Below are positions 1 to 64,000 of a stretch of DNA of 64,000 nt, piece after piece. How positions within the stretch are numbered: the first letter of the stretch is position 1; the number at the start of each line of letters is the position of its first letter. Position numbers and translations under genes: made by a program. The notes beneath the pieces are model-generated. The model was not told where the DNA came from. It did no database searches and was given only the letters and a program-made list of their open reading frames with translations. Origin of the DNA: Novosphingopyxis baekryungensis DSM 16222. Lineage in GTDB: Bacteria > Pseudomonadota > Alphaproteobacteria > Sphingomonadales > Sphingomonadaceae. The stretch is taken from positions 1-64,000 of the forward strand of contig NZ_ATUR01000006.1 of NCBI RefSeq assembly GCF_000420305.1. The letters run 5' to 3'.

Positions 1-333
1 TCCGACTTCAAAGGCTTCGATGCTCTGGTGGATGATGACCTACCGACGGCTCGCGTGTTCTTGGCTGACCGGGGCTACGACAGCGACCATATCCGAAGCA
101 CCATTGCGCTACGTGGCGGAACGCCGGTGATCCCGGCCAAGGCCAACCGCAAAGAGCCAATACCCCACGACACCGTCACCTACGCGTTGCGAAACCGCAT
201 CGAACGGTGCTTCGCGAAGCTCAAATGCTCACGCCGTCTCGCAACCCGATACGACAAAACATCAGCAAGCTACCTCGGCTTCATACATATCGCCGCCGCT
301 CGCCTCTGGACCAATCAGTTTGTCAACAGAGCC
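1..333 (+). mobile_element. 3' part of an IS5-family insertion sequence
   Basis: The window opens inside an insertion sequence. The coding part is the C-terminal third of an IS5/IS4-superfamily DDE transposase. The element probably ends at the 15 bp at 319-333, TTTGTCAACAGAGCC, which on the other strand reads GGCTCTGTTGACAAA, typical of a terminal inverted repeat. The transposase stop codon overlaps this end. The left end lies outside the window, so neither the length nor the target duplication can be checked. The bases CTAG directly at the junction (333-336) could belong to a YTAR-type target duplication of IS5 elements, but this is only inference. Confidence 0.75.
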
Positions 334-336
334 TAG
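1..336 (+). CDS. IS5-family transposase, C-terminal part
   Basis: This is the C-terminal 111 residues of a DDE transposase, open at the left edge of the window. Visible landmarks are the second catalytic aspartate in the segment LADRGYDSD and a perfect Y-(2)-R-(3)-E-(6)-K signature (YALRNRIERCFAKLK) carrying the catalytic glutamate. It would cut and join the ends of its own element. The frame is open from base 1 to the TAG at 334-336. The visible part is intact, but whether the whole gene is functional cannot be judged from here. Confidence 0.85.
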   Translation, partial: SDFKGFDALVDDDLPTARVFLADRGYDSDHIRSTIALRGGTPVIPAKANRKEPIPHDTVTYALRNRIERCFAKLKCSRRLATRYDKTSASYLGFIHIAAARLWTNQFVNRA

Positions 337-560
337 ATTTCATCAATAAAAGCACGGTCGGCGCTGTCCTTAGTGAGCTGAAACGAGGCGCCACAATTGA
401 AGACGATGTGCTGGATACCTTTTCTTCCGCACTGGAAGCCAGAAACCGGCTCACTCACGGATTTTTCGAACGTCATAACTTCAAAATACAGGCCGAGGTC
501 GGCCGCCACCAAATGATTGCTGATCTAGATACGTTACATGGACGGCTCTTCGCTGGGTAG
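334..560 (+). pseudogene. C-terminal remnant of an HEPN-like protein cut by the IS
   Basis: Immediately after the IS end, a reading frame continues for about 75 residues to a TAG at 558-560 with no plausible start of its own; upstream the frame runs into the IS. It contains the segment LEARNRLTHGFFERHN. The RNRLTH part fits the R-(polar)-x3-H signature of HEPN-domain proteins, many of which are RNases in toxin-antitoxin or defence systems. The reading is that the IS entered the 5' part of this gene and left only the 3' end. The family call rests on one motif and the general pattern, so it is tentative. Confidence 0.45.
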
Positions 561-723
561 CAAGTAGCTAGCAAATTATCCACAGCAATTGCCGCAATGC
601 TGATCCAAGAGCGAAACTCGTGACTCGGAATGCTTCGAGGATTTGGAATCCGGCTCGAAAACTGGCCCCTGTCGAGCTAAATGTTTTTCTACAAATCGTA
701 GCTTAAAACAACTCACTCCAAAT
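561..723. other. AT-richer spacer with no recognisable gene
   Basis: This stretch is visibly poorer in GC than the rest of the window and contains no open frame of convincing codon use. A short open frame that starts at 643 runs into the decayed uvrD copy on the opposite strand and is not a gene. I see no terminator or repeat here. It is probably a remnant of acquired DNA between the IS-cut gene and the uvrD fragment. Confidence 0.5.
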
Positions 724-891
724 TCACAAACCTATCATCATGCGTTTATGCCTGGCCTGTTCGAACGTGATCTCCCGCTTCTTGCCATCGATCTGCGTGC
801 CGCTGCCATAGCCAAATGTCCGGCGGAACACGCGCACGCCTAGCTTCACGTTGCTGCGGCCCTTGTCGCTCAGGCCAATCGCGCCCCTCAA
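724..891 (-). pseudogene. Decayed 3' end of a uvrD/pcrA gene
   Basis: Read on the minus strand, 891 down to 724 encodes about 55 residues ending in a TGA. They align with the last 58 residues of the intact UvrD encoded at 1921-4221, with slightly over half of positions identical. Shared blocks include GRS-V-LG-RVF, FGYG, QI-G-K-EI and FEQA. In UvrD/PcrA this is the C-terminal Tudor-like region that contacts RNA polymerase. Nothing upstream resembles a helicase: the homology begins where the hydrolase gene on the same strand stops (888), in another frame. It is therefore an orphan tail. Confidence 0.7.
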
Positions 892-1751
892 GCCGGTGCT
901 GGCACCGCGCGGGGTAGTACGGCGTCGCTATAGTCGCTTTCGGCCAGGGCGATCAGGCGGCGGTCGTCATGGTTCCAGGGGTGGAAGCCGGGCAGGAAAT
1001 AGCTGAGCCAGACGCCGGCGATCTTGCGGGCCATGCCGGGGCGGCCGATGGCGTACCAGGCCAGCTTGGCCCAGACGCGCGGGCCGGTCAGCCCGTCCTG
1101 CCGCAGCAGCTCCAGCATGCCGCGCGTGCGGCCATCGACGAATTTCCAGGTGGTCGCCAGCATGACGATCGACTTCACCTTCCAGCGCGCGAACCGCGAC
1201 CAGTCGCGCGTGGCGTGGAGCCAGGTGTCATAGGCCACGCCCTTGTGCTCGATCTCCTCGGCGGCGTGCCAGCGCCACAGCGCGGCGGCCTGTTCCTCGC
1301 CCCCGGCAAGGTGGCGCGGGTTGGCGATCAGCTCATGCGCCAGCATCGCGGTGAAATGCTCCAGCGCCATGGTGGCGGCCAGATTGGCGATGGCGGGGCG
1401 GCCCTCGGTCAGCGCCAGCGCCTCGTCGACATGCCGTTCCAGCATGGACACGTCATAGCCCTGATCCACGACATGGCGGTTGAAGGCGACATGCTCGCGG
1501 CTGTGGATCACCTCCTGCTTCACGAAGGCGCGGATTTCTTGCGCCAGCTTTTCGGGTGCGCCCTCACGGAAATTCTTCACGCTTTCGACGAAATAGGCCT
1601 CGCCCTTGGGAAAGGTGATCGACAGCGCGTTGTAAAACGCCGTGGCGATGGGATCATCGTTCAGCCAGTAGCGTTTCATGGCCTGGCCCCGCCCAAAGCG
1701 CAGATCGCGCGGCGTGATGGTGAGATCCGTAGGGGTTACATTGCTGGGCAT
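888..1751 (-). CDS. Metal-dependent hydrolase (PF10118 type)
   Basis: This 287-residue protein belongs to the poorly characterised predicted metal-dependent hydrolase family, thought to have a ferritin-like helical fold. Candidate metal ligands are spread over four helices: GEAYFVESV (about 50-58), KQEVIHSREH (about 78-87), ALEHFTA (about 129-135) and WHAAEEIEHKGVAYD (about 160-174). The start at 1751 has an AGAGGA ribosome site 6-10 bases upstream. It is a single-gene unit with its own promoter and lies between a decayed uvrD tail and the intact uvrD, which suggests it was acquired at this place. The substrate is unknown. Confidence 0.8.
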   Translation of the reverse strand: MPSNVTPTDLTITPRDLRFGRGQAMKRYWLNDDPIATAFYNALSITFPKGEAYFVESVKNFREGAPEKLAQEIRAFVKQEVIHSREHVAFNRHVVDQGYDVSMLERHVDEALALTEGRPAIANLAATMALEHFTAMLAHELIANPRHLAGGEEQAAALWRWHAAEEIEHKGVAYDTWLHATRDWSRFARWKVKSIVMLATTWKFVDGRTRGMLELLRQDGLTGPRVWAKLAWYAIGRPGMARKIAGVWLSYFLPGFHPWNHDDRRLIALAESDYSDAVLPRAVPAPA

Positions 1752-1772
1752 GATCGGTCCTCTGGAATAATA

Positions 1773-1788
1773 CTGACATCAATGTAAA
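1773..1788 (-). promoter_or_regulatory. Possible repressor operator in the hydrolase promoter
   Basis: The 16 bp CTGACATCAATGTAAA is an imperfect palindrome with matching half-sites TnACAT and ATGTnA around a 2-bp centre. It overlaps the -10 region of the promoter proposed for the hydrolase gene and lies about 20-40 bases upstream of its start codon. This size and symmetry suit a TetR-family dimer, and PF10118 genes are often placed near tetR genes. No regulator gene is present in the window. The match is by eye only. Confidence 0.35.
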
Positions 1789-1809
1789 TAGTGGCCGTTT
1801 GCCTGTCAA
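1781..1809 (-). promoter_or_regulatory. Promoter of the hydrolase gene
   Basis: On the minus strand a perfect -35 box TTGACA (1809-1804) is followed after 17 bp by TACATT (1786-1781), 4 of 6 matches to the -10 consensus. Transcription would begin about 25 bases upstream of the start codon at 1751. The -10 element overlaps the palindrome at 1773-1788. Confidence 0.5.
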
Positions 1810-1920
1810 TATGATCTCTGCACGCCGTGCGCTGCAGACGCGCGGAGGGGCCCCGCTGCCGCGTGTGCGGGGCAGGGTGGCTTTGCGTGCCGATGTGTTT
1901 TTCTGTTGGAAGCCGCGCGG

Positions 1921-4221
1921 TCAGGTCAGCTCGACAAAGCTGTCCATCACGCGCTTGCGGCCGGCCTGTTCAAATTCGATCTCCAGCTTGTTGCCTTCGA
2001 TCTGCTCGACCTTTCCGTAGCCGAATTTCTGGTGAAATACGCGCATGCCGAGGGCCACGTCGCTGCGGCCCTGTCCGCCAAGGCTCACGGCGCTGCGGTG
2101 ATTTTCCGGCAGCTTGCCATCGGCCCCGCCGCTGCCGCCGGCAGTAACGGCGCGCTGCCAGCCCGGGCCGCGGCCTGCGCCGCGCGCGACATTGGCGAAC
2201 GGATCGGCCTCGGCAGTCCAGTTGGCGCGCCACAGGCTTTCGCCGCCGGCCATGGTCTTTTCCTCATCGACATGCTCGTCGGGCAGCTCATCGATGAAGC
2301 GCGAGGGGATTGAGCTGGTCCACTGGCCATAGATGCGGCGGTTGGCGGCGTGCAGGATGGTGCAGCTCTCACGTGCCCGCGTGATCGCGACATAGGCCAG
2401 GCGGCGCTCCTCCTCCAGACTGGCGAGCCCGCCTTCGTCCAGCGCGCGCTGGCTGGGGAACACGCCGTCCTCCCACCCGGCCAGGAACAGATGCTGAAAC
2501 TCCAGCCCCTTGGCGGCGTGGATGGTCATGATGGTGACCTTGGGCGCCTGCGCATCGGCATCATTGTCCATCACCAGGCTGACATGCTCCAGAAACTGGC
2601 CGAGCGTCTCATACTCCTCCATCGCGCGGGCCAGCTCGGTCAGATTTTCCTTGCGGCCCGCCGATTCGGGCGTGCGATCGGCATCGAGCATGGCGTTGTA
2701 GCCGCTCTCATCCATGATCTGCCGCACCAGCTCTGCCGGAGACAGCTCGTCCGACGCCTTGCGCCAGCGCGCGATGTCACCCACCAGCGCGGCGAGGGAA
2801 TTGCGGGCACGGCCGGTCATGTTATCGGTATCGACAAGGCGGGCGGAGGCGATGGACAGCGGCTCGCCCATGGCGCGCGCGGCGCGGTGGATGGTCTCGA
2901 TCGCTTTCTGGCCGAGCCCGCGCTTGGGCTGGTTCACGATCCGCTCGAACGCCAGATCGTCGGCCTGCTGGTTGACGATGCGCAGATAGGCGATGGCGTC
3001 GCGAATTTCGGCGCGCTCATAGAAGCGGAAGCCGCCGACGATGCGGTAATCCAGGCCGATCTGGATGAAGCGATCCTCGAACTCGCGGGTCTGGAAGCCG
3101 GCGCGCACCAGGATGGCGATCCGGTCCAGCGAAACGCCGTCCTTCATCCGGTCCTCGATCGCGGCGCCGACATGGCGGGCTTCCTCCGGCCCGTCCCACA
3201 CGCCGACGACCTTGACCTTGGGGCCGTCCGCGCCCTCGGTCCACAGCGTCTTGCCTAGGCGGCCGGAATTGGCGTCGATCAGGCCGGATGCGGCGGCCAG
3301 GATCTGCGGGGTGGAGCGATAATTCTGCTCCAGCTTCACCACCTTGGCGCCGGGAAAATCCTTCTCGAACCGCAGGATGTTTGCAACCTCCGCACCGCGC
3401 CAGCTGTAGATCGACTGATCGTCATCGCCGACCACGCAGATATTCTTGCGCGCCTGCGCAATCAGCCGCAGCCAGAGATATTGCACGGCATTGGTGTCCT
3501 GATATTCGTCCACCATGATATATTTGAAGCGGCGCTGATAGGCTTCCAGCACATCCTTGTGGGTCTTCAGGATGACCAGATTGTGCAGCAGCAGATCGCC
3601 GAAGTCGCAGGCGTTGAGCGCTTTGAGCCGATCCTGATAGGTGCGGTACATCATCTGCCCCTTGCCATTGGCAAAGGCCTCATTCTCGCCCGCATCGAGA
3701 TCGGCCGGGGACAGGCCCTTGTTCTTCCAGCGATCCAGCAGGGAGGCGAGGCTGCGCGCGGGCCAGCGCTTCTCGTCCAGATCGGCCTCACGGATCAGCT
3801 GTTTCAGCAGGCGCAACTGATCGTCGGTATCGATGATGGTGAAGTTCGATTTCAGCCCGACCAGTTCGGCATGGCGGCGCAGCATCTTGGCGCCGATGGC
3901 GTGAAAGGTGCCGAGCCACGGCATGCCCTCCACTGCATCGCCGACCATGCGGCCCACCCGCTCACGCATTTCCCGCGCCGCCTTGTTGGTGAAGGTGACC
4001 GCCAGGATCTCCCCCGGCCAGGCCAGGCGGCTGTGGATGATATGCGCCAGCCGCGCGGTGAGCGCTGCCGTCTTGCCCGTACCCGCGCCCGCCAGCATCA
4101 GTAGAGGGCCGTCGGTGGTCATGACTGCTTCGCGCTGGGGCGGGTTGAGCGCGCTGATATAGGGCGGCGGTCCGGCATCGTGCGGGGCGGGGGCATTGGC
4201 GGGGGAAAACTGTTCGGACAT
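1921..4221 (-). CDS. uvrD: ATP-dependent DNA helicase UvrD/PcrA
   Basis: This is a superfamily 1A 3'-5' helicase used in nucleotide excision repair, mismatch repair and removal of RecA filaments. All main motifs are visible: Q-motif LNPPQREAV, Walker A AGAGTGKT (44-51), Walker B VDEYQDTN, motif III GDDDQSIYSWRGA, motif V TIHAAKGLEF and motif VI RRLAYVAITRA. The C-terminal tail ends in the Tudor-like segment MRVFHQKFGYG. The frame is open up to 4434, but the upstream part has no family resemblance and the conserved start MSEQF at 4221 gives 766 residues, normal for the family. It is transcribed alone. A decayed copy of its 3' end lies at 724-891. Confidence 0.95.
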   Translation of the reverse strand: MSEQFSPANAPAPHDAGPPPYISALNPPQREAVMTTDGPLLMLAGAGTGKTAALTARLAHIIHSRLAWPGEILAVTFTNKAAREMRERVGRMVGDAVEGMPWLGTFHAIGAKMLRRHAELVGLKSNFTIIDTDDQLRLLKQLIREADLDEKRWPARSLASLLDRWKNKGLSPADLDAGENEAFANGKGQMMYRTYQDRLKALNACDFGDLLLHNLVILKTHKDVLEAYQRRFKYIMVDEYQDTNAVQYLWLRLIAQARKNICVVGDDDQSIYSWRGAEVANILRFEKDFPGAKVVKLEQNYRSTPQILAAASGLIDANSGRLGKTLWTEGADGPKVKVVGVWDGPEEARHVGAAIEDRMKDGVSLDRIAILVRAGFQTREFEDRFIQIGLDYRIVGGFRFYERAEIRDAIAYLRIVNQQADDLAFERIVNQPKRGLGQKAIETIHRAARAMGEPLSIASARLVDTDNMTGRARNSLAALVGDIARWRKASDELSPAELVRQIMDESGYNAMLDADRTPESAGRKENLTELARAMEEYETLGQFLEHVSLVMDNDADAQAPKVTIMTIHAAKGLEFQHLFLAGWEDGVFPSQRALDEGGLASLEEERRLAYVAITRARESCTILHAANRRIYGQWTSSIPSRFIDELPDEHVDEEKTMAGGESLWRANWTAEADPFANVARGAGRGPGWQRAVTAGGSGGADGKLPENHRSAVSLGGQGRSDVALGMRVFHQKFGYGKVEQIEGNKLEIEFEQAGRKRVMDSFVELT

Positions 4222-4357
4222 CGTGAACAGGTAGGGAACGCGGGCATCATCGGCAAGCGTCGAGTGGGCAGGGGAGCGGCACGCGCCGGACCGTGTGGCG
4301 CTTGCGACTATCCGTGCGTTTCGGCCCCGAAATGGGGGGCTTTTGCTGGATGCTATG

Positions 4358-4383
4358 GGAACTTCGGCGATCGGGCGTCGGTT
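4358..4383 (+). promoter_or_regulatory. Possible EcfG-type general-stress promoter
   Basis: GGAAC at 4358-4362 is followed after 17 bases by GGTT (4380-4383). This is close to the GGAAC-N16/17-CGTT consensus of the alphaproteobacterial general-stress sigma factor EcfG; only the first base of the -10 element differs. Transcription would start near 4390, about 40 bases before the start codon of the secreted protein at 4433. Found by eye; short motifs of this kind occur by chance. Confidence 0.35.
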
Positions 4384-4432
4384 GTGCGGCTGAGGGTTGG
4401 ACATAACCTCGTATAACCCACGGAGATTACAC

Positions 4433-4990
4433 ATGAAAAAGCTGATTTTAACGAGCGCCGCAATGATTGCCTTCAGCGCGACCGCGGTTCACGCCCAGAT
4501 GCAGGGCGACGACATGTCCGATGGTGACATGGCGCAAAGCAGCGACATGGCGGGCCAGCAGATGCCGCAGATGACAGCGGAGCAGAAGGCGGTTTATGCC
4601 GGACTGACCGCCACGCAGCGGACGCAATTCGATAGCTGGGACTTGACGCAGAAGGGTCTGTATTTTGCGCTGAGCCCCGAGCAGCGTTCGCAGCTCTGGG
4701 CCCTGCCGGCAACGCAGCGTGAAGCCGCCTGGAAGCAGATCCGCACCGCCGCCGGCCTGCCGGCGACCGCGCCGAAAACCGGCACCAGCGGCAGCATGAA
4801 CGGCAATGCGATGGGCAGCAGCACAGCCGCCAACAGCGGTATGATGGCCGGTTCCGGCATGGCCACCGGCACCCAGCGCTCGGCCACGAGCGGCCCGCGC
4901 ACCACTCCGCCGGCAGCCGCCGCAAACAAGGATTATCCGACCTGCAGCCGCACGGTCACCGATAATTGCGTGAACCCCGGCCGCAAGTAA
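4433..4990 (+). CDS. Small secreted protein of unknown function
   Basis: The 185-residue product has a clear signal peptide (MKKLILTSAAMIAFSATAVHA, cleavage after AHA-like VHA at about 21). The mature part is rich in Met, Gln, Ala, Ser and Gly. A central segment of about 70 residues (MTAEQKAVYAGLTATQRTQF... to ...REAAWKQIRTAAG) is predicted helical, followed by a flexible Gly/Ser/Met stretch and a tail with two cysteines (YPTCSRTVTDNC). I recognise the pattern from other sphingomonads but know no function. The start at 4433 is chosen for the signal peptide and a GGAGA ribosome site. It is convergent with rsmD; a small hairpin (5005-5019) sits between them. A stress-type promoter may drive it. 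Confidence 0.75.
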   Translation: MKKLILTSAAMIAFSATAVHAQMQGDDMSDGDMAQSSDMAGQQMPQMTAEQKAVYAGLTATQRTQFDSWDLTQKGLYFALSPEQRSQLWALPATQREAAWKQIRTAAGLPATAPKTGTSGSMNGNAMGSSTAANSGMMAGSGMATGTQRSATSGPRTTPPAAAANKDYPTCSRTVTDNCVNPGRK

Positions 4991-5028
4991 CTGGCCGGTC
5001 CGTTCTGCCTTTTCGGCAGGATAGAGAC

Positions 5029-5580
5029 TTAATCCTGGGGCGGCGGGCGCAACAGCGTCAGCCGCCCTTTGCCTATGGCGCGATCGCTATCGACGATGAA
5101 GCCCGGCACATTGGCCGCTTCCGTCTTTGCCGTTTCGATGCCGATCCACGCCGATGGCGCGATCCAGCCCTGGCGGTGCAGCTTGTCCAGCGCGACCGCG
5201 CCCGCGCCGCTGCCATAGGGCGGGTCGAGCAGAAGCACGTCATAGCCGCGGCGGGCCTGCCCCAGTGCCATGACCGATCCTGCGCGCACATCTGCCGCTT
5301 TGCCCGCGTCCAGCAGCGCTATATTCGCCTTGATGGCGTCCAGCGCCGCGCGATCCTGCTCCACGAACAGGCAATGCGCCGCGCCGCGCGACAGGGCCTC
5401 CAGCCCCAGGGCGCCAGACCCTGCGAACAGGTCCATCACCGCCAGATCCTCGAACGATCCCAGCCGGCTCGTGAGCATGGAGAACAGCGCCTCGCGCGTG
5501 CGATCCGCCGTGGGCCGCGTGTTGTCGCCCTTTGGCGCCGTCAGGCGCCGTCCGCGCCACTGTCCTGAGATGATCCGCAT
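5029..5580 (-). CDS. rsmD: 16S rRNA (guanine(966)-N(2))-methyltransferase RsmD
   Basis: RsmD methylates G966 of 16S rRNA in the assembled 30S subunit, using SAM. The 183 residues show the N-terminal MRIISGQWRGRRL signature, the SAM-binding loop DLFAGSGALGLEALSRGA (about 50-67) and the catalytic DPPYG motif of N2-guanine methyltransferases (about 119-123). Length is normal. In many sphingomonads this gene lies directly beside rluB; here the two are about 1.2 kb apart, with three small genes of opposite orientation between them. Confidence 0.93.
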   Translation of the reverse strand: MRIISGQWRGRRLTAPKGDNTRPTADRTREALFSMLTSRLGSFEDLAVMDLFAGSGALGLEALSRGAAHCLFVEQDRAALDAIKANIALLDAGKAADVRAGSVMALGQARRGYDVLLLDPPYGSGAGAVALDKLHRQGWIAPSAWIGIETAKTEAANVPGFIVDSDRAIGKGRLTLLRPPPQD

Positions 5581-5672
5581 GGGGGCGCGCGATAATCTCC
5601 TGTGGATAGACTGGCAAGCTTAGAGCCTTGTTAACCCGTTCACCCGCAGCGTGGCGGCATGGAGGATCCGGC

Positions 5673-5882
5673 ATGAACGCGCGCAGCGAAGGCTTTCCAT
5701 TTGGCACAAATGCCGAACCGCTCCCCACGGGCGAGGCGGAGCGGCTGATGAAGCGGATCGGCAGGGCGCTGCGCGAGCGGCAGCCAGCACCGCCGGCGGC
5801 GGTGGAAAAGCCCGAGGTGGATATCGATGCAGCGATGAAGGCGATCGCTCAGGCTATGGCGCGCGCGCGCGACGGCGCCTGA
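5673..5882 (+). CDS. Small hypothetical protein
   Basis: This is a 69-residue Ala/Glu/Arg-rich protein that starts MNARSEGFPFGTNAEPLP and ends in a likely helix (IDAAMKAIAQAMARARDG). It has no signal peptide or membrane segment. The start at 5673 is supported by GGAGG nine bases upstream; an upstream TTG at 5628 in the same frame is less likely. It lies divergent from rsmD and 67 bases before the cupin gene. I do not recognise the family, and the gene is called mainly from its good ribosome site and codon use. Confidence 0.55.
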   Translation: MNARSEGFPFGTNAEPLPTGEAERLMKRIGRALRERQPAPPAAVEKPEVDIDAAMKAIAQAMARARDGA

Positions 5883-5949
5883 CCCCATCGCCTTTCACTA
5901 TGGCGCGAGATATAGAGCGCCTGTTTCCATCATGATGCAGGAGGATCCG

Positions 5950-6315
5950 ATGTTATCTCCGACAAAGCTCGCGGCTGCCTTCGACCGGGTGACCGACTAT
6001 TGGTCGCCAAAGGTGATCGGACAGGTCAACGGTCAGCTGCTCAAGGTCGCCAAACTGAAAGGCGAATTCGTCTGGCATGCGCATGATGGGCAGGACGAAT
6101 TGTTCTACATCGTCAAAGGATCGCTGCGGATCGCGTTCGAGGATCACGCGGTCGACCTCGAGCAAGGAGATTTCCTGACGGTGCCGAGCGGCGTTCGCCA
6201 CAATCCGGTGGCGCGCGAAGAATGCTGGGTGCTGCTGATCGAGCCAGCCGAAACCAAGCACACCGGCGAAGAACTGACCGAACGGACGCGCAGCCTCGAA
6301 GAGCAACTGAGCTGA
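5950..6315 (+). CDS. Cupin-domain protein
   Basis: The 121-residue protein is a single small beta-barrel (cupin_2 type). Its two conserved motifs are visible: HAHDGQDELFYIVKG, carrying two His and a Glu metal ligand, and a later PSGVRHNP, carrying the last His. Such one-domain cupins bind a metal ion and often act as isomerases, dioxygenases or sensors; the substrate cannot be told. GGAGG directly before the ATG at 5950 decides the start over the ATGs at 5932 and 5935. It may be co-transcribed with the small gene upstream. Confidence 0.85.
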   Translation: MLSPTKLAAAFDRVTDYWSPKVIGQVNGQLLKVAKLKGEFVWHAHDGQDELFYIVKGSLRIAFEDHAVDLEQGDFLTVPSGVRHNPVAREECWVLLIEPAETKHTGEELTERTRSLEEQLS

Positions 6316-6422
6316 GATTTCTTTGCTTGGATGTTTGGAAAATGTTGCCGGTTTTCGGCCCTGTTCCGACGACAGCAACCGACCCAATTGCCGCCGTGCC
6401 AGAGCTAGGGCACAGTGATTCG

Positions 6423-6692
6423 ATGCAGAGACTTACTAAAGACGAGATTAAGCAGCTTCCGCTGGTGGAGATCGACAAAGTCACCTTTTACAAGCGCGAT
6501 CAAGTGACAACTGATTTGATCTGTTGTGATGTGGCGATTGCCGACAAGGTCTGGAGTTTCCATGAGGAACTGCCAGGTTGGAAGCTGTTGATTGATCATC
6601 TGCACAGCCTGCCAAACTTTCGCGTCGACTGGTTCGTCTCGGTGTCGCGGCCGCCTTTCTCAACCAGTGAAACCATTGCATTTTGCCGCTAG
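6423..6692 (+). CDS. Hypothetical protein, conserved in sphingomonads
   Basis: This 89-residue protein has a mixed helix/strand pattern. Recognisable stretches are VTFYKRDQVTTDLICCDV, WSFHEELPGWKLLIDHL and WFVSVSRPPFSTSETIAF. I recall similar short proteins in sphingomonads with conserved TTDLICC and PPF-TSET segments but no known function. The start at 6423 fits where the conserved part begins; the ribosome site is weak. Base composition is noticeably lower in GC than the flanking genes, so it may have come from elsewhere. Confidence 0.65.
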   Translation: MQRLTKDEIKQLPLVEIDKVTFYKRDQVTTDLICCDVAIADKVWSFHEELPGWKLLIDHLHSLPNFRVDWFVSVSRPPFSTSETIAFCR

Positions 6693-6781
6693 ATCGAATG
6701 ACGGCTTTCCACCCTAATAACTGCCGTCCAATCACAGCCTAATGCGAAGCTTCGAAGCGTCTATCTCGCAGCAACAAGCCC

Positions 6782-7738
6782 CTAACCCAAACTCTTTACG
6801 AACCGCTCCAGATCGGCCTTTTTGATCTCGCTGACGTCGCCCGCCTGCAGATCGCCAACGGTGAACGGGCCGTAGCGGGTGCGGATCAGGCGGGAGACTT
6901 GCAGGCCGAGATGCTCGAGCACCTTGCGCACTTCGCGGTTCTTGCCCTCGGTCAGCGTCATCTCGATCCACTGGTTGCGCCCGGTGCGGCGCTCCAGATT
7001 GGCGTCGATCTTGCCGTAGCGCATGCCGTCGATCTCAATGCCCTCGATCAGCTCCTCGAGCTGCTGCTGGCTGATATCGCCGAAGGCGCGCGCCCGATAG
7101 GTGCGCTCGATGCCGGTCTTGGGCAGCTCCATCAGTCGCTTCAGCTCGCCGTCATTGGTCAGCAGGAGCAGGCCTTCGGTGTTCATATCGAGCCGACCGA
7201 CCGGCATGACGCGCGGCAGAGCGGGCGGCAGCTTGTCATAAATCGTCGGACGGCCCGCCGGATCGCGCGCGGCGGTGAGCAGGCCGGTGGGCTTGTGATA
7301 GGCAAACAGGCGCGCGGCTTCCGGCTCGCCGATCGGGCGGCCATCCACGGTCACGCCGGTCAGATCGCGCAGCAGGGTGGCGGGCGTTTCCAGCACCTTG
7401 CCGTTCAGGGCCACGCGGCCCTCGCCGATCATCCGCTCCACTTCGCGGCGGGAGGCGACCCCGGCGCGCGCCAGCAGCTTGGCGATACGGGCTTCATCCT
7501 TGCCCTTGTCCATCGGGCCCTTGGCCTCGGCCACAGGAGACCAGGCGCCCAGCCGGCCTTCCATCTTGGACTTTTTCGGCTTGGGCGGCGCATTTGCGTC
7601 TGTTGCCGGTTTCTTGGCGCTGGCCTTGGTCCCGCGCTTGGGCGGCGGGCGTTTGGGCGCGCCCCCTTCCGTTTTGGCGGAACCACCGGCGGCGGGGGGC
7701 GGACCCTTGCCGCTATTTTGCTTGCGTCCATCGTTCAT
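6782..7738 (-). CDS. rluB: 23S rRNA pseudouridine synthase RluB type
   Basis: This RsuA/RluB/E/F-family pseudouridine synthase is expected to modify U2605 in helix 93 of 23S rRNA. An N-terminal low-complexity tail rich in Pro, Lys and Ala (residues 1-80) is followed by an S4 RNA-binding domain (RIAKLLARAGVASRREVERMI) and the catalytic domain with GRLDMNTEGLLLLTNDG, whose Asp is the nucleophile, and the KNREVRKVLEHLGL motif. At 318 residues it is longer than the E. coli enzyme because of the basic tail, which is common in alphaproteobacteria. Confidence 0.92.
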   Translation of the reverse strand: MNDGRKQNSGKGPPPAAGGSAKTEGGAPKRPPPKRGTKASAKKPATDANAPPKPKKSKMEGRLGAWSPVAEAKGPMDKGKDEARIAKLLARAGVASRREVERMIGEGRVALNGKVLETPATLLRDLTGVTVDGRPIGEPEAARLFAYHKPTGLLTAARDPAGRPTIYDKLPPALPRVMPVGRLDMNTEGLLLLTNDGELKRLMELPKTGIERTYRARAFGDISQQQLEELIEGIEIDGMRYGKIDANLERRTGRNQWIEMTLTEGKNREVRKVLEHLGLQVSRLIRTRYGPFTVGDLQAGDVSEIKKADLERFVKSLG

Positions 7739-7814
7739 GCTCGCGCAATGGACGAGGCGAGAGAGAGCGGCAAGGGGCGGCAGACCCCTCTGCGATCAAA
7801 AGGGGACGCGTTTG

Positions 7815-9167
7815 ATGACCGAGACCGTGGAATATCAGGGATGGCGGCGCAATCTGCCCGAGGGCGTGCGCCCCTATACGGAACGCGCGCCGCTGGCGGC
7901 GCTGGCGCTGGGTATATCGTCCGGTTTCCCCTTCGCGATGATCGCATCGACACTGTCTACCCGGCTGGCGCAATCGGGGATCGAGAAAAGCACGGTCACC
8001 GCCTTTGCGCTCACCTTCCTTGCCTATAATTTCAAATGGCTGTGGGCGCCGCTGATCGATTCGATCCGGCTGCCCATCATCGGCCGTTTCGGCCAGCGGG
8101 TCAGCTGGCTGTGGCTGACCGCCGCCTTCGTGATGGCGGCGATCATCTATCTCGGCGCGCTCGATCCCCAGGCGGATATCGCGCAGGTAGCCATTGCCGC
8201 CATTCTGGTGGGCGTGGCGGGCGCGACGTTCGATATCGTGATCGATGCCTATCGCATCGAGCTGCTGGAGCCGCGCCAGCTGGGCGTGGGATCGGGCATG
8301 AGCCAATATGGCTGGCGCATCGGCGCGGCGGCGGCAGGCGGTCTGGCGCTGATCGTGGCTGCGCGCGTGGGATGGAGCGCGGCCTATCTCGCCTGCAGCT
8401 TCTTCGCCCTGTTCGCATTCTTTACCGGCCTGATCATGGGCGAACCGGCCCGGCGGCAAGCGCCCAAACCGCTGAAAGGTCCGGTGGCCGCCGCCATCGC
8501 CTATGTCAGCCCGCTCGCCGAATTCTTCAAACGCAAGGGCGCGCTGCTCGTCCTGCTGTTCGTGCTGGTGCACAAGATCGGCGATACGCTGGCGAACCTG
8601 ACCTTTAGGCTGTTGTTCGAGGACCTGGGTTTCACGAATGACGAGATTGCGCTGTATGACGTGGGCCTCGGTTTCTGGGCGCTTCTGATCGGCGTGTTCG
8701 TGGGCGGCATCATGTACGCCAAGCTGGGCATGAAGAAATCCGTGCTCATCAGTCTGATCCTGATGGCGGTATCGAACTTCGGTTTCGCCGCGCTGGCGAT
8801 GCTGGGCCACAGCAATTGGGGCATGGCCGGTGCCATCGGGTTCGAAAATTTCGCCAGCGGCATCGGCGGGGTGGCGGTGGTCGCCTATCTCTCGGCGCTG
8901 TGCAATCTGCAGTTCACCGCCACGCAGTTCGCCCTGCTGTCGGCCGCCGCCAGCATCGTCGGGCGTTTCCTGACGGGCACGACGGCGGGCGGGCTGATCG
9001 AGGCGCTGGGCTATGTGAATTTCTATCTGCTCACCACCGCCGCCGCTTTTCCCGGCGTCATCCTGTTCTGGTGGATGATGCGCGCCGGACTGGTCGATCA
9101 GTCGATCGGCTCCGCCGGCACGCAGGATGCCGATGACATTGTGCAGGAACCCGAAGCGCAGAGCTGA
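7815..9167 (+). CDS. MFS transporter, AmpG (muropeptide permease) type
   Basis: This 450-residue inner-membrane protein has about twelve hydrophobic segments and belongs to the AmpG/PAT-like branch of the major facilitator superfamily. The N-terminal signature LALGISSGFPFAMI and the segment FLAYNFKWLWAPLIDS match AmpG proteins, which import GlcNAc-anhydroMurNAc peptides released from the cell wall. With amgK and murU in the same window it may feed a recycling pathway, but substrate specificity cannot be read from sequence. The start at 7815 lies just after an AGGGGA site and is divergent from rluB (76 bp between). Confidence 0.85.
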   Translation: MTETVEYQGWRRNLPEGVRPYTERAPLAALALGISSGFPFAMIASTLSTRLAQSGIEKSTVTAFALTFLAYNFKWLWAPLIDSIRLPIIGRFGQRVSWLWLTAAFVMAAIIYLGALDPQADIAQVAIAAILVGVAGATFDIVIDAYRIELLEPRQLGVGSGMSQYGWRIGAAAAGGLALIVAARVGWSAAYLACSFFALFAFFTGLIMGEPARRQAPKPLKGPVAAAIAYVSPLAEFFKRKGALLVLLFVLVHKIGDTLANLTFRLLFEDLGFTNDEIALYDVGLGFWALLIGVFVGGIMYAKLGMKKSVLISLILMAVSNFGFAALAMLGHSNWGMAGAIGFENFASGIGGVAVVAYLSALCNLQFTATQFALLSAAASIVGRFLTGTTAGGLIEALGYVNFYLLTTAAAFPGVILFWWMMRAGLVDQSIGSAGTQDADDIVQEPEAQS

Positions 9168-9169
9168 TC

Positions 9170-9185
9170 GCCCGGCCTCGCGGGC
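9170..9185. terminator. Small GC hairpin between convergent genes
   Basis: GCCCG (9170-9174) and CGGGC (9181-9185) form a short stem with a 6-nt loop between the ends of two convergent genes (stop codons at 9165-9167 and 9189-9191). It has no T run, so termination here is only plausible. Confidence 0.3.
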
Positions 9186-9188
9186 CAC

Positions 9189-9650
9189 TCAGGCCTTGGT
9201 TTCGGCAATCTTCTCGGCCAGGAAATGGGCAATCTGATGGGCGTGGCCGCTGCTGGCGCCGCCCATCAACCCGTCCAGGCATTCCCCGCCCGTATCCGGA
9301 TCGGCAAGAACACCGAGTATGGCGGATTCGTCGGCGGTCATGCGCGGCATGCAGCAATGACCGATCGCGATGTTACGCGCGCCATTTTGGGCCAGCTCCA
9401 GCACGAAGGCACGCAGCAGCACCAGCGGCGCACGGAATTGCGCGCCATAGCGGCCAAGCATGCGTTCCGCGGCCACGGCATCGCGCAGGCCGTGCTGGGC
9501 CATCCGGCGAAAGGCGAACAGCAGCAACTGGCTATCCGGATCGCGCGGCACCGGATGAGGCAGCATGGCGCAGTGGCGCGGGCTGGCCTGCTCAGGCGCG
9601 GCGGGGCGGCGATCATAGCGCTGGGATGGATGGCGGGATTGGTCGGTCAT
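9189..9650 (-). CDS. DUF6628-like hypothetical protein
   Basis: The 153-residue protein starts MTDQSRHPSQRY and has a central helical region (LLLFAFRRMAQHGLRDAVAAERMLGRYG) followed by a segment with adjacent cysteines (GHCCMPRMTADE) and a C-terminal GHAHQIAHFLAEKIAE. This matches my memory of the DUF6628 family found in sphingomonads; no function is known. The start at 9650 is chosen for the AAGGA site upstream over the ATG at 9686. The last gene of the folC operon lies 72 bp upstream on the same strand, so it may be read with that operon. Confidence 0.65.
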   Translation of the reverse strand: MTDQSRHPSQRYDRRPAAPEQASPRHCAMLPHPVPRDPDSQLLLFAFRRMAQHGLRDAVAAERMLGRYGAQFRAPLVLLRAFVLELAQNGARNIAIGHCCMPRMTADESAILGVLADPDTGGECLDGLMGGASSGHAHQIAHFLAEKIAETKA

Positions 9651-9722
9651 CGAACGTCCTTTTCGCTTGGGACGCCCATGAACCATATGACGCTATTGCA
9701 AGTCAATCGCAATATAGGTGGT

Positions 9723-11039
9723 CTAGTCCGGAATCATGTCGTTTCGTCGCAGGACATCGCCCGAAAGATATAGGGAGCCTGCGATGAGGATGGTGTCCCT
9801 CGTCTCCGGCCCAAGGGTCCGCAGCGCGGCCTCGACGTTGCTGGCGCTGGCTGTCGGAATGTCCGGCGCGGTATAGGCGCCTTGATCATGCGATTCATGG
9901 CCGGGCACGGGCACCACGGTGATGGAACGCAGCTGCCCCTTCAGATGCGCCAGCAGCGCATCCGAATTCTTGTTGGCCAACATACCGATGACGAGATGTA
10001 CCGGCCCCATCCGCTCGCGCACGAACGCGCCCAGCGCTTCGCCCGCATTGCTGTTATGGCCGCCATCCAGCCAGACGGTGGCCTGCGGCACCAGATCGGT
10101 GAGCGGACCATGGCCCAGTTTCTGGAGCCGGGCAGGCCAGTGCGCGGCGGCGAGTCCGCGCTCCATCGCCCCGGCGCTCACGGTCAGCTGGTCCTGATGG
10201 CGCAGCATGGCGATCGCCAGCGCGGCATTGTCGGCCTGATGCGCGCCGGGCAAGGCGGGCAGGGGAAGGTCGAGCGTTCCGGCCTGGTCGCGATAATGCA
10301 GCTGGTCTGCCTGCGCATCGGCGTGCCAGCCGCCGCCCCGCGCCACCAGCGGCGCGCCAGCGGTCTCGGCCACACCGGCGATGGCCGCTGCCATGGCGGC
10401 GCTGTAACATTGCGTCACCAGCGGCGCATGCTGCTTGGCGATGCCGGCTTTCTCCCAGGCAATGCGCGTCAGCGGATCGCGCGGACTGCCGGTCTCTTCG
10501 GCCAGCAGAAAGGCCTCATGATCGATGCCAAGCGCCGCGATGGCGGTGACGGCGGGGCGGGGCAGGACATTGGTGGCATCCAGCCGCCCGCCAAGCCCCA
10601 CTTCGACGATCGTTGCGTCAGCGGGCGTTCTGGCAAAAGCCAGAAAAGCGGCGGCGGTGGTGATTTCGAAAAAGCTCGCGCCAAGATCGCCTGAAAGGTC
10701 GAGCACTTCTTTCAACAGGGGCGCAAGCGCGGCATCGTCGATCAGCGATCCGGCCACGCGAATCCGCTCGTTGAACCGCACCAGATGCGGGCTGGTATAG
10801 GCGTGCACGCACCGGCCATCGGCTTCCAGCATCGCACGCACGAAAGCGGCGGTGGAGCCTTTGCCATTGGTGCCGGCAATGTGGAACACGGGCGGCAGGC
10901 GGCGTTCGGGATGGTCCAGCCGCGCCATCAGGCTGTGCATGGCATCCAGGCCCAACCGCCCCTGCGGCAGTGACAGCGCGGCCAGACGGTCTAGCTGCCG
11001 CTGCACTGCGGGATCGGATGAGGACGCGCCATCAGCCAT
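9723..11039 (-). CDS. folC: Bifunctional dihydrofolate / folylpolyglutamate synthase FolC
   Basis: FolC adds L-glutamate to dihydropteroate and extends the glutamate tail of folates, using ATP. The 438 residues belong to the Mur-ligase superfamily: the P-loop HIAGTNGKGSTAAFVRAML (about 53-71), the TSPHLVRFNERI segment that binds the pterin, a VEVGLGGRLDATN motif and a C-terminal ligase domain with DGGHN. It is the last recognised biosynthetic gene of a leftward operon and follows accD by 81 bp. Confidence 0.93.
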   Translation of the reverse strand: MADGASSSDPAVQRQLDRLAALSLPQGRLGLDAMHSLMARLDHPERRLPPVFHIAGTNGKGSTAAFVRAMLEADGRCVHAYTSPHLVRFNERIRVAGSLIDDAALAPLLKEVLDLSGDLGASFFEITTAAAFLAFARTPADATIVEVGLGGRLDATNVLPRPAVTAIAALGIDHEAFLLAEETGSPRDPLTRIAWEKAGIAKQHAPLVTQCYSAAMAAAIAGVAETAGAPLVARGGGWHADAQADQLHYRDQAGTLDLPLPALPGAHQADNAALAIAMLRHQDQLTVSAGAMERGLAAAHWPARLQKLGHGPLTDLVPQATVWLDGGHNSNAGEALGAFVRERMGPVHLVIGMLANKNSDALLAHLKGQLRSITVVPVPGHESHDQGAYTAPDIPTASASNVEAALRTLGPETRDTILIAGSLYLSGDVLRRNDMIPD

Positions 11040-11120
11040 GTCGCGGCGCTCCGGATTCCGGCGATCGGCGCATCAGATTCGCCGCTGCGCCGCGTCGATG
11101 CACGGGCGCAACGTCGGCGT

Positions 11121-11984
11121 TCAAGCCGCCCTGTTGGCCGTACGCCCGGCCATGAGATAGCCCATGACGGTCGACAGCTTGTCCCGCAGTGCGTGGCGAT
11201 GGACGATCATGTCGATCATGCCATGGTCCAGCAGATATTCGCTGGTCTGGAAATCGTCCGGCAATTTCTCACGGATCGTGTTTTCGATCACCCGGCGGCC
11301 GGTAAAGGCCAGCGTGGCACCCGGTTCGGCCAGATGCAGATCGCCGAGCAGCGCATAGCTTGCCATCACGCCGCCGGAGGTTGGGTCGGTCAGCACCACG
11401 ATATAGGGCAGTCCGGCATCTTTCAGCCGCTGCACGCCCACGGTCATCTTGGGCATCTGCATCAGCGAGAGGATACCCTCCTGCATGCGCGCGCCGCCGC
11501 TGGCGGTGAAGATGATATAGGGGCAGTTGTTCTCGATCGCCGCCTTGGTGCCCAGGATGAAGGCTTCGCCCACACCAAGGCCCATGGAGCCGCCCATGAA
11601 GGCAAAATCCTGCACGCCGATCACGGCTTTCTGCTCGGCGATTTCGCCCATGGCATTGATCAGTGCATCGCTTTCCCCGGTGGCCTGACGCGCCTGCTTC
11701 AACCGGTCGACATAGCGTTTGGTATCGCGAAATTTCAGCGGATCCTCGCGCACCAACGGCGTTGGCAGCGTTGTCCAGCTGCCCTTGTCGAACAGGGCTT
11801 CGAAACGCTGCGCGGGCCGAATGCGGCCATGATGGTCGCAGCTGGGGCAGACATGCTGATTGTCCTCATATTCCTTGAGAAACACCATCTCGCCGCAGCC
11901 CTTGCACTTGTGCCACAGCTGCTCGCTGGTCTCGCGCTTGGCGACGAAGGGGATCGCGTTGCGGACGCGGTTGAGCCAGGTCAT
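11121..11984 (-). CDS. accD: Acetyl-CoA carboxylase carboxyltransferase subunit beta
   Basis: AccD pairs with AccA to transfer the carboxyl group from biotin carrier protein to acetyl-CoA in the first step of fatty-acid synthesis. The N-terminal zinc ribbon is complete (CKGCG at 27-31, later CPSC at about 46-49). The crotonase-like core contains FMGGSMGLGVGEAF and FTASGGARMQEGILSLMQM. The 287-residue length is normal. The start codon overlaps the trpA stop by 4 bases, so translation is probably coupled to the tryptophan genes. Confidence 0.95.
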   Translation of the reverse strand: MTWLNRVRNAIPFVAKRETSEQLWHKCKGCGEMVFLKEYEDNQHVCPSCDHHGRIRPAQRFEALFDKGSWTTLPTPLVREDPLKFRDTKRYVDRLKQARQATGESDALINAMGEIAEQKAVIGVQDFAFMGGSMGLGVGEAFILGTKAAIENNCPYIIFTASGGARMQEGILSLMQMPKMTVGVQRLKDAGLPYIVVLTDPTSGGVMASYALLGDLHLAEPGATLAFTGRRVIENTIREKLPDDFQTSEYLLDHGMIDMIVHRHALRDKLSTVMGYLMAGRTANRAA

Positions 11985-12772
11985 GCGGATGCCTTTCTAG
12001 CGTTTTGAACAGCCTGCGATAGCGAAGCCACATAGTCTTGCACCTTGGCCGGGGCATCGCTGCCATGTTCGGCAATCAGCTCCACGATGGCGGAGCCAAC
12101 CACCACACCATCGGCCACGCGCGCCACATCGGCCGCCTGATCCGGCGTGCGAATGCCGAAGCCCACGGCCACGGGCAGGTCCGTTGCCGCTTTCAGCCGC
12201 GCCACCGCCTCGTCGATGCTGCCGCCGGTCGCCTGCTGCTTGCCGGTGACGCCGGCGACGGAGACATAATAGAGAAACCCGCTCGCCCCATCGAGCACCA
12301 TCGGCAGCCTTGCGGCATCGGTGGTCGGGGTGGCCAGGCGGATGGGGGAGATGCCCTGTTCCCGCAGGGCAGGGCCCAGATCGATATCCTCTTCAGGGGC
12401 CAGATCGACGCAGATGACCCCGTCCACACCGGCGTTCGAGGCGGCATCGGCAAACCATTCCGGCCCGCGCCGCACCATCGGATTGGCATAGCCCATAAGG
12501 ATCAGCGGCACATCGGGATGGCGCTGCCGGAACCCAGTCGCAATCGCCAGGATATCCGCGGTGGTCGTGCCCTTTGCGAGGCTGCGCAGGTTCGCCGCCT
12601 GGATCGCCGGGCCGTCGGCCATCGGATCGGTGAACGGCATGCCCAGCTCGATCACATCCGCCCCGCCCGCGACCAGCGCGTCGAGATTGGCGGCCGTGTC
12701 GCCATCGCCAGCGGTGATGAAACAGACGAGCGCGGGATGCTGTTTGGCGAAAGCCGCCGAGAGGCGGGTCAT
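11981..12772 (-). CDS. trpA: Tryptophan synthase alpha chain
   Basis: TrpA cleaves indole-glycerol phosphate to indole and glyceraldehyde 3-phosphate and passes indole through a tunnel to TrpB. The TIM barrel of 263 residues shows the LPDV-type segment [22 protein letters not shown] with the catalytic Glu and Asp region, and the phosphate-binding [14 protein letters not shown]. The start at 12772 overlaps the trpB stop (ATGA), which decides it against an upstream start in the same frame at 12829. Confidence 0.95.
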
Positions 12773-14010
12773 ATCGCCACGCCCAGCGCGTCGGCCACGG
12801 TGAAGATGTCCTTGTCGCCGCGGCCGCATAGATTGGCGAGGACGATCTTGTCCTCGTCCATCTCGCGGGCGGCCTCGATCACCTTGGCGATGGCGTGGGC
12901 CGGTTCCAGCGCGGGGATGATGCCTTCGGTCTTGCAGAGCAGCTGAAAAGCGGTCAGCGCCTCCTCATCGGTGCAGCTGACATAATCGACGCGGCCGGAA
13001 TCCTTCAGCCAGCTATGCTCGGGGCCGATGCCGGGATAGTCCAGTCCTGCGCTGATCGAATGGGCCTCGGCAATCTGGCCGTCCTCATCCTGCAGCAGAT
13101 AGGTCTTGTTGCCGTGCAGGATGCCGGGCGCTCCGCCGGCCAGGCTGGCGGCATGCTTCTTCTCCAGGCCTTGGCCCGCAGCCTCGACGCCGAGCATCTT
13201 GACGTCGGGATCGTCGAGGAAGGGGTGGAACAGGCCGATGGCGTTGCTGCCGCCGCCGATCGCAGCGACCAGCAGATCGGGCAGGCGGCCGGTACGGGCC
13301 TGCATCTGCGCCTTTGCCTCGGTGCCGATCACGCTCTGGAAATCGCGCACCAGCTCAGGATAGGGGTGCGGACCGGCGGCAGTGCCGATAATGTAGAATG
13401 TGTCGTGCACATTGGCGACCCAGTCGCGCAGCGCCTCGTTCATCGCATCCTTCAGGGTGCGCGCGCCGCTCTCGACGCCGATCACTTCAGCGCCCAGCAA
13501 TTTCATGCGGAACACATTGGGCGCCTGCCGCTCCATGTCGCGCGCGCCCATATAGATGACGCAGGGCAGGCCGAAGCGCGCGGCGACGGTGGCGGTGGCC
13601 ACGCCATGCTGGCCAGCACCGGTCTCGGCGATGATGCGGGTCTTGCCCATGCGCATGGCGAGCAGGATCTGGCCCACGCAATTGTTGATCTTGTGCGCGC
13701 CGGTGTGATTCAGCTCGTCGCGCTTGAACCAGATCTGCGCGCCTTTGCCCGCCGGGGCGCTTTCGCGCACATGGTCGGTCAGGCGCTCGGCATAATAAAG
13801 CGGGCTTGGGCGCCCGACATAATGTTCCAGCAGATCGTCGAACTGCGCGCGGAACGCCGGGTCCTCCTTGGCTGCGCGATATTCGCGCTCCAGATCGAGC
13901 ACGAGCGGCATGAGCGTCTCGGCGACATAACGTCCGCCATAGGCGCCGAAATGCCCACGGTCGTCGGGGCCGGTGCGATAGCTGTTAGGCTTGGGAATGG
14001 TCTCTGTCAT
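12769..14010 (-). CDS. trpB: Tryptophan synthase beta chain
   Basis: This PLP enzyme condenses indole with L-serine to give tryptophan. The PLP-binding lysine lies in [16 protein letters not shown], the catalytic Glu region in [16 protein letters not shown], and the phosphate loop in [13 protein letters not shown]. The 413-residue length is normal. It overlaps trpF by 26 bases and trpA by 4, so trpF, trpB and trpA form a single coupled unit. Confidence 0.97.
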
Positions 14011-14635
14011 AATCCTGCACCGCTTCGCAGAAGGCGCGGATCAAGTCCACATCCTTGACCCCCGGCGCGCTTTCCACACCTGAAGAAACATCGACGAGGG
14101 GCGCGGCCGTGGCGGCCAGCGCCTGCCCAACATTGGCCGGATCGAGACCGCCCGCCAGCCCCCAGGGAAGGTGATGGTCATGGTCTACAACGATCGACCA
14201 GTCGAACCCGGTACCATTGCCGCCGGGCAGCTGCCTGGCAGGGGCATCGAACAGCATGCGATCGGCCACCTGATCGAATTTATAGGCGTTGCGGATCTGA
14301 TCGACATCGCGCACGCCGAACGCCTTCCAGATTTCGAACGGCGTTTTCTGTTTCAGCGCGCCGAGCCATTCCGGCGTCTCGCTGCCGTGAAACTGGATCA
14401 CGTCGGGCCGCACGTCCTGCATCGCCTTGGCGGTGGCCACCGGATCGGCGTTCACCAGCAAAAGCACCACCTTGACGTGCGCCGGCGCGCGGCGACGCAG
14501 CTTCGTGGCGTCTTCCAGCGACACATGGCGCGGGCTTTTGTCGAAATGGACCAGTCCGACATGGGTCGCCCCGGCATCGATGGCAGCGTCAAAGCTTTCA
14601 GGCGTGGAGAGCCCGCAGATCTTGATATCGGTCAT
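13985..14635 (-). CDS. trpF: Phosphoribosylanthranilate isomerase
   Basis: TrpF performs the Amadori rearrangement of phosphoribosylanthranilate, the third step of tryptophan synthesis. The 216-residue barrel begins with the typical [26 protein letters not shown], in which the Cys is the general base, and ends with the phosphate-binding [10 protein letters not shown] and [15 protein letters not shown]. It lies 30 bp downstream of pyrF on the same strand. Confidence 0.95.
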
Positions 14636-14665
14636 GGGGCAGCACCTAGGTGTCCGGCGGGCGTC

Positions 14666-15340
14666 TCACAAGGTGGCCGCGATGGCCCGCGCCGCCGCGA
14701 CGGGATCATCGGCCTTGGTGATCGGGCGGCCGACGACCAGCACGCTGGCCCCTGCGTCGCGGGCCGCGCGCGGCGTCATGGTGCGCTTCTGATCGCCGCT
14801 CTCGCCATGGTCCGGCCGCAGACCGGGCACCACGAAATAGCCGTCTTTCCACGCCTTGTGCGCCGCTTTCACTTCATGGCCGGAGCATACGATGCCATCG
14901 AGACCGGCCTGGCGCGCCAGATCGGCCAGCCGCATGACCTGGTCATGGGCCGATCCGCCAATGCCGGTCGCGGTCATGTCCTCGCCGTCCAGGCTGGTCA
15001 GCAGGGTCACGGCCACCACCTTGGTGTGTTCGCCCGCCGCCGCCTTGGCGTCCTCCATCATCGCGCGCCCGCCGCTGGCATGCACGGTGACGATCGCCGG
15101 TTCGAGCACATGCACCGCCTGCATGGCCTTGGCGACGGTGTTGGGAATGTCATGCAGCTTGAGGTCGAGAAAGATCGGCAGGCCGACATGCGCCATTTCA
15201 TGCACGCCATGATGGCCGTTGGCGCAGAAGAATTCGAGGCCGAGCTTGAGGCCGCCTATCTGGCCTTTCAGCTTCTGCGCGATGGCCAGCGCATCATCCA
15301 GATGCGGCGTATCCAGCGCGACGAACAGGGGATTGGTCAT
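14666..15340 (-). CDS. pyrF: Orotidine 5'-phosphate decarboxylase
   Basis: PyrF decarboxylates OMP to UMP. The 224 residues show the invariant FLDLKLHDIPNTV with the Asp-Lys-x-x-Asp catalytic array (DLKLHD) and a C-terminal phosphate loop ending VVGRPITKADDPVAAA. Its start overlaps the stop of the LapA-like gene (ATGA at 15337-15340), so it belongs to the same transcript. Confidence 0.95.
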   Translation of the reverse strand: MTNPLFVALDTPHLDDALAIAQKLKGQIGGLKLGLEFFCANGHHGVHEMAHVGLPIFLDLKLHDIPNTVAKAMQAVHVLEPAIVTVHASGGRAMMEDAKAAAGEHTKVVAVTLLTSLDGEDMTATGIGGSAHDQVMRLADLARQAGLDGIVCSGHEVKAAHKAWKDGYFVVPGLRPDHGESGDQKRTMTPRAARDAGASVLVVGRPITKADDPVAAARAIAATL

Positions 15341-15765
15341 CGCGACGATCTGCCGGGGTTGCTGCTGGAAAGCCCGTCGTCTGGCCGCGTGCCGGTGACG
15401 GGGTCGGCGGGCGCTCTGTCTTCATAGGCACGCGCATCATGAGCGCGCTGATCGGCACGGTCCCGCGCGCCGCCGCCCATCGCAGACGCATCGGCGGCCT
15501 TCGGCGCGGTTGCGCTGGCAGTCGCAGACCGCTGGCTAGCCTCGAGCGATGCCACGCGGCGGCGCAGCCGCCACAGCATGGTGCGATAGACCAGATAGAG
15601 CGGCAGGAAACCGATCAGAAAGGCGCTGATCACCAGCACGGGCAATTTGGTATCCATGCGCAGGCCGCCCCACAGGCCGACCGAGACCGGCTCCCAGTTA
15701 TTGGCCGCGAACACCACGAGCACCACTGCCAGAGCCACCCAGAACAGAGTCTTCAGAAATTGCAT
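15337..15765 (-). CDS. LapA-domain (DUF1049) membrane protein
   Basis: The 142-residue protein has two transmembrane helices (about 3-22, FLKTLFWVALAVVLVVFAAN, and about 38-60, LPVLVISAFLIGFLPLYLVY) joined by a short periplasmic loop, then a cytoplasmic tail with a short coiled coil (RRRVASLEAS) and a disordered charged end. This is the lipopolysaccharide-assembly protein A domain layout; in E. coli LapA helps LapB control LpxC turnover. The start at 15765 is preferred over 15801 because GGAG precedes it and the first helix starts there. It is the first gene of the pyrF-trp-accD-folC transcript. Confidence 0.8.
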   Translation of the reverse strand: MQFLKTLFWVALAVVLVVFAANNWEPVSVGLWGGLRMDTKLPVLVISAFLIGFLPLYLVYRTMLWRLRRRVASLEASQRSATASATAPKAADASAMGGGARDRADQRAHDARAYEDRAPADPVTGTRPDDGLSSSNPGRSSR

Positions 15766-15910
15766 GTCATCTCCATCCCGCTGTTGGTCTGCCATGGTCA
15801 TAGGATTGCCCGCATCAAAGCGCTAGGGGCCTGTCGTCCCCGGAACAAACCACTGGCTGCGCCATTGTTAGGGTGACAGTTCAGTCTCGACCAAAATTGG
15901 AGATACACCC

Positions 15911-16534
15911 ATGGCGTTCACCCTTCCCGATCTTCCCTATTCCAAAACCGCTTTCGGCGATGTGATCAGCGAAGACACGTTCAATTATCATTATGGCAAG
16001 CACCACCAGGCCTATGTCGACAAGACCAATGCTGCGGTGGAAAAGAGCGACATGTCGTCGCCAAAGCTGAGCGAAGTGGTGTTGAACGCCAAGACGCAGG
16101 GCGACAACGGCCTGTTCAACAACAGCGCGCAGGTCTGGAACCACAGCTTCTACTGGGAATGCCTGGCTCCTGAAGGCGGCGCACCATCGGGCGAATTGAA
16201 GGACGCGCTGGAGCGCGATTTCGGCTCGGTCGATGCTTTCAAGAAGAAGTTCAAGGAAGAGGCGACCGGTCACTTCGCCAGCGGTTGGGCATGGCTGGTG
16301 CTGGACGGCGACAAGCTGGACATCACGAGCTTCCACGATGCCGACACACCGATTGCGCATCAGGGCAAGAAGCCGGTCTTCACGCTCGATGTGTGGGAGC
16401 ATGCCTATTATCTCGATTATCAGAATGCCCGTCCCGACTATATCGATGCCCTGCTCGACAAGGCGGTGAACTGGGAATTCGTGGCAAAGAATCTCGACGG
16501 CAAGGGCGTCGAGCGGGCCGATCAGCAGGCCTGA
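15911..16534 (+). CDS. sodB: Superoxide dismutase, Fe type
   Basis: This cytoplasmic dismutase converts superoxide to oxygen and hydrogen peroxide. The 207 residues contain all four metal ligands in their expected motifs (YHYGKHHQAY, NHSFYW, and the Asp and His of DVWEHAYYLDY) and the AQVWNHSFYW signature of the iron enzymes. No signal peptide is seen. It is a single-gene unit with a ribosome site GGAG before the ATG and a strong terminator after the stop. Confidence 0.95.
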   Translation: MAFTLPDLPYSKTAFGDVISEDTFNYHYGKHHQAYVDKTNAAVEKSDMSSPKLSEVVLNAKTQGDNGLFNNSAQVWNHSFYWECLAPEGGAPSGELKDALERDFGSVDAFKKKFKEEATGHFASGWAWLVLDGDKLDITSFHDADTPIAHQGKKPVFTLDVWEHAYYLDYQNARPDYIDALLDKAVNWEFVAKNLDGKGVERADQQA

Positions 16535-16554
16535 TCGATCTACAGAATTTGAAG

Positions 16555-16585
16555 AAAGGCCGTCCATTGGGCGGCCTTTTTTTTT
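16555..16585 (+). terminator. Rho-independent terminator of sodB
   Basis: An 11-bp stem (AAAGGCCGTCC / GGGCGGCCTTT, one G-T pair) with a 3-nt loop is followed by an unbroken run of T. It begins about 20 bp after the sodB stop. Confidence 0.9.
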
Positions 16586-16783
16586 GTGCGCGAAAGGTTC
16601 ATGCGTAGGGAAGGATAATGCCGATCTTCCCGTTCGGAAAATATTGGCGTCAGGCGAAGCCGCGCTGTTTTGCCACTATGGCCATCCAGCCACGTAAAAT
16701 CAGCTCAAACCCTTCGACAAGTCTCGGCACAGACATTCCTCCAGCGCGAATGCGCTAGGCCTGGATATCCGACGGGCAGAGGT
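16586..16783. other. Intergenic stretch with a possible degenerate repeat
   Basis: This 198-bp spacer separates the sodB terminator from the end of yciB. It holds no gene. Around 16698-16725 the sequence CTCAAACCCTTCGACAAG resembles, on the other strand, the dispersed repeat common in sphingomonad genomes that reads like GAGCTTGTCGAAGGG; a small hairpin AGCGC-GAAT-GCGCT follows at about 16743-16756. The repeat call is from memory and uncertain. Confidence 0.3.
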
Positions 16784-17446
16784 TCAGCCCTGCGGCGGCA
16801 CGTCGATGGCGGCTTCGCTTTCATCATCGGCGGCCAGCCCATGCTTCATCAGCATCGGCACGTTGGCGAGCGCGAAAACGAACGTCAACGCGGTGACGCC
16901 CCAGACTTTCAGCGTCAGCCAAGTATCGAAGTCGAACAGCGCGATGATAGCCTCATTGGCAATGGCCAGGGCGGCGAAGAAGATGGCCCAGTTGCGCGAC
17001 AGTTTCATCCATCCTTCGTGCGACAGGCCCTCGAAGGCATATTCCAGCAGATAGCGGATCGCCGGCTTGCCGCGCAGCAGGCCGATGAAGATGGTGATCG
17101 CGAACAGCGCATAAATGCCGGTGGGCTTGTGCTGGATGAAGCTGGGATCGCCGAAATAGATGGTCAGCCCGCCAAAGCCGAGCACCAGCACCGCCGATAG
17201 CCACAGCATCGGCGAGATCTTGCCGAGCAGCCATCGGGACAGGATCAGCGCCACCACGATCGCGCCCATGAAAATCGCCGTGCCATAGATCGCGGCGGAG
17301 ACCGGGTTTTCGCCCGGATCGAAAAACTTATAGGCGATGAAGAACAGCAGCAGCGGCCCGAAATCGAGCGCGAAACTGAGGCCGCCATGCTTTTTGCGGG
17401 GCTGCGCCGCAGCGGTGGCTGCGGCAGGGGTGTTGGCGTCGCTCAT
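16784..17446 (-). CDS. yciB: Inner-membrane protein YciB (septation protein A family)
   Basis: The 220-residue protein has five to six transmembrane helices and matches the YciB/IspZ family: ALDFGPLLLFFIAYKF at the first helix, KPTGIYALFAITIFIGLL, and SRNWAIFFAALAIANE. YciB is linked to envelope integrity and septum formation, but its biochemical activity is unknown. An added 20-residue Ala/Lys-rich cytoplasmic lead precedes the first helix. Its start overlaps the ftsY stop by 4 bases. Confidence 0.9.
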   Translation of the reverse strand: MSDANTPAAATAAAQPRKKHGGLSFALDFGPLLLFFIAYKFFDPGENPVSAAIYGTAIFMGAIVVALILSRWLLGKISPMLWLSAVLVLGFGGLTIYFGDPSFIQHKPTGIYALFAITIFIGLLRGKPAIRYLLEYAFEGLSHEGWMKLSRNWAIFFAALAIANEAIIALFDFDTWLTLKVWGVTALTFVFALANVPMLMKHGLAADDESEAAIDVPPQG

Positions 17447-18372
17447 TGCGTGTCTCCGGCAATCGCGGCGGCAAGCTCGTCGGGATCGAAAGGCTTCAGA
17501 TCGTCGATGGTCTCGCCCACGCCGATGGCATGGATGGGCAGGCCCTGGCTCTTGGCCGCCGCCACCAGCACGCCGCCGCGCGCGGTGCCATCCAGCTTGG
17601 TCATGACCAGGCCGGTGACATGCGCCACTTCCTTGAACGTCTCGATCTGGTTGATCGCATTCTGTCCGGTCGTGGCGTCGAGCACCAGCACCACATTATG
17701 CGGGGAGGCGGGGTTGAGACGGCCCAGAACGCGGCGGATCTTGGCCAACTCGTCCATCAGCTCGCGCTTGTTCTGCAGGCGGCCCGCCGTGTCCACGATC
17801 AGCACGTCGATGCCCGTGGCGGTGGCTTCCTTGACGGCGTCGTAAACGATACCAGCCGCGTCGCCGCCTTCCTTGCCGCTGATGATCGGCACGCCGATGC
17901 GGTCCGCCCAGACCTTGAGCTGGCCGATGGCGGCGGCGCGAAACGTATCGCCCGCGGCCAGCATCACGCCATAGTCCTGCTCGACGAAATTATGCGCCAG
18001 CTTGGCGATGGTGGTGGTCTTGCCCGATCCGTTGACGCCGATGACGAGGATTACCTGCGGGCGGGGAAAGGCTTCGATCTCCAGCGGTTTTGCGGCGGGG
18101 CGCAGGATGGCCGCGATCTCCCGCTCGACGACCTGCATCACCGCATATTCGGTCACGCCGCCCTCGAAGCGTTCGGCGGCCAGCTTGTCGCGAATCTGCG
18201 CGGCAGTTTCGGGGCCGAGATCGGACATGATCAGTGCGTCCTCGATTTGATCCAGATCGGCTTCCTCCAGACGGCCCGCGCCAACGATGCCGGCCAGATT
18301 GCCGGTCAGCCGTTGGCTGGTGTCTTTCAGCCCGCCGAACAGCTTGTCGCGCCAGCTCGGTTTGCTGCTCAT
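17443..18372 (-). CDS. ftsY: Signal recognition particle receptor FtsY
   Basis: FtsY docks ribosome-SRP complexes at the membrane and, with Ffh, hydrolyses GTP. The 309 residues contain the short NG form: N domain (1-95) with no long acidic A domain, then G1 GVNGSGKTTTIAKL, the DTAGR motif, TKLDGTARGG and the closing GVGETIDDLKPF. ATGA overlaps tie it to mtaB upstream and yciB downstream. The partner gene ffh lies about 4 kb away on the other strand. Confidence 0.95.
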   Translation of the reverse strand: MSSKPSWRDKLFGGLKDTSQRLTGNLAGIVGAGRLEEADLDQIEDALIMSDLGPETAAQIRDKLAAERFEGGVTEYAVMQVVEREIAAILRPAAKPLEIEAFPRPQVILVIGVNGSGKTTTIAKLAHNFVEQDYGVMLAAGDTFRAAAIGQLKVWADRIGVPIISGKEGGDAAGIVYDAVKEATATGIDVLIVDTAGRLQNKRELMDELAKIRRVLGRLNPASPHNVVLVLDATTGQNAINQIETFKEVAHVTGLVMTKLDGTARGGVLVAAAKSQGLPIHAIGVGETIDDLKPFDPDELAAAIAGDTQ

Positions 18373-19697
18373 GGGGTGTCTCCGATCAGGATAGTGTTTT
18401 CGATGGCGGCGATACGCAGCGGAACGATGGCACCGACGGGATAGGGGCCGCCATCACCGTCGCACCGGCGGGGGACGGAATCGTCCGCCCCATCCTCGTG
18501 CGATCCGACAGCCCGGCCTTTGCCGGAAGGACGAGAAAGGGTGGGCAGGCGGACCTTGGCGAAATTGGGCGCATGGCCGTGGCCGCCATGTTCCACCAGG
18601 ATTGGCTGGACCGATCCGATCAGCGATCGCTGCCAGGCGTCATGCCGTGCGGTCACGGCGTCGCGCAGCATTTTGGCGCGGGCCTTGATGGTGCGGCCAT
18701 GGACCTGCGGCATGCGCGCGGCGGGCGTGCCGGTGCGCGCGGAATAGGGGAAGATATGGCCGTGGACGATATCGCATTCTTCCACGATCTTGAGACTGTT
18801 TGCGAACATCGCGTCGCTTTCCGTTGGAAAACCGGCAATGATATCCGCGCCGATGGCGATGTCCGGGCGCGCCGCTTTCAGCCGCTGCACCAGATCGATC
18901 GCCTGTGCCCGGCTGTGCCGCCGCTTCATCCGCTTCAGGATCATGTCGTCGCCCGCCTGCAGCGACAGATGGATATGTGGCATCACGCGCTCATGCTGCG
19001 TGATCAGATCGAACAGGCGGTCGTCCACCTCGATCCCGTCGAGGGAGGACAGGCGCAGCCGGGGCAAATCGGGCACGGCGCGCAGGATGCGCTCGACCAG
19101 GCTGCCGAGCCGCGGACTGCCGGGCAGGTCCGCGCCATAGCTGGTCACGTCCACGCCGGTTAGCACGATTTCGCGGAAGCCTTCACCCACCAGCGCCTTG
19201 GCGCGCTCGACCACGGCGCCCGCAGGCACCGAGCGGCTGTTGCCGCGGCCGAAGGGGATGATGCAAAAGGTACAGCGATGATCGCAGCCATTCTGCACTT
19301 CCAGAAAGGCACGGGCGCGGTCGGAAAAGCTGCTGGCGAGATGCGGCGCAGTCTCACGCACCTGCATGATGTCCGACACGCGGATTTTCGCCTCGTCCGG
19401 CGCAGGCGCATATAGCGCGGCGTCCGCCTTTTCGCCATTGCCGATCACGCGCGCCACTTCGGGCATGGCGGCGAAGCGTTCCGGCTCCACCTGCGCGGCG
19501 CACCCGGTCACCACGATGCGCGCACCGGGCCGCCGCTTATGGGCTTGGCGGATCAGCTGGCGCGTGCGGCGCACGGCTTCGTTGGTCACCGCGCAGCTGT
19601 TCACCACGATCAGATCGTCGCGCGGGCCCAGCGCCGCGGCAATCGCATCGCTTTCGGCGATGTTGAGGCGGCAGCCGAGCGAAATGGTCTCGGTCAT
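18369..19697 (-). CDS. mtaB: tRNA t6A37 methylthiotransferase MtaB, with an inserted repeat
   Basis: MtaB converts t6A37 to ms2t6A in ANN-reading tRNAs. The 442 residues show the N-terminal UPF0004 domain with its cysteines (LGCRLN, VNSCAVTNEA, VTGCAAQ), the radical-SAM motif CDHRCTFCIIPFGRG, and a TRAM-like end. The start at 19697 overlaps the dapF stop (ATGA). Odd: between KVRLP and GAIVPLRI near the C-terminus, a linker that is normally under ten residues is replaced by about 38 residues rich in Arg, Gly, Ser and Asp. The DNA there (about 18430-18540) is palindromic and looks like a REP-type repeat read in frame. Confidence 0.9.
   Translation of the reverse strand: MTETISLGCRLNIAESDAIAAALGPRDDLIVVNSCAVTNEAVRRTRQLIRQAHKRRPGARIVVTGCAAQVEPERFAAMPEVARVIGNGEKADAALYAPAPDEAKIRVSDIMQVRETAPHLASSFSDRARAFLEVQNGCDHRCTFCIIPFGRGNSRSVPAGAVVERAKALVGEGFREIVLTGVDVTSYGADLPGSPRLGSLVERILRAVPDLPRLRLSSLDGIEVDDRLFDLITQHERVMPHIHLSLQAGDDMILKRMKRRHSRAQAIDLVQRLKAARPDIAIGADIIAGFPTESDAMFANSLKIVEECDIVHGHIFPYSARTGTPAARMPQVHGRTIKARAKMLRDAVTARHDAWQRSLIGSVQPILVEHGGHGHAPNFAKVRLPTLSRPSGKGRAVGSHEDGADDSVPRRCDGDGGPYPVGAIVPLRIAAIENTILIGDTP
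18430..18540 (-). repeat. REP-like palindromic element inside mtaB
   Basis: The stretch contains two short perfect hairpins, GGACG-gaat-CGTCC (18473-18486) and CCGGC-cttt-GCCGG (18513-18526). The second is enclosed by CTCGT (18495-18499) and ACGAG (18531-18535). In a third frame the DNA would read VLPAKAGL, a peptide signature often produced by palindromic extragenic repeats. It stays in frame with mtaB and adds about 30 residues to the TRAM-like region. No other copy was found in this window by eye. Confidence 0.5.
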
Positions 19698-20500
19698 CCG
19701 AAGCGGTTCCAGTCCGTCCGGCCTTCGAACACATAGGTGGCCGGGCCGGTCATCCGGACGGCTTCCCCTTCGGTCCAGGCGATGGTCAGCACGCCGCCGG
19801 GCAGGTGCACCGCCACCGGGCTGCGTGCCAGGCCCTTGCGGATGGCCGCCACCGCCGTGGCGCAGGCGCCCGATCCGCAGGCCAGCGTCAGCCCTGCGCC
19901 GCGTTCCCACACCCGCAGGTCCAGGCCGCCATCGTCCCTGGTCGCAGCCACATTGACGTTCACCCGCTCGGGAAAGAGCGCGTCATGCTCGATCTGCGGA
20001 CCGAGCGTTTCCAGATCGATCGCCTGCACGTCGTCTACGAAGAACACCGCATGCGGATTGCCGACATTGACCGCCATCGGTCGTTCCAGCGCGCCATGGC
20101 CGATCGGCATGTCCGTTGGGTCGACGGCATAGGCCAGCGGGATCGCTTCCCAATCGAAATGCGGCTGCCCCATCGCCACTTCGGGCAGATCGTCTGCGCG
20201 GCCTTCCAATATTCCGGCGACCGTCTCTATCCGCACATGCCGCCCGATCAGCGCCACGACGCAGCGCGTGGCATTGCCGCAGGCCTGCGCATCGCTGCCG
20301 TCGGCATTGACGATGCGCATGCTCAGGTCCGCTATAGACGAGGGCGAGAGGATGATCAGCTGGTCGCAGCCGATGCCATGCTTGCGGTCCGCAATGGCGG
20401 CGGCCTGCGCCGGGGAGGGCGCAAAGGCTTCCTCGCGCGCATCGACGATCACGAAGTCGTTGCCGAGCCCGTGCATCTTGTGAAAACGGCCATTGTGCAT
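19694..20500 (-). CDS. dapF: Diaminopimelate epimerase
   Basis: DapF interconverts LL- and meso-diaminopimelate for peptidoglycan and lysine synthesis. The 268 residues carry both catalytic cysteines in their expected motifs, NADGSDAQACGNATRC and LACGSGACATAVA, and the N-terminal KMHGLGNDFVIVD. It is the first gene of the overlapping dapF-mtaB-ftsY-yciB chain. Confidence 0.96.
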   Translation of the reverse strand: MHNGRFHKMHGLGNDFVIVDAREEAFAPSPAQAAAIADRKHGIGCDQLIILSPSSIADLSMRIVNADGSDAQACGNATRCVVALIGRHVRIETVAGILEGRADDLPEVAMGQPHFDWEAIPLAYAVDPTDMPIGHGALERPMAVNVGNPHAVFFVDDVQAIDLETLGPQIEHDALFPERVNVNVAATRDDGGLDLRVWERGAGLTLACGSGACATAVAAIRKGLARSPVAVHLPGGVLTIAWTEGEAVRMTGPATYVFEGRTDWNRFG

Positions 20501-20556
20501 GCGCCGCGCTTTAGGATCGCTTGCCGGTCAAGTCCAGCCGTAGCGGGGGCAGCCGG

Positions 20557-22200
20557 TCAGCCGAAGGCCCGTCGCCATGGTGACTGATCGTCATGGTGCC
20601 GGTGTCCGGCGGTTTCGCGCTGCGCATCGGTGATGATCGGCATGCCGTTCTGTGCCAGCAGCGCGCGTGCGCCCAGCAAGTCCGTCGGATGCCCGAAATG
20701 ATAGCCCTGACCGCGATGGCAGCCCATGGCGCGAATGGTCTCGGCCACCTCGGCATGCTCGATGCCTTCCGCCGTCACCGGAAGACCCAGGCTGCTGCCC
20801 AGGCCGATGATGGCTTTCACGATGGCTTCGCTGTCGTTCTTCTCCTCGAGAGAGAGAATGAAACTCTTGTCGATCTTGATCCGGTCGAACGGCAGCGCGC
20901 GCAAATGGGCGAGCGAGCTGTAGCCGGTGCCGAAATCGTCGAGCACGACGCTGATGCCCTGATTTTTCAGGCTGCTGATGGTCTCCTGTGCCAGCGTGAG
21001 ATTTTCGAACAGCGAACTTTCCGTGATCTCGATTTCCAGACGGTGGGCGGGAAAGCCCGTCTCGGTGAGCAGCTTGACGATCTTCTGCGCCAGCCAGGGA
21101 TCGCGCAGCTGGATCGGCGAGATATTGACCGCAAGCGACAGATGCGCCGGCCATTGGCGCACCTCCATGAACGCCTGTTCCATGACCGATATCGATAGAG
21201 ACTCGATCAGCGCCGTATCTTCGGCGATGCCGATGAAGCTGTCCGGTGAGACCAGCAGGCCATCGTGCATCCAGCGGGCCAGCATCTCGAAACCGATGAT
21301 CTCGCCGCTGGCCAGATCGACCTGCGGTTCGAAATGGGGCAGGAACTCGCCCAGCGGAATGCCGCGGCGCATCGCCAGTTCCACCTCGTTGCGGGACAAC
21401 AGCGCCGCCTCCATCTCAGGATCGAACCAGGCATAGCGGTTCTTGCCCAGTCGTTTGGCAGCATACATCGCGATGTCCGCGCGGCGCATGACCAGCTCCA
21501 CGCTCTCCGCGCCGGTCTCGCTGACGCTGATGCCGACGGATGTGGTCAGATCGAATTCCAGGCGGTCCTGCGGTGTCGGCTGCGAGACGGCTTCTACCAT
21601 CCGCGCGGCAATATCGTCGACGGCGTTGGCCTGGTCCGGATCGAACAGAAAAACGCAGCCGAATTCGTCTCCACCGAGCCGCGCGACAATGGCCTCTGCA
21701 GGCGCGACGGAGAGCATGCGTGCGGCAACGCGGCACATCACGTCATCGCCTGCCGCATGCCCGTAAAGATCGTTGATCCGTTTGAAATCGTCCAGATCGA
21801 GCATCAGGAAAGCAATCTGGCAGTGCTGTTTGCGCGCCGCCATGAACAGCTCGGCCGTCCCCTCCGTCACCGCGCGGCGGTTTTTCAGGCCCGTCAGCGG
21901 GTCGGTCACGGCCAGCTCGGTCGCACGGTTTTCGGCGGCGATCCGTTCTGCCATCTCCACCGTCATTTCGCGGTAGCGGCGCCATCCGAAAATGATGAGC
22001 GCAATATTCAGCAGAAGCGCGGACACCATGACGTTATCGGCCTCGCCGATATTGTCGACATGCTGAACGATATCCGACAGCACGGAGCCGCTGGTGCCGA
22101 TGAACAGGATGAGCGCGGCCACCATGATCCCGCCGGTCACCACATCGCGGCCAGCCCCGTTCCGATGTCCGTTCTTGCGCATGTGCACGCGATCCTGCAT
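20557..22200 (-). CDS. Membrane-bound GGDEF/EAL cyclic-di-GMP regulator
   Basis: The 547 residues start with two transmembrane helices (about 24-44 and 57-73) and no extracytoplasmic sensor of any size. A GGDEF domain follows (about 96-255) with an intact RLGGDEFG active site, then an EAL domain (about 270-520) in which the signature reads EML (GFEMLARW) but DDFGTGYSSL and the other catalytic segments remain. Both diguanylate cyclase and phosphodiesterase activity are possible; which dominates cannot be told. It precedes dapF by 56 bp on the same strand but is unlikely to be functionally tied to it. Confidence 0.88.
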   Translation of the reverse strand: MQDRVHMRKNGHRNGAGRDVVTGGIMVAALILFIGTSGSVLSDIVQHVDNIGEADNVMVSALLLNIALIIFGWRRYREMTVEMAERIAAENRATELAVTDPLTGLKNRRAVTEGTAELFMAARKQHCQIAFLMLDLDDFKRINDLYGHAAGDDVMCRVAARMLSVAPAEAIVARLGGDEFGCVFLFDPDQANAVDDIAARMVEAVSQPTPQDRLEFDLTTSVGISVSETGAESVELVMRRADIAMYAAKRLGKNRYAWFDPEMEAALLSRNEVELAMRRGIPLGEFLPHFEPQVDLASGEIIGFEMLARWMHDGLLVSPDSFIGIAEDTALIESLSISVMEQAFMEVRQWPAHLSLAVNISPIQLRDPWLAQKIVKLLTETGFPAHRLEIEITESSLFENLTLAQETISSLKNQGISVVLDDFGTGYSSLAHLRALPFDRIKIDKSFILSLEEKNDSEAIVKAIIGLGSSLGLPVTAEGIEHAEVAETIRAMGCHRGQGYHFGHPTDLLGARALLAQNGMPIITDAQRETAGHRHHDDQSPWRRAFG

Positions 22201-22263
22201 CGCTCGACCTCTCCTAATCAGTCGCCGGTTTTGCAGAAAAGTGGAAATTTAGGGTTAATATTT

Positions 22264-22295
22264 GGCGTGCGGCCATGGCATCTGGCCGGCACGCC
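22264..22295 (+). other. Strong hairpin upstream of ffh
   Basis: GGCGTGC (22264-22270) pairs with GCACGCC (22289-22295), extended by GGCC/GGCC with one bulged G, giving an 11-bp stem and a 9-nt loop. No T run follows, so it is not a standard terminator for either direction. It sits midway between the divergent ends of the GGDEF/EAL gene and ffh. Confidence 0.4.
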
Positions 22296-22408
22296 TTGGC
22301 CCTTGCCAATTGCCTGACCGGGCTGTAATGAAGCGATGCTATCGCGGACCCGCACGGGTTCGTTTCAAGCTATCTGGTTGCAACGCAATCACGCTGGTCG
22401 GCGAGTCT

Positions 22409-22427
22409 TCGCCCACCGGCGATTTTT
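22409..22427 (+). promoter_or_regulatory. Attenuator-like hairpin in the ffh leader
   Basis: TCGCC-CACC-GGCGA is a small perfect hairpin directly followed by TTTTT, 35 bases before the ffh start codon. Its form is that of a weak intrinsic terminator inside a leader. It may reduce read-through into ffh, or may be chance. Confidence 0.3.
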
Positions 22428-22461
22428 GCGTTTATCGCCAGGCGAAAGGTTTTTGAAGACT

Positions 22462-23922
22462 ATGTTCGAGAAGCTGAGCGACAGGCTTTCCGGTACGTTC
22501 GACCGGCTGAAGGGCCGGGGCGCGTTGTCCGAAGCCGATGTGCGCGCGGCTTTGCGCGAAGTACGGATCGCGCTGCTGGAGGCGGATGTCGCGCTTCCCG
22601 TGGTGCGCGAATTCGTCGAGTCCATCACCGAGGAAGCGATCGGCCAGTCGGTGCTGCGCTCGGTTACGCCGGGCCAGCAGGTGGTCAAGATCGTCAATGA
22701 CGGTCTGGTGCGCATGCTGGGGTCCGAAGCATCGGATCTCGAGCTGGCGGTGTCTCCGCCGGCGGTGATCATGATGGTCGGCCTGCAGGGCTCGGGCAAG
22801 ACGACGACCACGGCCAAGATCGCCAAGCGGTTGAAGGAAAAGGACCGCAAGAAGGTCCTCATGGCATCGCTCGACGTCAATCGTCCGGCGGCGCAGGAAC
22901 AGTTGGCCACGCTGGGCACCCAGGTGGATGTCGCCACCCTGCCGATCGTGGCGGGGCAACAACCGGTCGATATCGCCAAGCGCGCGCTGCAGTCCGCAAA
23001 GCTGCAGGGCTATGATGTCCTGATGCTCGATACGGCAGGGCGCCTGCACGTCGATCAGCAATTGATGGACGAGATGCGGGCCGTGTCCGATACGGCGCAG
23101 CCGGCCGAGACGCTTCTCGTGGTCGATGCGCTGACGGGGCAGGACGCCGTCAATGTTGCGCAGAGCTTTACCAGCCAGGTGCCATTGACCGGCGTGGTGC
23201 TGACCCGGATGGATGGCGATGCGCGCGGCGGCGCGGCGCTGTCGATGCGCGCTGTTACAGGACGGCCCATCAAGTTTGTCGGTACCGGCGAAAAGGCCGA
23301 TGCGCTGGAGCAGTTCCACCCGGAACGCGTGGCGGGCCGTATTCTCGGCATGGGCGATGTCGTCGGGCTGGTCGAGCGGGCAGCAGCATCGGTCGAGGCG
23401 GACGAGGCCGAGGCGCTGGCCAAGAAAATGGCCAAGGGCGAGTTCGATCTGGACGATCTGCGCGCCCAGCTGCGCCAGATGACCAAGATGGGCGGCATCG
23501 GCGCGCTGGCGGGCATGATCCCCGGCATGAAGAAAGCCAAGCAGGCGATGGCCGCCAGCGGGGCGGACGACAAGATGCTGGTGCATCTCGATGCGATCAT
23601 CGGATCGATGACGCGCGAGGAGCGCAAGAAACCCGGCCTGATGAATGCCAAGCGCAAGCGCCGCGTGGCCATCGGCTCCGGCACCACGGTGCAGGAGGTC
23701 AACAAGCTTCTGAAGATGCACCAGGAAATGGCGCGCGCGATGAAGAAGATTCGCAAGATGGGCGGGCTCAAGGGTCTGGCCGCGATGTTCGGCAAGTCCG
23801 GCGGCGACATGGGTGACATGATGGGCGCGCTCGGCGGGCCCGGCGCTGGCGGCATGCCGGGACTGGGCAGCGGTGGCCTGCCGCCGGAACTGGCCAATAT
23901 GATGAACAAGAAACGCAAGTAA
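22462..23922 (+). CDS. ffh: Signal recognition particle protein Ffh
   Basis: Ffh binds signal sequences as they leave the ribosome and, with the SRP RNA and FtsY, targets membrane proteins. The 486 residues show N, G and M domains: G1 GLQGSGKT (107-114), [19 protein letters not shown], and from about residue 330 the Met-rich M domain, with the RNA-binding [13 protein letters not shown] helix near the end and a Gly/Met-rich tail. The MFEKLSDRL start at 22462 is conserved; the frame is open further upstream without family resemblance. rpsP follows after 49 bp. Confidence 0.96.
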
Positions 23923-23971
23923 CACTATCAAACAAACCGAACAACTTACTGAAAAGACAAGGAATTATATT

Positions 23972-24436
23972 ATGGCAGTAGCAATGCGTCTTTCGCGCGG
24001 TGGCTCCAAGAAGCGCCCTTATTATAAGATCGTCGTGGCCGACTCGCGCGCCGCACGCGATGGCAAGTTCATCGAGCGCATCGGCAGCTACAACCCGCTG
24101 CTTCCCAAGGACAGTGATGAGCGCGTGAAGCTCGACGTCGAGCGCGCGAAGCACTGGATCGCCGCCGGTGCGCAGCCATCCGATCGCGTGCTGCGCTTCC
24201 TGGACGCCGCCGGTGTTGTCGAGCGCAAGGCGCGCAACAACCCGAACAAGGCCAAGCCGGGCGAAAAGGCCACCGAGCGCGCCGAAGAGCGGGCCGAAAA
24301 GGAAGCTGCTGCCAAGGAAGCGGCTGAAGAAGCCAAGAACGCACCGACTGAGGAAGCCGCCGCTGAGGAAACCACCGAGGAAGTGGTGGCCGAAAAGGTG
24401 GAAGACGCGACGACCGAAGAAAAGAGCGAAGGCTGA
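23972..24436 (+). CDS. rpsP: 30S ribosomal protein S16 with a long acidic tail
   Basis: The first 85-90 residues are a normal S16 ([25 protein letters not shown], later IGSYNPL). The protein then continues with about 60 residues almost entirely of Glu, Ala, Lys and Thr, probably a charged helix, for 154 residues in all. Extended S16 tails are common in alphaproteobacteria, but this one is long. The ribosome site AAGGA lies nine bases before the ATG. It is probably co-transcribed with ffh and is followed by a terminator. Confidence 0.95.
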
Positions 24437-24442
24437 TCATAT

Positions 24443-24475
24443 CGGCCCCTTCCATATCTGGGAGGGGCCGTTTTT
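24443..24475 (+). terminator. Rho-independent terminator after rpsP
   Basis: CGGCCCCT (24443-24450) pairs perfectly with AGGGGCCG (24463-24470), with a 12-nt loop and TTTTT following. It lies just after rpsP and before rimM, so it could reduce the amount of downstream message relative to S16. Confidence 0.85.
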
Positions 24476-24574
24476 CCGGGGCAGCGCTGTCTCTTGGCGG
24501 CTTGAGCAGTCGCCCGCGTTCGCATCGCTGTCTCGACCTGGAGACAAGGCCAGAACAACAGGGACCATAGCATC

Positions 24575-25090
24575 ATGACTCCCGACAAACCCGTCACCCT
24601 GGCCGTCATCATCGGTGCGCATGGCATAGCCGGTGAGCTGCGGCTCAAGCTGTTTACCGAGGATGTTGCCAGCCTGAAGCGCCACAAGAGCTTCAATGGC
24701 GGCACGCTGACGCTATCGTCCGTGCGCGCCAACAAGGGCGGAGCCATCGCGCGTATCGCCGAGGTGGTTGACCGCAACGGGGCGGAAGCGCTGCGCGGGA
24801 CCGAACTCACCGTGCCCCGTTCCGCGCTGCCGGCGCTGGCCGAGGGCGAATATTATCATGTCGATCTGATCGGGCGCGGCTGTGTCACGCCGGACGGCGC
24901 GGCCATCGGCACTGTCCTCGCCGTGCATGATTATGGCGCGGGCGATATCGTGGAGATCGACCTGATCGCCGGCAAGACCCTGATGGTGCCCGTCGCCGAC
25001 ACGCAGGAGCAGGGCGAGCAGTTGGCCATCCCCGCCCATTGGATGGACGACGACAGCTCCGCTTCATCCGATCAAGAGGACTCCGCATGA
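24575..25090 (+). CDS. rimM: Ribosome maturation factor RimM
   Basis: RimM binds S19 and helps fold the 3' domain of 16S rRNA in the 30S head. The 171 residues contain the N-terminal barrel (LAVIIGAHGIAGELRLKLFTED) and the PRC-barrel part (GEYYHVDLIGRGCVT, VEIDLIAGKTLMVPV). The last codons overlap the start of a small lipoprotein gene by ATGA. Confidence 0.95.
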   Translation: MTPDKPVTLAVIIGAHGIAGELRLKLFTEDVASLKRHKSFNGGTLTLSSVRANKGGAIARIAEVVDRNGAEALRGTELTVPRSALPALAEGEYYHVDLIGRGCVTPDGAAIGTVLAVHDYGAGDIVEIDLIAGKTLMVPVADTQEQGEQLAIPAHWMDDDSSASSDQEDSA

Positions 25091-25281
25091 TCCGTTTCCC
25101 AATATGCCGCGCTGCGCTGACCGCGATGTCGCTGCTGAGCCTAGCGGCCTGCTCCGCCGAGGTCGGCACCGCGGATCAATCCGCCGTCGTCGATGAAGAC
25201 GGCACGGTGGCCACGCCGCAAAGCGGTTCGGCGGACCCGCTGACGCAGCCCGAAACGGACAGCCCCTCCACCGCCGAATAG
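25087..25281 (+). CDS. Small lipoprotein between rimM and trmD
   Basis: The 64-residue product has a short signal peptide ([19 protein letters not shown]) ending in a lipobox LAAC, so it should be lipidated at Cys23. The mature part is about 40 residues, acidic and without predicted structure. The start at 25087 overlaps the rimM stop (ATGA), so it is coupled to rimM; trmD starts 19 bp after its stop. I do not recognise the family. Its place inside a translation operon is unusual. Confidence 0.7.
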
Positions 25282-25300
25282 GCCGGGCAGGGCAGAACCC

Positions 25301-26041
25301 ATGACCTTCACCGCGCAAATCCTCACGCTGTATCCGGAGATGTTTCCCGGACCGCTCGGGGTCAGCCTGGCCGGGCGGGCGCTGGAGGAAGGACGCTGGG
25401 CGTGTGAACCGATCCAGATCCGTGATTTTGCCGAGGACCGGCACCGCTCGGTCGACGATACGCCCGCTGGCGGCGGCGCGGGCATGGTGCTGCGCGCCGA
25501 TGTGCTGGGCCGCGCGGTGGATCATGCGCTGGAGCGCGCACCGGACGCACCGCTGATCGCCATGACGCCGCGCGGTGCACCGCTCACGCAGGCGCGCGTG
25601 CGTGCAATTGCGAGCGGCCCCGGCGTTTCCATCCTGTGTGGGCGGTTCGAAGGGTTCGACGAGCGTTTGTTCGATGCCCGCCCGATCGAGGAAATATCGA
25701 TCGGCGACTATGTGCTTTCCGGTGGCGAAATCGGCGCGTTTACGTTACTCGACGCTTGCATCCGCTTGCTGCCCGGCGTAATGGGCGCGGCTTCGAGCGG
25801 TGAGGAGGAGTCTTTCGAAGACGGCCTTCTTGAATACCCTCATTATACCCGACCTCAGATTTGGGAAGGGCGCACGATCCCTGAAGTGCTGCGATCGGGG
25901 GATCATGCGAAGATCGCGGCCTGGCGGAAACGGCAGGCGGAAACGATCACACGGTCACGGCGGCCGGATCTTTGGGAGCGCCATCGGGGCGGTCCGGATC
26001 AGTCGCCCTCTGGCGCGCGGCGTGAAACGAAAAAGGATTGA
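25301..26041 (+). CDS. trmD: tRNA (guanine(37)-N(1))-methyltransferase TrmD
   Basis: TrmD methylates G37 in tRNAs with G36 and protects the reading frame. The 246 residues contain the SPOUT trefoil-knot signatures [33 protein letters not shown] and the later EYPHYTRP. It starts 19 bp after the lipoprotein gene and ends 4 bp before rplS. Confidence 0.96.
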
Positions 26042-26045
26042 TGCC

Positions 26046-26429
26046 ATGAACATCATTCAGACATTAGAGGCCGAAGCCATTGAAGCGCTCGGCAAGGATA
26101 TTCCGGATTTCCGTGCGGGCGATACGCTGCGCGTCGGCGTGAAGGTTGTGGAAGGCGAACGTAGCCGCGTTCAGAACTTCGAGGGCATGTGCATTGCGCG
26201 GTCCAACCGCGGCATGGGTTCCAACTTCACCGTACGCAAGATGAGCTTCGGCGAAGGCGTCGAGCGCGTATTCCCGCTTTATTCGCCCAATCTCGATTCC
26301 ATCGAGGTGGTGCGTCGCGGCGTCGTGCGCCGTGCGAAGCTGTACTATCTGCGCGGCCTGACCGGCAAGCGCGCCCGTATCGCGGAACGCCGCGATCCGC
26401 GCGGTTCCAAGAAGGACGCCGCGAAGTAA
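26046..26429 (+). CDS. rplS: 50S ribosomal protein L19
   Basis: L19 sits at the 30S-50S interface. The 127 residues show [26 protein letters not shown], and later [32 protein letters not shown], both diagnostic. The start at 26046 is fixed by the conserved MNIIQTLE. It ends the ffh-rpsP-rimM-lipoprotein-trmD-rplS cluster. Confidence 0.97.
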
Positions 26430-26480
26430 GCTTTGCGAACACGCATTGGGTTGCGCCTGTGGGCGTGCCCGCTAATCTGA

Positions 26481-26512
26481 AGGGCGTGCGGTGTGATCCG
26501 CGCGCCCTTTTT
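26481..26512 (+). terminator. Rho-independent terminator after rplS
   Basis: AGGGCGTGCGG (26481-26491) pairs with CCGCGCGCCCT (26498-26508) over 11 positions with one T-G pair and a 6-nt loop, followed by a T-rich run. It lies 52 bp after the rplS stop and just before the peptidase gene. Confidence 0.85.
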
Positions 26513-26532
26513 CTTTGCAACCGGACCGTTTC

Positions 26533-28788
26533 ATGAAGCGCACTGCCGCCCTCGCTCTGGCCCTTGCGGCCGCATCCACCCCCGCCATCGCCCAGGATCA
26601 GGCCGCCATGCCGCAGACGTCGCCCGAACAGCAGCCCCTGACGCTGGAGGCGGTATTCGGCAGCCCGTCGCTGAACGGCCCCAGCCCGCGCGGATTGAAG
26701 CTGGCGCCCGATGGATCGATGGTGACGCTGCTGAAGAACCGCGTGGACGACAAGGACCGCTACGATCTGTGGGCGATGGACCTTCAGACGGGTGAACAGC
26801 GCATGCTGGTGGACAGCGAACAGGTCGGCACCGGCGCGGCGCTGAGCGAAGCGGAGAAGATGCAGCGTGAGCGGGCCCGTATCGGCGGGCTGAAGGGCAT
26901 CGTGTCCTATGAATGGTCGCCCGATGCGCAGTCGATCCTCGTGCCGCTGGACGGCGATCTCTATCTGGCGAACCGCGACGGCGACGTGCGCCGCCTGACC
27001 GAAACCGAAGCCGGCGAGCTAAATCCTACGCTCAGCCCCGGCGGCCAATATCTCAGCTTCGTGCGCGATGGCGCGGTGATGGTGCAGCGGATGGCTGGCA
27101 CCGATGCGGCTGCGATCACGCCGGACGAGCCGGACGCCGTGGAATGGGGCGTGGCCGAATTCGTGGCGCAGGAAGAAATGGACCGCGACACCGGCATGTG
27201 GTGGGCACCGAATGACAGCCGCATTGCGGTCGCGCGCGTCGATAACCGCCCCGTCGGCATCGTCACGCGTGCCGCCATCGGCGCGCAGGGCACCGAGGTC
27301 TATGATCAGCGCTATCCCGCCGCCGGCACGCCCAATGCCATCGTCGATCTCTATGTAATGAAAGCGGACGGCAGCGGCCGCGTGCAGGTCGATCTGGGTG
27401 CGGACAAGGACATCTATCTGGCCCGGGTGAACTGGAGCCCGGACGCGCAAACGCTCTATGTACAGCGGCAGAATCGCGCGCAGACCAGGATCGATCTTCT
27501 CAAGGTCGATCCGGCCACGGGAAAATCGCAGCTGCTGTTTTCCGAAGAACAGCCGCGCTTCACCAATCTGTCGGGCAATTTCCGCGCGCTGCGGGACGGC
27601 AGCCTGCTTTGGTCGTCCGAGCGTACGGGCTTCAACCATCTGTATCGCTGGAAGGCCGGTAAATGGACGCAGCTGACCAGTGGGGACTGGGTGGTCGGCC
27701 AGGTCATCGGTCTGGACGAAACCAAGGGCCTGGTCTGGTTCACCGGCAACAGGGAAACGCCGCTGGAGAACCATGTCTATCGCGCGCGGCTCGATGGCAA
27801 AGGCGAGGTGGAGCGGCTGACCGAGGCGGGCTGGTGGAACGGCGCGAGCATGGACGGCAAGGCGCGCGCCATGCTGGTCACACGTTCCAGCCCCACCCAG
27901 CCATCGCAAACCTATCTGGCCGATGCGGACGGCAAGCGCAGCTTCTGGATCAGCGAGAATACGGTGGACGCGGGCCATCCCTATGCGCCGTATCTCGCCA
28001 GCCACCGTGCACCGGAATTCGGCACGCTAAAGGCCGCCGATGGCAGCACGCTCTATTACAAGATGCTCAGCCCCGTGCGCGAACCGGGCAAGCGCTATCC
28101 GGTCTTCGTACAGCATTATAACGGCCCCGGCGCAGGGCGGCAGGTGACACGCAGCTGGGGCGGGGCGTTGCAGCAATATCTGGTCGATCGGGGCTACATC
28201 GTCTTTTCGATCGACGGGCGCGGCTCGCCCGATCGCGGCAAGGCATTCGAAGATCAGCTCTACAAGAATATGGGCACGGTCGAGGTCGAGGATCAGCTGT
28301 CCGGCGCCACCTGGCTGAAGCAGCAGGACTTTGTCGATCCCGAACGGATCGGCATCTATGGCTGGTCCTATGGCGGCTACATGACGCTGAAATTGCTCGA
28401 AGCCGCACCGGGTTTCTATGCCGCTGGCGTATCCGGTGCGCCGGTGACCGACTGGGGCCTCTACGATACCCATTATACCGAGCGCTATATGGGCATGCCG
28501 AGCGAAGGCGATAATTATGCGCGCGCCGATGCGCTGGGCAATTCCGGCAAGATCGTCGATCCGCTGCTGCTGATCCACGGCATGGCCGATGACAATGTGG
28601 TGTTCGAGAACAGCACGGCCTTTATCGCCAGGATGCAGGCCAATGGTCAGCCGTTCGAGATGCAGCTGTATCCCGGCCAGACCCACAGCGTGGGCGGACC
28701 GAAGATCAGCGTGCAGCTCTGGAAGACCATCCTGAACTTTTTCGATACCCATGGTGTTGCGGCGGATGAGGCCGGGCAGGATCGGTGA
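26533..28788 (+). CDS. Secreted dipeptidyl peptidase IV (S9B family)
   Basis: The 751-residue protein has a Sec signal peptide (MKRTAALALALAAASTPAIAQ), a beta-propeller domain (about 40-480) and an alpha/beta-hydrolase domain. The catalytic triad is visible: Ser612 in GWSYGGYM, Asp in HGMADDNV and His in GQTHSV. The propeller contains a paired-glutamate segment VAQEEMDRDTG, which binds the substrate N-terminus in the family. It should remove Xaa-Pro dipeptides in the periplasm. An APC permease gene overlaps its stop by GTGA, suggesting cleavage and uptake work together. Confidence 0.92.
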   Translation: MKRTAALALALAAASTPAIAQDQAAMPQTSPEQQPLTLEAVFGSPSLNGPSPRGLKLAPDGSMVTLLKNRVDDKDRYDLWAMDLQTGEQRMLVDSEQVGTGAALSEAEKMQRERARIGGLKGIVSYEWSPDAQSILVPLDGDLYLANRDGDVRRLTETEAGELNPTLSPGGQYLSFVRDGAVMVQRMAGTDAAAITPDEPDAVEWGVAEFVAQEEMDRDTGMWWAPNDSRIAVARVDNRPVGIVTRAAIGAQGTEVYDQRYPAAGTPNAIVDLYVMKADGSGRVQVDLGADKDIYLARVNWSPDAQTLYVQRQNRAQTRIDLLKVDPATGKSQLLFSEEQPRFTNLSGNFRALRDGSLLWSSERTGFNHLYRWKAGKWTQLTSGDWVVGQVIGLDETKGLVWFTGNRETPLENHVYRARLDGKGEVERLTEAGWWNGASMDGKARAMLVTRSSPTQPSQTYLADADGKRSFWISENTVDAGHPYAPYLASHRAPEFGTLKAADGSTLYYKMLSPVREPGKRYPVFVQHYNGPGAGRQVTRSWGGALQQYLVDRGYIVFSIDGRGSPDRGKAFEDQLYKNMGTVEVEDQLSGATWLKQQDFVDPERIGIYGWSYGGYMTLKLLEAAPGFYAAGVSGAPVTDWGLYDTHYTERYMGMPSEGDNYARADALGNSGKIVDPLLLIHGMADDNVVFENSTAFIARMQANGQPFEMQLYPGQTHSVGGPKISVQLWKTILNFFDTHGVAADEAGQDR

Positions 28789-29975
28789 GCGGGCGCGATA
28801 GCGGGCGCACCGGCACGCTTGGCCCCACCGCGGTCTGGGCGATCGCAGTTGGCGGCATGGTGGGCGGGGGCATTTTCTCCACCCTCGGCGTCGTCATACA
28901 GAATGCCGGGCAGTGGGCTGCGCTGAGCTTCCTGCTGGGCGGTCTGGTGGCGCTGGCCACCGGGCACAGCCTGGCCGCGCTGACCACGGATAGCGATGAG
29001 GCGGGCGGCATCTACAGCTTCCTGCGCGATCTTGGATTTCAGCGCGTTGCCAAATGGTCTGCCTGGGTGCTGCTGGCCGGCTATGTGCTGACCTGCGCGG
29101 TCTATGCCTATACGTTCGGCGCTTATCTGGCGGATGCGCTGGGCGGCCCTTCCTGGCTGGCGCCTGCCATGTCCACCGGCGCGATCATTGCCATGGCCGC
29201 GATCAATCTTCGCGGGGCCGGGCAGGCGGCCGGCGTCGAGATCGGCATCGTGGTCGTAAAGCTCGCCATCCTTGCCGCCCTGGCCGCATTCGGCCTGTCC
29301 AAATTCGATGCCGCGGCGCTTTCGATCAGCGAGCAGCCCGGCTTCATCGGCGTGATCGTGGGCGCTGCCAGCGTGTTCATGGCCTATGAGGGGTTCGAGC
29401 TGCTCGCCTATGATTATGACGAGATGAAGGACCGCAAGCGCACCATGCGCCGGATGGTGCCGGTGGCGATTGGCAGCGCGGCGCTGATTTATGTGCTGGT
29501 GTGCCTTGCGGTGCCGATGCTGACGGGCACGAAGGCGGTGATCGAGAATGGCGAGGTGGCGCTGTCCAATGCCGGGCGGGCTGCCTTGGGTCTGCCGGGG
29601 CTGATCGCAGTCACGATCGCTGCCGCGTTATCGACCGCCTCGGCCATCAACGCCACGATCTTTTCGTCTGCAAGGCTGGCCGAGGAAGTGTCGCAGGATG
29701 GCGCCTTGCCGAGCGTATTCGACAATCGCAATCAGGCCGGTGCCCCGCAATGGGCGGTGCTGACGCTATCCGGGCTGGCCATCCTGCTGGCGCTGATCGG
29801 CGGGCTCGATGCACTGGTGAGCGGCGCAAGTCTGGTCTTTCTGGCGGTTTTCGGCACGCTCAACGCGCTGGCGGTAAAACAGAATGTCGGCCAACGATGG
29901 ATCACGCTGCCGGGCGCTGCGGGGGCCTTTTCCGCCTTGCTGGTCCTGATCGCGCATTTCCTTGGCGTGATCTGA
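28785..29975 (+). CDS. APC-superfamily amino-acid permease
   Basis: This 396-residue inner-membrane protein has about eleven hydrophobic segments. The first shows the APC glycine signature VGGMVGGGIFSTLG, with the usual unwound helix; a later segment reads MAYEGFELLAYDYDEMKD, as in AAT-like permeases. The substrate is probably an amino acid, but specificity cannot be told. It begins with GTG at 28785 overlapping the peptidase stop, which supports co-expression. Confidence 0.85.
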   Translation: MSGRDSGRTGTLGPTAVWAIAVGGMVGGGIFSTLGVVIQNAGQWAALSFLLGGLVALATGHSLAALTTDSDEAGGIYSFLRDLGFQRVAKWSAWVLLAGYVLTCAVYAYTFGAYLADALGGPSWLAPAMSTGAIIAMAAINLRGAGQAAGVEIGIVVVKLAILAALAAFGLSKFDAAALSISEQPGFIGVIVGAASVFMAYEGFELLAYDYDEMKDRKRTMRRMVPVAIGSAALIYVLVCLAVPMLTGTKAVIENGEVALSNAGRAALGLPGLIAVTIAAALSTASAINATIFSSARLAEEVSQDGALPSVFDNRNQAGAPQWAVLTLSGLAILLALIGGLDALVSGASLVFLAVFGTLNALAVKQNVGQRWITLPGAAGAFSALLVLIAHFLGVI

Positions 29976-30090
29976 GCAGGACCTAATCTCAGCGCTGCAG
30001 GGGCGATAGCGTTGCTTTTCCGGCGCGTCGTACCACTTTGTTGCTATGCAGCACTATCTCCGGCATGCCGCGCGGCTCTTGCCGGACGAG

Positions 30091-30096
30091 AAGGAG
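30091..30096 (+). promoter_or_regulatory. Ribosome site that decides the asd start
   Basis: AAGGAG lies 7 bases before the TTG at 30104 but only 1 base before the ATG at 30098. The spacing favours TTG. Confidence 0.6.
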
Positions 30097-30103
30097 AATG
30101 AAC

Positions 30104-31129
30104 TTGGGATATCGTGTAGCCGTGGTCGGCGCGACCGGGAATGTCGGGCGTGAGATGATGAACATCCTTGCCGAGCGGGAATTTCCGATCGACGAGATTG
30201 CCGCTGTGGCCAGCAGCCGCTCGGTCGGCAGCGAGGTTGAGTTCGGCGAAACCGGCAAGATGCTGAAGGTGAAGAATATCGAGCATTTCGATTTCACCGG
30301 ATGGGATATCGCCCTGTTTTCCGCGGGCTCCGGCGCGTCGAAGGAATATGCACCGAAAGCCGCTGCCGCTGGCTGCGTGGTGATCGACAACAGCTCGCTC
30401 TACCGCATGGATCCGGATGTGCCGCTGATCGTGCCGGAAGTGAACCCGGACGCGATCGATGGCTACAAGAAGCGCAATATCATCGCCAATCCCAACTGTT
30501 CCACGGCGCAACTCGTCGTGGCGCTCAAGCCACTGCATGATGCGGCGACGATCAAGCGCGTGGTCGTCTCGACCTATCAGTCGGTGTCCGGCGCGGGCAA
30601 GGCGGGCATGGACGAATTGTTCGAACAGACGCGCGCCATCTTCGTGAACGATGAGAAGACCTCCAACGTCTTCACCAAGCAGATCGCGTTCAACGTTATC
30701 CCGCATATCGACGTGTTCCTGGAAGACGGGTCCACCAAGGAAGAGTGGAAGATGGTGGTCGAGACCAAGAAGATCCTCGATCCCAAGATCAAGCTGTCGG
30801 CAACGTGCGTGCGCGTGCCCGTATTCGTGGGCCATAGCGAAGCGATCAATATCGAGTTCGAGAATGAGCTGACGGCGGACCAGGCCAAGGAAATCCTGCG
30901 CGAGGCGCCGGGCTGCATGCTCGTCGATAAGCATGAGGATGGCGGCTATGTGACGCCCGTGGAGTGCGTCGGCGATGGCGCGACCTATATCAGCCGCGTG
31001 CGGGACGACCCCACGGTGGAGCATGGCATTACGCTGTGGTGTGTGTCCGACAATCTGCGCAAAGGTGCCGCGCTCAACGCCGTGCAGATTGCCGAATTGC
31101 TCGGGCGCAAGCATCTCCAGAAGGCTTGA
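30104..31129 (+). CDS. asd: Aspartate-semialdehyde dehydrogenase
   Basis: Asd reduces aspartyl phosphate to aspartate semialdehyde with NADPH, feeding lysine, diaminopimelate, threonine and methionine synthesis. The 341 residues start at TTG (MGYRVAVVGATGNVGREM), with the NADPH loop at 8-13, the active-site Cys in IIANPNCSTAQL and the His in VGHSEAINIEF. The TTG start is chosen over the ATG two codons upstream because of ribosome-site spacing and the usual MGYRV beginning of the family. Confidence 0.94.
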   Translation: MGYRVAVVGATGNVGREMMNILAEREFPIDEIAAVASSRSVGSEVEFGETGKMLKVKNIEHFDFTGWDIALFSAGSGASKEYAPKAAAAGCVVIDNSSLYRMDPDVPLIVPEVNPDAIDGYKKRNIIANPNCSTAQLVVALKPLHDAATIKRVVVSTYQSVSGAGKAGMDELFEQTRAIFVNDEKTSNVFTKQIAFNVIPHIDVFLEDGSTKEEWKMVVETKKILDPKIKLSATCVRVPVFVGHSEAINIEFENELTADQAKEILREAPGCMLVDKHEDGGYVTPVECVGDGATYISRVRDDPTVEHGITLWCVSDNLRKGAALNAVQIAELLGRKHLQKA

Positions 31130-31179
31130 GGCGTGAAAGCGGCGTGGATTTCGTGGTTCTCGCATTGTAGGGATCACCC

Positions 31180-31938
31180 ATGACTGCCGATATCCAAACC
31201 GAAACCGTTTCTTCCTTCGATGGCGCGGCGCTTGCCGTCCACAGCATCGGGGAAGGGCGGCCGGTTCTGCTCCTGCACGGGCTTTTTTCAGAGGCGCAGA
31301 CGAACTGGATCAAGTTCGGTCATGCCGAAGCCATGGCCGCGCAGGGCTATCGCGTTATCATGCCGGACTTCCGCGCGCACGGTGAGAGCGCCGCGCCGAC
31401 GGACGCCAGTGCCTATCCGAGCGACGTTCTGGTGCGGGACATCGAACATCTGATCGCCCATTTCGGGCTGGATGATTTCGACATCGGCGGATTTTCGCTC
31501 GGCGCGCGCACCACGGCGCGGCTGCTCGGCAAGGGGCTGAAGCCCGGCAAGGCGATCCTGAGCGGTATGGGGCTTGAGGGGCTATCCGGCTGGGGCAAGC
31601 GCCGCACTTTCTTTGCCGATGCGCTGGCGGCTTATGAGACCTCGAAGCGCGGCGATCCGCACTGGATGGCGATCCAGTTCATGAAGACGCAGAAGGTGGA
31701 CCGGGCGGCGATGGCGCATCTGCTCGATTCCATCCCCGAAGCGGCCATCGACGATTTCAGCACCATCCAGACGCCTGTGCTGGTGCTTTGCGGCAGGGAT
31801 GACCGCGACAATGGATCGCCCGAGGCGCTGACCGAAAAGCTGCCCAATGGCACGCTGGAGTGGATCGAGGGCACGCACATGTCCTGCGTCACCAAGCCGG
31901 AACTAGGCACGGCCATGGCGCGCTTTTTGGCCGCTTGA
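31180..31938 (+). CDS. Alpha/beta hydrolase
   Basis: The 252-residue cytoplasmic protein has the oxyanion loop LLLHGLFS, a nucleophile elbow GGFSLGAR with the catalytic Ser, an acid in LVLCGRDDRDN and His in EGTHMSCV. These define an alpha/beta hydrolase of the esterase/lipase-like group. No signal peptide is visible. The substrate cannot be named. It follows asd by 50 bp and precedes the M2 peptidase. Confidence 0.85.
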   Translation: MTADIQTETVSSFDGAALAVHSIGEGRPVLLLHGLFSEAQTNWIKFGHAEAMAAQGYRVIMPDFRAHGESAAPTDASAYPSDVLVRDIEHLIAHFGLDDFDIGGFSLGARTTARLLGKGLKPGKAILSGMGLEGLSGWGKRRTFFADALAAYETSKRGDPHWMAIQFMKTQKVDRAAMAHLLDSIPEAAIDDFSTIQTPVLVLCGRDDRDNGSPEALTEKLPNGTLEWIEGTHMSCVTKPELGTAMARFLAA

Positions 31939-31999
31939 CGCTCCGGCGCGAAACGGTCACTTTCCGGCCCCTGATGCCCGCGCCGTTGCGCGTGCTTTT

Positions 32000-32006
32000 G
32001 GAGGAG
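32000..32006 (+). promoter_or_regulatory. Ribosome site that decides the M2 peptidase start
   Basis: GGAGGAG lies 8 bases (from GGAGG) before TTG at 32013; this TTG begins a complete signal peptide, while the next ATG (32040) would cut off its basic end. Confidence 0.6.
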
Positions 32007-32012
32007 CCAATC

Positions 32013-33902
32013 TTGACCCGTTTTCCCCATATTTTGTCCATGCTGGCCTTGTCGGCGGCCAGCCTCGCCATCACCGCGCCCGCCGCCGCGCAGGCGGTGA
32101 GCCAGACCGGTGCACCCGGCACCACGACCAGCGCGGCCCCGCAGGTCGATGGCAATGCAGCCACGCCGAGCACGCAAGAGGCCATCTCCTTCGTCGAAGG
32201 CGCGGAAGCCAAGCTGGCCGAATTCTCGATACCCGCAGCGCAGGCCGCCTGGGTGAACGCCACCTATCTGACGCAGGACAGCGATGCGCTGGCCGCCTAT
32301 TTCGGCACCATCGGCACCGAGATGTCGGTGGGATTTGCCAATGATGCGGCGCGTTTTGCCGACGTCGAGGGGCTGGATTACGATACCTTGCGCAAGCTCA
32401 ACACGCTGCGCGGTGGCATCGTTCTTCCCGCACCGACCACGGCGGGCGCGGCAGCGGAACTGAACAGGATCTCCACCTCGCTCACATCGCAATATGGCAA
32501 GGGCAAGGGCACGCTGAACGGCCAGCCGATCAATGGCAGCGATATCGAGGCCAAGATGGGCGAAAGCCGCGATCCGGCCGAGCTGCAGGAAATGTGGACC
32601 AGCTGGAACGATAATGTCGGCGCGCCGATGCGGGAAGATTATATCCGCATGGTGGGCATCGCCAATCAGGGCGCGAAGGATCTGGGCTATGCCGATGTCG
32701 GATCGATGTGGCGCTCTGCCTATGACATGCCGCCCGAGCAGTTCACCGAGCTGACCGACAAATTGTGGCAGGACGTCAAACCGCTTTACGATGATCTGCA
32801 TTGCTTCGTGCGCGCCAAGCTGAACGAGAAATATGGCGATAGCGTGCAATCCCCAGACGGCCCGATCCGCTCCGATCTGCTGGGCAATATGTGGGCGCAG
32901 GAGTGGGGCAATATCTATGATGTGGTGGCGCCGGCCGGGGCGGGCGACATCGGTTATGATGTTACCAGCCTGCTCGAGGCAAAGGATTATGACGCGCTGA
33001 AGATGGTGAAGACCGGCGAGGGCTTTTTCTCCTCGCTTGGTTTCGAGCCGCTGCCCGAGACTTTTTTCGAACGCTCTCTTTTCGTGAAGCCGCAGGACCG
33101 TGAAGTGGTGTGCCATGCCTCGGCCTGGGATCTCGACAATGTGGACGATGTCCGCATCAAGATGTGCATCAAGGTGAATGCCGACGATTTCACGACGATC
33201 CACCATGAGCTTGGTCATAATTATTATCAGCGGGCATACAACAAGCAGCCGTTTCTATACCTCAACGGTGCCAATGACGGCTTCCATGAGGCGATTGGCG
33301 ACATGATCGCGCTGTCGATCACGCCGGAATATCTGGTCCAGATCGGCTTGCTGGACAAAAGCCAGGTGCCGTCGTCCGACAAGGATATCGGCCTTCTATT
33401 GCGTCAGGCGATGGACAAGGTCGCGTTCCTGCCCTTCGGCTTGATGGTCGATAAATGGCGCTGGGGCGTGTTCGACGGATCGATCCCGAGCAGCGGCCTG
33501 CAACAGGGCTGGGACGATCTGCGGCTGGAATATCAGGGCATCGCGCCGCCGGTCGCGCGGACCGAGGCGAATTTCGACCCCGGTGCGAAATATCATATCC
33601 CGGCGACCACGCCCTATATGCGCTACTTCCTGGCGCGCATCCTGCAGTTCCAGTTCTACAAAGCGGCCTGTGACGAAGCGGGCTGGAAAGGTCCGCTCCA
33701 TCGCTGCAGTTTCTACGGCAACAAGGCGGTGGGCGAAAAGCTGAATGCCATGCTGGAAATGGGCGCATCGCGGCCATGGCCAGACGCGCTGGAGAAGTTC
33801 ACCGGCAGCCGCGACATGTCCGGCAAGGCGATGCTGGAATATTTCGCACCGCTGCAGAGCTGGCTGAAAACGCAGAACAAGGGCCGCGATTGCGGTTGGT
33901 AA
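32013..33902 (+). CDS. M2-family peptidyl-dipeptidase (ACE homologue)
   Basis: This 629-residue secreted zinc peptidase belongs to the angiotensin-converting-enzyme family. From the TTG start it has a signal peptide (MTRFPHILSMLALSAASLAITAPAAAQA). The zinc site is HELGH (398-402), with the third ligand Glu in NDGFHEAIGD about 25 residues on. ACE-type segments such as RADQL-like EQFTELTDKLW, WAQEWGNIYD and TTPYMRYFLARILQFQFY are present. It removes C-terminal dipeptides in the periplasm. Along with the DPP IV gene nearby it suggests a peptide-degrading habit. A strong terminator follows. Confidence 0.93.
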   Translation: MTRFPHILSMLALSAASLAITAPAAAQAVSQTGAPGTTTSAAPQVDGNAATPSTQEAISFVEGAEAKLAEFSIPAAQAAWVNATYLTQDSDALAAYFGTIGTEMSVGFANDAARFADVEGLDYDTLRKLNTLRGGIVLPAPTTAGAAAELNRISTSLTSQYGKGKGTLNGQPINGSDIEAKMGESRDPAELQEMWTSWNDNVGAPMREDYIRMVGIANQGAKDLGYADVGSMWRSAYDMPPEQFTELTDKLWQDVKPLYDDLHCFVRAKLNEKYGDSVQSPDGPIRSDLLGNMWAQEWGNIYDVVAPAGAGDIGYDVTSLLEAKDYDALKMVKTGEGFFSSLGFEPLPETFFERSLFVKPQDREVVCHASAWDLDNVDDVRIKMCIKVNADDFTTIHHELGHNYYQRAYNKQPFLYLNGANDGFHEAIGDMIALSITPEYLVQIGLLDKSQVPSSDKDIGLLLRQAMDKVAFLPFGLMVDKWRWGVFDGSIPSSGLQQGWDDLRLEYQGIAPPVARTEANFDPGAKYHIPATTPYMRYFLARILQFQFYKAACDEAGWKGPLHRCSFYGNKAVGEKLNAMLEMGASRPWPDALEKFTGSRDMSGKAMLEYFAPLQSWLKTQNKGRDCGW

Positions 33903-33908
33903 ACAAAA

Positions 33909-33937
33909 AAAGGGGCGCCAGATCGGCGCCCCTTTTC
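33909..33937. terminator. Bidirectional Rho-independent terminator
   Basis: AAGGGGCGCC (33911-33920) pairs perfectly with GGCGCCCCTT (33926-33935) around a 5-nt loop. A-rich and T-rich flanks on the two sides suit both the M2 peptidase gene and the convergent gene ending at 33956. Confidence 0.9.
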
Positions 33938-33955
33938 TATTAAGACCCTATTGGA

Positions 33956-34369
33956 TCACTTGCTGTGATCGACCTTGGTCGTTCCGGCGCGCATCTCGGG
34001 CATACCGACCTTATCGATTTCCTCGCGCGCGGCGTCCTTCTTCTTCTTGTCGCTGTACACCTTGGTGCCGACCACGGCAGCGGCGGCCGCTGCGGCAATG
34101 CCGCCCACGACGGCTGCGGTCTTGCCGGGGTTTGCCTTCACCGTTTCGCTCGTCTTCTTGGCACCGCTCTTGACCGAATCGCTGGCCTTTGCCGCGCCGC
34201 TCTTCACGCTGTCAGCGGCGGATTTGGCACCATCGCTCACCTTCGTAGCGGCAACCTTGCTCTTGTCGGATACCGTCTTGCCGGCGGATTTCACGCTGTC
34301 GCTGACTTTTTCCGAGGTGGTCTTCTCGTTCAGCGGCGGTGTCGTGGTGGTGGATTTGGCATCGGTCAT
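33956..34369 (-). CDS. Amphipathic repeat protein with one membrane segment
   Basis: The 137-residue protein has no Cys or Trp. Residues 15-80 form a run of irregular 11- to 14-residue repeats of the form KVSDSVKSAGK, SDGAKSAADSVKSG and KASDSVKSGAKK, rich in Lys, Ser, Ala and Val, as in LEA-like or other amphipathic helices. A single hydrophobic Ala/Val/Gly helix follows (about 85-103, AAVVGGIAAAAAAAVVGTKV), then a charged tail. I do not know its function. Membrane-associated stress protection is a guess; a possible EcfG-type promoter lies upstream. Confidence 0.75.
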   Translation of the reverse strand: MTDAKSTTTTPPLNEKTTSEKVSDSVKSAGKTVSDKSKVAATKVSDGAKSAADSVKSGAAKASDSVKSGAKKTSETVKANPGKTAAVVGGIAAAAAAAVVGTKVYSDKKKKDAAREEIDKVGMPEMRAGTTKVDHSK

Positions 34370-34402
34370 TATTGATCTCCCGTTTTGAAAATTCGCTAAA
34401 CC

Positions 34403-34428
34403 AATGCACGAACAAGAGGGTTGTTTCC
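34403..34428 (-). promoter_or_regulatory. Weak EcfG-like promoter of the repeat protein
   Basis: On the minus strand GGAAA (34428-34424) is followed after 17 bases by CATT (34406-34403), one mismatch in each box compared with GGAAC and CGTT. Transcription would start about 25-30 bases before the start codon at 34369. The match is weak. Confidence 0.25.
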
Positions 34429-34469
34429 CTTCGAGAACAAAATCCCGTCATCAATCCGACATTTACACG

Positions 34470-35834
34470 TCATCGAAATGGTGGTTCGTTGAAGGCACGC
34501 AATTTGCGGCTGTGCAGTTGTGCGCCGATTTGCCGCAATTTTTCGCAGCTCGCGATGCCGATTTGCAGATGTGCCGAAACCGACTCCTCATAGAAGCGAT
34601 TGGCCTGACCGGGCAGTTTGATCTCGCCGTGCAAGGGCTTGTCCGAAACGCAGAGCAATGTGCCGTAGGGCACGCGGAAGCGATAGCCCTGGGCCGCGAT
34701 CGTGGCCGATTCCATGTCGATCGCCACCGCACGGCTTTGCGAGAAACGCAGCGCACTGTCCGAAAAGCGCAGTTCCCAGTTGCGATCGTCCGTGGTGACC
34801 ACGGTGCCGGTCCGCATGCGCCGCTTCAGCGCATCGCGGTCGATATCCAGCACCTCCTGTGCCGATTCCGCCAGCGCCTGCTGCACTTCGGCGATCGGTG
34901 GGATGGGTATTTCCGTGGGCAGTACATCGTCCAGGATATGATCGTCGCGCAGATAGGCATGGGCGAGCACGAAATCGCCAATCCGCTGGGACGGACGCAA
35001 ACCGCCGCAATGGCCGATCATGAGGAAAGCCTCGGGCCGGAGCACGGCCAGATGATCGGTAATCGTCTTCGCGTTCGATGGCCCAACCCCGATATTGACG
35101 AGGCTGATCCCGCTGCCGTCTTCCGCGATCAGATGATAGGCCGGCATCTGGTGGCGTCGCCAGGTGCTGTCGGCCACCAGATCGGCGGCCTTGTCATGCG
35201 CCTCGTCGATCATCAGCCCGCCCGCACCGGATAGCGCCGTGAAGCGCCCCTTGCCGACTTGCTGGCAGCCCCAGCTGACGAATTCATCGATATAGCGGTG
35301 ATAATTGGTGAACAGCACGAAACGTTGGAAATGCTCCGGCGCAGTTCCGGTATAATGGCGCAGGCGCGCCAGCGAGAAATCCGTTCTCAGCGCATCGAAC
35401 AGGGCGAGTGGTGCGGGCTCGCCTTCGGGCGTGATGAACAGACCATCGGCCGCCTCGTCTCCGATATCGGCCAGATCGGTGGTCGGAAAATGGCGCGACA
35501 GCTCCTGCGAGCCGACCGACCCGAGGGCAATGCCATCGCCGGCGTCCAGCACATAGGGAAAGGGTATTTCCTGCTGGCTGGCCCCGCATTCGACGCGAAT
35601 TTCATATTGCGCATCGAGCAGCTTCAACTGCTCGGTCAAATAATTGGCAAACAGATCCGGGCGGGTGATGCTGGCAGCAAAACTGCCCGGGTTTACCAGC
35701 CGGCCGAAAGACGTGGTTCGGTGACGATCGCGCTTTTCCCCGTCATAATGAACGGTCAGCTGCGGATAGGCATACCGTCCTTCGCGCCGGGCAGACGGGG
35801 AGGGCGCTGTGCCGTCCGCGATGTAGGCCTGCAC
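34470..35834 (-). CDS. amn: AMP nucleosidase; conserved N-terminus extends to an AUC codon
   Basis: Amn hydrolyses AMP to adenine and ribose 5-phosphate and helps set adenylate levels. From the GTG at 35834 it has 454 residues: an N-terminal domain and a purine-phosphorylase-like catalytic domain (VNIGVGPSNAKTITDHLAVLRPEAFLMIGHCGGL, later AIDMESATIAAQGY). Homology clearly continues upstream: the frame reads ISPEAIIDDLRRRYEGAVANLRHD before the GTG, like the start of E. coli Amn. No ATG, GTG or TTG occurs there. A GGAGG site is placed 5 bases before an ATC at 35906, so the true start is probably AUC, giving 478 residues. The upstream peroxiredoxin stop lies 16 bases from that codon, suggesting coupling. 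Confidence 0.88.
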   Translation of the reverse strand: MQAYIADGTAPSPSARREGRYAYPQLTVHYDGEKRDRHRTTSFGRLVNPGSFAASITRPDLFANYLTEQLKLLDAQYEIRVECGASQQEIPFPYVLDAGDGIALGSVGSQELSRHFPTTDLADIGDEAADGLFITPEGEPAPLALFDALRTDFSLARLRHYTGTAPEHFQRFVLFTNYHRYIDEFVSWGCQQVGKGRFTALSGAGGLMIDEAHDKAADLVADSTWRRHQMPAYHLIAEDGSGISLVNIGVGPSNAKTITDHLAVLRPEAFLMIGHCGGLRPSQRIGDFVLAHAYLRDDHILDDVLPTEIPIPPIAEVQQALAESAQEVLDIDRDALKRRMRTGTVVTTDDRNWELRFSDSALRFSQSRAVAIDMESATIAAQGYRFRVPYGTLLCVSDKPLHGEIKLPGQANRFYEESVSAHLQIGIASCEKLRQIGAQLHSRKLRAFNEPPFR

Positions 35835-35911
35835 ATCGTGGCGCAGATTGGCGACGGCGCCTTCATAGCGCCGTCGCAGATCGTCGATAATAGCTTCGGG
35901 AGAGATGATAT

Positions 35912-35916
35912 CCTCC
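35912..35916 (-). promoter_or_regulatory. Ribosome site of amn
   Basis: GGAGG on the minus strand, 5 bases before the ATC at 35906 and 77 bases before the first conventional start codon (GTG at 35834). It overlaps the space just after the peroxiredoxin stop. Confidence 0.55.
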
Positions 35917-35921
35917 GTCTT

Positions 35922-36395
35922 TTAAAGCTGTTCGAGCATGTGGTCGGCAGAGCTGACGCGGAAATCGCCCGGCTGCTCCACGTTCAGGGATGTGACCACG
36001 CCATCGTCCACGATCATGGAAAAACGCTGGCCGCGCGTGCCCATGCCGAAACCGGTGCCGTCCATGGTGAGGTCGATCGCCTTGACGAACTCGCCATTGC
36101 CGTCGGCCAGCGGCGTGATGTCGCCGGCTTCTTCGGTCCACTTGCCGAGCACGAAGACGTCGTTGACCGCCGTCACGGCGATTTCATCGATGCCTTTGGC
36201 CTTCAGCTCGTCCGCCTTGTCGACGAAACCGGGCAGATGGCGCGCGGAGCAGGTTGGTGTGTACGCGCCGGGTACGGAAAAAAGCGCGATTTTGCGGCCT
36301 TTGAAGAATGTATCGAAATCGACCGGCTGCGGTCCATCATCCGTCATGGTGGTGAACTGCGCTTTCGGGAGGGTGTCGCCTTCTTTGATGGGCAT
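35922..36395 (-). CDS. Peroxiredoxin, Prx5 type, single Cys
   Basis: The 157-residue thioredoxin-fold protein reduces hydroperoxides. The peroxidatic Cys49 lies in PGAYTPTCSARHLPGF, the Prx5-type signature, and it is the only cysteine, so the enzyme must be resolved by an outside thiol such as glutaredoxin or glutathione. No signal peptide. amn begins 8-15 bases after its stop, so both are probably on one message. It is divergent from yqgE. Confidence 0.92.
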   Translation of the reverse strand: MPIKEGDTLPKAQFTTMTDDGPQPVDFDTFFKGRKIALFSVPGAYTPTCSARHLPGFVDKADELKAKGIDEIAVTAVNDVFVLGKWTEEAGDITPLADGNGEFVKAIDLTMDGTGFGMGTRGQRFSMIVDDGVVTSLNVEQPGDFRVSSADHMLEQL

Positions 36396-36504
36396 GATTG
36401 TCCTTTCTGGAACGGTTGATCTGGAACGTGCCTAGGGCAAAAGTTTCACCAGTGGAATGGTTGCATGCTGGACCCGTCACCTTTGCGGACTATGCTGCCA
36501 AGCC

Positions 36505-37068
36505 ATGACCGATCCTATATATTTTACCGGCCGCTGTCTTCTCGCCTTGCCCGGCATGGGCGATCCGCGCTTCGAGCAGGCGGTGATCGCGATCTGCATG
36601 CATGATGAAAATGGCGCAATGGGGATCGATCTGGGCCGCACCGTCGATGGTGTGCACGCCGCCGAGGTGTTCGTCCAGCTTGGGCTGGAGAGCGCGCAGG
36701 ATATGGGCGAACAGCCGCTTTTTCAGGGCGGCCCGGTGGAAATGGAACGCGGTTTCGTGCTGCACAGTCTGGATTATAGCCGCGGCGATACCGTCGACGT
36801 GGCCGGCCGCTGGGGCCTGACATCCAGCCTGACGATATTGGCGGACATCGCGGCGGGCAATGGCCCAGTCCGTTGGCGTCTGGCGCTGGGCTATAGCGGC
36901 TGGGATGCCGGCCAGCTGGAGGAAGAGCTGACCCGCCACGGCTGGTTGATCGCCGATTGCGACAAGGAGGTGCTGTTCGCAGCGCCGCCCGAAGAGCTGT
37001 GGCAGGCGGCTTATCGCAGCGCCGGGATCGACCCGGCCATGCTTTCGAGCGGTTTCGGCGCGGCATGA
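36505..37068 (+). CDS. YqgE/AlgH family protein
   Basis: The 187-residue protein has the YqgE (DUF179) pattern: FTGRCLLALPGMGDPRFEQAVIAICMHDENGAMGIDLGR at the start, later QPLFQGGPVEMERGFVLHS and LGYSGWDAGQLEEEL. The family is widespread but its activity is unclear. The start at 36505 is chosen because this is where the family homology begins; an upstream ATG at 36457 adds unrelated residues. Confidence 0.9.
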   Translation: MTDPIYFTGRCLLALPGMGDPRFEQAVIAICMHDENGAMGIDLGRTVDGVHAAEVFVQLGLESAQDMGEQPLFQGGPVEMERGFVLHSLDYSRGDTVDVAGRWGLTSSLTILADIAAGNGPVRWRLALGYSGWDAGQLEEELTRHGWLIADCDKEVLFAAPPEELWQAAYRSAGIDPAMLSSGFGAA

Positions 37069-37088
37069 CCACGCTCCGTCGAATTCGC

Positions 37089-37108
37089 ATATAAAGTTTT
37101 CTTTATAT
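37089..37108 (+). promoter_or_regulatory. Perfect palindromic operator upstream of ahcY
   Basis: ATATAAAG-TTTT-CTTTATAT is a perfect 8-bp inverted repeat with a 4-nt spacer in an AT-rich pocket, 92 bases before the ahcY start. It is unlike the GC-rich surroundings. It resembles, from memory, AT-rich palindromes described for SahR, the ArsR-family SAH-responsive regulator of ahcY and methionine genes in proteobacteria. No regulator gene is visible here. Confidence 0.55.
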
Positions 37109-37199
37109 TTAAATCATTGCTCGTTATGCAGGGTGCATACAGACCGCGGCTACGCTGCGCGCGGAGAATTTTCACGCCTGCTCCCAGGAGACAAACGAC

Positions 37200-38603
37200 A
37201 TGGCAACCGCCACCCAGGATTATATCATCGCCGATCTCTCGCTTGCCGATTATGGCCGCAACGAGATTACCATTGCCGAAACCGAAATGCCGGGCCTGAT
37301 GGCGCTGCAGGAACGCTATGGTGATGACAAGCCGCTCAAGGGCGCGCGCATCGCCGGCTCGCTCCACATGACGATCCAGACCGCCGTACTGATCGAGACG
37401 CTGGTCGCGCTTGGCGCCGAAGTACGCTGGACGACGTGCAACATCTATTCCACCCAGGATCATGCCGCGGCCGCGATTGCCGATCAGGGCATTCCCGTCT
37501 TCGCCGTCAAGGGCGAGACGCTTGGCGAATATTGGGATTATGTCGCGAAAATCTTCGATTGGGGCGATGAGCCGTGCAACCTGATCCTGGACGATGGGGG
37601 CGATGCCACGATGTTCGCGCTCTGGGGCGCACGGATGGAAGCAGGCGAAAGCATGCCGGCACCGGAGAATGAAGAAGAAACCGAGATGCAGCGCGCGCTG
37701 AAGGCGTTCGTCGAGCGCAAGCCGGGCTATCTGACGAAAACCGTGGAGATGATCCGCGGCGTGTCCGAGGAAACCACGACGGGCGTGCATCGCCTTTATG
37801 AACTGAGCAAGTCCGGCAAGCTGCCTTTCCCGGCGATCAATGTGAACGATTCGGTCACCAAGTCGAAGTTCGACAACAAATATGGCTGCAAGGAATCGCT
37901 GGTTGACGGCATTCGCCGCGGCACCGATGTGATGATGGCCGGCAAGCTGGCCTGCGTCGCGGGTTATGGCGATGTCGGCAAGGGCTCGGCCGCGTCGCTG
38001 CGCGGTGCCGGTGCGCGCGTCATCGTGACCGAGATCGATCCGATCTGCGCGCTGCAGGCCGCGATGGACGGGTTCGAGGTCGTGACCATGGAAGAGGGCG
38101 TGAAGCGCGCCGACATTTTCGTCACGACGACCGGCAACAAGGACGTCATCACCATCGAGCACATGCGTGGCATGAAGGACATGGCGATCGTCGGCAATAT
38201 CGGCCATTTCGATAATGAAATTCAGGTCGGTGCCCTGGAAAACATGAAGTGGACCGAAATCAAGCCGCAGGTCGACATGGTTGAATTCCCCGATGGCAAG
38301 CGGATCATCCTGCTGTCCAAGGGCCGCCTGCTGAACCTCGGCAATGCGACCGGCCATCCCAGCTTCGTGATGTCGGCCAGCTTCACCAACCAGGTGCTGG
38401 CGCAGATCGAACTGTTCACCAAGCACAAGACCGGTGAATATGAGAATGACGTCTACGTCCTGCCCAAGCACCTCGACGAGGAAGTGGCGGCGCTGCATCT
38501 TGCCAAGCTGAACGTGAACCTGACCAAGCTGAGCGACGCGCAAGCCGCCTATATCGGCGTGTCGCAGGAAGGTCCGTTCAAGCCGGAACATTACCGTTAC
38601 TGA
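37200..38603 (+). CDS. ahcY: Adenosylhomocysteinase
   Basis: AhcY splits S-adenosylhomocysteine into adenosine and homocysteine, removing the product that inhibits SAM-dependent methylases. The 467 residues contain the [15 protein letters not shown] segment, the catalytic [17 protein letters not shown] region, the NAD-binding loop [10 protein letters not shown] and a C-terminal KPEHYRY. The form with the extra 40-residue insertion ([12 protein letters not shown] region) is typical of many proteobacteria. Ribosome site AGGAGA precedes the ATG. It has its own promoter region with a palindrome. Confidence 0.97.
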
Positions 38604-38633
38604 TCACGCTATCGCCTAGCGATGCGCATTCTG

Positions 38634-38669
38634 GGGGCGGTTGCCAATATGGTGACCGGCCCCTTTTTC
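38634..38669 (+). terminator. Rho-independent terminator of ahcY
   Basis: GGGGGCGGT (38634-38642) pairs with ACCGGCCCC (38656-38664), one mismatch, 13-nt loop, followed by TTTTT. It lies about 30 bp after the ahcY stop. Confidence 0.75.
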
Positions 38670-38740
38670 ATGCGCGCCACATGATGCCGGTTCTCCATCA
38701 TGGCCCTTGACCTCGCCAACGCTTCGCCTAGCCCGAAATT

Positions 38741-41086
38741 ATGAGCGGAGCGTTTTCCACCGTCCTTATCGGCATTGTTCTCGGCGCATGGCTGCTGGCC
38801 GGTGCATGGGCGCTGTGGTCCGGCCTGACGTTGCGCCGCAAGGCAGAGGCAAGCTTGCGCCAGACTGCGCGGCTTGGCCGGCTGATCGAAACTGCGCCCG
38901 CCATTCCGCTGATCGTCCGGCTCGACGGCAAGGTCGATGCGCCCGATCGGTTGCTGGGCTGGCTCGGTATCCAAGGTGAGATCAACCATCTGTCCGACCT
39001 GTCGAGCGAGGCGGATGGCAGCGGATTTGCCGCAGCCGATGTGGATCTGTTGATCGAGCAGGTGAGGCTTGCGCAGCGCACCGGCAAATCGTTCGAGCGT
39101 AGTTTTGCCGTGCAAGGCAGCGACCGTGCCCTGGCCATCCATGGCGGGCTGGCCGACAGCCAGATTTACCCCAATGGCGCGGCGCTGCTATGGTTTTTCG
39201 ATCGCTCCGAACCCTTCAGCAAGCATGCAAAACTGGCGGATGAGGCCGATGCGGCGCGGGCCGCCTTTGCTGCCCTGTCCGGATTGATCGAGGCGGCGCC
39301 CTTGCCGATGTGGCACCGCGCGCCGGATGGGGCGCTGATGCTGGTCAATCGGGCCTATGTTGCTGCGGTAGCGGGGCGTTCCGCGCAAGAGGTGGTCGAA
39401 CGCGGTACCGAACTGGTGGAGCCGGTGGAGGGCCGCTCCGCGCTTTCATTTGCGCAGGAAGCGGCGGACAAACGGGAGACACTGGAACGGGAAGTCACCG
39501 TGACGATCGACGGCGATCGCCGCAATATGCTGGTGGTCGACGTGCCCCTCGGCGAAACGGGCGTGGCGGGCTATGCGATCGAAATGCAGGAACTGGCCGA
39601 CACCCGCGCCAGACATCGCCGGTTCGTGGCGGCGCAGCGCGACCTGCTGGATGCGATGTCTTCCGGCGTCATCCAGTTCGATGCCGATCATCATGCGACC
39701 TTTGCCAATCTTCCCTTCCGGCGAATGTTCACCGTGGAGGAAAGCTGGCTGGCCGAACAGCCCGATTTCTCTCGCGTGCTGGACCGTATGCGCGATGCCC
39801 AGCGCTTGCCGGAGGTGCGCGACTTCGGCGCATGGCGGACCGAGCGCCAGCAATGGTTTCGCGCGCCCGAGCCGGTCGAGGAAAACTGGTTGCTGGCCGA
39901 CGGCACCCATCTGCGCGTCATCGCCCAGCCGACGCCGGACGGCGGGCTGCTGCTGATTTTCGAGGACCGGACCGAGCAGGCCCGGCTCGCCAGCTCGCGG
40001 GATACCTTGTTGCGGGTGCGCACCGCCACGCTCAACAATCTGTTCGAAGGCATCGCCGTGTTCGCATCGGATGGTTGTCTGAACCTGTGGAATGAGCGGT
40101 TTGCCGAAATCTGGAAGGCTGACGACAAGGCGCTGGCCGGCCATCCCCATATCGACAAGCTGATCACCGCCATCGCCCGTCAACTGGACGATCCCGCCAA
40201 GGCCGCGATCATGCGCGAGACCGTGCGCGCGGCGACGGAGAAACGCGCGCGGCGCGACGGCGAGATGCGCTTTGCCGATGGCCGCCATTTCCGCTTTTCC
40301 ACCATGCCGCTGCCGGACGGCAACGCGCTGTTTTCCATGCTCGATGTGTCGGACAGCCAGCGTATCGAGCGGGCGCTGCGCGAACGCAATGAGGCCCTGA
40401 CCGAGGCCGACGCCATCAAGGGCCGTTTCCTGTCGAACATGAGCTATGAATTTCGCACGCCGCTGACATCCATTCAGGGATTTGCCGAGATGCTGGCGGC
40501 CGGCATGGCCGGTGAACTGGAGGCGCAGGCGCGCGATTATGTCGACGCGATCCTCCAGTCGGTCGAGCGCCTGTCCGGGCAGATCAACACCGTGCTCGAT
40601 CTCAGCCAGGGCGAGGCCGGTGCGCTCCCGATCGACCGTCAGGCGCTGAAGCTGGCCGATCTGCTGAGCAAGCTGGCGGCGGATTATCGCGGTGCGGCCA
40701 AGCAGCAGGACATCGATCTCAGGCTGGACATACGCGGCAGCGCCGGCACCATCTTGGCCGACTCCAGGCGCGTTCGGCAGGCGCTGGATCATGTGCTTGG
40801 AAATGCGCTGTCCTATGCCGGGGCGGGCGCCGCCGTGCTGATTTTTGCGGATGGCACGAGGGACGCGGCGCGCATCGTGGTTTCCGACAACGGCCCCGGC
40901 ATGGATGGAAAAGCGCAGGCGCGCGCGCTCAACCGGCTGGAAAGTGCGAAGGACGACCTATCCGGGCAGGGAGGACTGGGGCTGCCTTTCGCACGCCAGT
41001 TGATCGAAGCCCATGACGGTACGCTCGAACTGATCTCCCAGCTGGGCGAGGGAACCATGGTCACCATCGGACTGCCGCGATCATGA
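38741..41086 (+). CDS. divL: DivL-type PAS pseudo-histidine kinase
   Basis: The 781 residues begin with one transmembrane helix (about 4-27), then three or four PAS-like domains, a HisKA-type dimerisation helix and an HATPase domain. In the helix the phosphoacceptor His is replaced by Tyr569 (NMSYEFRTPLTSIQGF). The ATPase boxes remain (LDHVLGNALSY, DNGPGMDG, GGLGLPFARQLIEAHDG). Caulobacter DivL has the same Tyr substitution and works as a signalling partner of DivK and CckA, not as an ordinary kinase. The neighbours tsaE, amgK, murU, addB, addA and trxA also match what I recall of the Caulobacter divL region. The tsaE start overlaps its stop by ATGA. Confidence 0.85.
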   Translation: MSGAFSTVLIGIVLGAWLLAGAWALWSGLTLRRKAEASLRQTARLGRLIETAPAIPLIVRLDGKVDAPDRLLGWLGIQGEINHLSDLSSEADGSGFAAADVDLLIEQVRLAQRTGKSFERSFAVQGSDRALAIHGGLADSQIYPNGAALLWFFDRSEPFSKHAKLADEADAARAAFAALSGLIEAAPLPMWHRAPDGALMLVNRAYVAAVAGRSAQEVVERGTELVEPVEGRSALSFAQEAADKRETLEREVTVTIDGDRRNMLVVDVPLGETGVAGYAIEMQELADTRARHRRFVAAQRDLLDAMSSGVIQFDADHHATFANLPFRRMFTVEESWLAEQPDFSRVLDRMRDAQRLPEVRDFGAWRTERQQWFRAPEPVEENWLLADGTHLRVIAQPTPDGGLLLIFEDRTEQARLASSRDTLLRVRTATLNNLFEGIAVFASDGCLNLWNERFAEIWKADDKALAGHPHIDKLITAIARQLDDPAKAAIMRETVRAATEKRARRDGEMRFADGRHFRFSTMPLPDGNALFSMLDVSDSQRIERALRERNEALTEADAIKGRFLSNMSYEFRTPLTSIQGFAEMLAAGMAGELEAQARDYVDAILQSVERLSGQINTVLDLSQGEAGALPIDRQALKLADLLSKLAADYRGAAKQQDIDLRLDIRGSAGTILADSRRVRQALDHVLGNALSYAGAGAAVLIFADGTRDAARIVVSDNGPGMDGKAQARALNRLESAKDDLSGQGGLGLPFARQLIEAHDGTLELISQLGEGTMVTIGLPRS

Positions 41087-41544
41087 CCGGGCCAGTGACC
41101 ATGAGCATCGCGAGCGTTGCCGATATGCTGACGTTCGGTCGTCAGCTGGCTGCGCAGATCCGGCGCGGGGACATGATCGCCCTCAGCGGCAATCTTGGCT
41201 CAGGCAAGACCGTGCTGGCGCGCGGCGTGCTGGAGGGTCTCGGCCACCAAGGGGAAGTTTCCAGCCCCAGTTACGCGCTGGTGCATCCCTATGACCCCCC
41301 CCATGTCCGTCTTCCGATATCTCATGTCGATCTCTATCGTCTCGACGATCCGGCGGCCCTCATCGAACTTGGTCTGGACGAGGCGCGGACCTATGGCGCG
41401 CTGATGGTCGAATGGCCGGAGCGCGGGGGACCGGGATTTGTTGCCGATGCGCTGCATATCACCATCGAACCGGAGGGACCGGACGCACGGCGGTTGACAG
41501 TGGCCGTGCCGCGTAGTTGGGAAACCCGATGGCCACCCAGATGA
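41083..41544 (+). CDS. tsaE: tRNA t6A biosynthesis ATPase TsaE
   Basis: TsaE is the ATPase that resets the TsaBD complex during synthesis of t6A37 in tRNA. The 153 residues show the P-loop SGNLGSGKTVLARGVL, the SPSYALVHPY motif and the HVDLYRLDD segment with the catalytic acid. t6A is the substrate of MtaB, encoded elsewhere in this window. The start at 41083 overlaps the divL stop; an in-frame ATG at 41101 is an alternative. Confidence 0.93.
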   Translation: MTGPVTMSIASVADMLTFGRQLAAQIRRGDMIALSGNLGSGKTVLARGVLEGLGHQGEVSSPSYALVHPYDPPHVRLPISHVDLYRLDDPAALIELGLDEARTYGALMVEWPERGGPGFVADALHITIEPEGPDARRLTVAVPRSWETRWPPR

Positions 41545-42521
41545 CACCACCGCCCGGCGCGCCCGCCTTTCTCAACGCCGCAGGGTGGACCGATGCGCGG
41601 ATCGAGCCGCTGGCCGGTGATGCCAGCTTTCGCCGCTACTTCCGTGTGGAAGATGTCGATGGCAATCGCGGCGTCCTGATGGATGCGCCGCCACCGCATG
41701 AGGACCCGGCACCGTTCGTCCAGATCGCCGGATATCTGGTGCAGCATGGGTTTCGTGCGCCCGAGGTCATCGCTAGCGATCTGGAGCGCGGCCTGGTGCT
41801 GCTGGAAGACCTAGGCAACCGGCGCATGCGCGAGCATCTGGCCTATCATCCTGAAGAGGAAGAGGCGGTCTATACGCAGGCGATCGACGAGCTTCTGAAA
41901 CTGCGCGCTCTGCCAGCGGCCGATGTGCCGGACTATTCGGTGGAAAAATATGTCGAGGAAGCCAATTTGCTGCCGGAATGGTTCGCGCCGGCTGCGCGGC
42001 TACGGGTCGATCAACCGGCCTATGAAGCGCTGTGGAAAGAACTGCTGACGCCCGTGGTGGCCGCGCAGAAAAAACCGGTGACGGTGCTGCGCGATTATCA
42101 TGCCGAGAACATCATGCTGATCGGAGAGGATCGCTTGGGTCTTCTCGATTTTCAGGACGCGCTGGCGGGCCATCCGGCCTATGATCTGGTCTCGCTGCTT
42201 CAGGACGCGCGCCGCGACGTGCCCGAAGCGCTGGAGGCCGAAATGCTGGGCCGCTATCTCGCTGAAACGGGCGAGGGCGAAGACTTCCGCACCCATTATG
42301 CGCTGCTGGGCGCGCAGCGAAACGCCAAGATCATCGGCATTTTTACACGCCTGTGGCGGCGCGACGGCAAACCGCGTTATCTGAGCTTTCTGCCGCGCAT
42401 GTGGAAGCTGCTGGAACGGGATCTGGCGCATCCCGCGCTCGCGCCCATGAAACAGTGGTTCGATGACAATGTGCCCGAGGACCGCCGCGCCGAACTCGTC
42501 ACAGCCAGTTCGGAGTTCTGA
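41529..42521 (+). CDS. amgK: Sugar kinase AmgK (MurNAc/GlcNAc anomeric kinase type)
   Basis: The 330-residue protein belongs to the aminoglycoside-phosphotransferase fold: GDASFRRYFRV nucleotide loop, catalytic RDYHAENIML with Asp and Asn, and the metal-binding LLDFQDALAGHPAYDL. The position directly before murU identifies it as AmgK, which phosphorylates MurNAc (and GlcNAc) at C1 in cell-wall recycling that bypasses de novo MurA synthesis. It overlaps tsaE by 16 bases with the ATG at 41529; an ATG at 41541 with a 4-base overlap is equally possible. Confidence 0.88.
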   Translation: MATQMTPPPGAPAFLNAAGWTDARIEPLAGDASFRRYFRVEDVDGNRGVLMDAPPPHEDPAPFVQIAGYLVQHGFRAPEVIASDLERGLVLLEDLGNRRMREHLAYHPEEEEAVYTQAIDELLKLRALPAADVPDYSVEKYVEEANLLPEWFAPAARLRVDQPAYEALWKELLTPVVAAQKKPVTVLRDYHAENIMLIGEDRLGLLDFQDALAGHPAYDLVSLLQDARRDVPEALEAEMLGRYLAETGEGEDFRTHYALLGAQRNAKIIGIFTRLWRRDGKPRYLSFLPRMWKLLERDLAHPALAPMKQWFDDNVPEDRRAELVTASSEF

Positions 42522-42522
42522 T

Positions 42523-43239
42523 ATGGCGCAGGTGACCGGTGCGATGGTGATGGCCGCCGGGCTCGGCAAGCGGATGCGCCCGCTGACGGCGAGCAGCCCC
42601 AAACCGCTGGTGCGCGTGGCGGGTGCGCCGCTGATCGATCACACCCTGCAGCATCTTGCCAGGGTGGGCGTGCGCGATGTGGTGGTGAATGTGCATTATC
42701 TGGCGGACGCGCTGGAAGGCCATGTTTCCAACGCCCCGTTCGGCATGAACTATGTGGTGTCTGACGAGCGCGAAAAGCTGCTGGAAACCGGTGGCGGGCT
42801 GGTCAAGGCGCTCCCGAAGATCGCGTCCGATCCCTTCTACTGCGTCAATAGCGACAATATGTGGGTGGATGGCCCCACCCCGGCCCTGACGCAACTGGCC
42901 GAGCAATGGGACGACAAGCGCATGGACGCGCTGCTGTTGCTCGTGCCCCATGCCCGTGCCCACCATCATGGTGGTATGGGCGATTTCCATCTGGACGGGC
43001 AGGGCCGCGTCACCCGCCGCATGGAGCGCAAGGTTGCGCCCTATATCTTCACCGGTATCCAGCTCATGGCCAAGCGCCTGATCGAAGGGCAGGATAGCGA
43101 GGCGTTCAGCACCAATCGCTTCTGGAACAGGGCGATCGATGCCGGGCGCCTCTATGGCGTGATGTTCGATGGCGAATGGTTCGATATCGGCACGCCCGCC
43201 GCGATCAAGCCCACGGAGCAATGGTTCGCTCATGGATAA
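42523..43239 (+). CDS. murU: N-acetylmuramate alpha-1-phosphate uridylyltransferase MurU
   Basis: MurU makes UDP-MurNAc from UTP and the sugar phosphate produced by AmgK. The 238 residues show the nucleotidyltransferase signature VMAAGLGKRMRPLTASSPKPLV at the start, the metal-binding NSDNMW in the middle, and YIFTGIQLM with the later GEWFDIGTP. The start is 1 bp after the amgK stop. It lacks the acetyltransferase domain of GlmU. Confidence 0.9.
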   Translation: MAQVTGAMVMAAGLGKRMRPLTASSPKPLVRVAGAPLIDHTLQHLARVGVRDVVVNVHYLADALEGHVSNAPFGMNYVVSDEREKLLETGGGLVKALPKIASDPFYCVNSDNMWVDGPTPALTQLAEQWDDKRMDALLLLVPHARAHHHGGMGDFHLDGQGRVTRRMERKVAPYIFTGIQLMAKRLIEGQDSEAFSTNRFWNRAIDAGRLYGVMFDGEWFDIGTPAAIKPTEQWFAHG

Positions 43240-43262
43240 GCCATTCGTGAACAGACTGGCAC

Positions 43263-46259
43263 ATGGGTAGCAGGGCCAAGCCCGCCATCTACACGATCCC
43301 CGCGCATCGTGGCTTTGCCGATGCGCTTGCCGCCGGGATGCTGGACCGGTTTGCCGACGGCGATCGCGGCCTGTCCGGCGGGATGATCCTGATCCCCAAC
43401 AATCGTGCCGCGCGGGCGATATCGGATGCCTTCGTGCGCCGCGCCGCGCCGGGCCTGTTGCTGCCCCGCATGGTGCCGATCGGCGATCTCGATCTGGGCG
43501 AGGCGCTGGGTCTGGCGCTGGACCCGGTCGGCGCCGATGTACCGCCAGCCATAGATCCGCTCACCCGCCGCCTTGCGGTCGCCCGCATCGTACAGCGGCG
43601 GATGAAAGTGGATGGCGCCGGCGTGAGCGCGCCCGAGGCTTTGCGTCTGGCCGATCAATTTGCGCGCGCGCTCGATCAGCTGATCATAGAACGCAAGCAT
43701 GTGGATGCGCTGGGGCAACTCAGCCTGGCCGAGGAACTGGCCGATCATTATCAGCGCTCGCTCGCGCTGTTCAGCGCGGTGGCGCAGGACTGGTCCGCAC
43801 ATTTGCGCAGCATCGGACGGATCGATGTTGCAGAGCGCCGCAACCAGCTGATCGACGGCGTGGCGGCACGGTGGGGCAAGACGCCGCCGGCGGGGTTCGT
43901 CGTGGCGGCAGGGATCACCACCGCCGCACCCGCCATTGCCTTGCTGCAACGCGTGGTAGCCGAACTGCCCAAAGGCCAGGTGGTCCTGCCTGATCTGGAC
44001 ATCGCCATGCCGGAGGATGAGTGGAGCGAAATTGGCCCGCATGCGCCCAGAGACGACGGTGGCCCGGTGCAGCCAGCACTGGAAACGCATCCGCAATTCC
44101 ATCTGAAACTTCTGCTGGATCGCATGGGGATCGCGCGCGGCGAAGTCATGCGCTGGGTGCGATCGGGCGAGAGCGATGCGCCTGCGCGCCGCGCCCATGC
44201 GATCAGCAACGCTTTTGCGCCGCCGGACGCGACGGGCAAATGGCAGGATCTGCCTAGCGAACGGCGCAGCCTGGCTGGCGTGCGCGTGCTGGAAGCGCCG
44301 GACAGCGCGGCGGAGTCGCAGGCCATTGCCATCCTGATCCGCGAAGCGCTGGAGCAACCGGGCAAGCGTGCCGCACTCGCCACGCCAGACCGTGAGCTGG
44401 CGCGGCGCGTATCGGCCCATTTGCGGCGCTGGGGGATCGAGGCGGACGACAGCGCCGGACGTCCGTTGAGCGACGTGCCCGTCGGGACCTTCATGCTGGC
44501 ACTGGCAGAAGCGGCGGCGCAGAATTTTGCGCCGGTGGCGCTGCTCAGCCTGCTCAAGCATCCGCTTGTGCGCAGCGGCGATCAGGAAGACCGTCTGGCC
44601 TGGCTCAATCAGGTTCGTTCGCTGGACCTGCTTTTGCGCGGGCCACGGTCTGCCGGCGGCCTGGCCGGTGTGGCGGACCGGATTGCCCGGCGGATCGCCG
44701 ACGACGCTGGCCGTGAGCCCCATATCAGCCGCTGGACCAAGCTGCAGGACTGGTGGACCGATGTCCTGCCGATATTGGCACCGATGCAGCAGGCGGCCCG
44801 CTCCGCGCCCGCGGCTCTGTACGTGCTGAGAACGGCAGCCGAAGCCTTGACGGGCGACCGGATCTGGCGCGGGCGCGAGGGGCGCATGCTGGCCGACCTC
44901 TGGGCCGATTTGTCCGCGCGGGCGGCAGATGGCCCCACGCTGGCTGAGGCGGAGGAACTGCCCGACTGGCTGGAAGCGCTGATGGCCGATATTTCGGTGC
45001 GTCCGGCCTATGGCGGTCACCCGCGCGTGGCCATTTACGGCCTGCTGGAGGCACGTTTGCAGCAGGCCGATCTGGTGATCTGCGGCGGTCTGAACGAGGG
45101 CACCTGGCCCATGCTGCCGCAACCCGACCCATGGCTTGCGCCGCGTATCCGGCGGGAACTCGGCTTGCCGGCCCTGGAACGGTCGATCGGTCTTGCCGCG
45201 CATGATCTGGCGGGCATGATGGGCGCGCCCGAAGTCGTGCTGAGCCGGGCCAGGCGTGATCGCAGCGGACCGGGGGTGGCCTCACGTTTCCTGCTGCGGC
45301 TGCAAGCCATGGCCGGCACCAATTTGCGGCAGGATGACCGTGCGCTTGCGCTGGCGGCGATGATCGACGCGCCGGGTGAACCAACGCCCGCCGAGCGCCC
45401 CGAGCCGCGACCAACGGCCGCGCAGCGCAAGGTGGCGCTGAATATCACCGATCTGGACCGGTTGAAGGCGGACCCCTTTGCTTTCTATGCGTCGCGCATT
45501 CTTGGCTTGCGGGCGCTCGATCCCGTCGATGCCGATCCGACGCCCGCATGGCGCGGCACGAAGGTGCATGAGATTCTCGAAGAATGGGCAAAGCAGGATC
45601 AGCGCGATCCGGCCAAGCTGCATGAACGCGCGCAGGCCTTGCTGGACAATCAGGGCGCACACCCGCTGATGCGCGCCCTTTGGGAACCGCGGCTGCTGCA
45701 GGCGATCGACTGGATCGCCGAAGAAACGCGGCGGCTGGAGCGCGAGCAGGGCCGCAGCATCGCCATCATCGAGGAGCGCGGCACCATCGATTTTGCCGGC
45801 GTCACCCTGAAAGGCCGTGTGGACCGCATCGATCGCTGCGCCGATGGATCGCTGGTGATCGTGGATTACAAGACCGGCAAGCCGCCCGGCAAGGCGCAGG
45901 TGCGCGCGGGCTATGCGCTGCAACTTGGGCTGACGGGGCTGATCGTCGAACATGGCGGCGTCGACGGTCTCTCGGGCACTGCCGGCGGTTTCGAATATTG
46001 GTCACTCGCCAAGGCCGTCAGCGGTCCGCGCAAGGGCGAGCTTGGCTATATCGACACGCCGGTCGGCGGGCGCGGCGACGATGCGATCGCGGCGGACGAT
46101 TTCGTGGCCCATGCCGCGCACCATGTGCGCGAGGCCATCGAGATGTGGCTGCTTGGCGATGCGCCCTTCACGGCGATGCTGCATCCGGAATATTCGCCCT
46201 ATGGGGACTATGACCATCTGATGCGTCTGGACGAATGGTATGGGCGCGGCGCGGCATGA
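43263..46259 (+). CDS. addB: Double-strand break repair protein AddB
   Basis: AddB with AddA processes DNA ends for recombination. The 998 residues have the alphaproteobacterial form: an inactivated helicase-like N-terminal part (LIPNNRAARAISDAF instead of a full P-loop), the VICGGLNEGTWP segment and a C-terminal RecB-type nuclease with GTKVHEILEEW and VDYKTGKPPGKAQVRAGYALQL. Only two cysteines occur, so the iron-sulfur cluster of Bacillus AddB cannot form. The addA start overlaps its stop by ATGA. Confidence 0.93.
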   Translation: MGSRAKPAIYTIPAHRGFADALAAGMLDRFADGDRGLSGGMILIPNNRAARAISDAFVRRAAPGLLLPRMVPIGDLDLGEALGLALDPVGADVPPAIDPLTRRLAVARIVQRRMKVDGAGVSAPEALRLADQFARALDQLIIERKHVDALGQLSLAEELADHYQRSLALFSAVAQDWSAHLRSIGRIDVAERRNQLIDGVAARWGKTPPAGFVVAAGITTAAPAIALLQRVVAELPKGQVVLPDLDIAMPEDEWSEIGPHAPRDDGGPVQPALETHPQFHLKLLLDRMGIARGEVMRWVRSGESDAPARRAHAISNAFAPPDATGKWQDLPSERRSLAGVRVLEAPDSAAESQAIAILIREALEQPGKRAALATPDRELARRVSAHLRRWGIEADDSAGRPLSDVPVGTFMLALAEAAAQNFAPVALLSLLKHPLVRSGDQEDRLAWLNQVRSLDLLLRGPRSAGGLAGVADRIARRIADDAGREPHISRWTKLQDWWTDVLPILAPMQQAARSAPAALYVLRTAAEALTGDRIWRGREGRMLADLWADLSARAADGPTLAEAEELPDWLEALMADISVRPAYGGHPRVAIYGLLEARLQQADLVICGGLNEGTWPMLPQPDPWLAPRIRRELGLPALERSIGLAAHDLAGMMGAPEVVLSRARRDRSGPGVASRFLLRLQAMAGTNLRQDDRALALAAMIDAPGEPTPAERPEPRPTAAQRKVALNITDLDRLKADPFAFYASRILGLRALDPVDADPTPAWRGTKVHEILEEWAKQDQRDPAKLHERAQALLDNQGAHPLMRALWEPRLLQAIDWIAEETRRLEREQGRSIAIIEERGTIDFAGVTLKGRVDRIDRCADGSLVIVDYKTGKPPGKAQVRAGYALQLGLTGLIVEHGGVDGLSGTAGGFEYWSLAKAVSGPRKGELGYIDTPVGGRGDDAIAADDFVAHAAHHVREAIEMWLLGDAPFTAMLHPEYSPYGDYDHLMRLDEWYGRGAA

Positions 46260-49200
46260 CGGTCGGCGCGCTTCATCCGCTCCACGGCAGCCAGAAGGAC
46301 GCGGTTGCGCCCGATCGCGACATCTGGCTCAGCGCATCGGCGGGCACCGGCAAGACCCAGGTGCTCACCGCGCGGGTGTTCCGGCTCCTGATCGACGGCA
46401 GCGCGCCGGAGAATTTGCTGTGCCTGACCTTTACGAAGGCCGGCGCGGCGGAAATGGCCAACCGCATCAATGCCCGGCTTGCCGCCTGGGTGCGGATGAA
46501 GCCGGACTTGCTGGCCAAGGATTTAATGGCGATCGGCGCGCCTTTCGGCCCGGAGGATCAGGCCCGGGCGCGGCGGCTGTTTGCCAAGGTGCTGGACGCG
46601 CCCGGCGGGGGGCTGCGCATCCAGACGATCCACAGCTTCTGCCAGACCCTGCTGACGGCATTTCCCGCCGAGGCCGGCCTGGTGCCGGGCTTCACGCCGC
46701 TGGAGGAGCGCGATCAGATGCAGCTCCGGCGCGAGGTGCTGGCCGATCTGGTGAGCGAAGCCACGTCGGACGGGCGCAGTTGGCTGATCGAGGCGCTGCA
46801 GCAGCTCAGCCTCAGACTTGGAGAGCAGGGGGCGGAGAGCTTTCTCATCCGCTGTGCCGCCGCGCCGGACGCCATGGCGCTGGTGCCCGGCTCGGTAGAA
46901 GGCGCCGCGGTCTTTGCCCGCCGCATTGCCGGTGTGGAGATCGATGGCGATCCTGAAGAGTGGCTGGCCAGCCAATGCAGCGATAGTGCGATAGATCTGG
47001 CCGTGCTGCGCAGCGTTCGTGCTCATAATGCCGAATGGAAAGCCGCTACCGGCACAGCGAATGTCGACAAGATCGACCGCTGGCTGGCTCTGCCTGCGGA
47101 GCAGAGGGCGGCCGCACTGGACGAGATCGACAGCGTTTGGGCCACCAAGGCGGGGGAACTTAGCAAACGCGCACCGAAAACGGATGGCTATGCACAAGCA
47201 GCGCAAAAGATGCTGGACTGGGCGGCGCATCTCAAAGCGCAGCTTGGCCTTGCGCGGTTCGCGGCGATGTACGCCGCGGCCCTATCTGCAGGCCGCGCCT
47301 ATGCCGAAGCCTATGCGCTGGCCAAGCGCCGCAGAGCGGTCGTCGATTTCGACGATCTGATCCGCCGCGCCGCAGCCCTGCTTGGCCAGCCAGGCATTGG
47401 AGACTGGATCCGGTTCAAACTCGATTCGCGGATCGACCATGTTCTGGTGGACGAAGCGCAGGATACCAACCGTGCGCAGTGGGACATTATCGAAGCGGTC
47501 ACCGAGGACTTTTTCACGGGTCTCGGCGCGCGATCGGGGCGCACGCGCACGCTGTTTACCGTGGGCGATTTCAAACAGGCGATCTTCGGCTTTCAGGGCA
47601 CCGATCCCGAACAATATCGTGCGGCGCGTGAACGGCTTCATCAGCGGATCGAAGCGGCGTTCGCCGATCCCGAACTGGACGGGGTGGAGCCGCGCGCCCT
47701 GACCCGTCTGGACCTCGATACCTCCTTCCGATCGACCGAACCGATCCTGAAACTTGTCGATGCGCTGGTGACGGAACGCCAGCATGGGGCCTTCGGACTT
47801 GAGCAGCCGGTGGCGCCGCATGTGGGCGTGAAACCTGATGTGGGGGAGGTGCTGCTGCTTCAGCCTGTTCGCCCTGTCGATGAGTCGGCCTCGGACGAGG
47901 ATGAGGAAAGCTGGCTGGCGGAAGAAAAGCTGAACTATGCCAGGAAACTGGCGCGGCAGATCAAGGACTGGTTGGCAGAAAAGCGCGTTCTGGCCACCAC
48001 GGGCAAGCCGCTGACACCGGGCGATATCATGATCCTCGTCCGGCGCCGGTCCGAGCTGGCATCGCTGCTGGTGGCCCGGCTGTATGCAGAAGGCGTGCCG
48101 GTGGCCGGCGTAGACCGGTTGCGGCTCGGCCAACCGCTGGCGGTGAAGGATCTGCTCGCGGCCATTCGCTTTTCCGTGCAGCCGGAGGACGACCTCAATC
48201 TGGCCGAATTGCTGGTCTCCCCGCTGATCGGATGGACACAGGACCAGTTGCTGGCCGCCGCCTATCGCACGGGAGAGGCGCGGGGCCGGGCCTTGTGGCG
48301 GCATCTGCGCGAACAGCCGCAGCTTGCCGAGGCGATCGAGCCGCTGCGCGATTTGCTGGCGCGCGCCGAATTCGGCACGCCGCATGCTTTTCTGGAGACC
48401 ATATTGTCCGGCGATCTGCAGGGGCGGCGCAGACTGGTGGCCCGGCTTGGCCATGAAGCGCTCGATCCGATCGGGGAACTGGTCAATGCCGCCTTCCTGT
48501 TCGAGCAGAATCATCACGCATCGCTGCAGGGCTTTCTCGACTGGTTCGACCGCGGCGATGTCGACGTGAAGCGGGAGCAGGCCGGGGCCTCGGGCGAGGT
48601 GCGGGTGATGACCGTACATGGCTCCAAGGGCTTGCAGGCTCCGCTGGTTATTCTGGCAGACACCACCGCCGATCCTACCCGAACGCCGGATCGCAGTTTC
48701 GATCTGGCGATGAAAGACGATGACGGGCTGCGCACCGGCGTCGACATTCCGGTGCTGGCGTTGCGCAAGGAAGAGCGGGCCGGGCGCCTAGCCGAGGCTG
48801 CCAAGCTGGCCGAGGACCGCGATCTGGAAGAGCATTGGCGCCTGCTATATGTTGCGCTTACCCGCGCCGAGGAGCGCCTCGTGCTGGCCGGATCCCTCGG
48901 CATCCGCGCGAAAGAAGCGCCTGAGCATAGCTGGTACGCCGCGCTGGACCGGGCGATGGATGCCATGGGCTGCGCATGGGAAGAGCATCCCGAATGGGGC
49001 GCGCTGCGGCGCTTTGCGGGCAGCGGTACGGCGAAGGCAAAACCTGCCGACCGGGGCGAAGCTCTGCCGCCAACCGCCGCGCCGGACTGGCTGCATGCGC
49101 CTGCGCCGGTCGAGAGCCGCCCACCGCGGCCATTGGCTCCGTCGAGCGGCGGCGAGGACGATGCCCTTTCCGCGCCGCCCGATCCGGCGATGCGTGCCGC

Positions 49201-49693
49201 AGCCGAGCGCGGGCGCCTGCTGCATGGCCTGTTCGAACATCTGCCGGATGCGCAGGTGGAGCGCCGCCATGAACTGGGATCTGCTTGGCTTGCCCGCCGC
49301 GCGCCGGACATGGACGCGGATCGACGCGCCGAGATGGTGGCGCAGGCCATGCGCGTTATCTCCAATCCGCGCTGGACTGCGCTGTTCGCGCCGGATGCTC
49401 TAGCCGAAGCGCCGATTGCTGCGGTCGTCGGCGAGACGGTGATCGCTGGCACCGTGGACCGTCTGTTGATCGGCGCGAATGAAATACTGGTCGTGGATTT
49501 CAAGACCGGCGCGCATGTCCCGCCCGATTCCGCAGCCGTTCCGATTGCCTATCAACGGCAGATGGCCCGATATGTCGCGGCGCTTGGGAGCATCTTCCCC
49601 GGCCGCCCCGTCCGCGCGGGCCTGCTCTATTCCTATGGCCCGACGCTCATCGAACTGAGTGCGGAACAGCTGGCCGCGAACAGTCCGGCTTGA
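46256..49693 (+). CDS. addA: Double-strand break repair helicase-nuclease AddA
   Basis: The 1145-residue protein carries a UvrD-like helicase ([15 protein letters not shown] at about 28-42, [57 protein letters not shown]) and a C-terminal nuclease with VVDFKTG at about 1080. It supplies the motor and one of two nucleases of AddAB, cutting to Chi-like sites. The start at 46256 is fixed by the ATGA overlap with addB. A linker of about 50 Pro/Ala-rich residues lies between helicase and nuclease. Confidence 0.95.
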
Positions 49694-49782
49694 TCGCCCC
49701 AAAGCAATGGTTTCGCGTCCGAAACTTGCGCGCCGCTTCGCGCGTTTCTACCTCGAACCAAGCAGATAAGGAGTTTGATATC

Positions 49783-50100
49783 ATGGCGACCAAAGCAGTG
49801 GGCGATGACAGTTTCGAAGCAGATGTATTGAAGGCGGACGGCCCGGTACTGGTCGATTTCTGGGCCGAATGGTGCGGCCCATGCAAGATGATCGGTCCGT
49901 CGCTCGAGGAGCTGAGCGAGGAAATGGGCGGCGTCAGCATCGTCAAGCTGAACATCGACGACCACCCGGATACCCCTGGCAAATATGGCGTTCGCGGTAT
50001 TCCGACCATGATCCTGTTCAAGGACGGACAGCCAGTGGAAACCAAGGTTGGCGCGGCGCCCAAGGCGCAGATCAAGAGCTGGCTCGAAGCCTCGCTCTGA
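49783..50100 (+). CDS. trxA: Thioredoxin
   Basis: The 105-residue protein has the WCGPC redox site (30-34) in [16 protein letters not shown] and the cis-Pro segment [12 protein letters not shown]. It is the cytoplasmic disulfide reductant. AAGGAG eight bases before the ATG decides the start over an upstream frame opening at 49690. It follows addA by 89 bp. Confidence 0.96.
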
Positions 50101-50104
50101 TCTT

Positions 50105-50129
50105 GGCTAGCCGGTCTAGCCTATAGACC
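50105..50129. terminator. Overlapping hairpins between trxA and the convergent gene
   Basis: Two perfect 6-bp hairpins share bases: GGCTAG-ccggt-CTAGCC (50105-50121) and GGTCTA-gccta-TAGACC (50113-50129). Only one can form at a time. They occupy the whole gap between the convergent stops. T runs are short, so termination strength is uncertain. Confidence 0.4.
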
Positions 50130-50924
50130 TTAAAGCAATGCGGCGGCCGCTGCGTCCCATAAAACGGGCGTGGCGGCCGCAAGCATGCCGGACATCTCGG
50201 TCTGGTCGGGACGATAGGGCGTGCCATCGAAACGCGCGATTTTGCCGCCCGCTTCGCTCAGAAACAACGCTCCCGCCGCGTGGTCCCAGGGTAAGGACCG
50301 GCGATAGATCGTCACGTCATGCTTACCGGTCACCAGTAGCGGATATTGCTCTGCGGCGCACATTGGCGGCGGCACGACATCATAATGCGCCGCGCCAGCC
50401 GCATCGACACGTTGGCGCTCCGAGGCATCCATGAAGCTGGTATATAGCGCGGCAACGGGACGAGCCTGTCCGCTACCTTTCGACGTGACCGGCACATCGT
50501 TGATCCAGGCGCCTCGACCGCGAGACGCATGGCACAGCCGCTTGGTCACCGGATCATAGATCCAGCCCGCTTCGGTCTCGCCGCCGCGTACCAGCGCGAT
50601 CAAGATGCCAAACGGGGATTGGCCGCGCGCAAAATTGCCGGTGCCGTCGATCGGATCGATTACCCAGCATAGCGGCGCATGTATGCGCTGCATTACCGAT
50701 GGGTCGGCGGCGGTGGCCTCTTCTCCCAGGATCGCGGCTTCGGGCAGCAGCTCACCGAGCTTGGTCGTCAGGAAGCGCTCGCTTTCCTTGTCGGCGACGG
50801 TGACCAGATCGTTCGGCGCCTTTTCCTCGATCTGCCCGGCGGACAGGTTCTGGAAATGCTTGAGAATGACGGTCTCGCTACAGGCCCGCATAATCGCCGA
50901 GACCGGTTCATACAGGTTGTGCAT
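50130..50924 (-). CDS. Inositol-monophosphatase-family phosphatase (HisN-like)
   Basis: The 264 residues have the Li-sensitive metal-dependent phosphatase signature: LGEEAT, DPIDGTGNFARG and WDHAAGALFLSEAGG. In alphaproteobacteria related proteins act as histidinol-phosphatase (HisN) or inositol/PAP phosphatases; the histidine role is plausible but cannot be fixed from sequence. Its start overlaps the argJ stop (TGATG), which fits an amino-acid biosynthetic role. Confidence 0.85.
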   Translation of the reverse strand: MHNLYEPVSAIMRACSETVILKHFQNLSAGQIEEKAPNDLVTVADKESERFLTTKLGELLPEAAILGEEATAADPSVMQRIHAPLCWVIDPIDGTGNFARGQSPFGILIALVRGGETEAGWIYDPVTKRLCHASRGRGAWINDVPVTSKGSGQARPVAALYTSFMDASERQRVDAAGAAHYDVVPPPMCAAEQYPLLVTGKHDVTIYRRSLPWDHAAGALFLSEAGGKIARFDGTPYRPDQTEMSGMLAAATPVLWDAAAAALL

Positions 50925-52153
50925 CAGCTTCGATAATCCGCGTTGATCGTGATATATCCATGGGTGAGATCGCAGGTCCAGACCGTGGCGCTGCCATCGC
51001 CGATGCCGATATCGACGCCGATATCGATCTCCTGACCCTTCAGATGCTCGGCGACGGGTGTCTCGTCATAGCCGCGCACAACCTCGCCTTTGGCCGCCAC
51101 TTCGGTGGCCCCGAAGCGGATGGAGAGCAGATCGCGTTCGGCAGGTTCGCCCGCCTTGCCGACCGCCATGACCACGCGGCCCCAATTGGCATCTTCGCCC
51201 GCAATGGCCGTTTTCACCAGCGGCGAATTGGCGATCGACAGGCCGATGATGCGGGCGCTTTCATCGCTCTGCGCCCCGGTCACGCTGATCTCGATGAATT
51301 TCTGCGCGCCTTCGCCATCGCGTACCACCTGATGGGCGAGGCTACGGCAGACATCCTCCAGCGCGGCGTAAAAGGCATCCGCGCCGTCATCGTCCCAGTC
51401 AGTCAGTGGAGCGTCGCCAGCCAAGCCAGTCGCGAAGGCGAGCACGGTGTCGCTGGTCGAGGTGTCGCCGTCCACGGTGATGGCGTTGAAGCTGCGCGCC
51501 GTGGCCTTTTCCAGCATTTTCTGCAGGAAGAGATGGTCCACGGCGGCGTCGGTGAAGACATAGCCCAGCATGGTGGCCATGTCGGGCGCGATCATGCCCG
51601 ATCCCTTGACGATGCCCGCCAGCTGCACCGTTCTGCCGCAAACGACGGCCGAGGCGGCAGCGCCTTTGGCGAACGTATCGGTGGTACCGATCGCGAGCGC
51701 GGCATCTTCCCAGCCGCAGGGATCGGCGGCGAACACCTGTTTCAGCCCGGCCTCTGCCTTGTCGATCGGCAGCGGCACGCCGATGACGCCGGTGGAGCTG
51801 ACGAACACGTCCGATGGCTGACAATCCAGATGATGCGCGACATGCGCGATGATGGTCTCCACCGCCTGCCGCCCGCTCAGGCCAGTAAAGGCATTGCTGT
51901 TGCCCGCATTCACGATGAGCGCACGGGCCCGGCCGAGCACGGCGGTCTCCTTGCCCCATTGCACCTCGTAGGACGGGCATTTGCTTTTGGTGAACACACC
52001 GGCGACCGCCGTGCCATCGGCCAGTTCGGCATAGGTCATGTCGAACCGTTGCCGCCGCGTATACCCGGCCCGCGCCGTGCGCAGCGTGACGCCATCGATG
52101 GCGGGCAGGTCGGGAAAATGAGACGGGGCGAGGGGAGAGCGGTTGAGCGACAC
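50924..52153 (-). CDS. argJ: Bifunctional ornithine acetyltransferase / N-acetylglutamate synthase
   Basis: ArgJ moves the acetyl group from N-acetylornithine to glutamate, recycling it in arginine synthesis. The 409-residue precursor contains the self-cleavage site in PDMATMLGYVFTDA; Thr becomes the N-terminal nucleophile of the beta chain. The alpha chain shows AGVFTKSKCPSYEV and VNAGNSNAFTG. The start at 52153 gives the usual length. Confidence 0.95.
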   Translation of the reverse strand: MSLNRSPLAPSHFPDLPAIDGVTLRTARAGYTRRQRFDMTYAELADGTAVAGVFTKSKCPSYEVQWGKETAVLGRARALIVNAGNSNAFTGLSGRQAVETIIAHVAHHLDCQPSDVFVSSTGVIGVPLPIDKAEAGLKQVFAADPCGWEDAALAIGTTDTFAKGAAASAVVCGRTVQLAGIVKGSGMIAPDMATMLGYVFTDAAVDHLFLQKMLEKATARSFNAITVDGDTSTSDTVLAFATGLAGDAPLTDWDDDGADAFYAALEDVCRSLAHQVVRDGEGAQKFIEISVTGAQSDESARIIGLSIANSPLVKTAIAGEDANWGRVVMAVGKAGEPAERDLLSIRFGATEVAAKGEVVRGYDETPVAEHLKGQEIDIGVDIGIGDGSATVWTCDLTHGYITINADYRS

Positions 52154-52197
52154 GGCCAGTTGCCTTTCGGTCGGTTTTTGGTAGGAGACAGTCAGGA

Positions 52198-52536
52198 ATG
52201 TTCCGCGCGGGTCTATTGATGAAATTCACCTTTGCAAGTCTGATGCTGCTACTGGTGCACGCCGTGATGGGCGTGCCGCTGGCGGCCCAGAGCGTGCGTG
52301 ACAGCGGCCTCGCGGAAGTCGAGTCGTCCGCCGGACGTCCGGATGCGTTCGTTTCCGCCACGGCGGCTATCGCAAAACCGGGCGCGACCCAGCGCTGCGC
52401 GTTCCTGGCTGAGACCAGCATGCTGGTGGTGGCCAGGGCGCCATCGGTCCAGCTGTCCTGTGCAGCCGACATGTCCGATCTGCCGCTCCACTGGGGCACG
52501 GGCGATCGGCACGCATGGGATGAGGGCAAGCCCTAA
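52198..52536 (+). CDS. Small secreted protein before secA
   Basis: The 112-residue product has a signal peptide (from Lys9 to about Ala30, FTFASLMLLLVHAVMGVPLAAQ). The mature part has two cysteines (QRCAF and QLSCAAD) that could form one disulfide and no repeats. I do not recognise the family. GGAG lies 10 bases before the ATG at 52198; an ATG at 52219 would shorten the basic end. It is divergent from argJ and 111 bp before secA. Confidence 0.6.
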   Translation: MFRAGLLMKFTFASLMLLLVHAVMGVPLAAQSVRDSGLAEVESSAGRPDAFVSATAAIAKPGATQRCAFLAETSMLVVARAPSVQLSCAADMSDLPLHWGTGDRHAWDEGKP

Positions 52537-52647
52537 AGGCTGCTGTCCGCGACGGCCATTATTGCGCCGCGCACCATCTTTTCCCATATTTTTCAAGCGG
52601 CTCGGCTGAACGTCTGAGCCCGTCCATTCAGTCAATCGGATATCATT

Positions 52648-55374
52648 ATGCTCGGCGCCATTGCCAAATCGCTCTTCGGTTCGTCCAACGAACGTTACGT
52701 CAAATCCATCTACAAGATCGTCGACAAGGTAAACGGGTTCGAGCCCGAACTCATGCAGTTGACCGATGAGGAGCTGCAGGCACAGACGCCGAAGTTCCGC
52801 AGCCGCTTGGAAGCTGGCGAGACGCTGGAGGACATTCTGCCCGAAGCCTTTGCCACGGTGCGCGAGGCGTCCAAGCGCGTGCTGGGCATGCGGCATTTCG
52901 ATGTGCAGCTGGTCGGCGGCGTGGTGCTGCATCGCGGTGAGATTGCCGAGATGCGCACCGGCGAGGGCAAGACCCTGGTCGCCACGCTGGCGGTGTATCT
53001 CAATGCGCTGGAAGGCAAGGGCGTGCACGTCGTCACCGTGAACGACTATCTGGCACGGCGCGATCTGGAGTGGATGGGCCAGCTCTACGGCTTCCTCGGC
53101 CTGACCTATGGCACCATCATTCCCGATCTCGATCAGGCCGCGCGCCGCGCCGCCTATCATGCCGATATCACCTATGCGACGAACAACGAGCTGGGCTTCG
53201 ATTATCTGCGCGACAATATGAAATATAGCCGCGACGACATGGTCCAGCGGCCGTTCAATTTCGCCATCGTCGATGAAGTGGATTCGATCCTGATCGATGA
53301 GGCGCGCACGCCGCTGATCATTTCCGGCCCGACCGACGACCGGTCCGAACTCTATTCGTCGATCAACGGCATCATCCCGCAGCTGGCTGAAGATGATTAC
53401 GAGAAGGACGAAAAATCCAAGCGCGTGCTGCTGACCGAAGACGGGACGGAGAAAATCGAGCGGATGCTGGAAGAGGCCGGGCTGCTCGAAGGCTCCAACC
53501 TCTATGATTTTGAAAACACGCTGGTGGTTCATCATGTCGAGAACGCGATGCGCGCGCATCTGATGTTCAAGCGCGACACGGACTATATCGTGAAGGACGG
53601 CAAGATCGTCATCATCGATGAGTTCACCGGCCGCATGATGGACGGTCGCCGCTGGTCCGATGGCCTGCATCAGGCGGTCGAGGCCAAGGAAGGCGTCGAC
53701 ATCAAGCCTGAAAACCAGACGATGGCGACCATCACCTTCCAGAACTATTTCCGCATGTATCCCAAGCTTGCCGGCATGACCGGCACGGCGGCAACGGAAG
53801 CGGGCGAATTCTACGAAATCTACAAGCTCAACGTCGCGGAAATGCCGACCAACCTGCCGGTCCAGCGGATCGACGAGGACGACCAATTCTACAAGAACAT
53901 CGCCGATAAATTCGCCGCCATCGCCGTGGCGATCAAGGAGAAGAACGAGATCGGCCAGCCAGTGCTGGTGGGCACGGTGTCGATCGAGAAGTCCGAGCTT
54001 CTTTCGGAATATCTCAATCGCGAGGGCGTGGCGCATAACATCCTGAATGCGCGCATGCACGAAAGCGAAGCGCATATCGTGGCGCAGGCGGGACGTCTGG
54101 GCGCGGTGACGATCGCCACCAACATGGCTGGACGCGGCACCGACATTCAGCTTGGCGGCAATCTGGAATTTCGGATCGAAGAGGAACTGGCCGATCTGCA
54201 AGAAGGCCCGGCGCGCGACGAGGCGATAGCCCGCATCAAGGAAGAGATAGCAGCCGAAAAGGCGAAGGTGCTGGAAGCCGGCGGCCTGTTCGTGCTGGGC
54301 ACGGAAAGGCATGAAAGCCGCCGCATCGACAACCAGCTGCGCGGCCGTTCGGGCCGTCAGGGCGATCCGGGCCTTAGCCGCTTCTATCTGTGCCTGGAGG
54401 ACGATCTGCTGCGCATCTTCGGCAGCGAATCGCTGTTTGCGCGCATGATGAATTCCAGCCTGGAAGATGGTGAAGCGATCGGCGGCAAATGGCTCAGCAA
54501 AGCGATCGAGACGGCGCAGAAGAAGGTGGAGGCGCGCAATTACGAGGCGCGCAAGCAGGTTGTGGAATATGACAACGTCATGAACGACCAGCGCAAGGTG
54601 ATTTACGAGCAGCGCGCGGACGTGATGGATGCCGATGCGGTTGACGATGTGATCGAGGATATGCGGCTCGATTCGATCCATGCGATTGTGGATGAACATT
54701 GTCCTGCCGGTACCTATCCTGAGCAGTGGGATGTTGCCGGACTGAAAGAGAAATCGGCCGATCTGGTGGGCGAAGAGCCGCCTATCGATATGTGGCTCGA
54801 AGAAGACGCGATCGAGCCGGAAGTCTTGGCCACCCGGTTGAGCGATATGGTCGCGCAGAAGATTCAGACGAAGGCGCAGAATATTGAGCCGAGCATGTGG
54901 CACGACGTGGAGAAGAGCATTCTGCTCCAGTCGCTCGATCATCATTGGAAGGAGCATCTATCGACCCTGGATGCGCTGCGCCAGGTGGTCTTCTTGCGCG
55001 CCTATGCTCAGAAAACTCCGCTAAACGAATATAAGCAGGAAAGCTTCGCGCTCTTCCAGCGGATGCTCGATCAAATTCGCGAAGATGTGACCAAGACGCT
55101 GGCGACCAGCGAATTCGGCGCGCGTCCGGCGATCAATTTCGCCGAACTGCCGGACCTGCCCGATTTTCTCACGACCCATATCGATCCACTGACCGGAGAA
55201 GATGACACCAACGATCAGGATGCCGGCACACGCGGCATGATCGACACGCTGCCGCCGCGGCAGGTGGGGGAAGCGGATATGGAAGCGTTGGAAAACAACC
55301 CGAATATCAGCCGGAACGCACCATGCCCCTGTGGATCGGGCCGGAAATACAAGCATTGCCACGGTCAGGTTTGA
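52648..55374 (+). CDS. secA: Preprotein translocase subunit SecA
   Basis: SecA is the ATP-driven motor of Sec export. The 908 residues contain Walker [14 protein letters not shown] (from 102), [33 protein letters not shown] and RQGDPG, the helical scaffold, and a zinc-binding C-terminus ([17 protein letters not shown]) that binds SecB. Length is normal. It is a single-gene unit with a strong hairpin after the stop. Confidence 0.97.
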
Positions 55375-55380
55375 CCGCAA

Positions 55381-55415
55381 ATGCCGCCGTCTGACGAGCT
55401 GTTGGACGGCGGCAT
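55381..55415 (+). terminator. Terminator of secA
   Basis: ATGCCGCCGTC (55381-55391) pairs perfectly with GACGGCGGCAT (55405-55415) over 11 bp with a 13-nt loop, followed by a short AT-rich stretch (AATTTATT). Clear hairpin, weak T run. Confidence 0.7.
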
Positions 55416-55436
55416 AATTTATTGGTCACACAGCAC

Positions 55437-55466
55437 TTGCCATCTCTGAAAATCCGCTGCTATAGG
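55437..55466 (+). promoter_or_regulatory. Promoter of the tRNA-Asn gene
   Basis: TTGCCA (55437-55442) and TATAGG (55461-55466) are 18 bp apart, ending 32 bp before the mature 5' end of the tRNA. Confidence 0.6.
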
Positions 55467-55498
55467 CGCGGTCTGCACAGGGCGATGCCCTAGCATGT

Positions 55499-55573
55499 TC
55501 CCCGGTAGCTCAGCGGTAGAGCATCCGACTGTTAATCGGACGGCCGATGGTTCGAATCCGTCCCGGGGAGCCA
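55499..55573 (+). tRNA. tRNA-Asn (GTT)
   Basis: The acceptor arms TCCCCGG (55499-55505) and CCGGGGA (55563-55569) pair over 7 bp, with discriminator G and an encoded CCA. The D arm contains GCTCAGCGGTAGAGC, the anticodon loop is CTGTTAA with anticodon GTT, and the T arm contains GGTTCGAATCC. No variable-arm extension. It decodes AAC and AAU. Confidence 0.97.
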
Positions 55574-55624
55574 CTTTCCAAATCTGCGATCTTTGCTAGG
55601 ATGGCGCCGGTAAGGAGGCTTTGC

Positions 55625-55984
55625 ATGCAGGTTACGCGATTGGCGCTAGGCGAAACGGCTGTCGAACAGCAGGCGCGCGTCCGGATCATAGCATATACGG
55701 ATCAGCATTTTGGCTGGAGCTGCGAGCTGTTGCGCGGGCTTCTGTGGATTACTGCCCGTGACCGCGGCGAATATCGCAGTTCGGGCGCTGCCGAGCATGC
55801 CGCGCTGGCCTGGGCGGAAGCACAGGGCGCCGTCTCCGCCATTGTCGAGATGACCGGTGCCGAACGCTCCTATGATATCGACCATTCTGGCCGCAGCGAT
55901 GCGATGAGCCAGGAAGAAGGCATTGCGGTCGACATTCCGATCATCGGCGATCCTTCGCCTATAAAACAGCCCCCGCGCATTTGA
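55625..55984 (+). CDS. Hypothetical protein next to nadK
   Basis: This 119-residue cytoplasmic protein starts MQVTRLALGETAVEQQ after a strong AAGGAGG site. It has a mixed helix/strand pattern, two Trp in the middle (FGWSCELLRGLLWITARDRGEY) and a Pro-rich C-terminus. I do not recognise the family. It is convergent with nadK (21 bp between stops). An upstream open frame starting in the tRNA gene is not real. Confidence 0.65.
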   Translation: MQVTRLALGETAVEQQARVRIIAYTDQHFGWSCELLRGLLWITARDRGEYRSSGAAEHAALAWAEAQGAVSAIVEMTGAERSYDIDHSGRSDAMSQEEGIAVDIPIIGDPSPIKQPPRI

Positions 55985-56005
55985 AGCCGGTGCTACCGCA
56001 AGAGG

Positions 56006-56776
56006 TCAGGTCGCGAACTGTTCCATCGCGATCCGCTCGTCCAGCGCATGTTCGGGATCGAAAAGCAGCGTAAGCTGACGGCTCCGGTCGATCTCGATAT
56101 CGACCTGGATGATGTCCCTGATTTCCCGTTGATCGGCAACGGCAGACACAGGCCGCTTGTCCGGGTTCAAGATACGAAAACTGATGCGGCTACGGTCCGG
56201 CAGGATTGCACCTTTCCATCGGCGCGGGCGAAACGGGCTAATCGGCGTCAGCGCCAGCATGGCCGATCCAAGCGGCAATATGGGGCCATTGGCGGACATA
56301 TTATATGCGGTGGACCCGGCCGGTGTGGCGACCAGAACGCCGTCGCACACCATTTCGTGAATCGTGACGCGGCCATCGATCTGTACTTCGATCTTCGCCG
56401 TTTGGCGGGTTTCGCGGAGCAACGAGACTTCGTTGATCGCAGGCAGCACGCGCGTCTCGCCAGCGGCGGTCATCACGGTCATGCGGAGCGGCGCGACACT
56501 GAAACTCTTGGCCTTGGCCAACCGATCGGACAAACCGTCGGTCCGCCAGCTGTTGAGCAGAAAGCCGATGGTGCCGCGATTCATGCCGAAGACCGGCTTG
56601 ATTCGTCCGCCTTCCAGCATCTGGTGCAAGGTTTGTAGCATGAAGCCGTCGCCGCCGAGGACCACGACCTGTTCAGCATCCTCCAGGGGCGCAAATTCGT
56701 AGCGCCCGAGCAATTCCTGCTGCGCCTCACGCGCCTGACGCGTGGGGGAGGCGAGAAGAGCCGTGGATCCTATCAT
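56006..56776 (-). CDS. nadK: NAD kinase
   Basis: NadK phosphorylates NAD to NADP with ATP. The 256 residues show VVVLGGDGFMLQTLH with the GGDG motif, FGMNRGTIGFLLN, INEVSLLRE with the NE pair, and VCDGVLVATPAGSTAYNMSANGPIL. This is the short form usual in alphaproteobacteria. It is divergent from a GGDEF/EAL gene. Confidence 0.95.
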   Translation of the reverse strand: MIGSTALLASPTRQAREAQQELLGRYEFAPLEDAEQVVVLGGDGFMLQTLHQMLEGGRIKPVFGMNRGTIGFLLNSWRTDGLSDRLAKAKSFSVAPLRMTVMTAAGETRVLPAINEVSLLRETRQTAKIEVQIDGRVTIHEMVCDGVLVATPAGSTAYNMSANGPILPLGSAMLALTPISPFRPRRWKGAILPDRSRISFRILNPDKRPVSAVADQREIRDIIQVDIEIDRSRQLTLLFDPEHALDERIAMEQFAT

Positions 56777-56896
56777 GCCGGAAACGCGACAGTGGCTGGG
56801 ATGCGGTGGAGAAAAAATGAGAAGATATTAAGGGTCGTTTGCATAGGAAGAGGTGCTAAGCGGCCAGACGAGGTGGGGCAAGGGCGGAAAGGCGCG

Positions 56897-58216
56897 ATGG
56901 AAGAACGGCGTGAACGCCCTGTATCGAGGCATGCGGAGCGCGACTGGATCACCGGTCTCGCCACCGGCAAGGCTGCGCGCGAGCGGCTTATGGAAGGGGC
57001 GCTGCCTTGCGCCGTGTTGGCGATTGGGCTGGCCGGCTTCCGGCATGTCAATGTGGCCCATGGTCGCGAAGGCGGGGACCGCGCGCTCATGGATGTTGGT
57101 GAACGCATCCAGAGGGTACTGCGTCTTGCCGACATGGATCACCCCTTTGTCGCCCGCAGCGGCGGGGCCGAGTTTGTGATTATGCTGCAGGATCAGGCCA
57201 GCGCCGCGCATGCTCCTGTGCTTGCGCAACAACTGATTGCAGAGCTCAACCGACCGATCGAATATGAAACGAGGGGGATGCACCTCAGCCCGCGTATCGG
57301 CATTGCTCAGACGCGTTCGGGCGAGATGCCGGAGCAGCTCATGCGACGTGTACGCATGGCGCTGGAAGAAGCCATGCAAGGCGATACGCGCACGATTGTG
57401 CAGTCCGAAGCGGGACGCCTGGATGAGGCGCTGCTGGACGAAACATTGGGCCGTCATTTGCGGCACGCGATCGATCGCAATGAAATCGCGATCCTGCTTC
57501 AGCCGCAATTTGCCCTGAACGATGGACGCATGACCGGGGCGGAAGCTCTGGCGCGTTGGGATCATCCGCAATTTGGCACCTTTGGCGGCGAAGCGCTGTT
57601 TGCGGCAGCCGCCCGCAGCAATTTTGTGCTGCCATTGTCACGCTATATCCAGCGGCAGGCCATTGCCATGGCAGCGCAATGGCCGTCGGCGCTTGGCCAT
57701 ATTCGTCTTTCCATCAACGTGACGGCGCAGGACATGGCCAGCCCGGATATGGCCGACATGCTGCTCGACATGGTCAAACAAAGCGGCTTCCGTCCGGAAT
57801 GCCTGACGGTCGAGATTACCGAAAGCGCCCTGATTGCGGAGCTGGGAGCGGCCAGCAAGCAATTCCAGACATTGCGCGAGCATGGCCTCAAGATTGCGCT
57901 CGATGACTTTGGGACGGGCTATAGCTCGCTGGCCTATTTGAGCGCGCTGCCGCTTGATTATCTGAAGCTGGACAAGTCATTGACCAGTGACCTGCAGGGA
58001 TCTCCACGGGACAGGATCGTGGTGCGCGCCGTCATCGCCATGGCCAAGGCGCTCGATCTGGAGGTTATTGCCGAAGGCATAGAAACCGAAGCCCAGCGCC
58101 AGCTGATCGAACGGGAAGGCTGCGATTACTGGCAGGGCTTTCTCAACGCTGGCGCCTTGGGCGAGGACGCTTTCGCGCAATATGTCGAGGATCAGCAGGC
58201 CGCGCGCGCCGACTGA
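56897..58216 (+). CDS. EAL phosphodiesterase with a degenerate GGDEF domain
   Basis: From the ATG at 56897 there are 439 residues and no membrane segment. A GGDEF-like domain (about 15-175) has GGAEF at 89-93, so the metal-binding Asp is lost and cyclase activity is unlikely. The EAL domain (about 190-430) is complete: AEALARW, INVTAQ, EITES, DDFGTGYSSLAYL, KLDKSL and IAEGIET. It should cleave c-di-GMP, perhaps tuned by GTP bound to the degenerate domain. GGAAAGG lies 7 bases before the chosen start; a GTG at 56792 opens the same frame but adds residues with no family pattern. Confidence 0.88.
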   Translation: MEERRERPVSRHAERDWITGLATGKAARERLMEGALPCAVLAIGLAGFRHVNVAHGREGGDRALMDVGERIQRVLRLADMDHPFVARSGGAEFVIMLQDQASAAHAPVLAQQLIAELNRPIEYETRGMHLSPRIGIAQTRSGEMPEQLMRRVRMALEEAMQGDTRTIVQSEAGRLDEALLDETLGRHLRHAIDRNEIAILLQPQFALNDGRMTGAEALARWDHPQFGTFGGEALFAAAARSNFVLPLSRYIQRQAIAMAAQWPSALGHIRLSINVTAQDMASPDMADMLLDMVKQSGFRPECLTVEITESALIAELGAASKQFQTLREHGLKIALDDFGTGYSSLAYLSALPLDYLKLDKSLTSDLQGSPRDRIVVRAVIAMAKALDLEVIAEGIETEAQRQLIEREGCDYWQGFLNAGALGEDAFAQYVEDQQAARAD

Positions 58217-58229
58217 TCCTCTGCTGATA

Positions 58230-61736
<3,507 letters not shown>

Positions 61737-61827
61737 ATGCCGATAAGCGATCTATCTAGGTCGGCATGGGCAAGGAAGATCCCCGGCCCGGCTCGGTTCT
61801 GGTCGGTTCAGTGCGCTGAAGGAGCGC

Positions 61828-62100
61828 TCAACGCGGGATTTCGATGAAATCGAGCCGCTTGAACTTTTCCATAAGCGGGACATCGAACGGCTCCGGAACG
61901 GTTTGCGTTCCCAGCCCCCAGGCCATGATATCGACGTCCTGCTCTTCCAGAAGCCGTTCGAACCACAGAAAGTCCTCTTCCGAAAAGCCCGCGCCATGCC
62001 GGTCGAAGAAACCGCCGATCATATAATCCGCCTCGCGCGTGCCGCGGTGCCATGCGCGGAATTTGGTGCGGCGGATACGGGCGTCCCGGTCTAGGGCCAT
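61828..62100 (-). CDS. sdhE: FAD assembly factor SdhE
   Basis: SdhE promotes covalent attachment of FAD to succinate dehydrogenase. The 90-residue helical protein contains the conserved RGxxE motif in WHRGTREADYMIGGFF. The start at 62100 (MALDRDARIRRTKFRAWH) is where homology begins; the frame is open further upstream into recG's 5' end on the other strand. It lies 91 bp upstream of mfd on the same strand. Confidence 0.9.
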   Translation of the reverse strand: MALDRDARIRRTKFRAWHRGTREADYMIGGFFDRHGAGFSEEDFLWFERLLEEQDVDIMAWGLGTQTVPEPFDVPLMEKFKRLDFIEIPR

Positions 62101-62176
62101 GGCAAATGTCCAGTCAGTCAAGAAAGATGCCGGGTGCTGGCGAAGCGGCCCCCGGCGCGTTAGGGGACAGATAGTC

Positions 62177-64000
62177 ATGCGCCCCGATATTCTCAATCCA
62201 CTGTTCGCAGAACTCACCAGCCTCAAGGGCATTGGTGCAGGTCTCGCCAAACCGCTGGCCCGGCTGAAGCTGGAGCGGGTGAAGGATCTGCTGTTTCATT
62301 TTCCCAGCTATTTCGTCCATCGCCGCGCGGTGGATGGGCTGGATGATGCGCAGATTGGAGAAACGATCATCCTGTCCGTCGACGTGCTGGACCATCGCAG
62401 TGGTGGCAGCGCGCGCAGTCCGCTTCGGATCCACGCGGTGGATGCGCGCGGCGATGTGGTCAGCCTGGTATTTTTCGGGCGCAACTCCGGGTGGGCCAAG
62501 AAACAGCTTCCGGTGGGTGAGGCACGTCGGATCACCGGCAAACTCGAAGCCTATGGTCAAGAGCGGCAGATCATCCATCCTGAAGTCGTCGACGGCGATC
62601 ACAGCGTGCCGATGGTGGAACCGGTTTATCCTCTGGCCGATGGTATCTCCAACCGGCGGATTGGCGATCTGGTGCGCCATGCCATGGAGCGCGCGCCTGC
62701 GTTTCCGGAATGGATCGAGCCCAGCGTCAAAGCCAAGTTTGACTGGCCGGGCTGGCAGGAGGCTCTCATTGCCGCCCATCAGCCGGACGGCGCGGCGGGG
62801 CAGGCGCGGTTGGCCTATGACGAGCTGTTTTCCAATCAGCTGGCGTATCTGCTGGTGCGTGCAGCCAGCGACAAGCGCCGCACCTTTCCGATCCATGGCG
62901 ACGGACGGCTTGTTGACGCTCTGACGCTGCCATTTGCGCTGACCGGCGCACAAGCCCGTTCGATCAACGAGATCGAGGGCGATCTGCAGCAAGAGCGCCC
63001 GATGCTGCGTCTGCTGCAGGGCGATGTCGGATCGGGCAAGACGGCGGTGGCGTTGATGGCCATGCTGCGCGCAGTGGAGAGCGGGCGCCAGGCAGCTTTG
63101 CTGGCGCCAACCGAAATCCTGGCCCGCCAGCATCTGGCCTCCCTGCGAGAGCTGGCTGGATCATTGCCGGTGCAGATCGAAATCCTGACAGGCCGGGACA
63201 AGGGCAGGGTTCGCGAATCCACGCTGATGGCACTGGCCGACGGGTCGATCGACATTTTGATCGGCACGCACGCCATCTTTCAGGAGGCGGTGCGATACAA
63301 GGCCTTGGGGCTGATCGTGATCGACGAGCAGCACCGGTTCGGCGTCTCGCAGCGGCTGCTCCTTGCCAACAAGGCGGAGCGGCCACCGCACCTGCTGGCG
63401 ATGACCGCCACGCCCATCCCGCGCACCCTGACACTGGCCTTGTACGGCGAGATGGACGTTTCCGTGCTCGACGAGCTGCCGCCGGGGCGCACGCCGGTGG
63501 AAACGGTGGTCATATCGGACGAGAAACTGCCGGATATCGTGGCCGGGATCGGCCGCCATATCCAGGCCGGCGGGCAAGCCTATTGGGTGTGCCCGCTGGT
63601 CGAGGAAAACGATGCCAGCGATCTGGCCGCGGCGGAGGAGCGGGCCGCCATGCTCACCCTGCGCTTCGGCAACCGGGTCGGTCTGGTTCATGGCCGGATG
63701 AAGGGGCCGGAGAAAGATGCGGTCATGGAGCGCTTTTCATCCGGCGAGCTATCGCTGCTGGTGGCGACCACCGTTATCGAGGTGGGGGTCAATGTGCCCA
63801 ATGCGTCGCTCATGATCGTGGAGGGGGCGGATCGCTTTGGCCTGGCCCAGCTGCACCAGTTGCGCGGCCGGGTGGGGCGGGGCAGCGCCAAGTCCACCTG
63901 CGTGCTGCTGCGTGGCGGATCGCTGAGCGAGACGTCCCGGGCGCGGCTGGCGTTGATGCGCGAAACCAATGACGGCTTCCGCATCGCCGAAGAAGATCTT
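62177..64000 (+). CDS. recG: ATP-dependent DNA helicase RecG, 5' part
   Basis: The frame is open to the end of the window (608 codons seen of about 690). RecG regresses stalled forks and migrates Holliday junctions. Visible are the wedge domain (LNPLFAELTSLKGIGAGLAKPLARL), Walker A LQGDVGSGKTAVALMAML, DEQHRFGVSQRLLL, TATPIPRTLTLALYGEMD, VATTVIEVGVNVPNA and QLHQLRGRVGRG. The ATG at 62177 is divergent from sdhE by 76 bp. Confidence 0.96.
   Translation, partial: MRPDILNPLFAELTSLKGIGAGLAKPLARLKLERVKDLLFHFPSYFVHRRAVDGLDDAQIGETIILSVDVLDHRSGGSARSPLRIHAVDARGDVVSLVFFGRNSGWAKKQLPVGEARRITGKLEAYGQERQIIHPEVVDGDHSVPMVEPVYPLADGISNRRIGDLVRHAMERAPAFPEWIEPSVKAKFDWPGWQEALIAAHQPDGAAGQARLAYDELFSNQLAYLLVRAASDKRRTFPIHGDGRLVDALTLPFALTGAQARSINEIEGDLQQERPMLRLLQGDVGSGKTAVALMAMLRAVESGRQAALLAPTEILARQHLASLRELAGSLPVQIEILTGRDKGRVRESTLMALADGSIDILIGTHAIFQEAVRYKALGLIVIDEQHRFGVSQRLLLANKAERPPHLLAMTATPIPRTLTLALYGEMDVSVLDELPPGRTPVETVVISDEKLPDIVAGIGRHIQAGGQAYWVCPLVEENDASDLAAAEERAAMLTLRFGNRVGLVHGRMKGPEKDAVMERFSSGELSLLVATTVIEVGVNVPNASLMIVEGADRFGLAQLHQLRGRVGRGSAKSTCVLLRGGSLSETSRARLALMRETNDGFRIAEEDL

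Follow-up and report, generated by a model that had tools for sequence, protein, structure and literature searches.

A palindrome upstream of ahcY in Novosphingopyxis baekryungensis as a predicted operator of the SahR regulon

The window considered here, the whole 64,000-nucleotide stretch of Novosphingopyxis baekryungensis DSM 16222 DNA that was analyzed, has a G+C content of 63% and carries ahcY, the putatively regulated gene for S-adenosylhomocysteine hydrolase (467 aa; 37200..38603, plus strand; TIGR00936 598.3 bits, cutoff 497.6; Pfam AdoHcyase). Upstream lies an open reading frame (ORF) of the YqgE/AlgH family (36457..37068, plus strand; Pfam DUF179), and the 131-base gap between the two genes contains a palindrome at 37089..37108, a predicted SahR operator to which no strand is assigned. 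Read directly from the sequence, this 20-mer is ATATAAAGTTTTCTTTATAT, an 8+4+8 arrangement, ATATAAAG-TTTT-CTTTATAT, in which both 8-base arms are perfect and the central TTTT is not palindromic. The first-pass annotation had described a palindrome perfect over 16 bases with a TTTT center, which we confirm, and had placed it 92 bases before ahcY; the distance from its end to the ATG at 37200 is in fact 91 bases. Also read from the sequence are a likely ribosome-binding site, AGGAG (37186..37190, plus strand), 9 bases 5' of the ATG, and a weak candidate ahcY promoter, TTGCTC-N15-TACAGA (37117..37143, plus strand), just 3' of the operator. A sigma-70 scan gave one match, over the ahcY start, and none near the operator.

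Perfect 8-base inverted repeats with spacers of 0 to 10 bases are not rare in themselves, as the window has 19 of them, and this abundance is what speaks for an AT-rich palindrome that arose by chance and has no function. The repeat at 37089..37108 is the only one of that kind with at least 7 A/T per arm, and its earlier description as AT rich and set apart from GC-rich surroundings holds. The operator pattern with up to three mismatches is expected 0.00 times in the window (100 dinucleotide shuffles), and the exact 16-base pattern about 0.000015 times in the genome (independent bases, window composition). Against this expectation, the 3,063,956-base genome contains three perfect copies of ATATAAAG-N4-CTTTATAT, all at genes of the S-adenosylmethionine (SAM) cycle, and conservation across orders also contradicts a chance origin, which is so improbable as to be negligible.

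The three exact copies lie 5' of ahcY, of metK, and of an ArsR-methyltransferase gene that heads metF and a two-ORF metH. The metK copy (C2:115063) is 26 bases 5' of the gene (TIGR01034 467.7 bits, cutoff 309.4), and the third (C7:106918) is 9 bases ahead of the ATG of a 356-aa ORF, sahR, after which metF (MTHFR, 317.8 bits) and then two ORFs that jointly span MetH follow in the same orientation. The 20-bp palindrome thus occurs within 350 bases upstream of SAM-cycle genes. The first-pass annotation had pointed to metH, metF, metK, and an arsR-type gene as places for further copies; those at metK and at sahR, heading metF and metH, were found, and among the genome copies none is directly 5' of metF or metH separately. 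If sahR-metF-metH is one operon, an assumption we make from strand and spacing, AhcY, MetH, MetF, and MetK would all be encoded behind the three sites. The core targets described for SahR in Alphaproteobacteria are sahR, ahcY, metH, metH2, metF, and metK (PMC4239095), and sahR, ahcY, metH, metF, and metK are all covered here, metF and metH by way of the cluster behind the sahR site.

With up to three mismatches, the pattern has four places in the genome, three of them exact, and the reversed control also has four, none exact. The fourth place (C4:111877, three mismatches), between TonB-receptor-like and lspA-like ORFs (named by eye), was regarded as a chance match. With a relaxed core, the search gave 22 places versus 38 for the reversed control, and because the control exceeds the real pattern we used only the three exact copies; a one-mismatch place at C2:215724, inside an rpoB-like frame (named by eye), was rejected. 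Two features of the regulated loci are unusual. MetH is divided between adjacent minus-strand ORFs (L006:1070-3682 and L006:3822-5135), both behind sahR-metF, into a homocysteine-methyltransferase part and a pterin/B12/activation part. A ten-codon frame, ATGGAAACTGGCGAGGCGGCGGTTTATGCGTAG (L001:1522-1554), opens immediately 3' of the operator at metK and extends over the start of that gene; it may be accidental, as operator-to-metK distances vary among relatives.

By its domains, HTH_5 (43.2 bits) and Methyltransf_11 (88.9 bits), and its 41% identity over the alignment with SahR of Ensifer aridi (45% over query residues 30 to 331), we identify the 356-aa ArsR-methyltransferase as SahR, the ArsR-type homologue whose presence the first-pass annotation had made a test of its proposal. 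In a 10-protein alignment that includes Ensifer aridi, the recognition-helix core QSQPR-x-SRH and the SAM/S-adenosylhomocysteine (SAH) motif D-x-GTGTGR are invariant, and the latter is thus intact in this protein. In the predicted structure (mean pLDDT 79.6, pTM 0.65), residues 27 to 97 contain winged-helix elements, with helix 68 to 80 positioned as the recognition helix; a long helix spans 118 to 154, and an alpha/beta domain begins at about residue 160. Foldseek with this model listed 50 matches, mainly SAM-dependent methyltransferases, at query TM-scores of 0.35 to 0.45. Sequence matches, alignment, and model agree in describing an ArsR helix-turn-helix joined to a SAM-methyltransferase-like domain, in a protein that is probably an ortholog of known SahR. 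If its start is the first ATG, the protein (L006:5839-6909, minus strand) has 27 near-N-terminal residues with no counterpart in the aligned relatives, and these fall in a low-confidence region of the model.

ArsR proteins commonly use AT-rich inverted repeats, and the genome has four HTH_5 matches (E up to 0.001), three of them besides SahR, which leaves room for the palindrome to be the operator of another ArsR-family repressor or of an unrelated one. Several observations argue against this: one perfect copy stands directly 5' of the ArsR-methyltransferase gene, which is alone among the four HTH_5 genes in having one of the genome places at its start; the contigs that carry the other three have no place with up to three mismatches; nine near-complete genomes that lack SahR also lack the exact pattern; and, as described below, recognition helix and operator covary. 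We therefore consider another repressor very unlikely.

In E. aridi LMR001, the pattern with up to two mismatches occurs in five places and the reversed control in none. Four of these places adjoin ahcY, metK, bhmT, and metH (NCBIfam) and the fifth is 46 bases upstream of the SahR match; they correspond to the five genes with SahR sites named in PMC8877191, as expected of the same motif. The motif match rests on this gene concordance. The E. aridi system shares the palindrome, exact at ahcY and with two mismatches at the other four genes, as well as the recognition-helix core and an overlapping target list; it differs in adding bhmT and in having a separate site for metH, whereas sahR, metF, and metH stand behind one site here. 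Raised sahR expression in an E. aridi sahR mutant suggests repression (PMC8877191), and taxon-specific substitutions in SahR motifs are already in print (PMC5343134). The alphaproteobacterial SahR regulon as described in PMC4239095 has in common with the present system a 20-bp palindrome, an ArsR-family regulator, and the core targets, and we see no essential difference between the two. SamR of Xanthomonadales is likewise a related ArsR-type regulator of methionine genes, but its motif is a 24-bp palindrome sharing ATC-N10-GAT (PMC4239095); on inspection, 37089..37108 has neither ATC nor GAT and does not fit that description.

The regulator is widespread in the order. Of the 396 genomes searched, 379 have a SahR match (E up to 1e-30) and 263 the exact pattern, compared with 2 of 396 for the reversed pattern among the rows listed. 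In the near-complete subset of 373 (completeness of 90% or more, contamination of 5% or less), a SahR match is present in 364 and the exact pattern in 251. The nine lacking a SahR match (G019, G030, G100, G128, G164, G219, G257, G293, and G325), which belong to four genera and were not corrected for kinship, have no exact copy. This contrast partly reflects genus: seven of the nine fall in g4 and g23, whose SahR-bearing members (nine examined: G025, G174, G232, G298, G307, G318, G375, and G394 in g4 and G352 in g23) have no exact copy either and carry diverged sites before sahR. With up to three mismatches, two of the nine SahR-less genomes have matches (two in G128, one in G293, all with three mismatches), level with the reversed control (one each in G019, G128, and G293). 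Among the eight incomplete assemblies that lack a SahR match, three (G095, G098, and G106) have an exact copy, which may be due to missing sequence.

Site and regulator are conserved together at the level of individual genes. We compared 21 genomes with SahR (this one included, mainly one per genus) and the nine without. A site with up to three mismatches lies 5' of ahcY in 16/21 SahR-bearing versus 0/9 SahR-less genomes, and 5' of metK in 18/21 versus 0/9, leaving 5/21 and 3/21 SahR-bearing genomes without the respective site; for G006 the upstream region of ahcY was estimated, since the match to the protein there starts at residue 183. When upstream stretches were shuffled, a site of this quality turned up in 3/1500 (ahcY) and 1/1500 (metK) cases. 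A metF match is present in 25 of the 30 genomes, and in 20 of these a site lies no more than 1,500 bases upstream of it; the five without comprise four SahR-less genomes and G025, with a diverged site at four mismatches. Five of the nine SahR-less genomes (G019, G030, G100, G257, and G325) have no metF match at E up to 1e-30, and loss of SahR and of the metF methionine branch may go together. At ahcY and metK of the nine (18 loci), a search for replacement RNA elements gave no Rfam match at the gathering score.

A broader sample of 80 named ahcY loci, with orders assigned from genus names, has a site with up to three mismatches in 53/59 loci outside Rhodobacterales and in 1/21 within that order. 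The latter fits the published scarcity of SahR there, with regulons in 2/15 genomes of Rhodobacterales compared to 7/7 of Sphingomonadales (Leyn et al. 2014, PMC4239095). The lone Rhodobacterales-labeled locus with the palindrome (L196) has an exact copy and comes from a metagenome bin; the bin label may be wrong, or the lineage may have SahR.

We conclude that the palindrome is very probably a docking site for SahR before ahcY. The first-pass annotation had proposed such an operator, and as a predicted site it is supported: neither an absence of copies at other methionine-cycle genes nor the lack of an ArsR-type SahR, which it had named as telling against the proposal, was found. To the joint reading, in which SahR represses ahcY from this operator and SAH induces ahcY, metK, and sahR-metF-metH, we assign a probability of roughly 0.95. 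SahR would be a repressor that combines an ArsR-type winged helix with a methyltransferase-like domain sensing SAH. Its dimer would bind the two half-sites beside the ahcY promoter and block RNA polymerase at the target promoters; accumulated SAH would bind the methyltransferase-like domain, SahR would leave the DNA, and ahcY, metK, and sahR-metF-metH would be induced together. We infer from orthology both the binding of SahR here and its release by SAH, and dimer binding, repression, and the role of SAH as inducer are also inferred. In Desulfovibrio, SAH reportedly releases SahR and acts as the inducer (Novichkov et al. 2014, which PMC8877191 and PMC4239095 cite).

In most relatives examined, the operator overlaps or contacts a promoter, and it does so differently at each target. 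We counted the pattern TTG[AC]NN-N16..18-TANN in flanks aligned on the operator; because the zones were chosen after viewing the alignments and the sequences are related, the shuffle numbers that follow are not probabilities. For sahR, 48 of 49 rows were kept (30 best-match loci plus 19 of the 20 metF loci with a site; the second copy of this genome was left out), and the first hexamer starts 10 to 4 bases ahead of the operator in 40/48 (shuffled flanks, mean 1.5, maximum 6), with TTGAC itself at that position in 37/48; at this distance the right arm supplies the second hexamer. At the 18 metK loci with a site among the 30 genomes, the first hexamer starts 40 to 25 bases ahead of the operator in 12 (shuffles, mean 0.2, maximum 2), so that the operator covers the start region. 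For ahcY it starts 0 to 12 bases past the operator, in 13/15 loci (of 16 with a site among the 30, G006 being left out and this genome being one of the 15; shuffles, mean 0.17, maximum 1) and in 43/50 named loci (shuffles, mean 0.6, maximum 5), these 50 being the ones among 80 with sufficient flanking sequence and, no more than 300 bases away, a site with up to two mismatches. The present genome conforms at sahR (offset -8) and metK (offset -31). Its ahcY has no match to the N16..18 pattern, the best candidate having a 15-base spacer, and how operator meets promoter there is therefore less clear than in relatives.

This geometry also bears on whether the inverted repeat functions in the ahcY leader RNA, either as a hairpin or within a riboswitch. 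The sequence could fold into an 8-pair, A-U-rich hairpin with a 4-base loop, and in other bacteria ahcY belongs to the core of SAH-riboswitch regulons (PMC4239095); an SAH riboswitch would likewise place ahcY under SAH control. It would differ from the present locus, whose leader matches neither the Rfam SAH nor the SAM-SAH covariance models and, in the window, no Rfam family even at E up to 1, in agreement, as far as Rfam reaches, with the earlier statement that control here does without a riboswitch. The candidate promoter lies downstream of the palindrome at most ahcY loci (the 13/15 and 43/50 above, this genome's ahcY not among them), so the palindrome would not be transcribed there, and at sahR it covers the core promoter in the same 40/48. 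An RNA element is thus extremely unlikely.

The sahR arrangement has a further implication. At the sahR loci examined (18 of the 30), the first in-frame start codon is 8 to 11 bases past the operator in 17, although taking the first start codon favors short distances. Another candidate start follows 17 to 39 bases past the operator in 7/17, and this genome's next is at 48; in the remaining nine it lies 57 or more bases away and falls within the conserved N-terminal domain. Together with a start codon this near, a -10 box whose end coincides with the edge of the operator points to a leaderless or very short-leader mRNA, which sahR may have, judging from these sequences.

Recognition helix and operator vary together. 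With SRH-type SahR, half-site positions 7 and 8 are AG in 91/100 half-sites and position 7 is A in 95/100 (50 genomes). With SQH-type SahR, the counts are 1/12 for AG and 1/12 for A at position 7 (6 genomes), with G or C instead. The counts exclude second copies from three genomes and also L063, in which no site was detected. Selecting sites for their resemblance to the consensus favors AG, and the covariation may represent one or two events, as the SQH genomes come from two genera. As a lead, the Arg/Gln change in the recognition helix (Arg73 here, Gln in some relatives) appears to track the operator base, and residue 73 would set base 7 of the half-site.

We lean slightly toward a joint reading of these patterns, in which a single operator sequence occupies three fixed promoter positions and residue 73 sets half-site base 7. 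At sahR the operator would sit between -35 and -10, with its right arm doubling as the -10 box of a leaderless or very short-leader mRNA; at metK it would follow closely after -10, and at ahcY it would lie directly against -35. If this is true, a single repressor would be able to control the steps of the SAM cycle with differing strength. The ahcY site is a well-supported, mostly ordinary member of the known SahR system, whose regulon in this order is already in print. What we add are the conserved, target-specific positions of operator relative to promoter, the possibly leaderless sahR, and the tracking of Arg/Gln with the operator base. Within the portions of the literature examined we found no account of SahR operator-promoter geometry (the word "promoter" is absent from the main text of PMC4239095), and a search pairing SahR with leaderless returned nothing on SahR by title. 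For N. baekryungensis, the probable control of ahcY is settled, and a palindrome spotted by eye can be linked to a SAM-cycle regulon and its regulator. Specific predictions of how SahR would read DNA and block transcription follow from the conserved operator positions and from the Arg/Gln covariation. Among 56 solved sequences matched to SahR by sequence, the best stretch spans one domain or the other, never both.

The SQH-type loci are L262, L263, L265, L266, L261, and L151, whose operators mostly have G or C rather than A at half-site position 7. A search for a variant operator of Q-type regulators before ahcY and metK of G025 and G352 found nothing within four mismatches of the outer 12 bases. 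These two genomes and G174 (g4 and g23) keep SahR with no site found before ahcY or metK; the sahR site is retained in G352 and G174 and diverged in G025, as if the regulon were shrinking to self-control before loss of the regulator.
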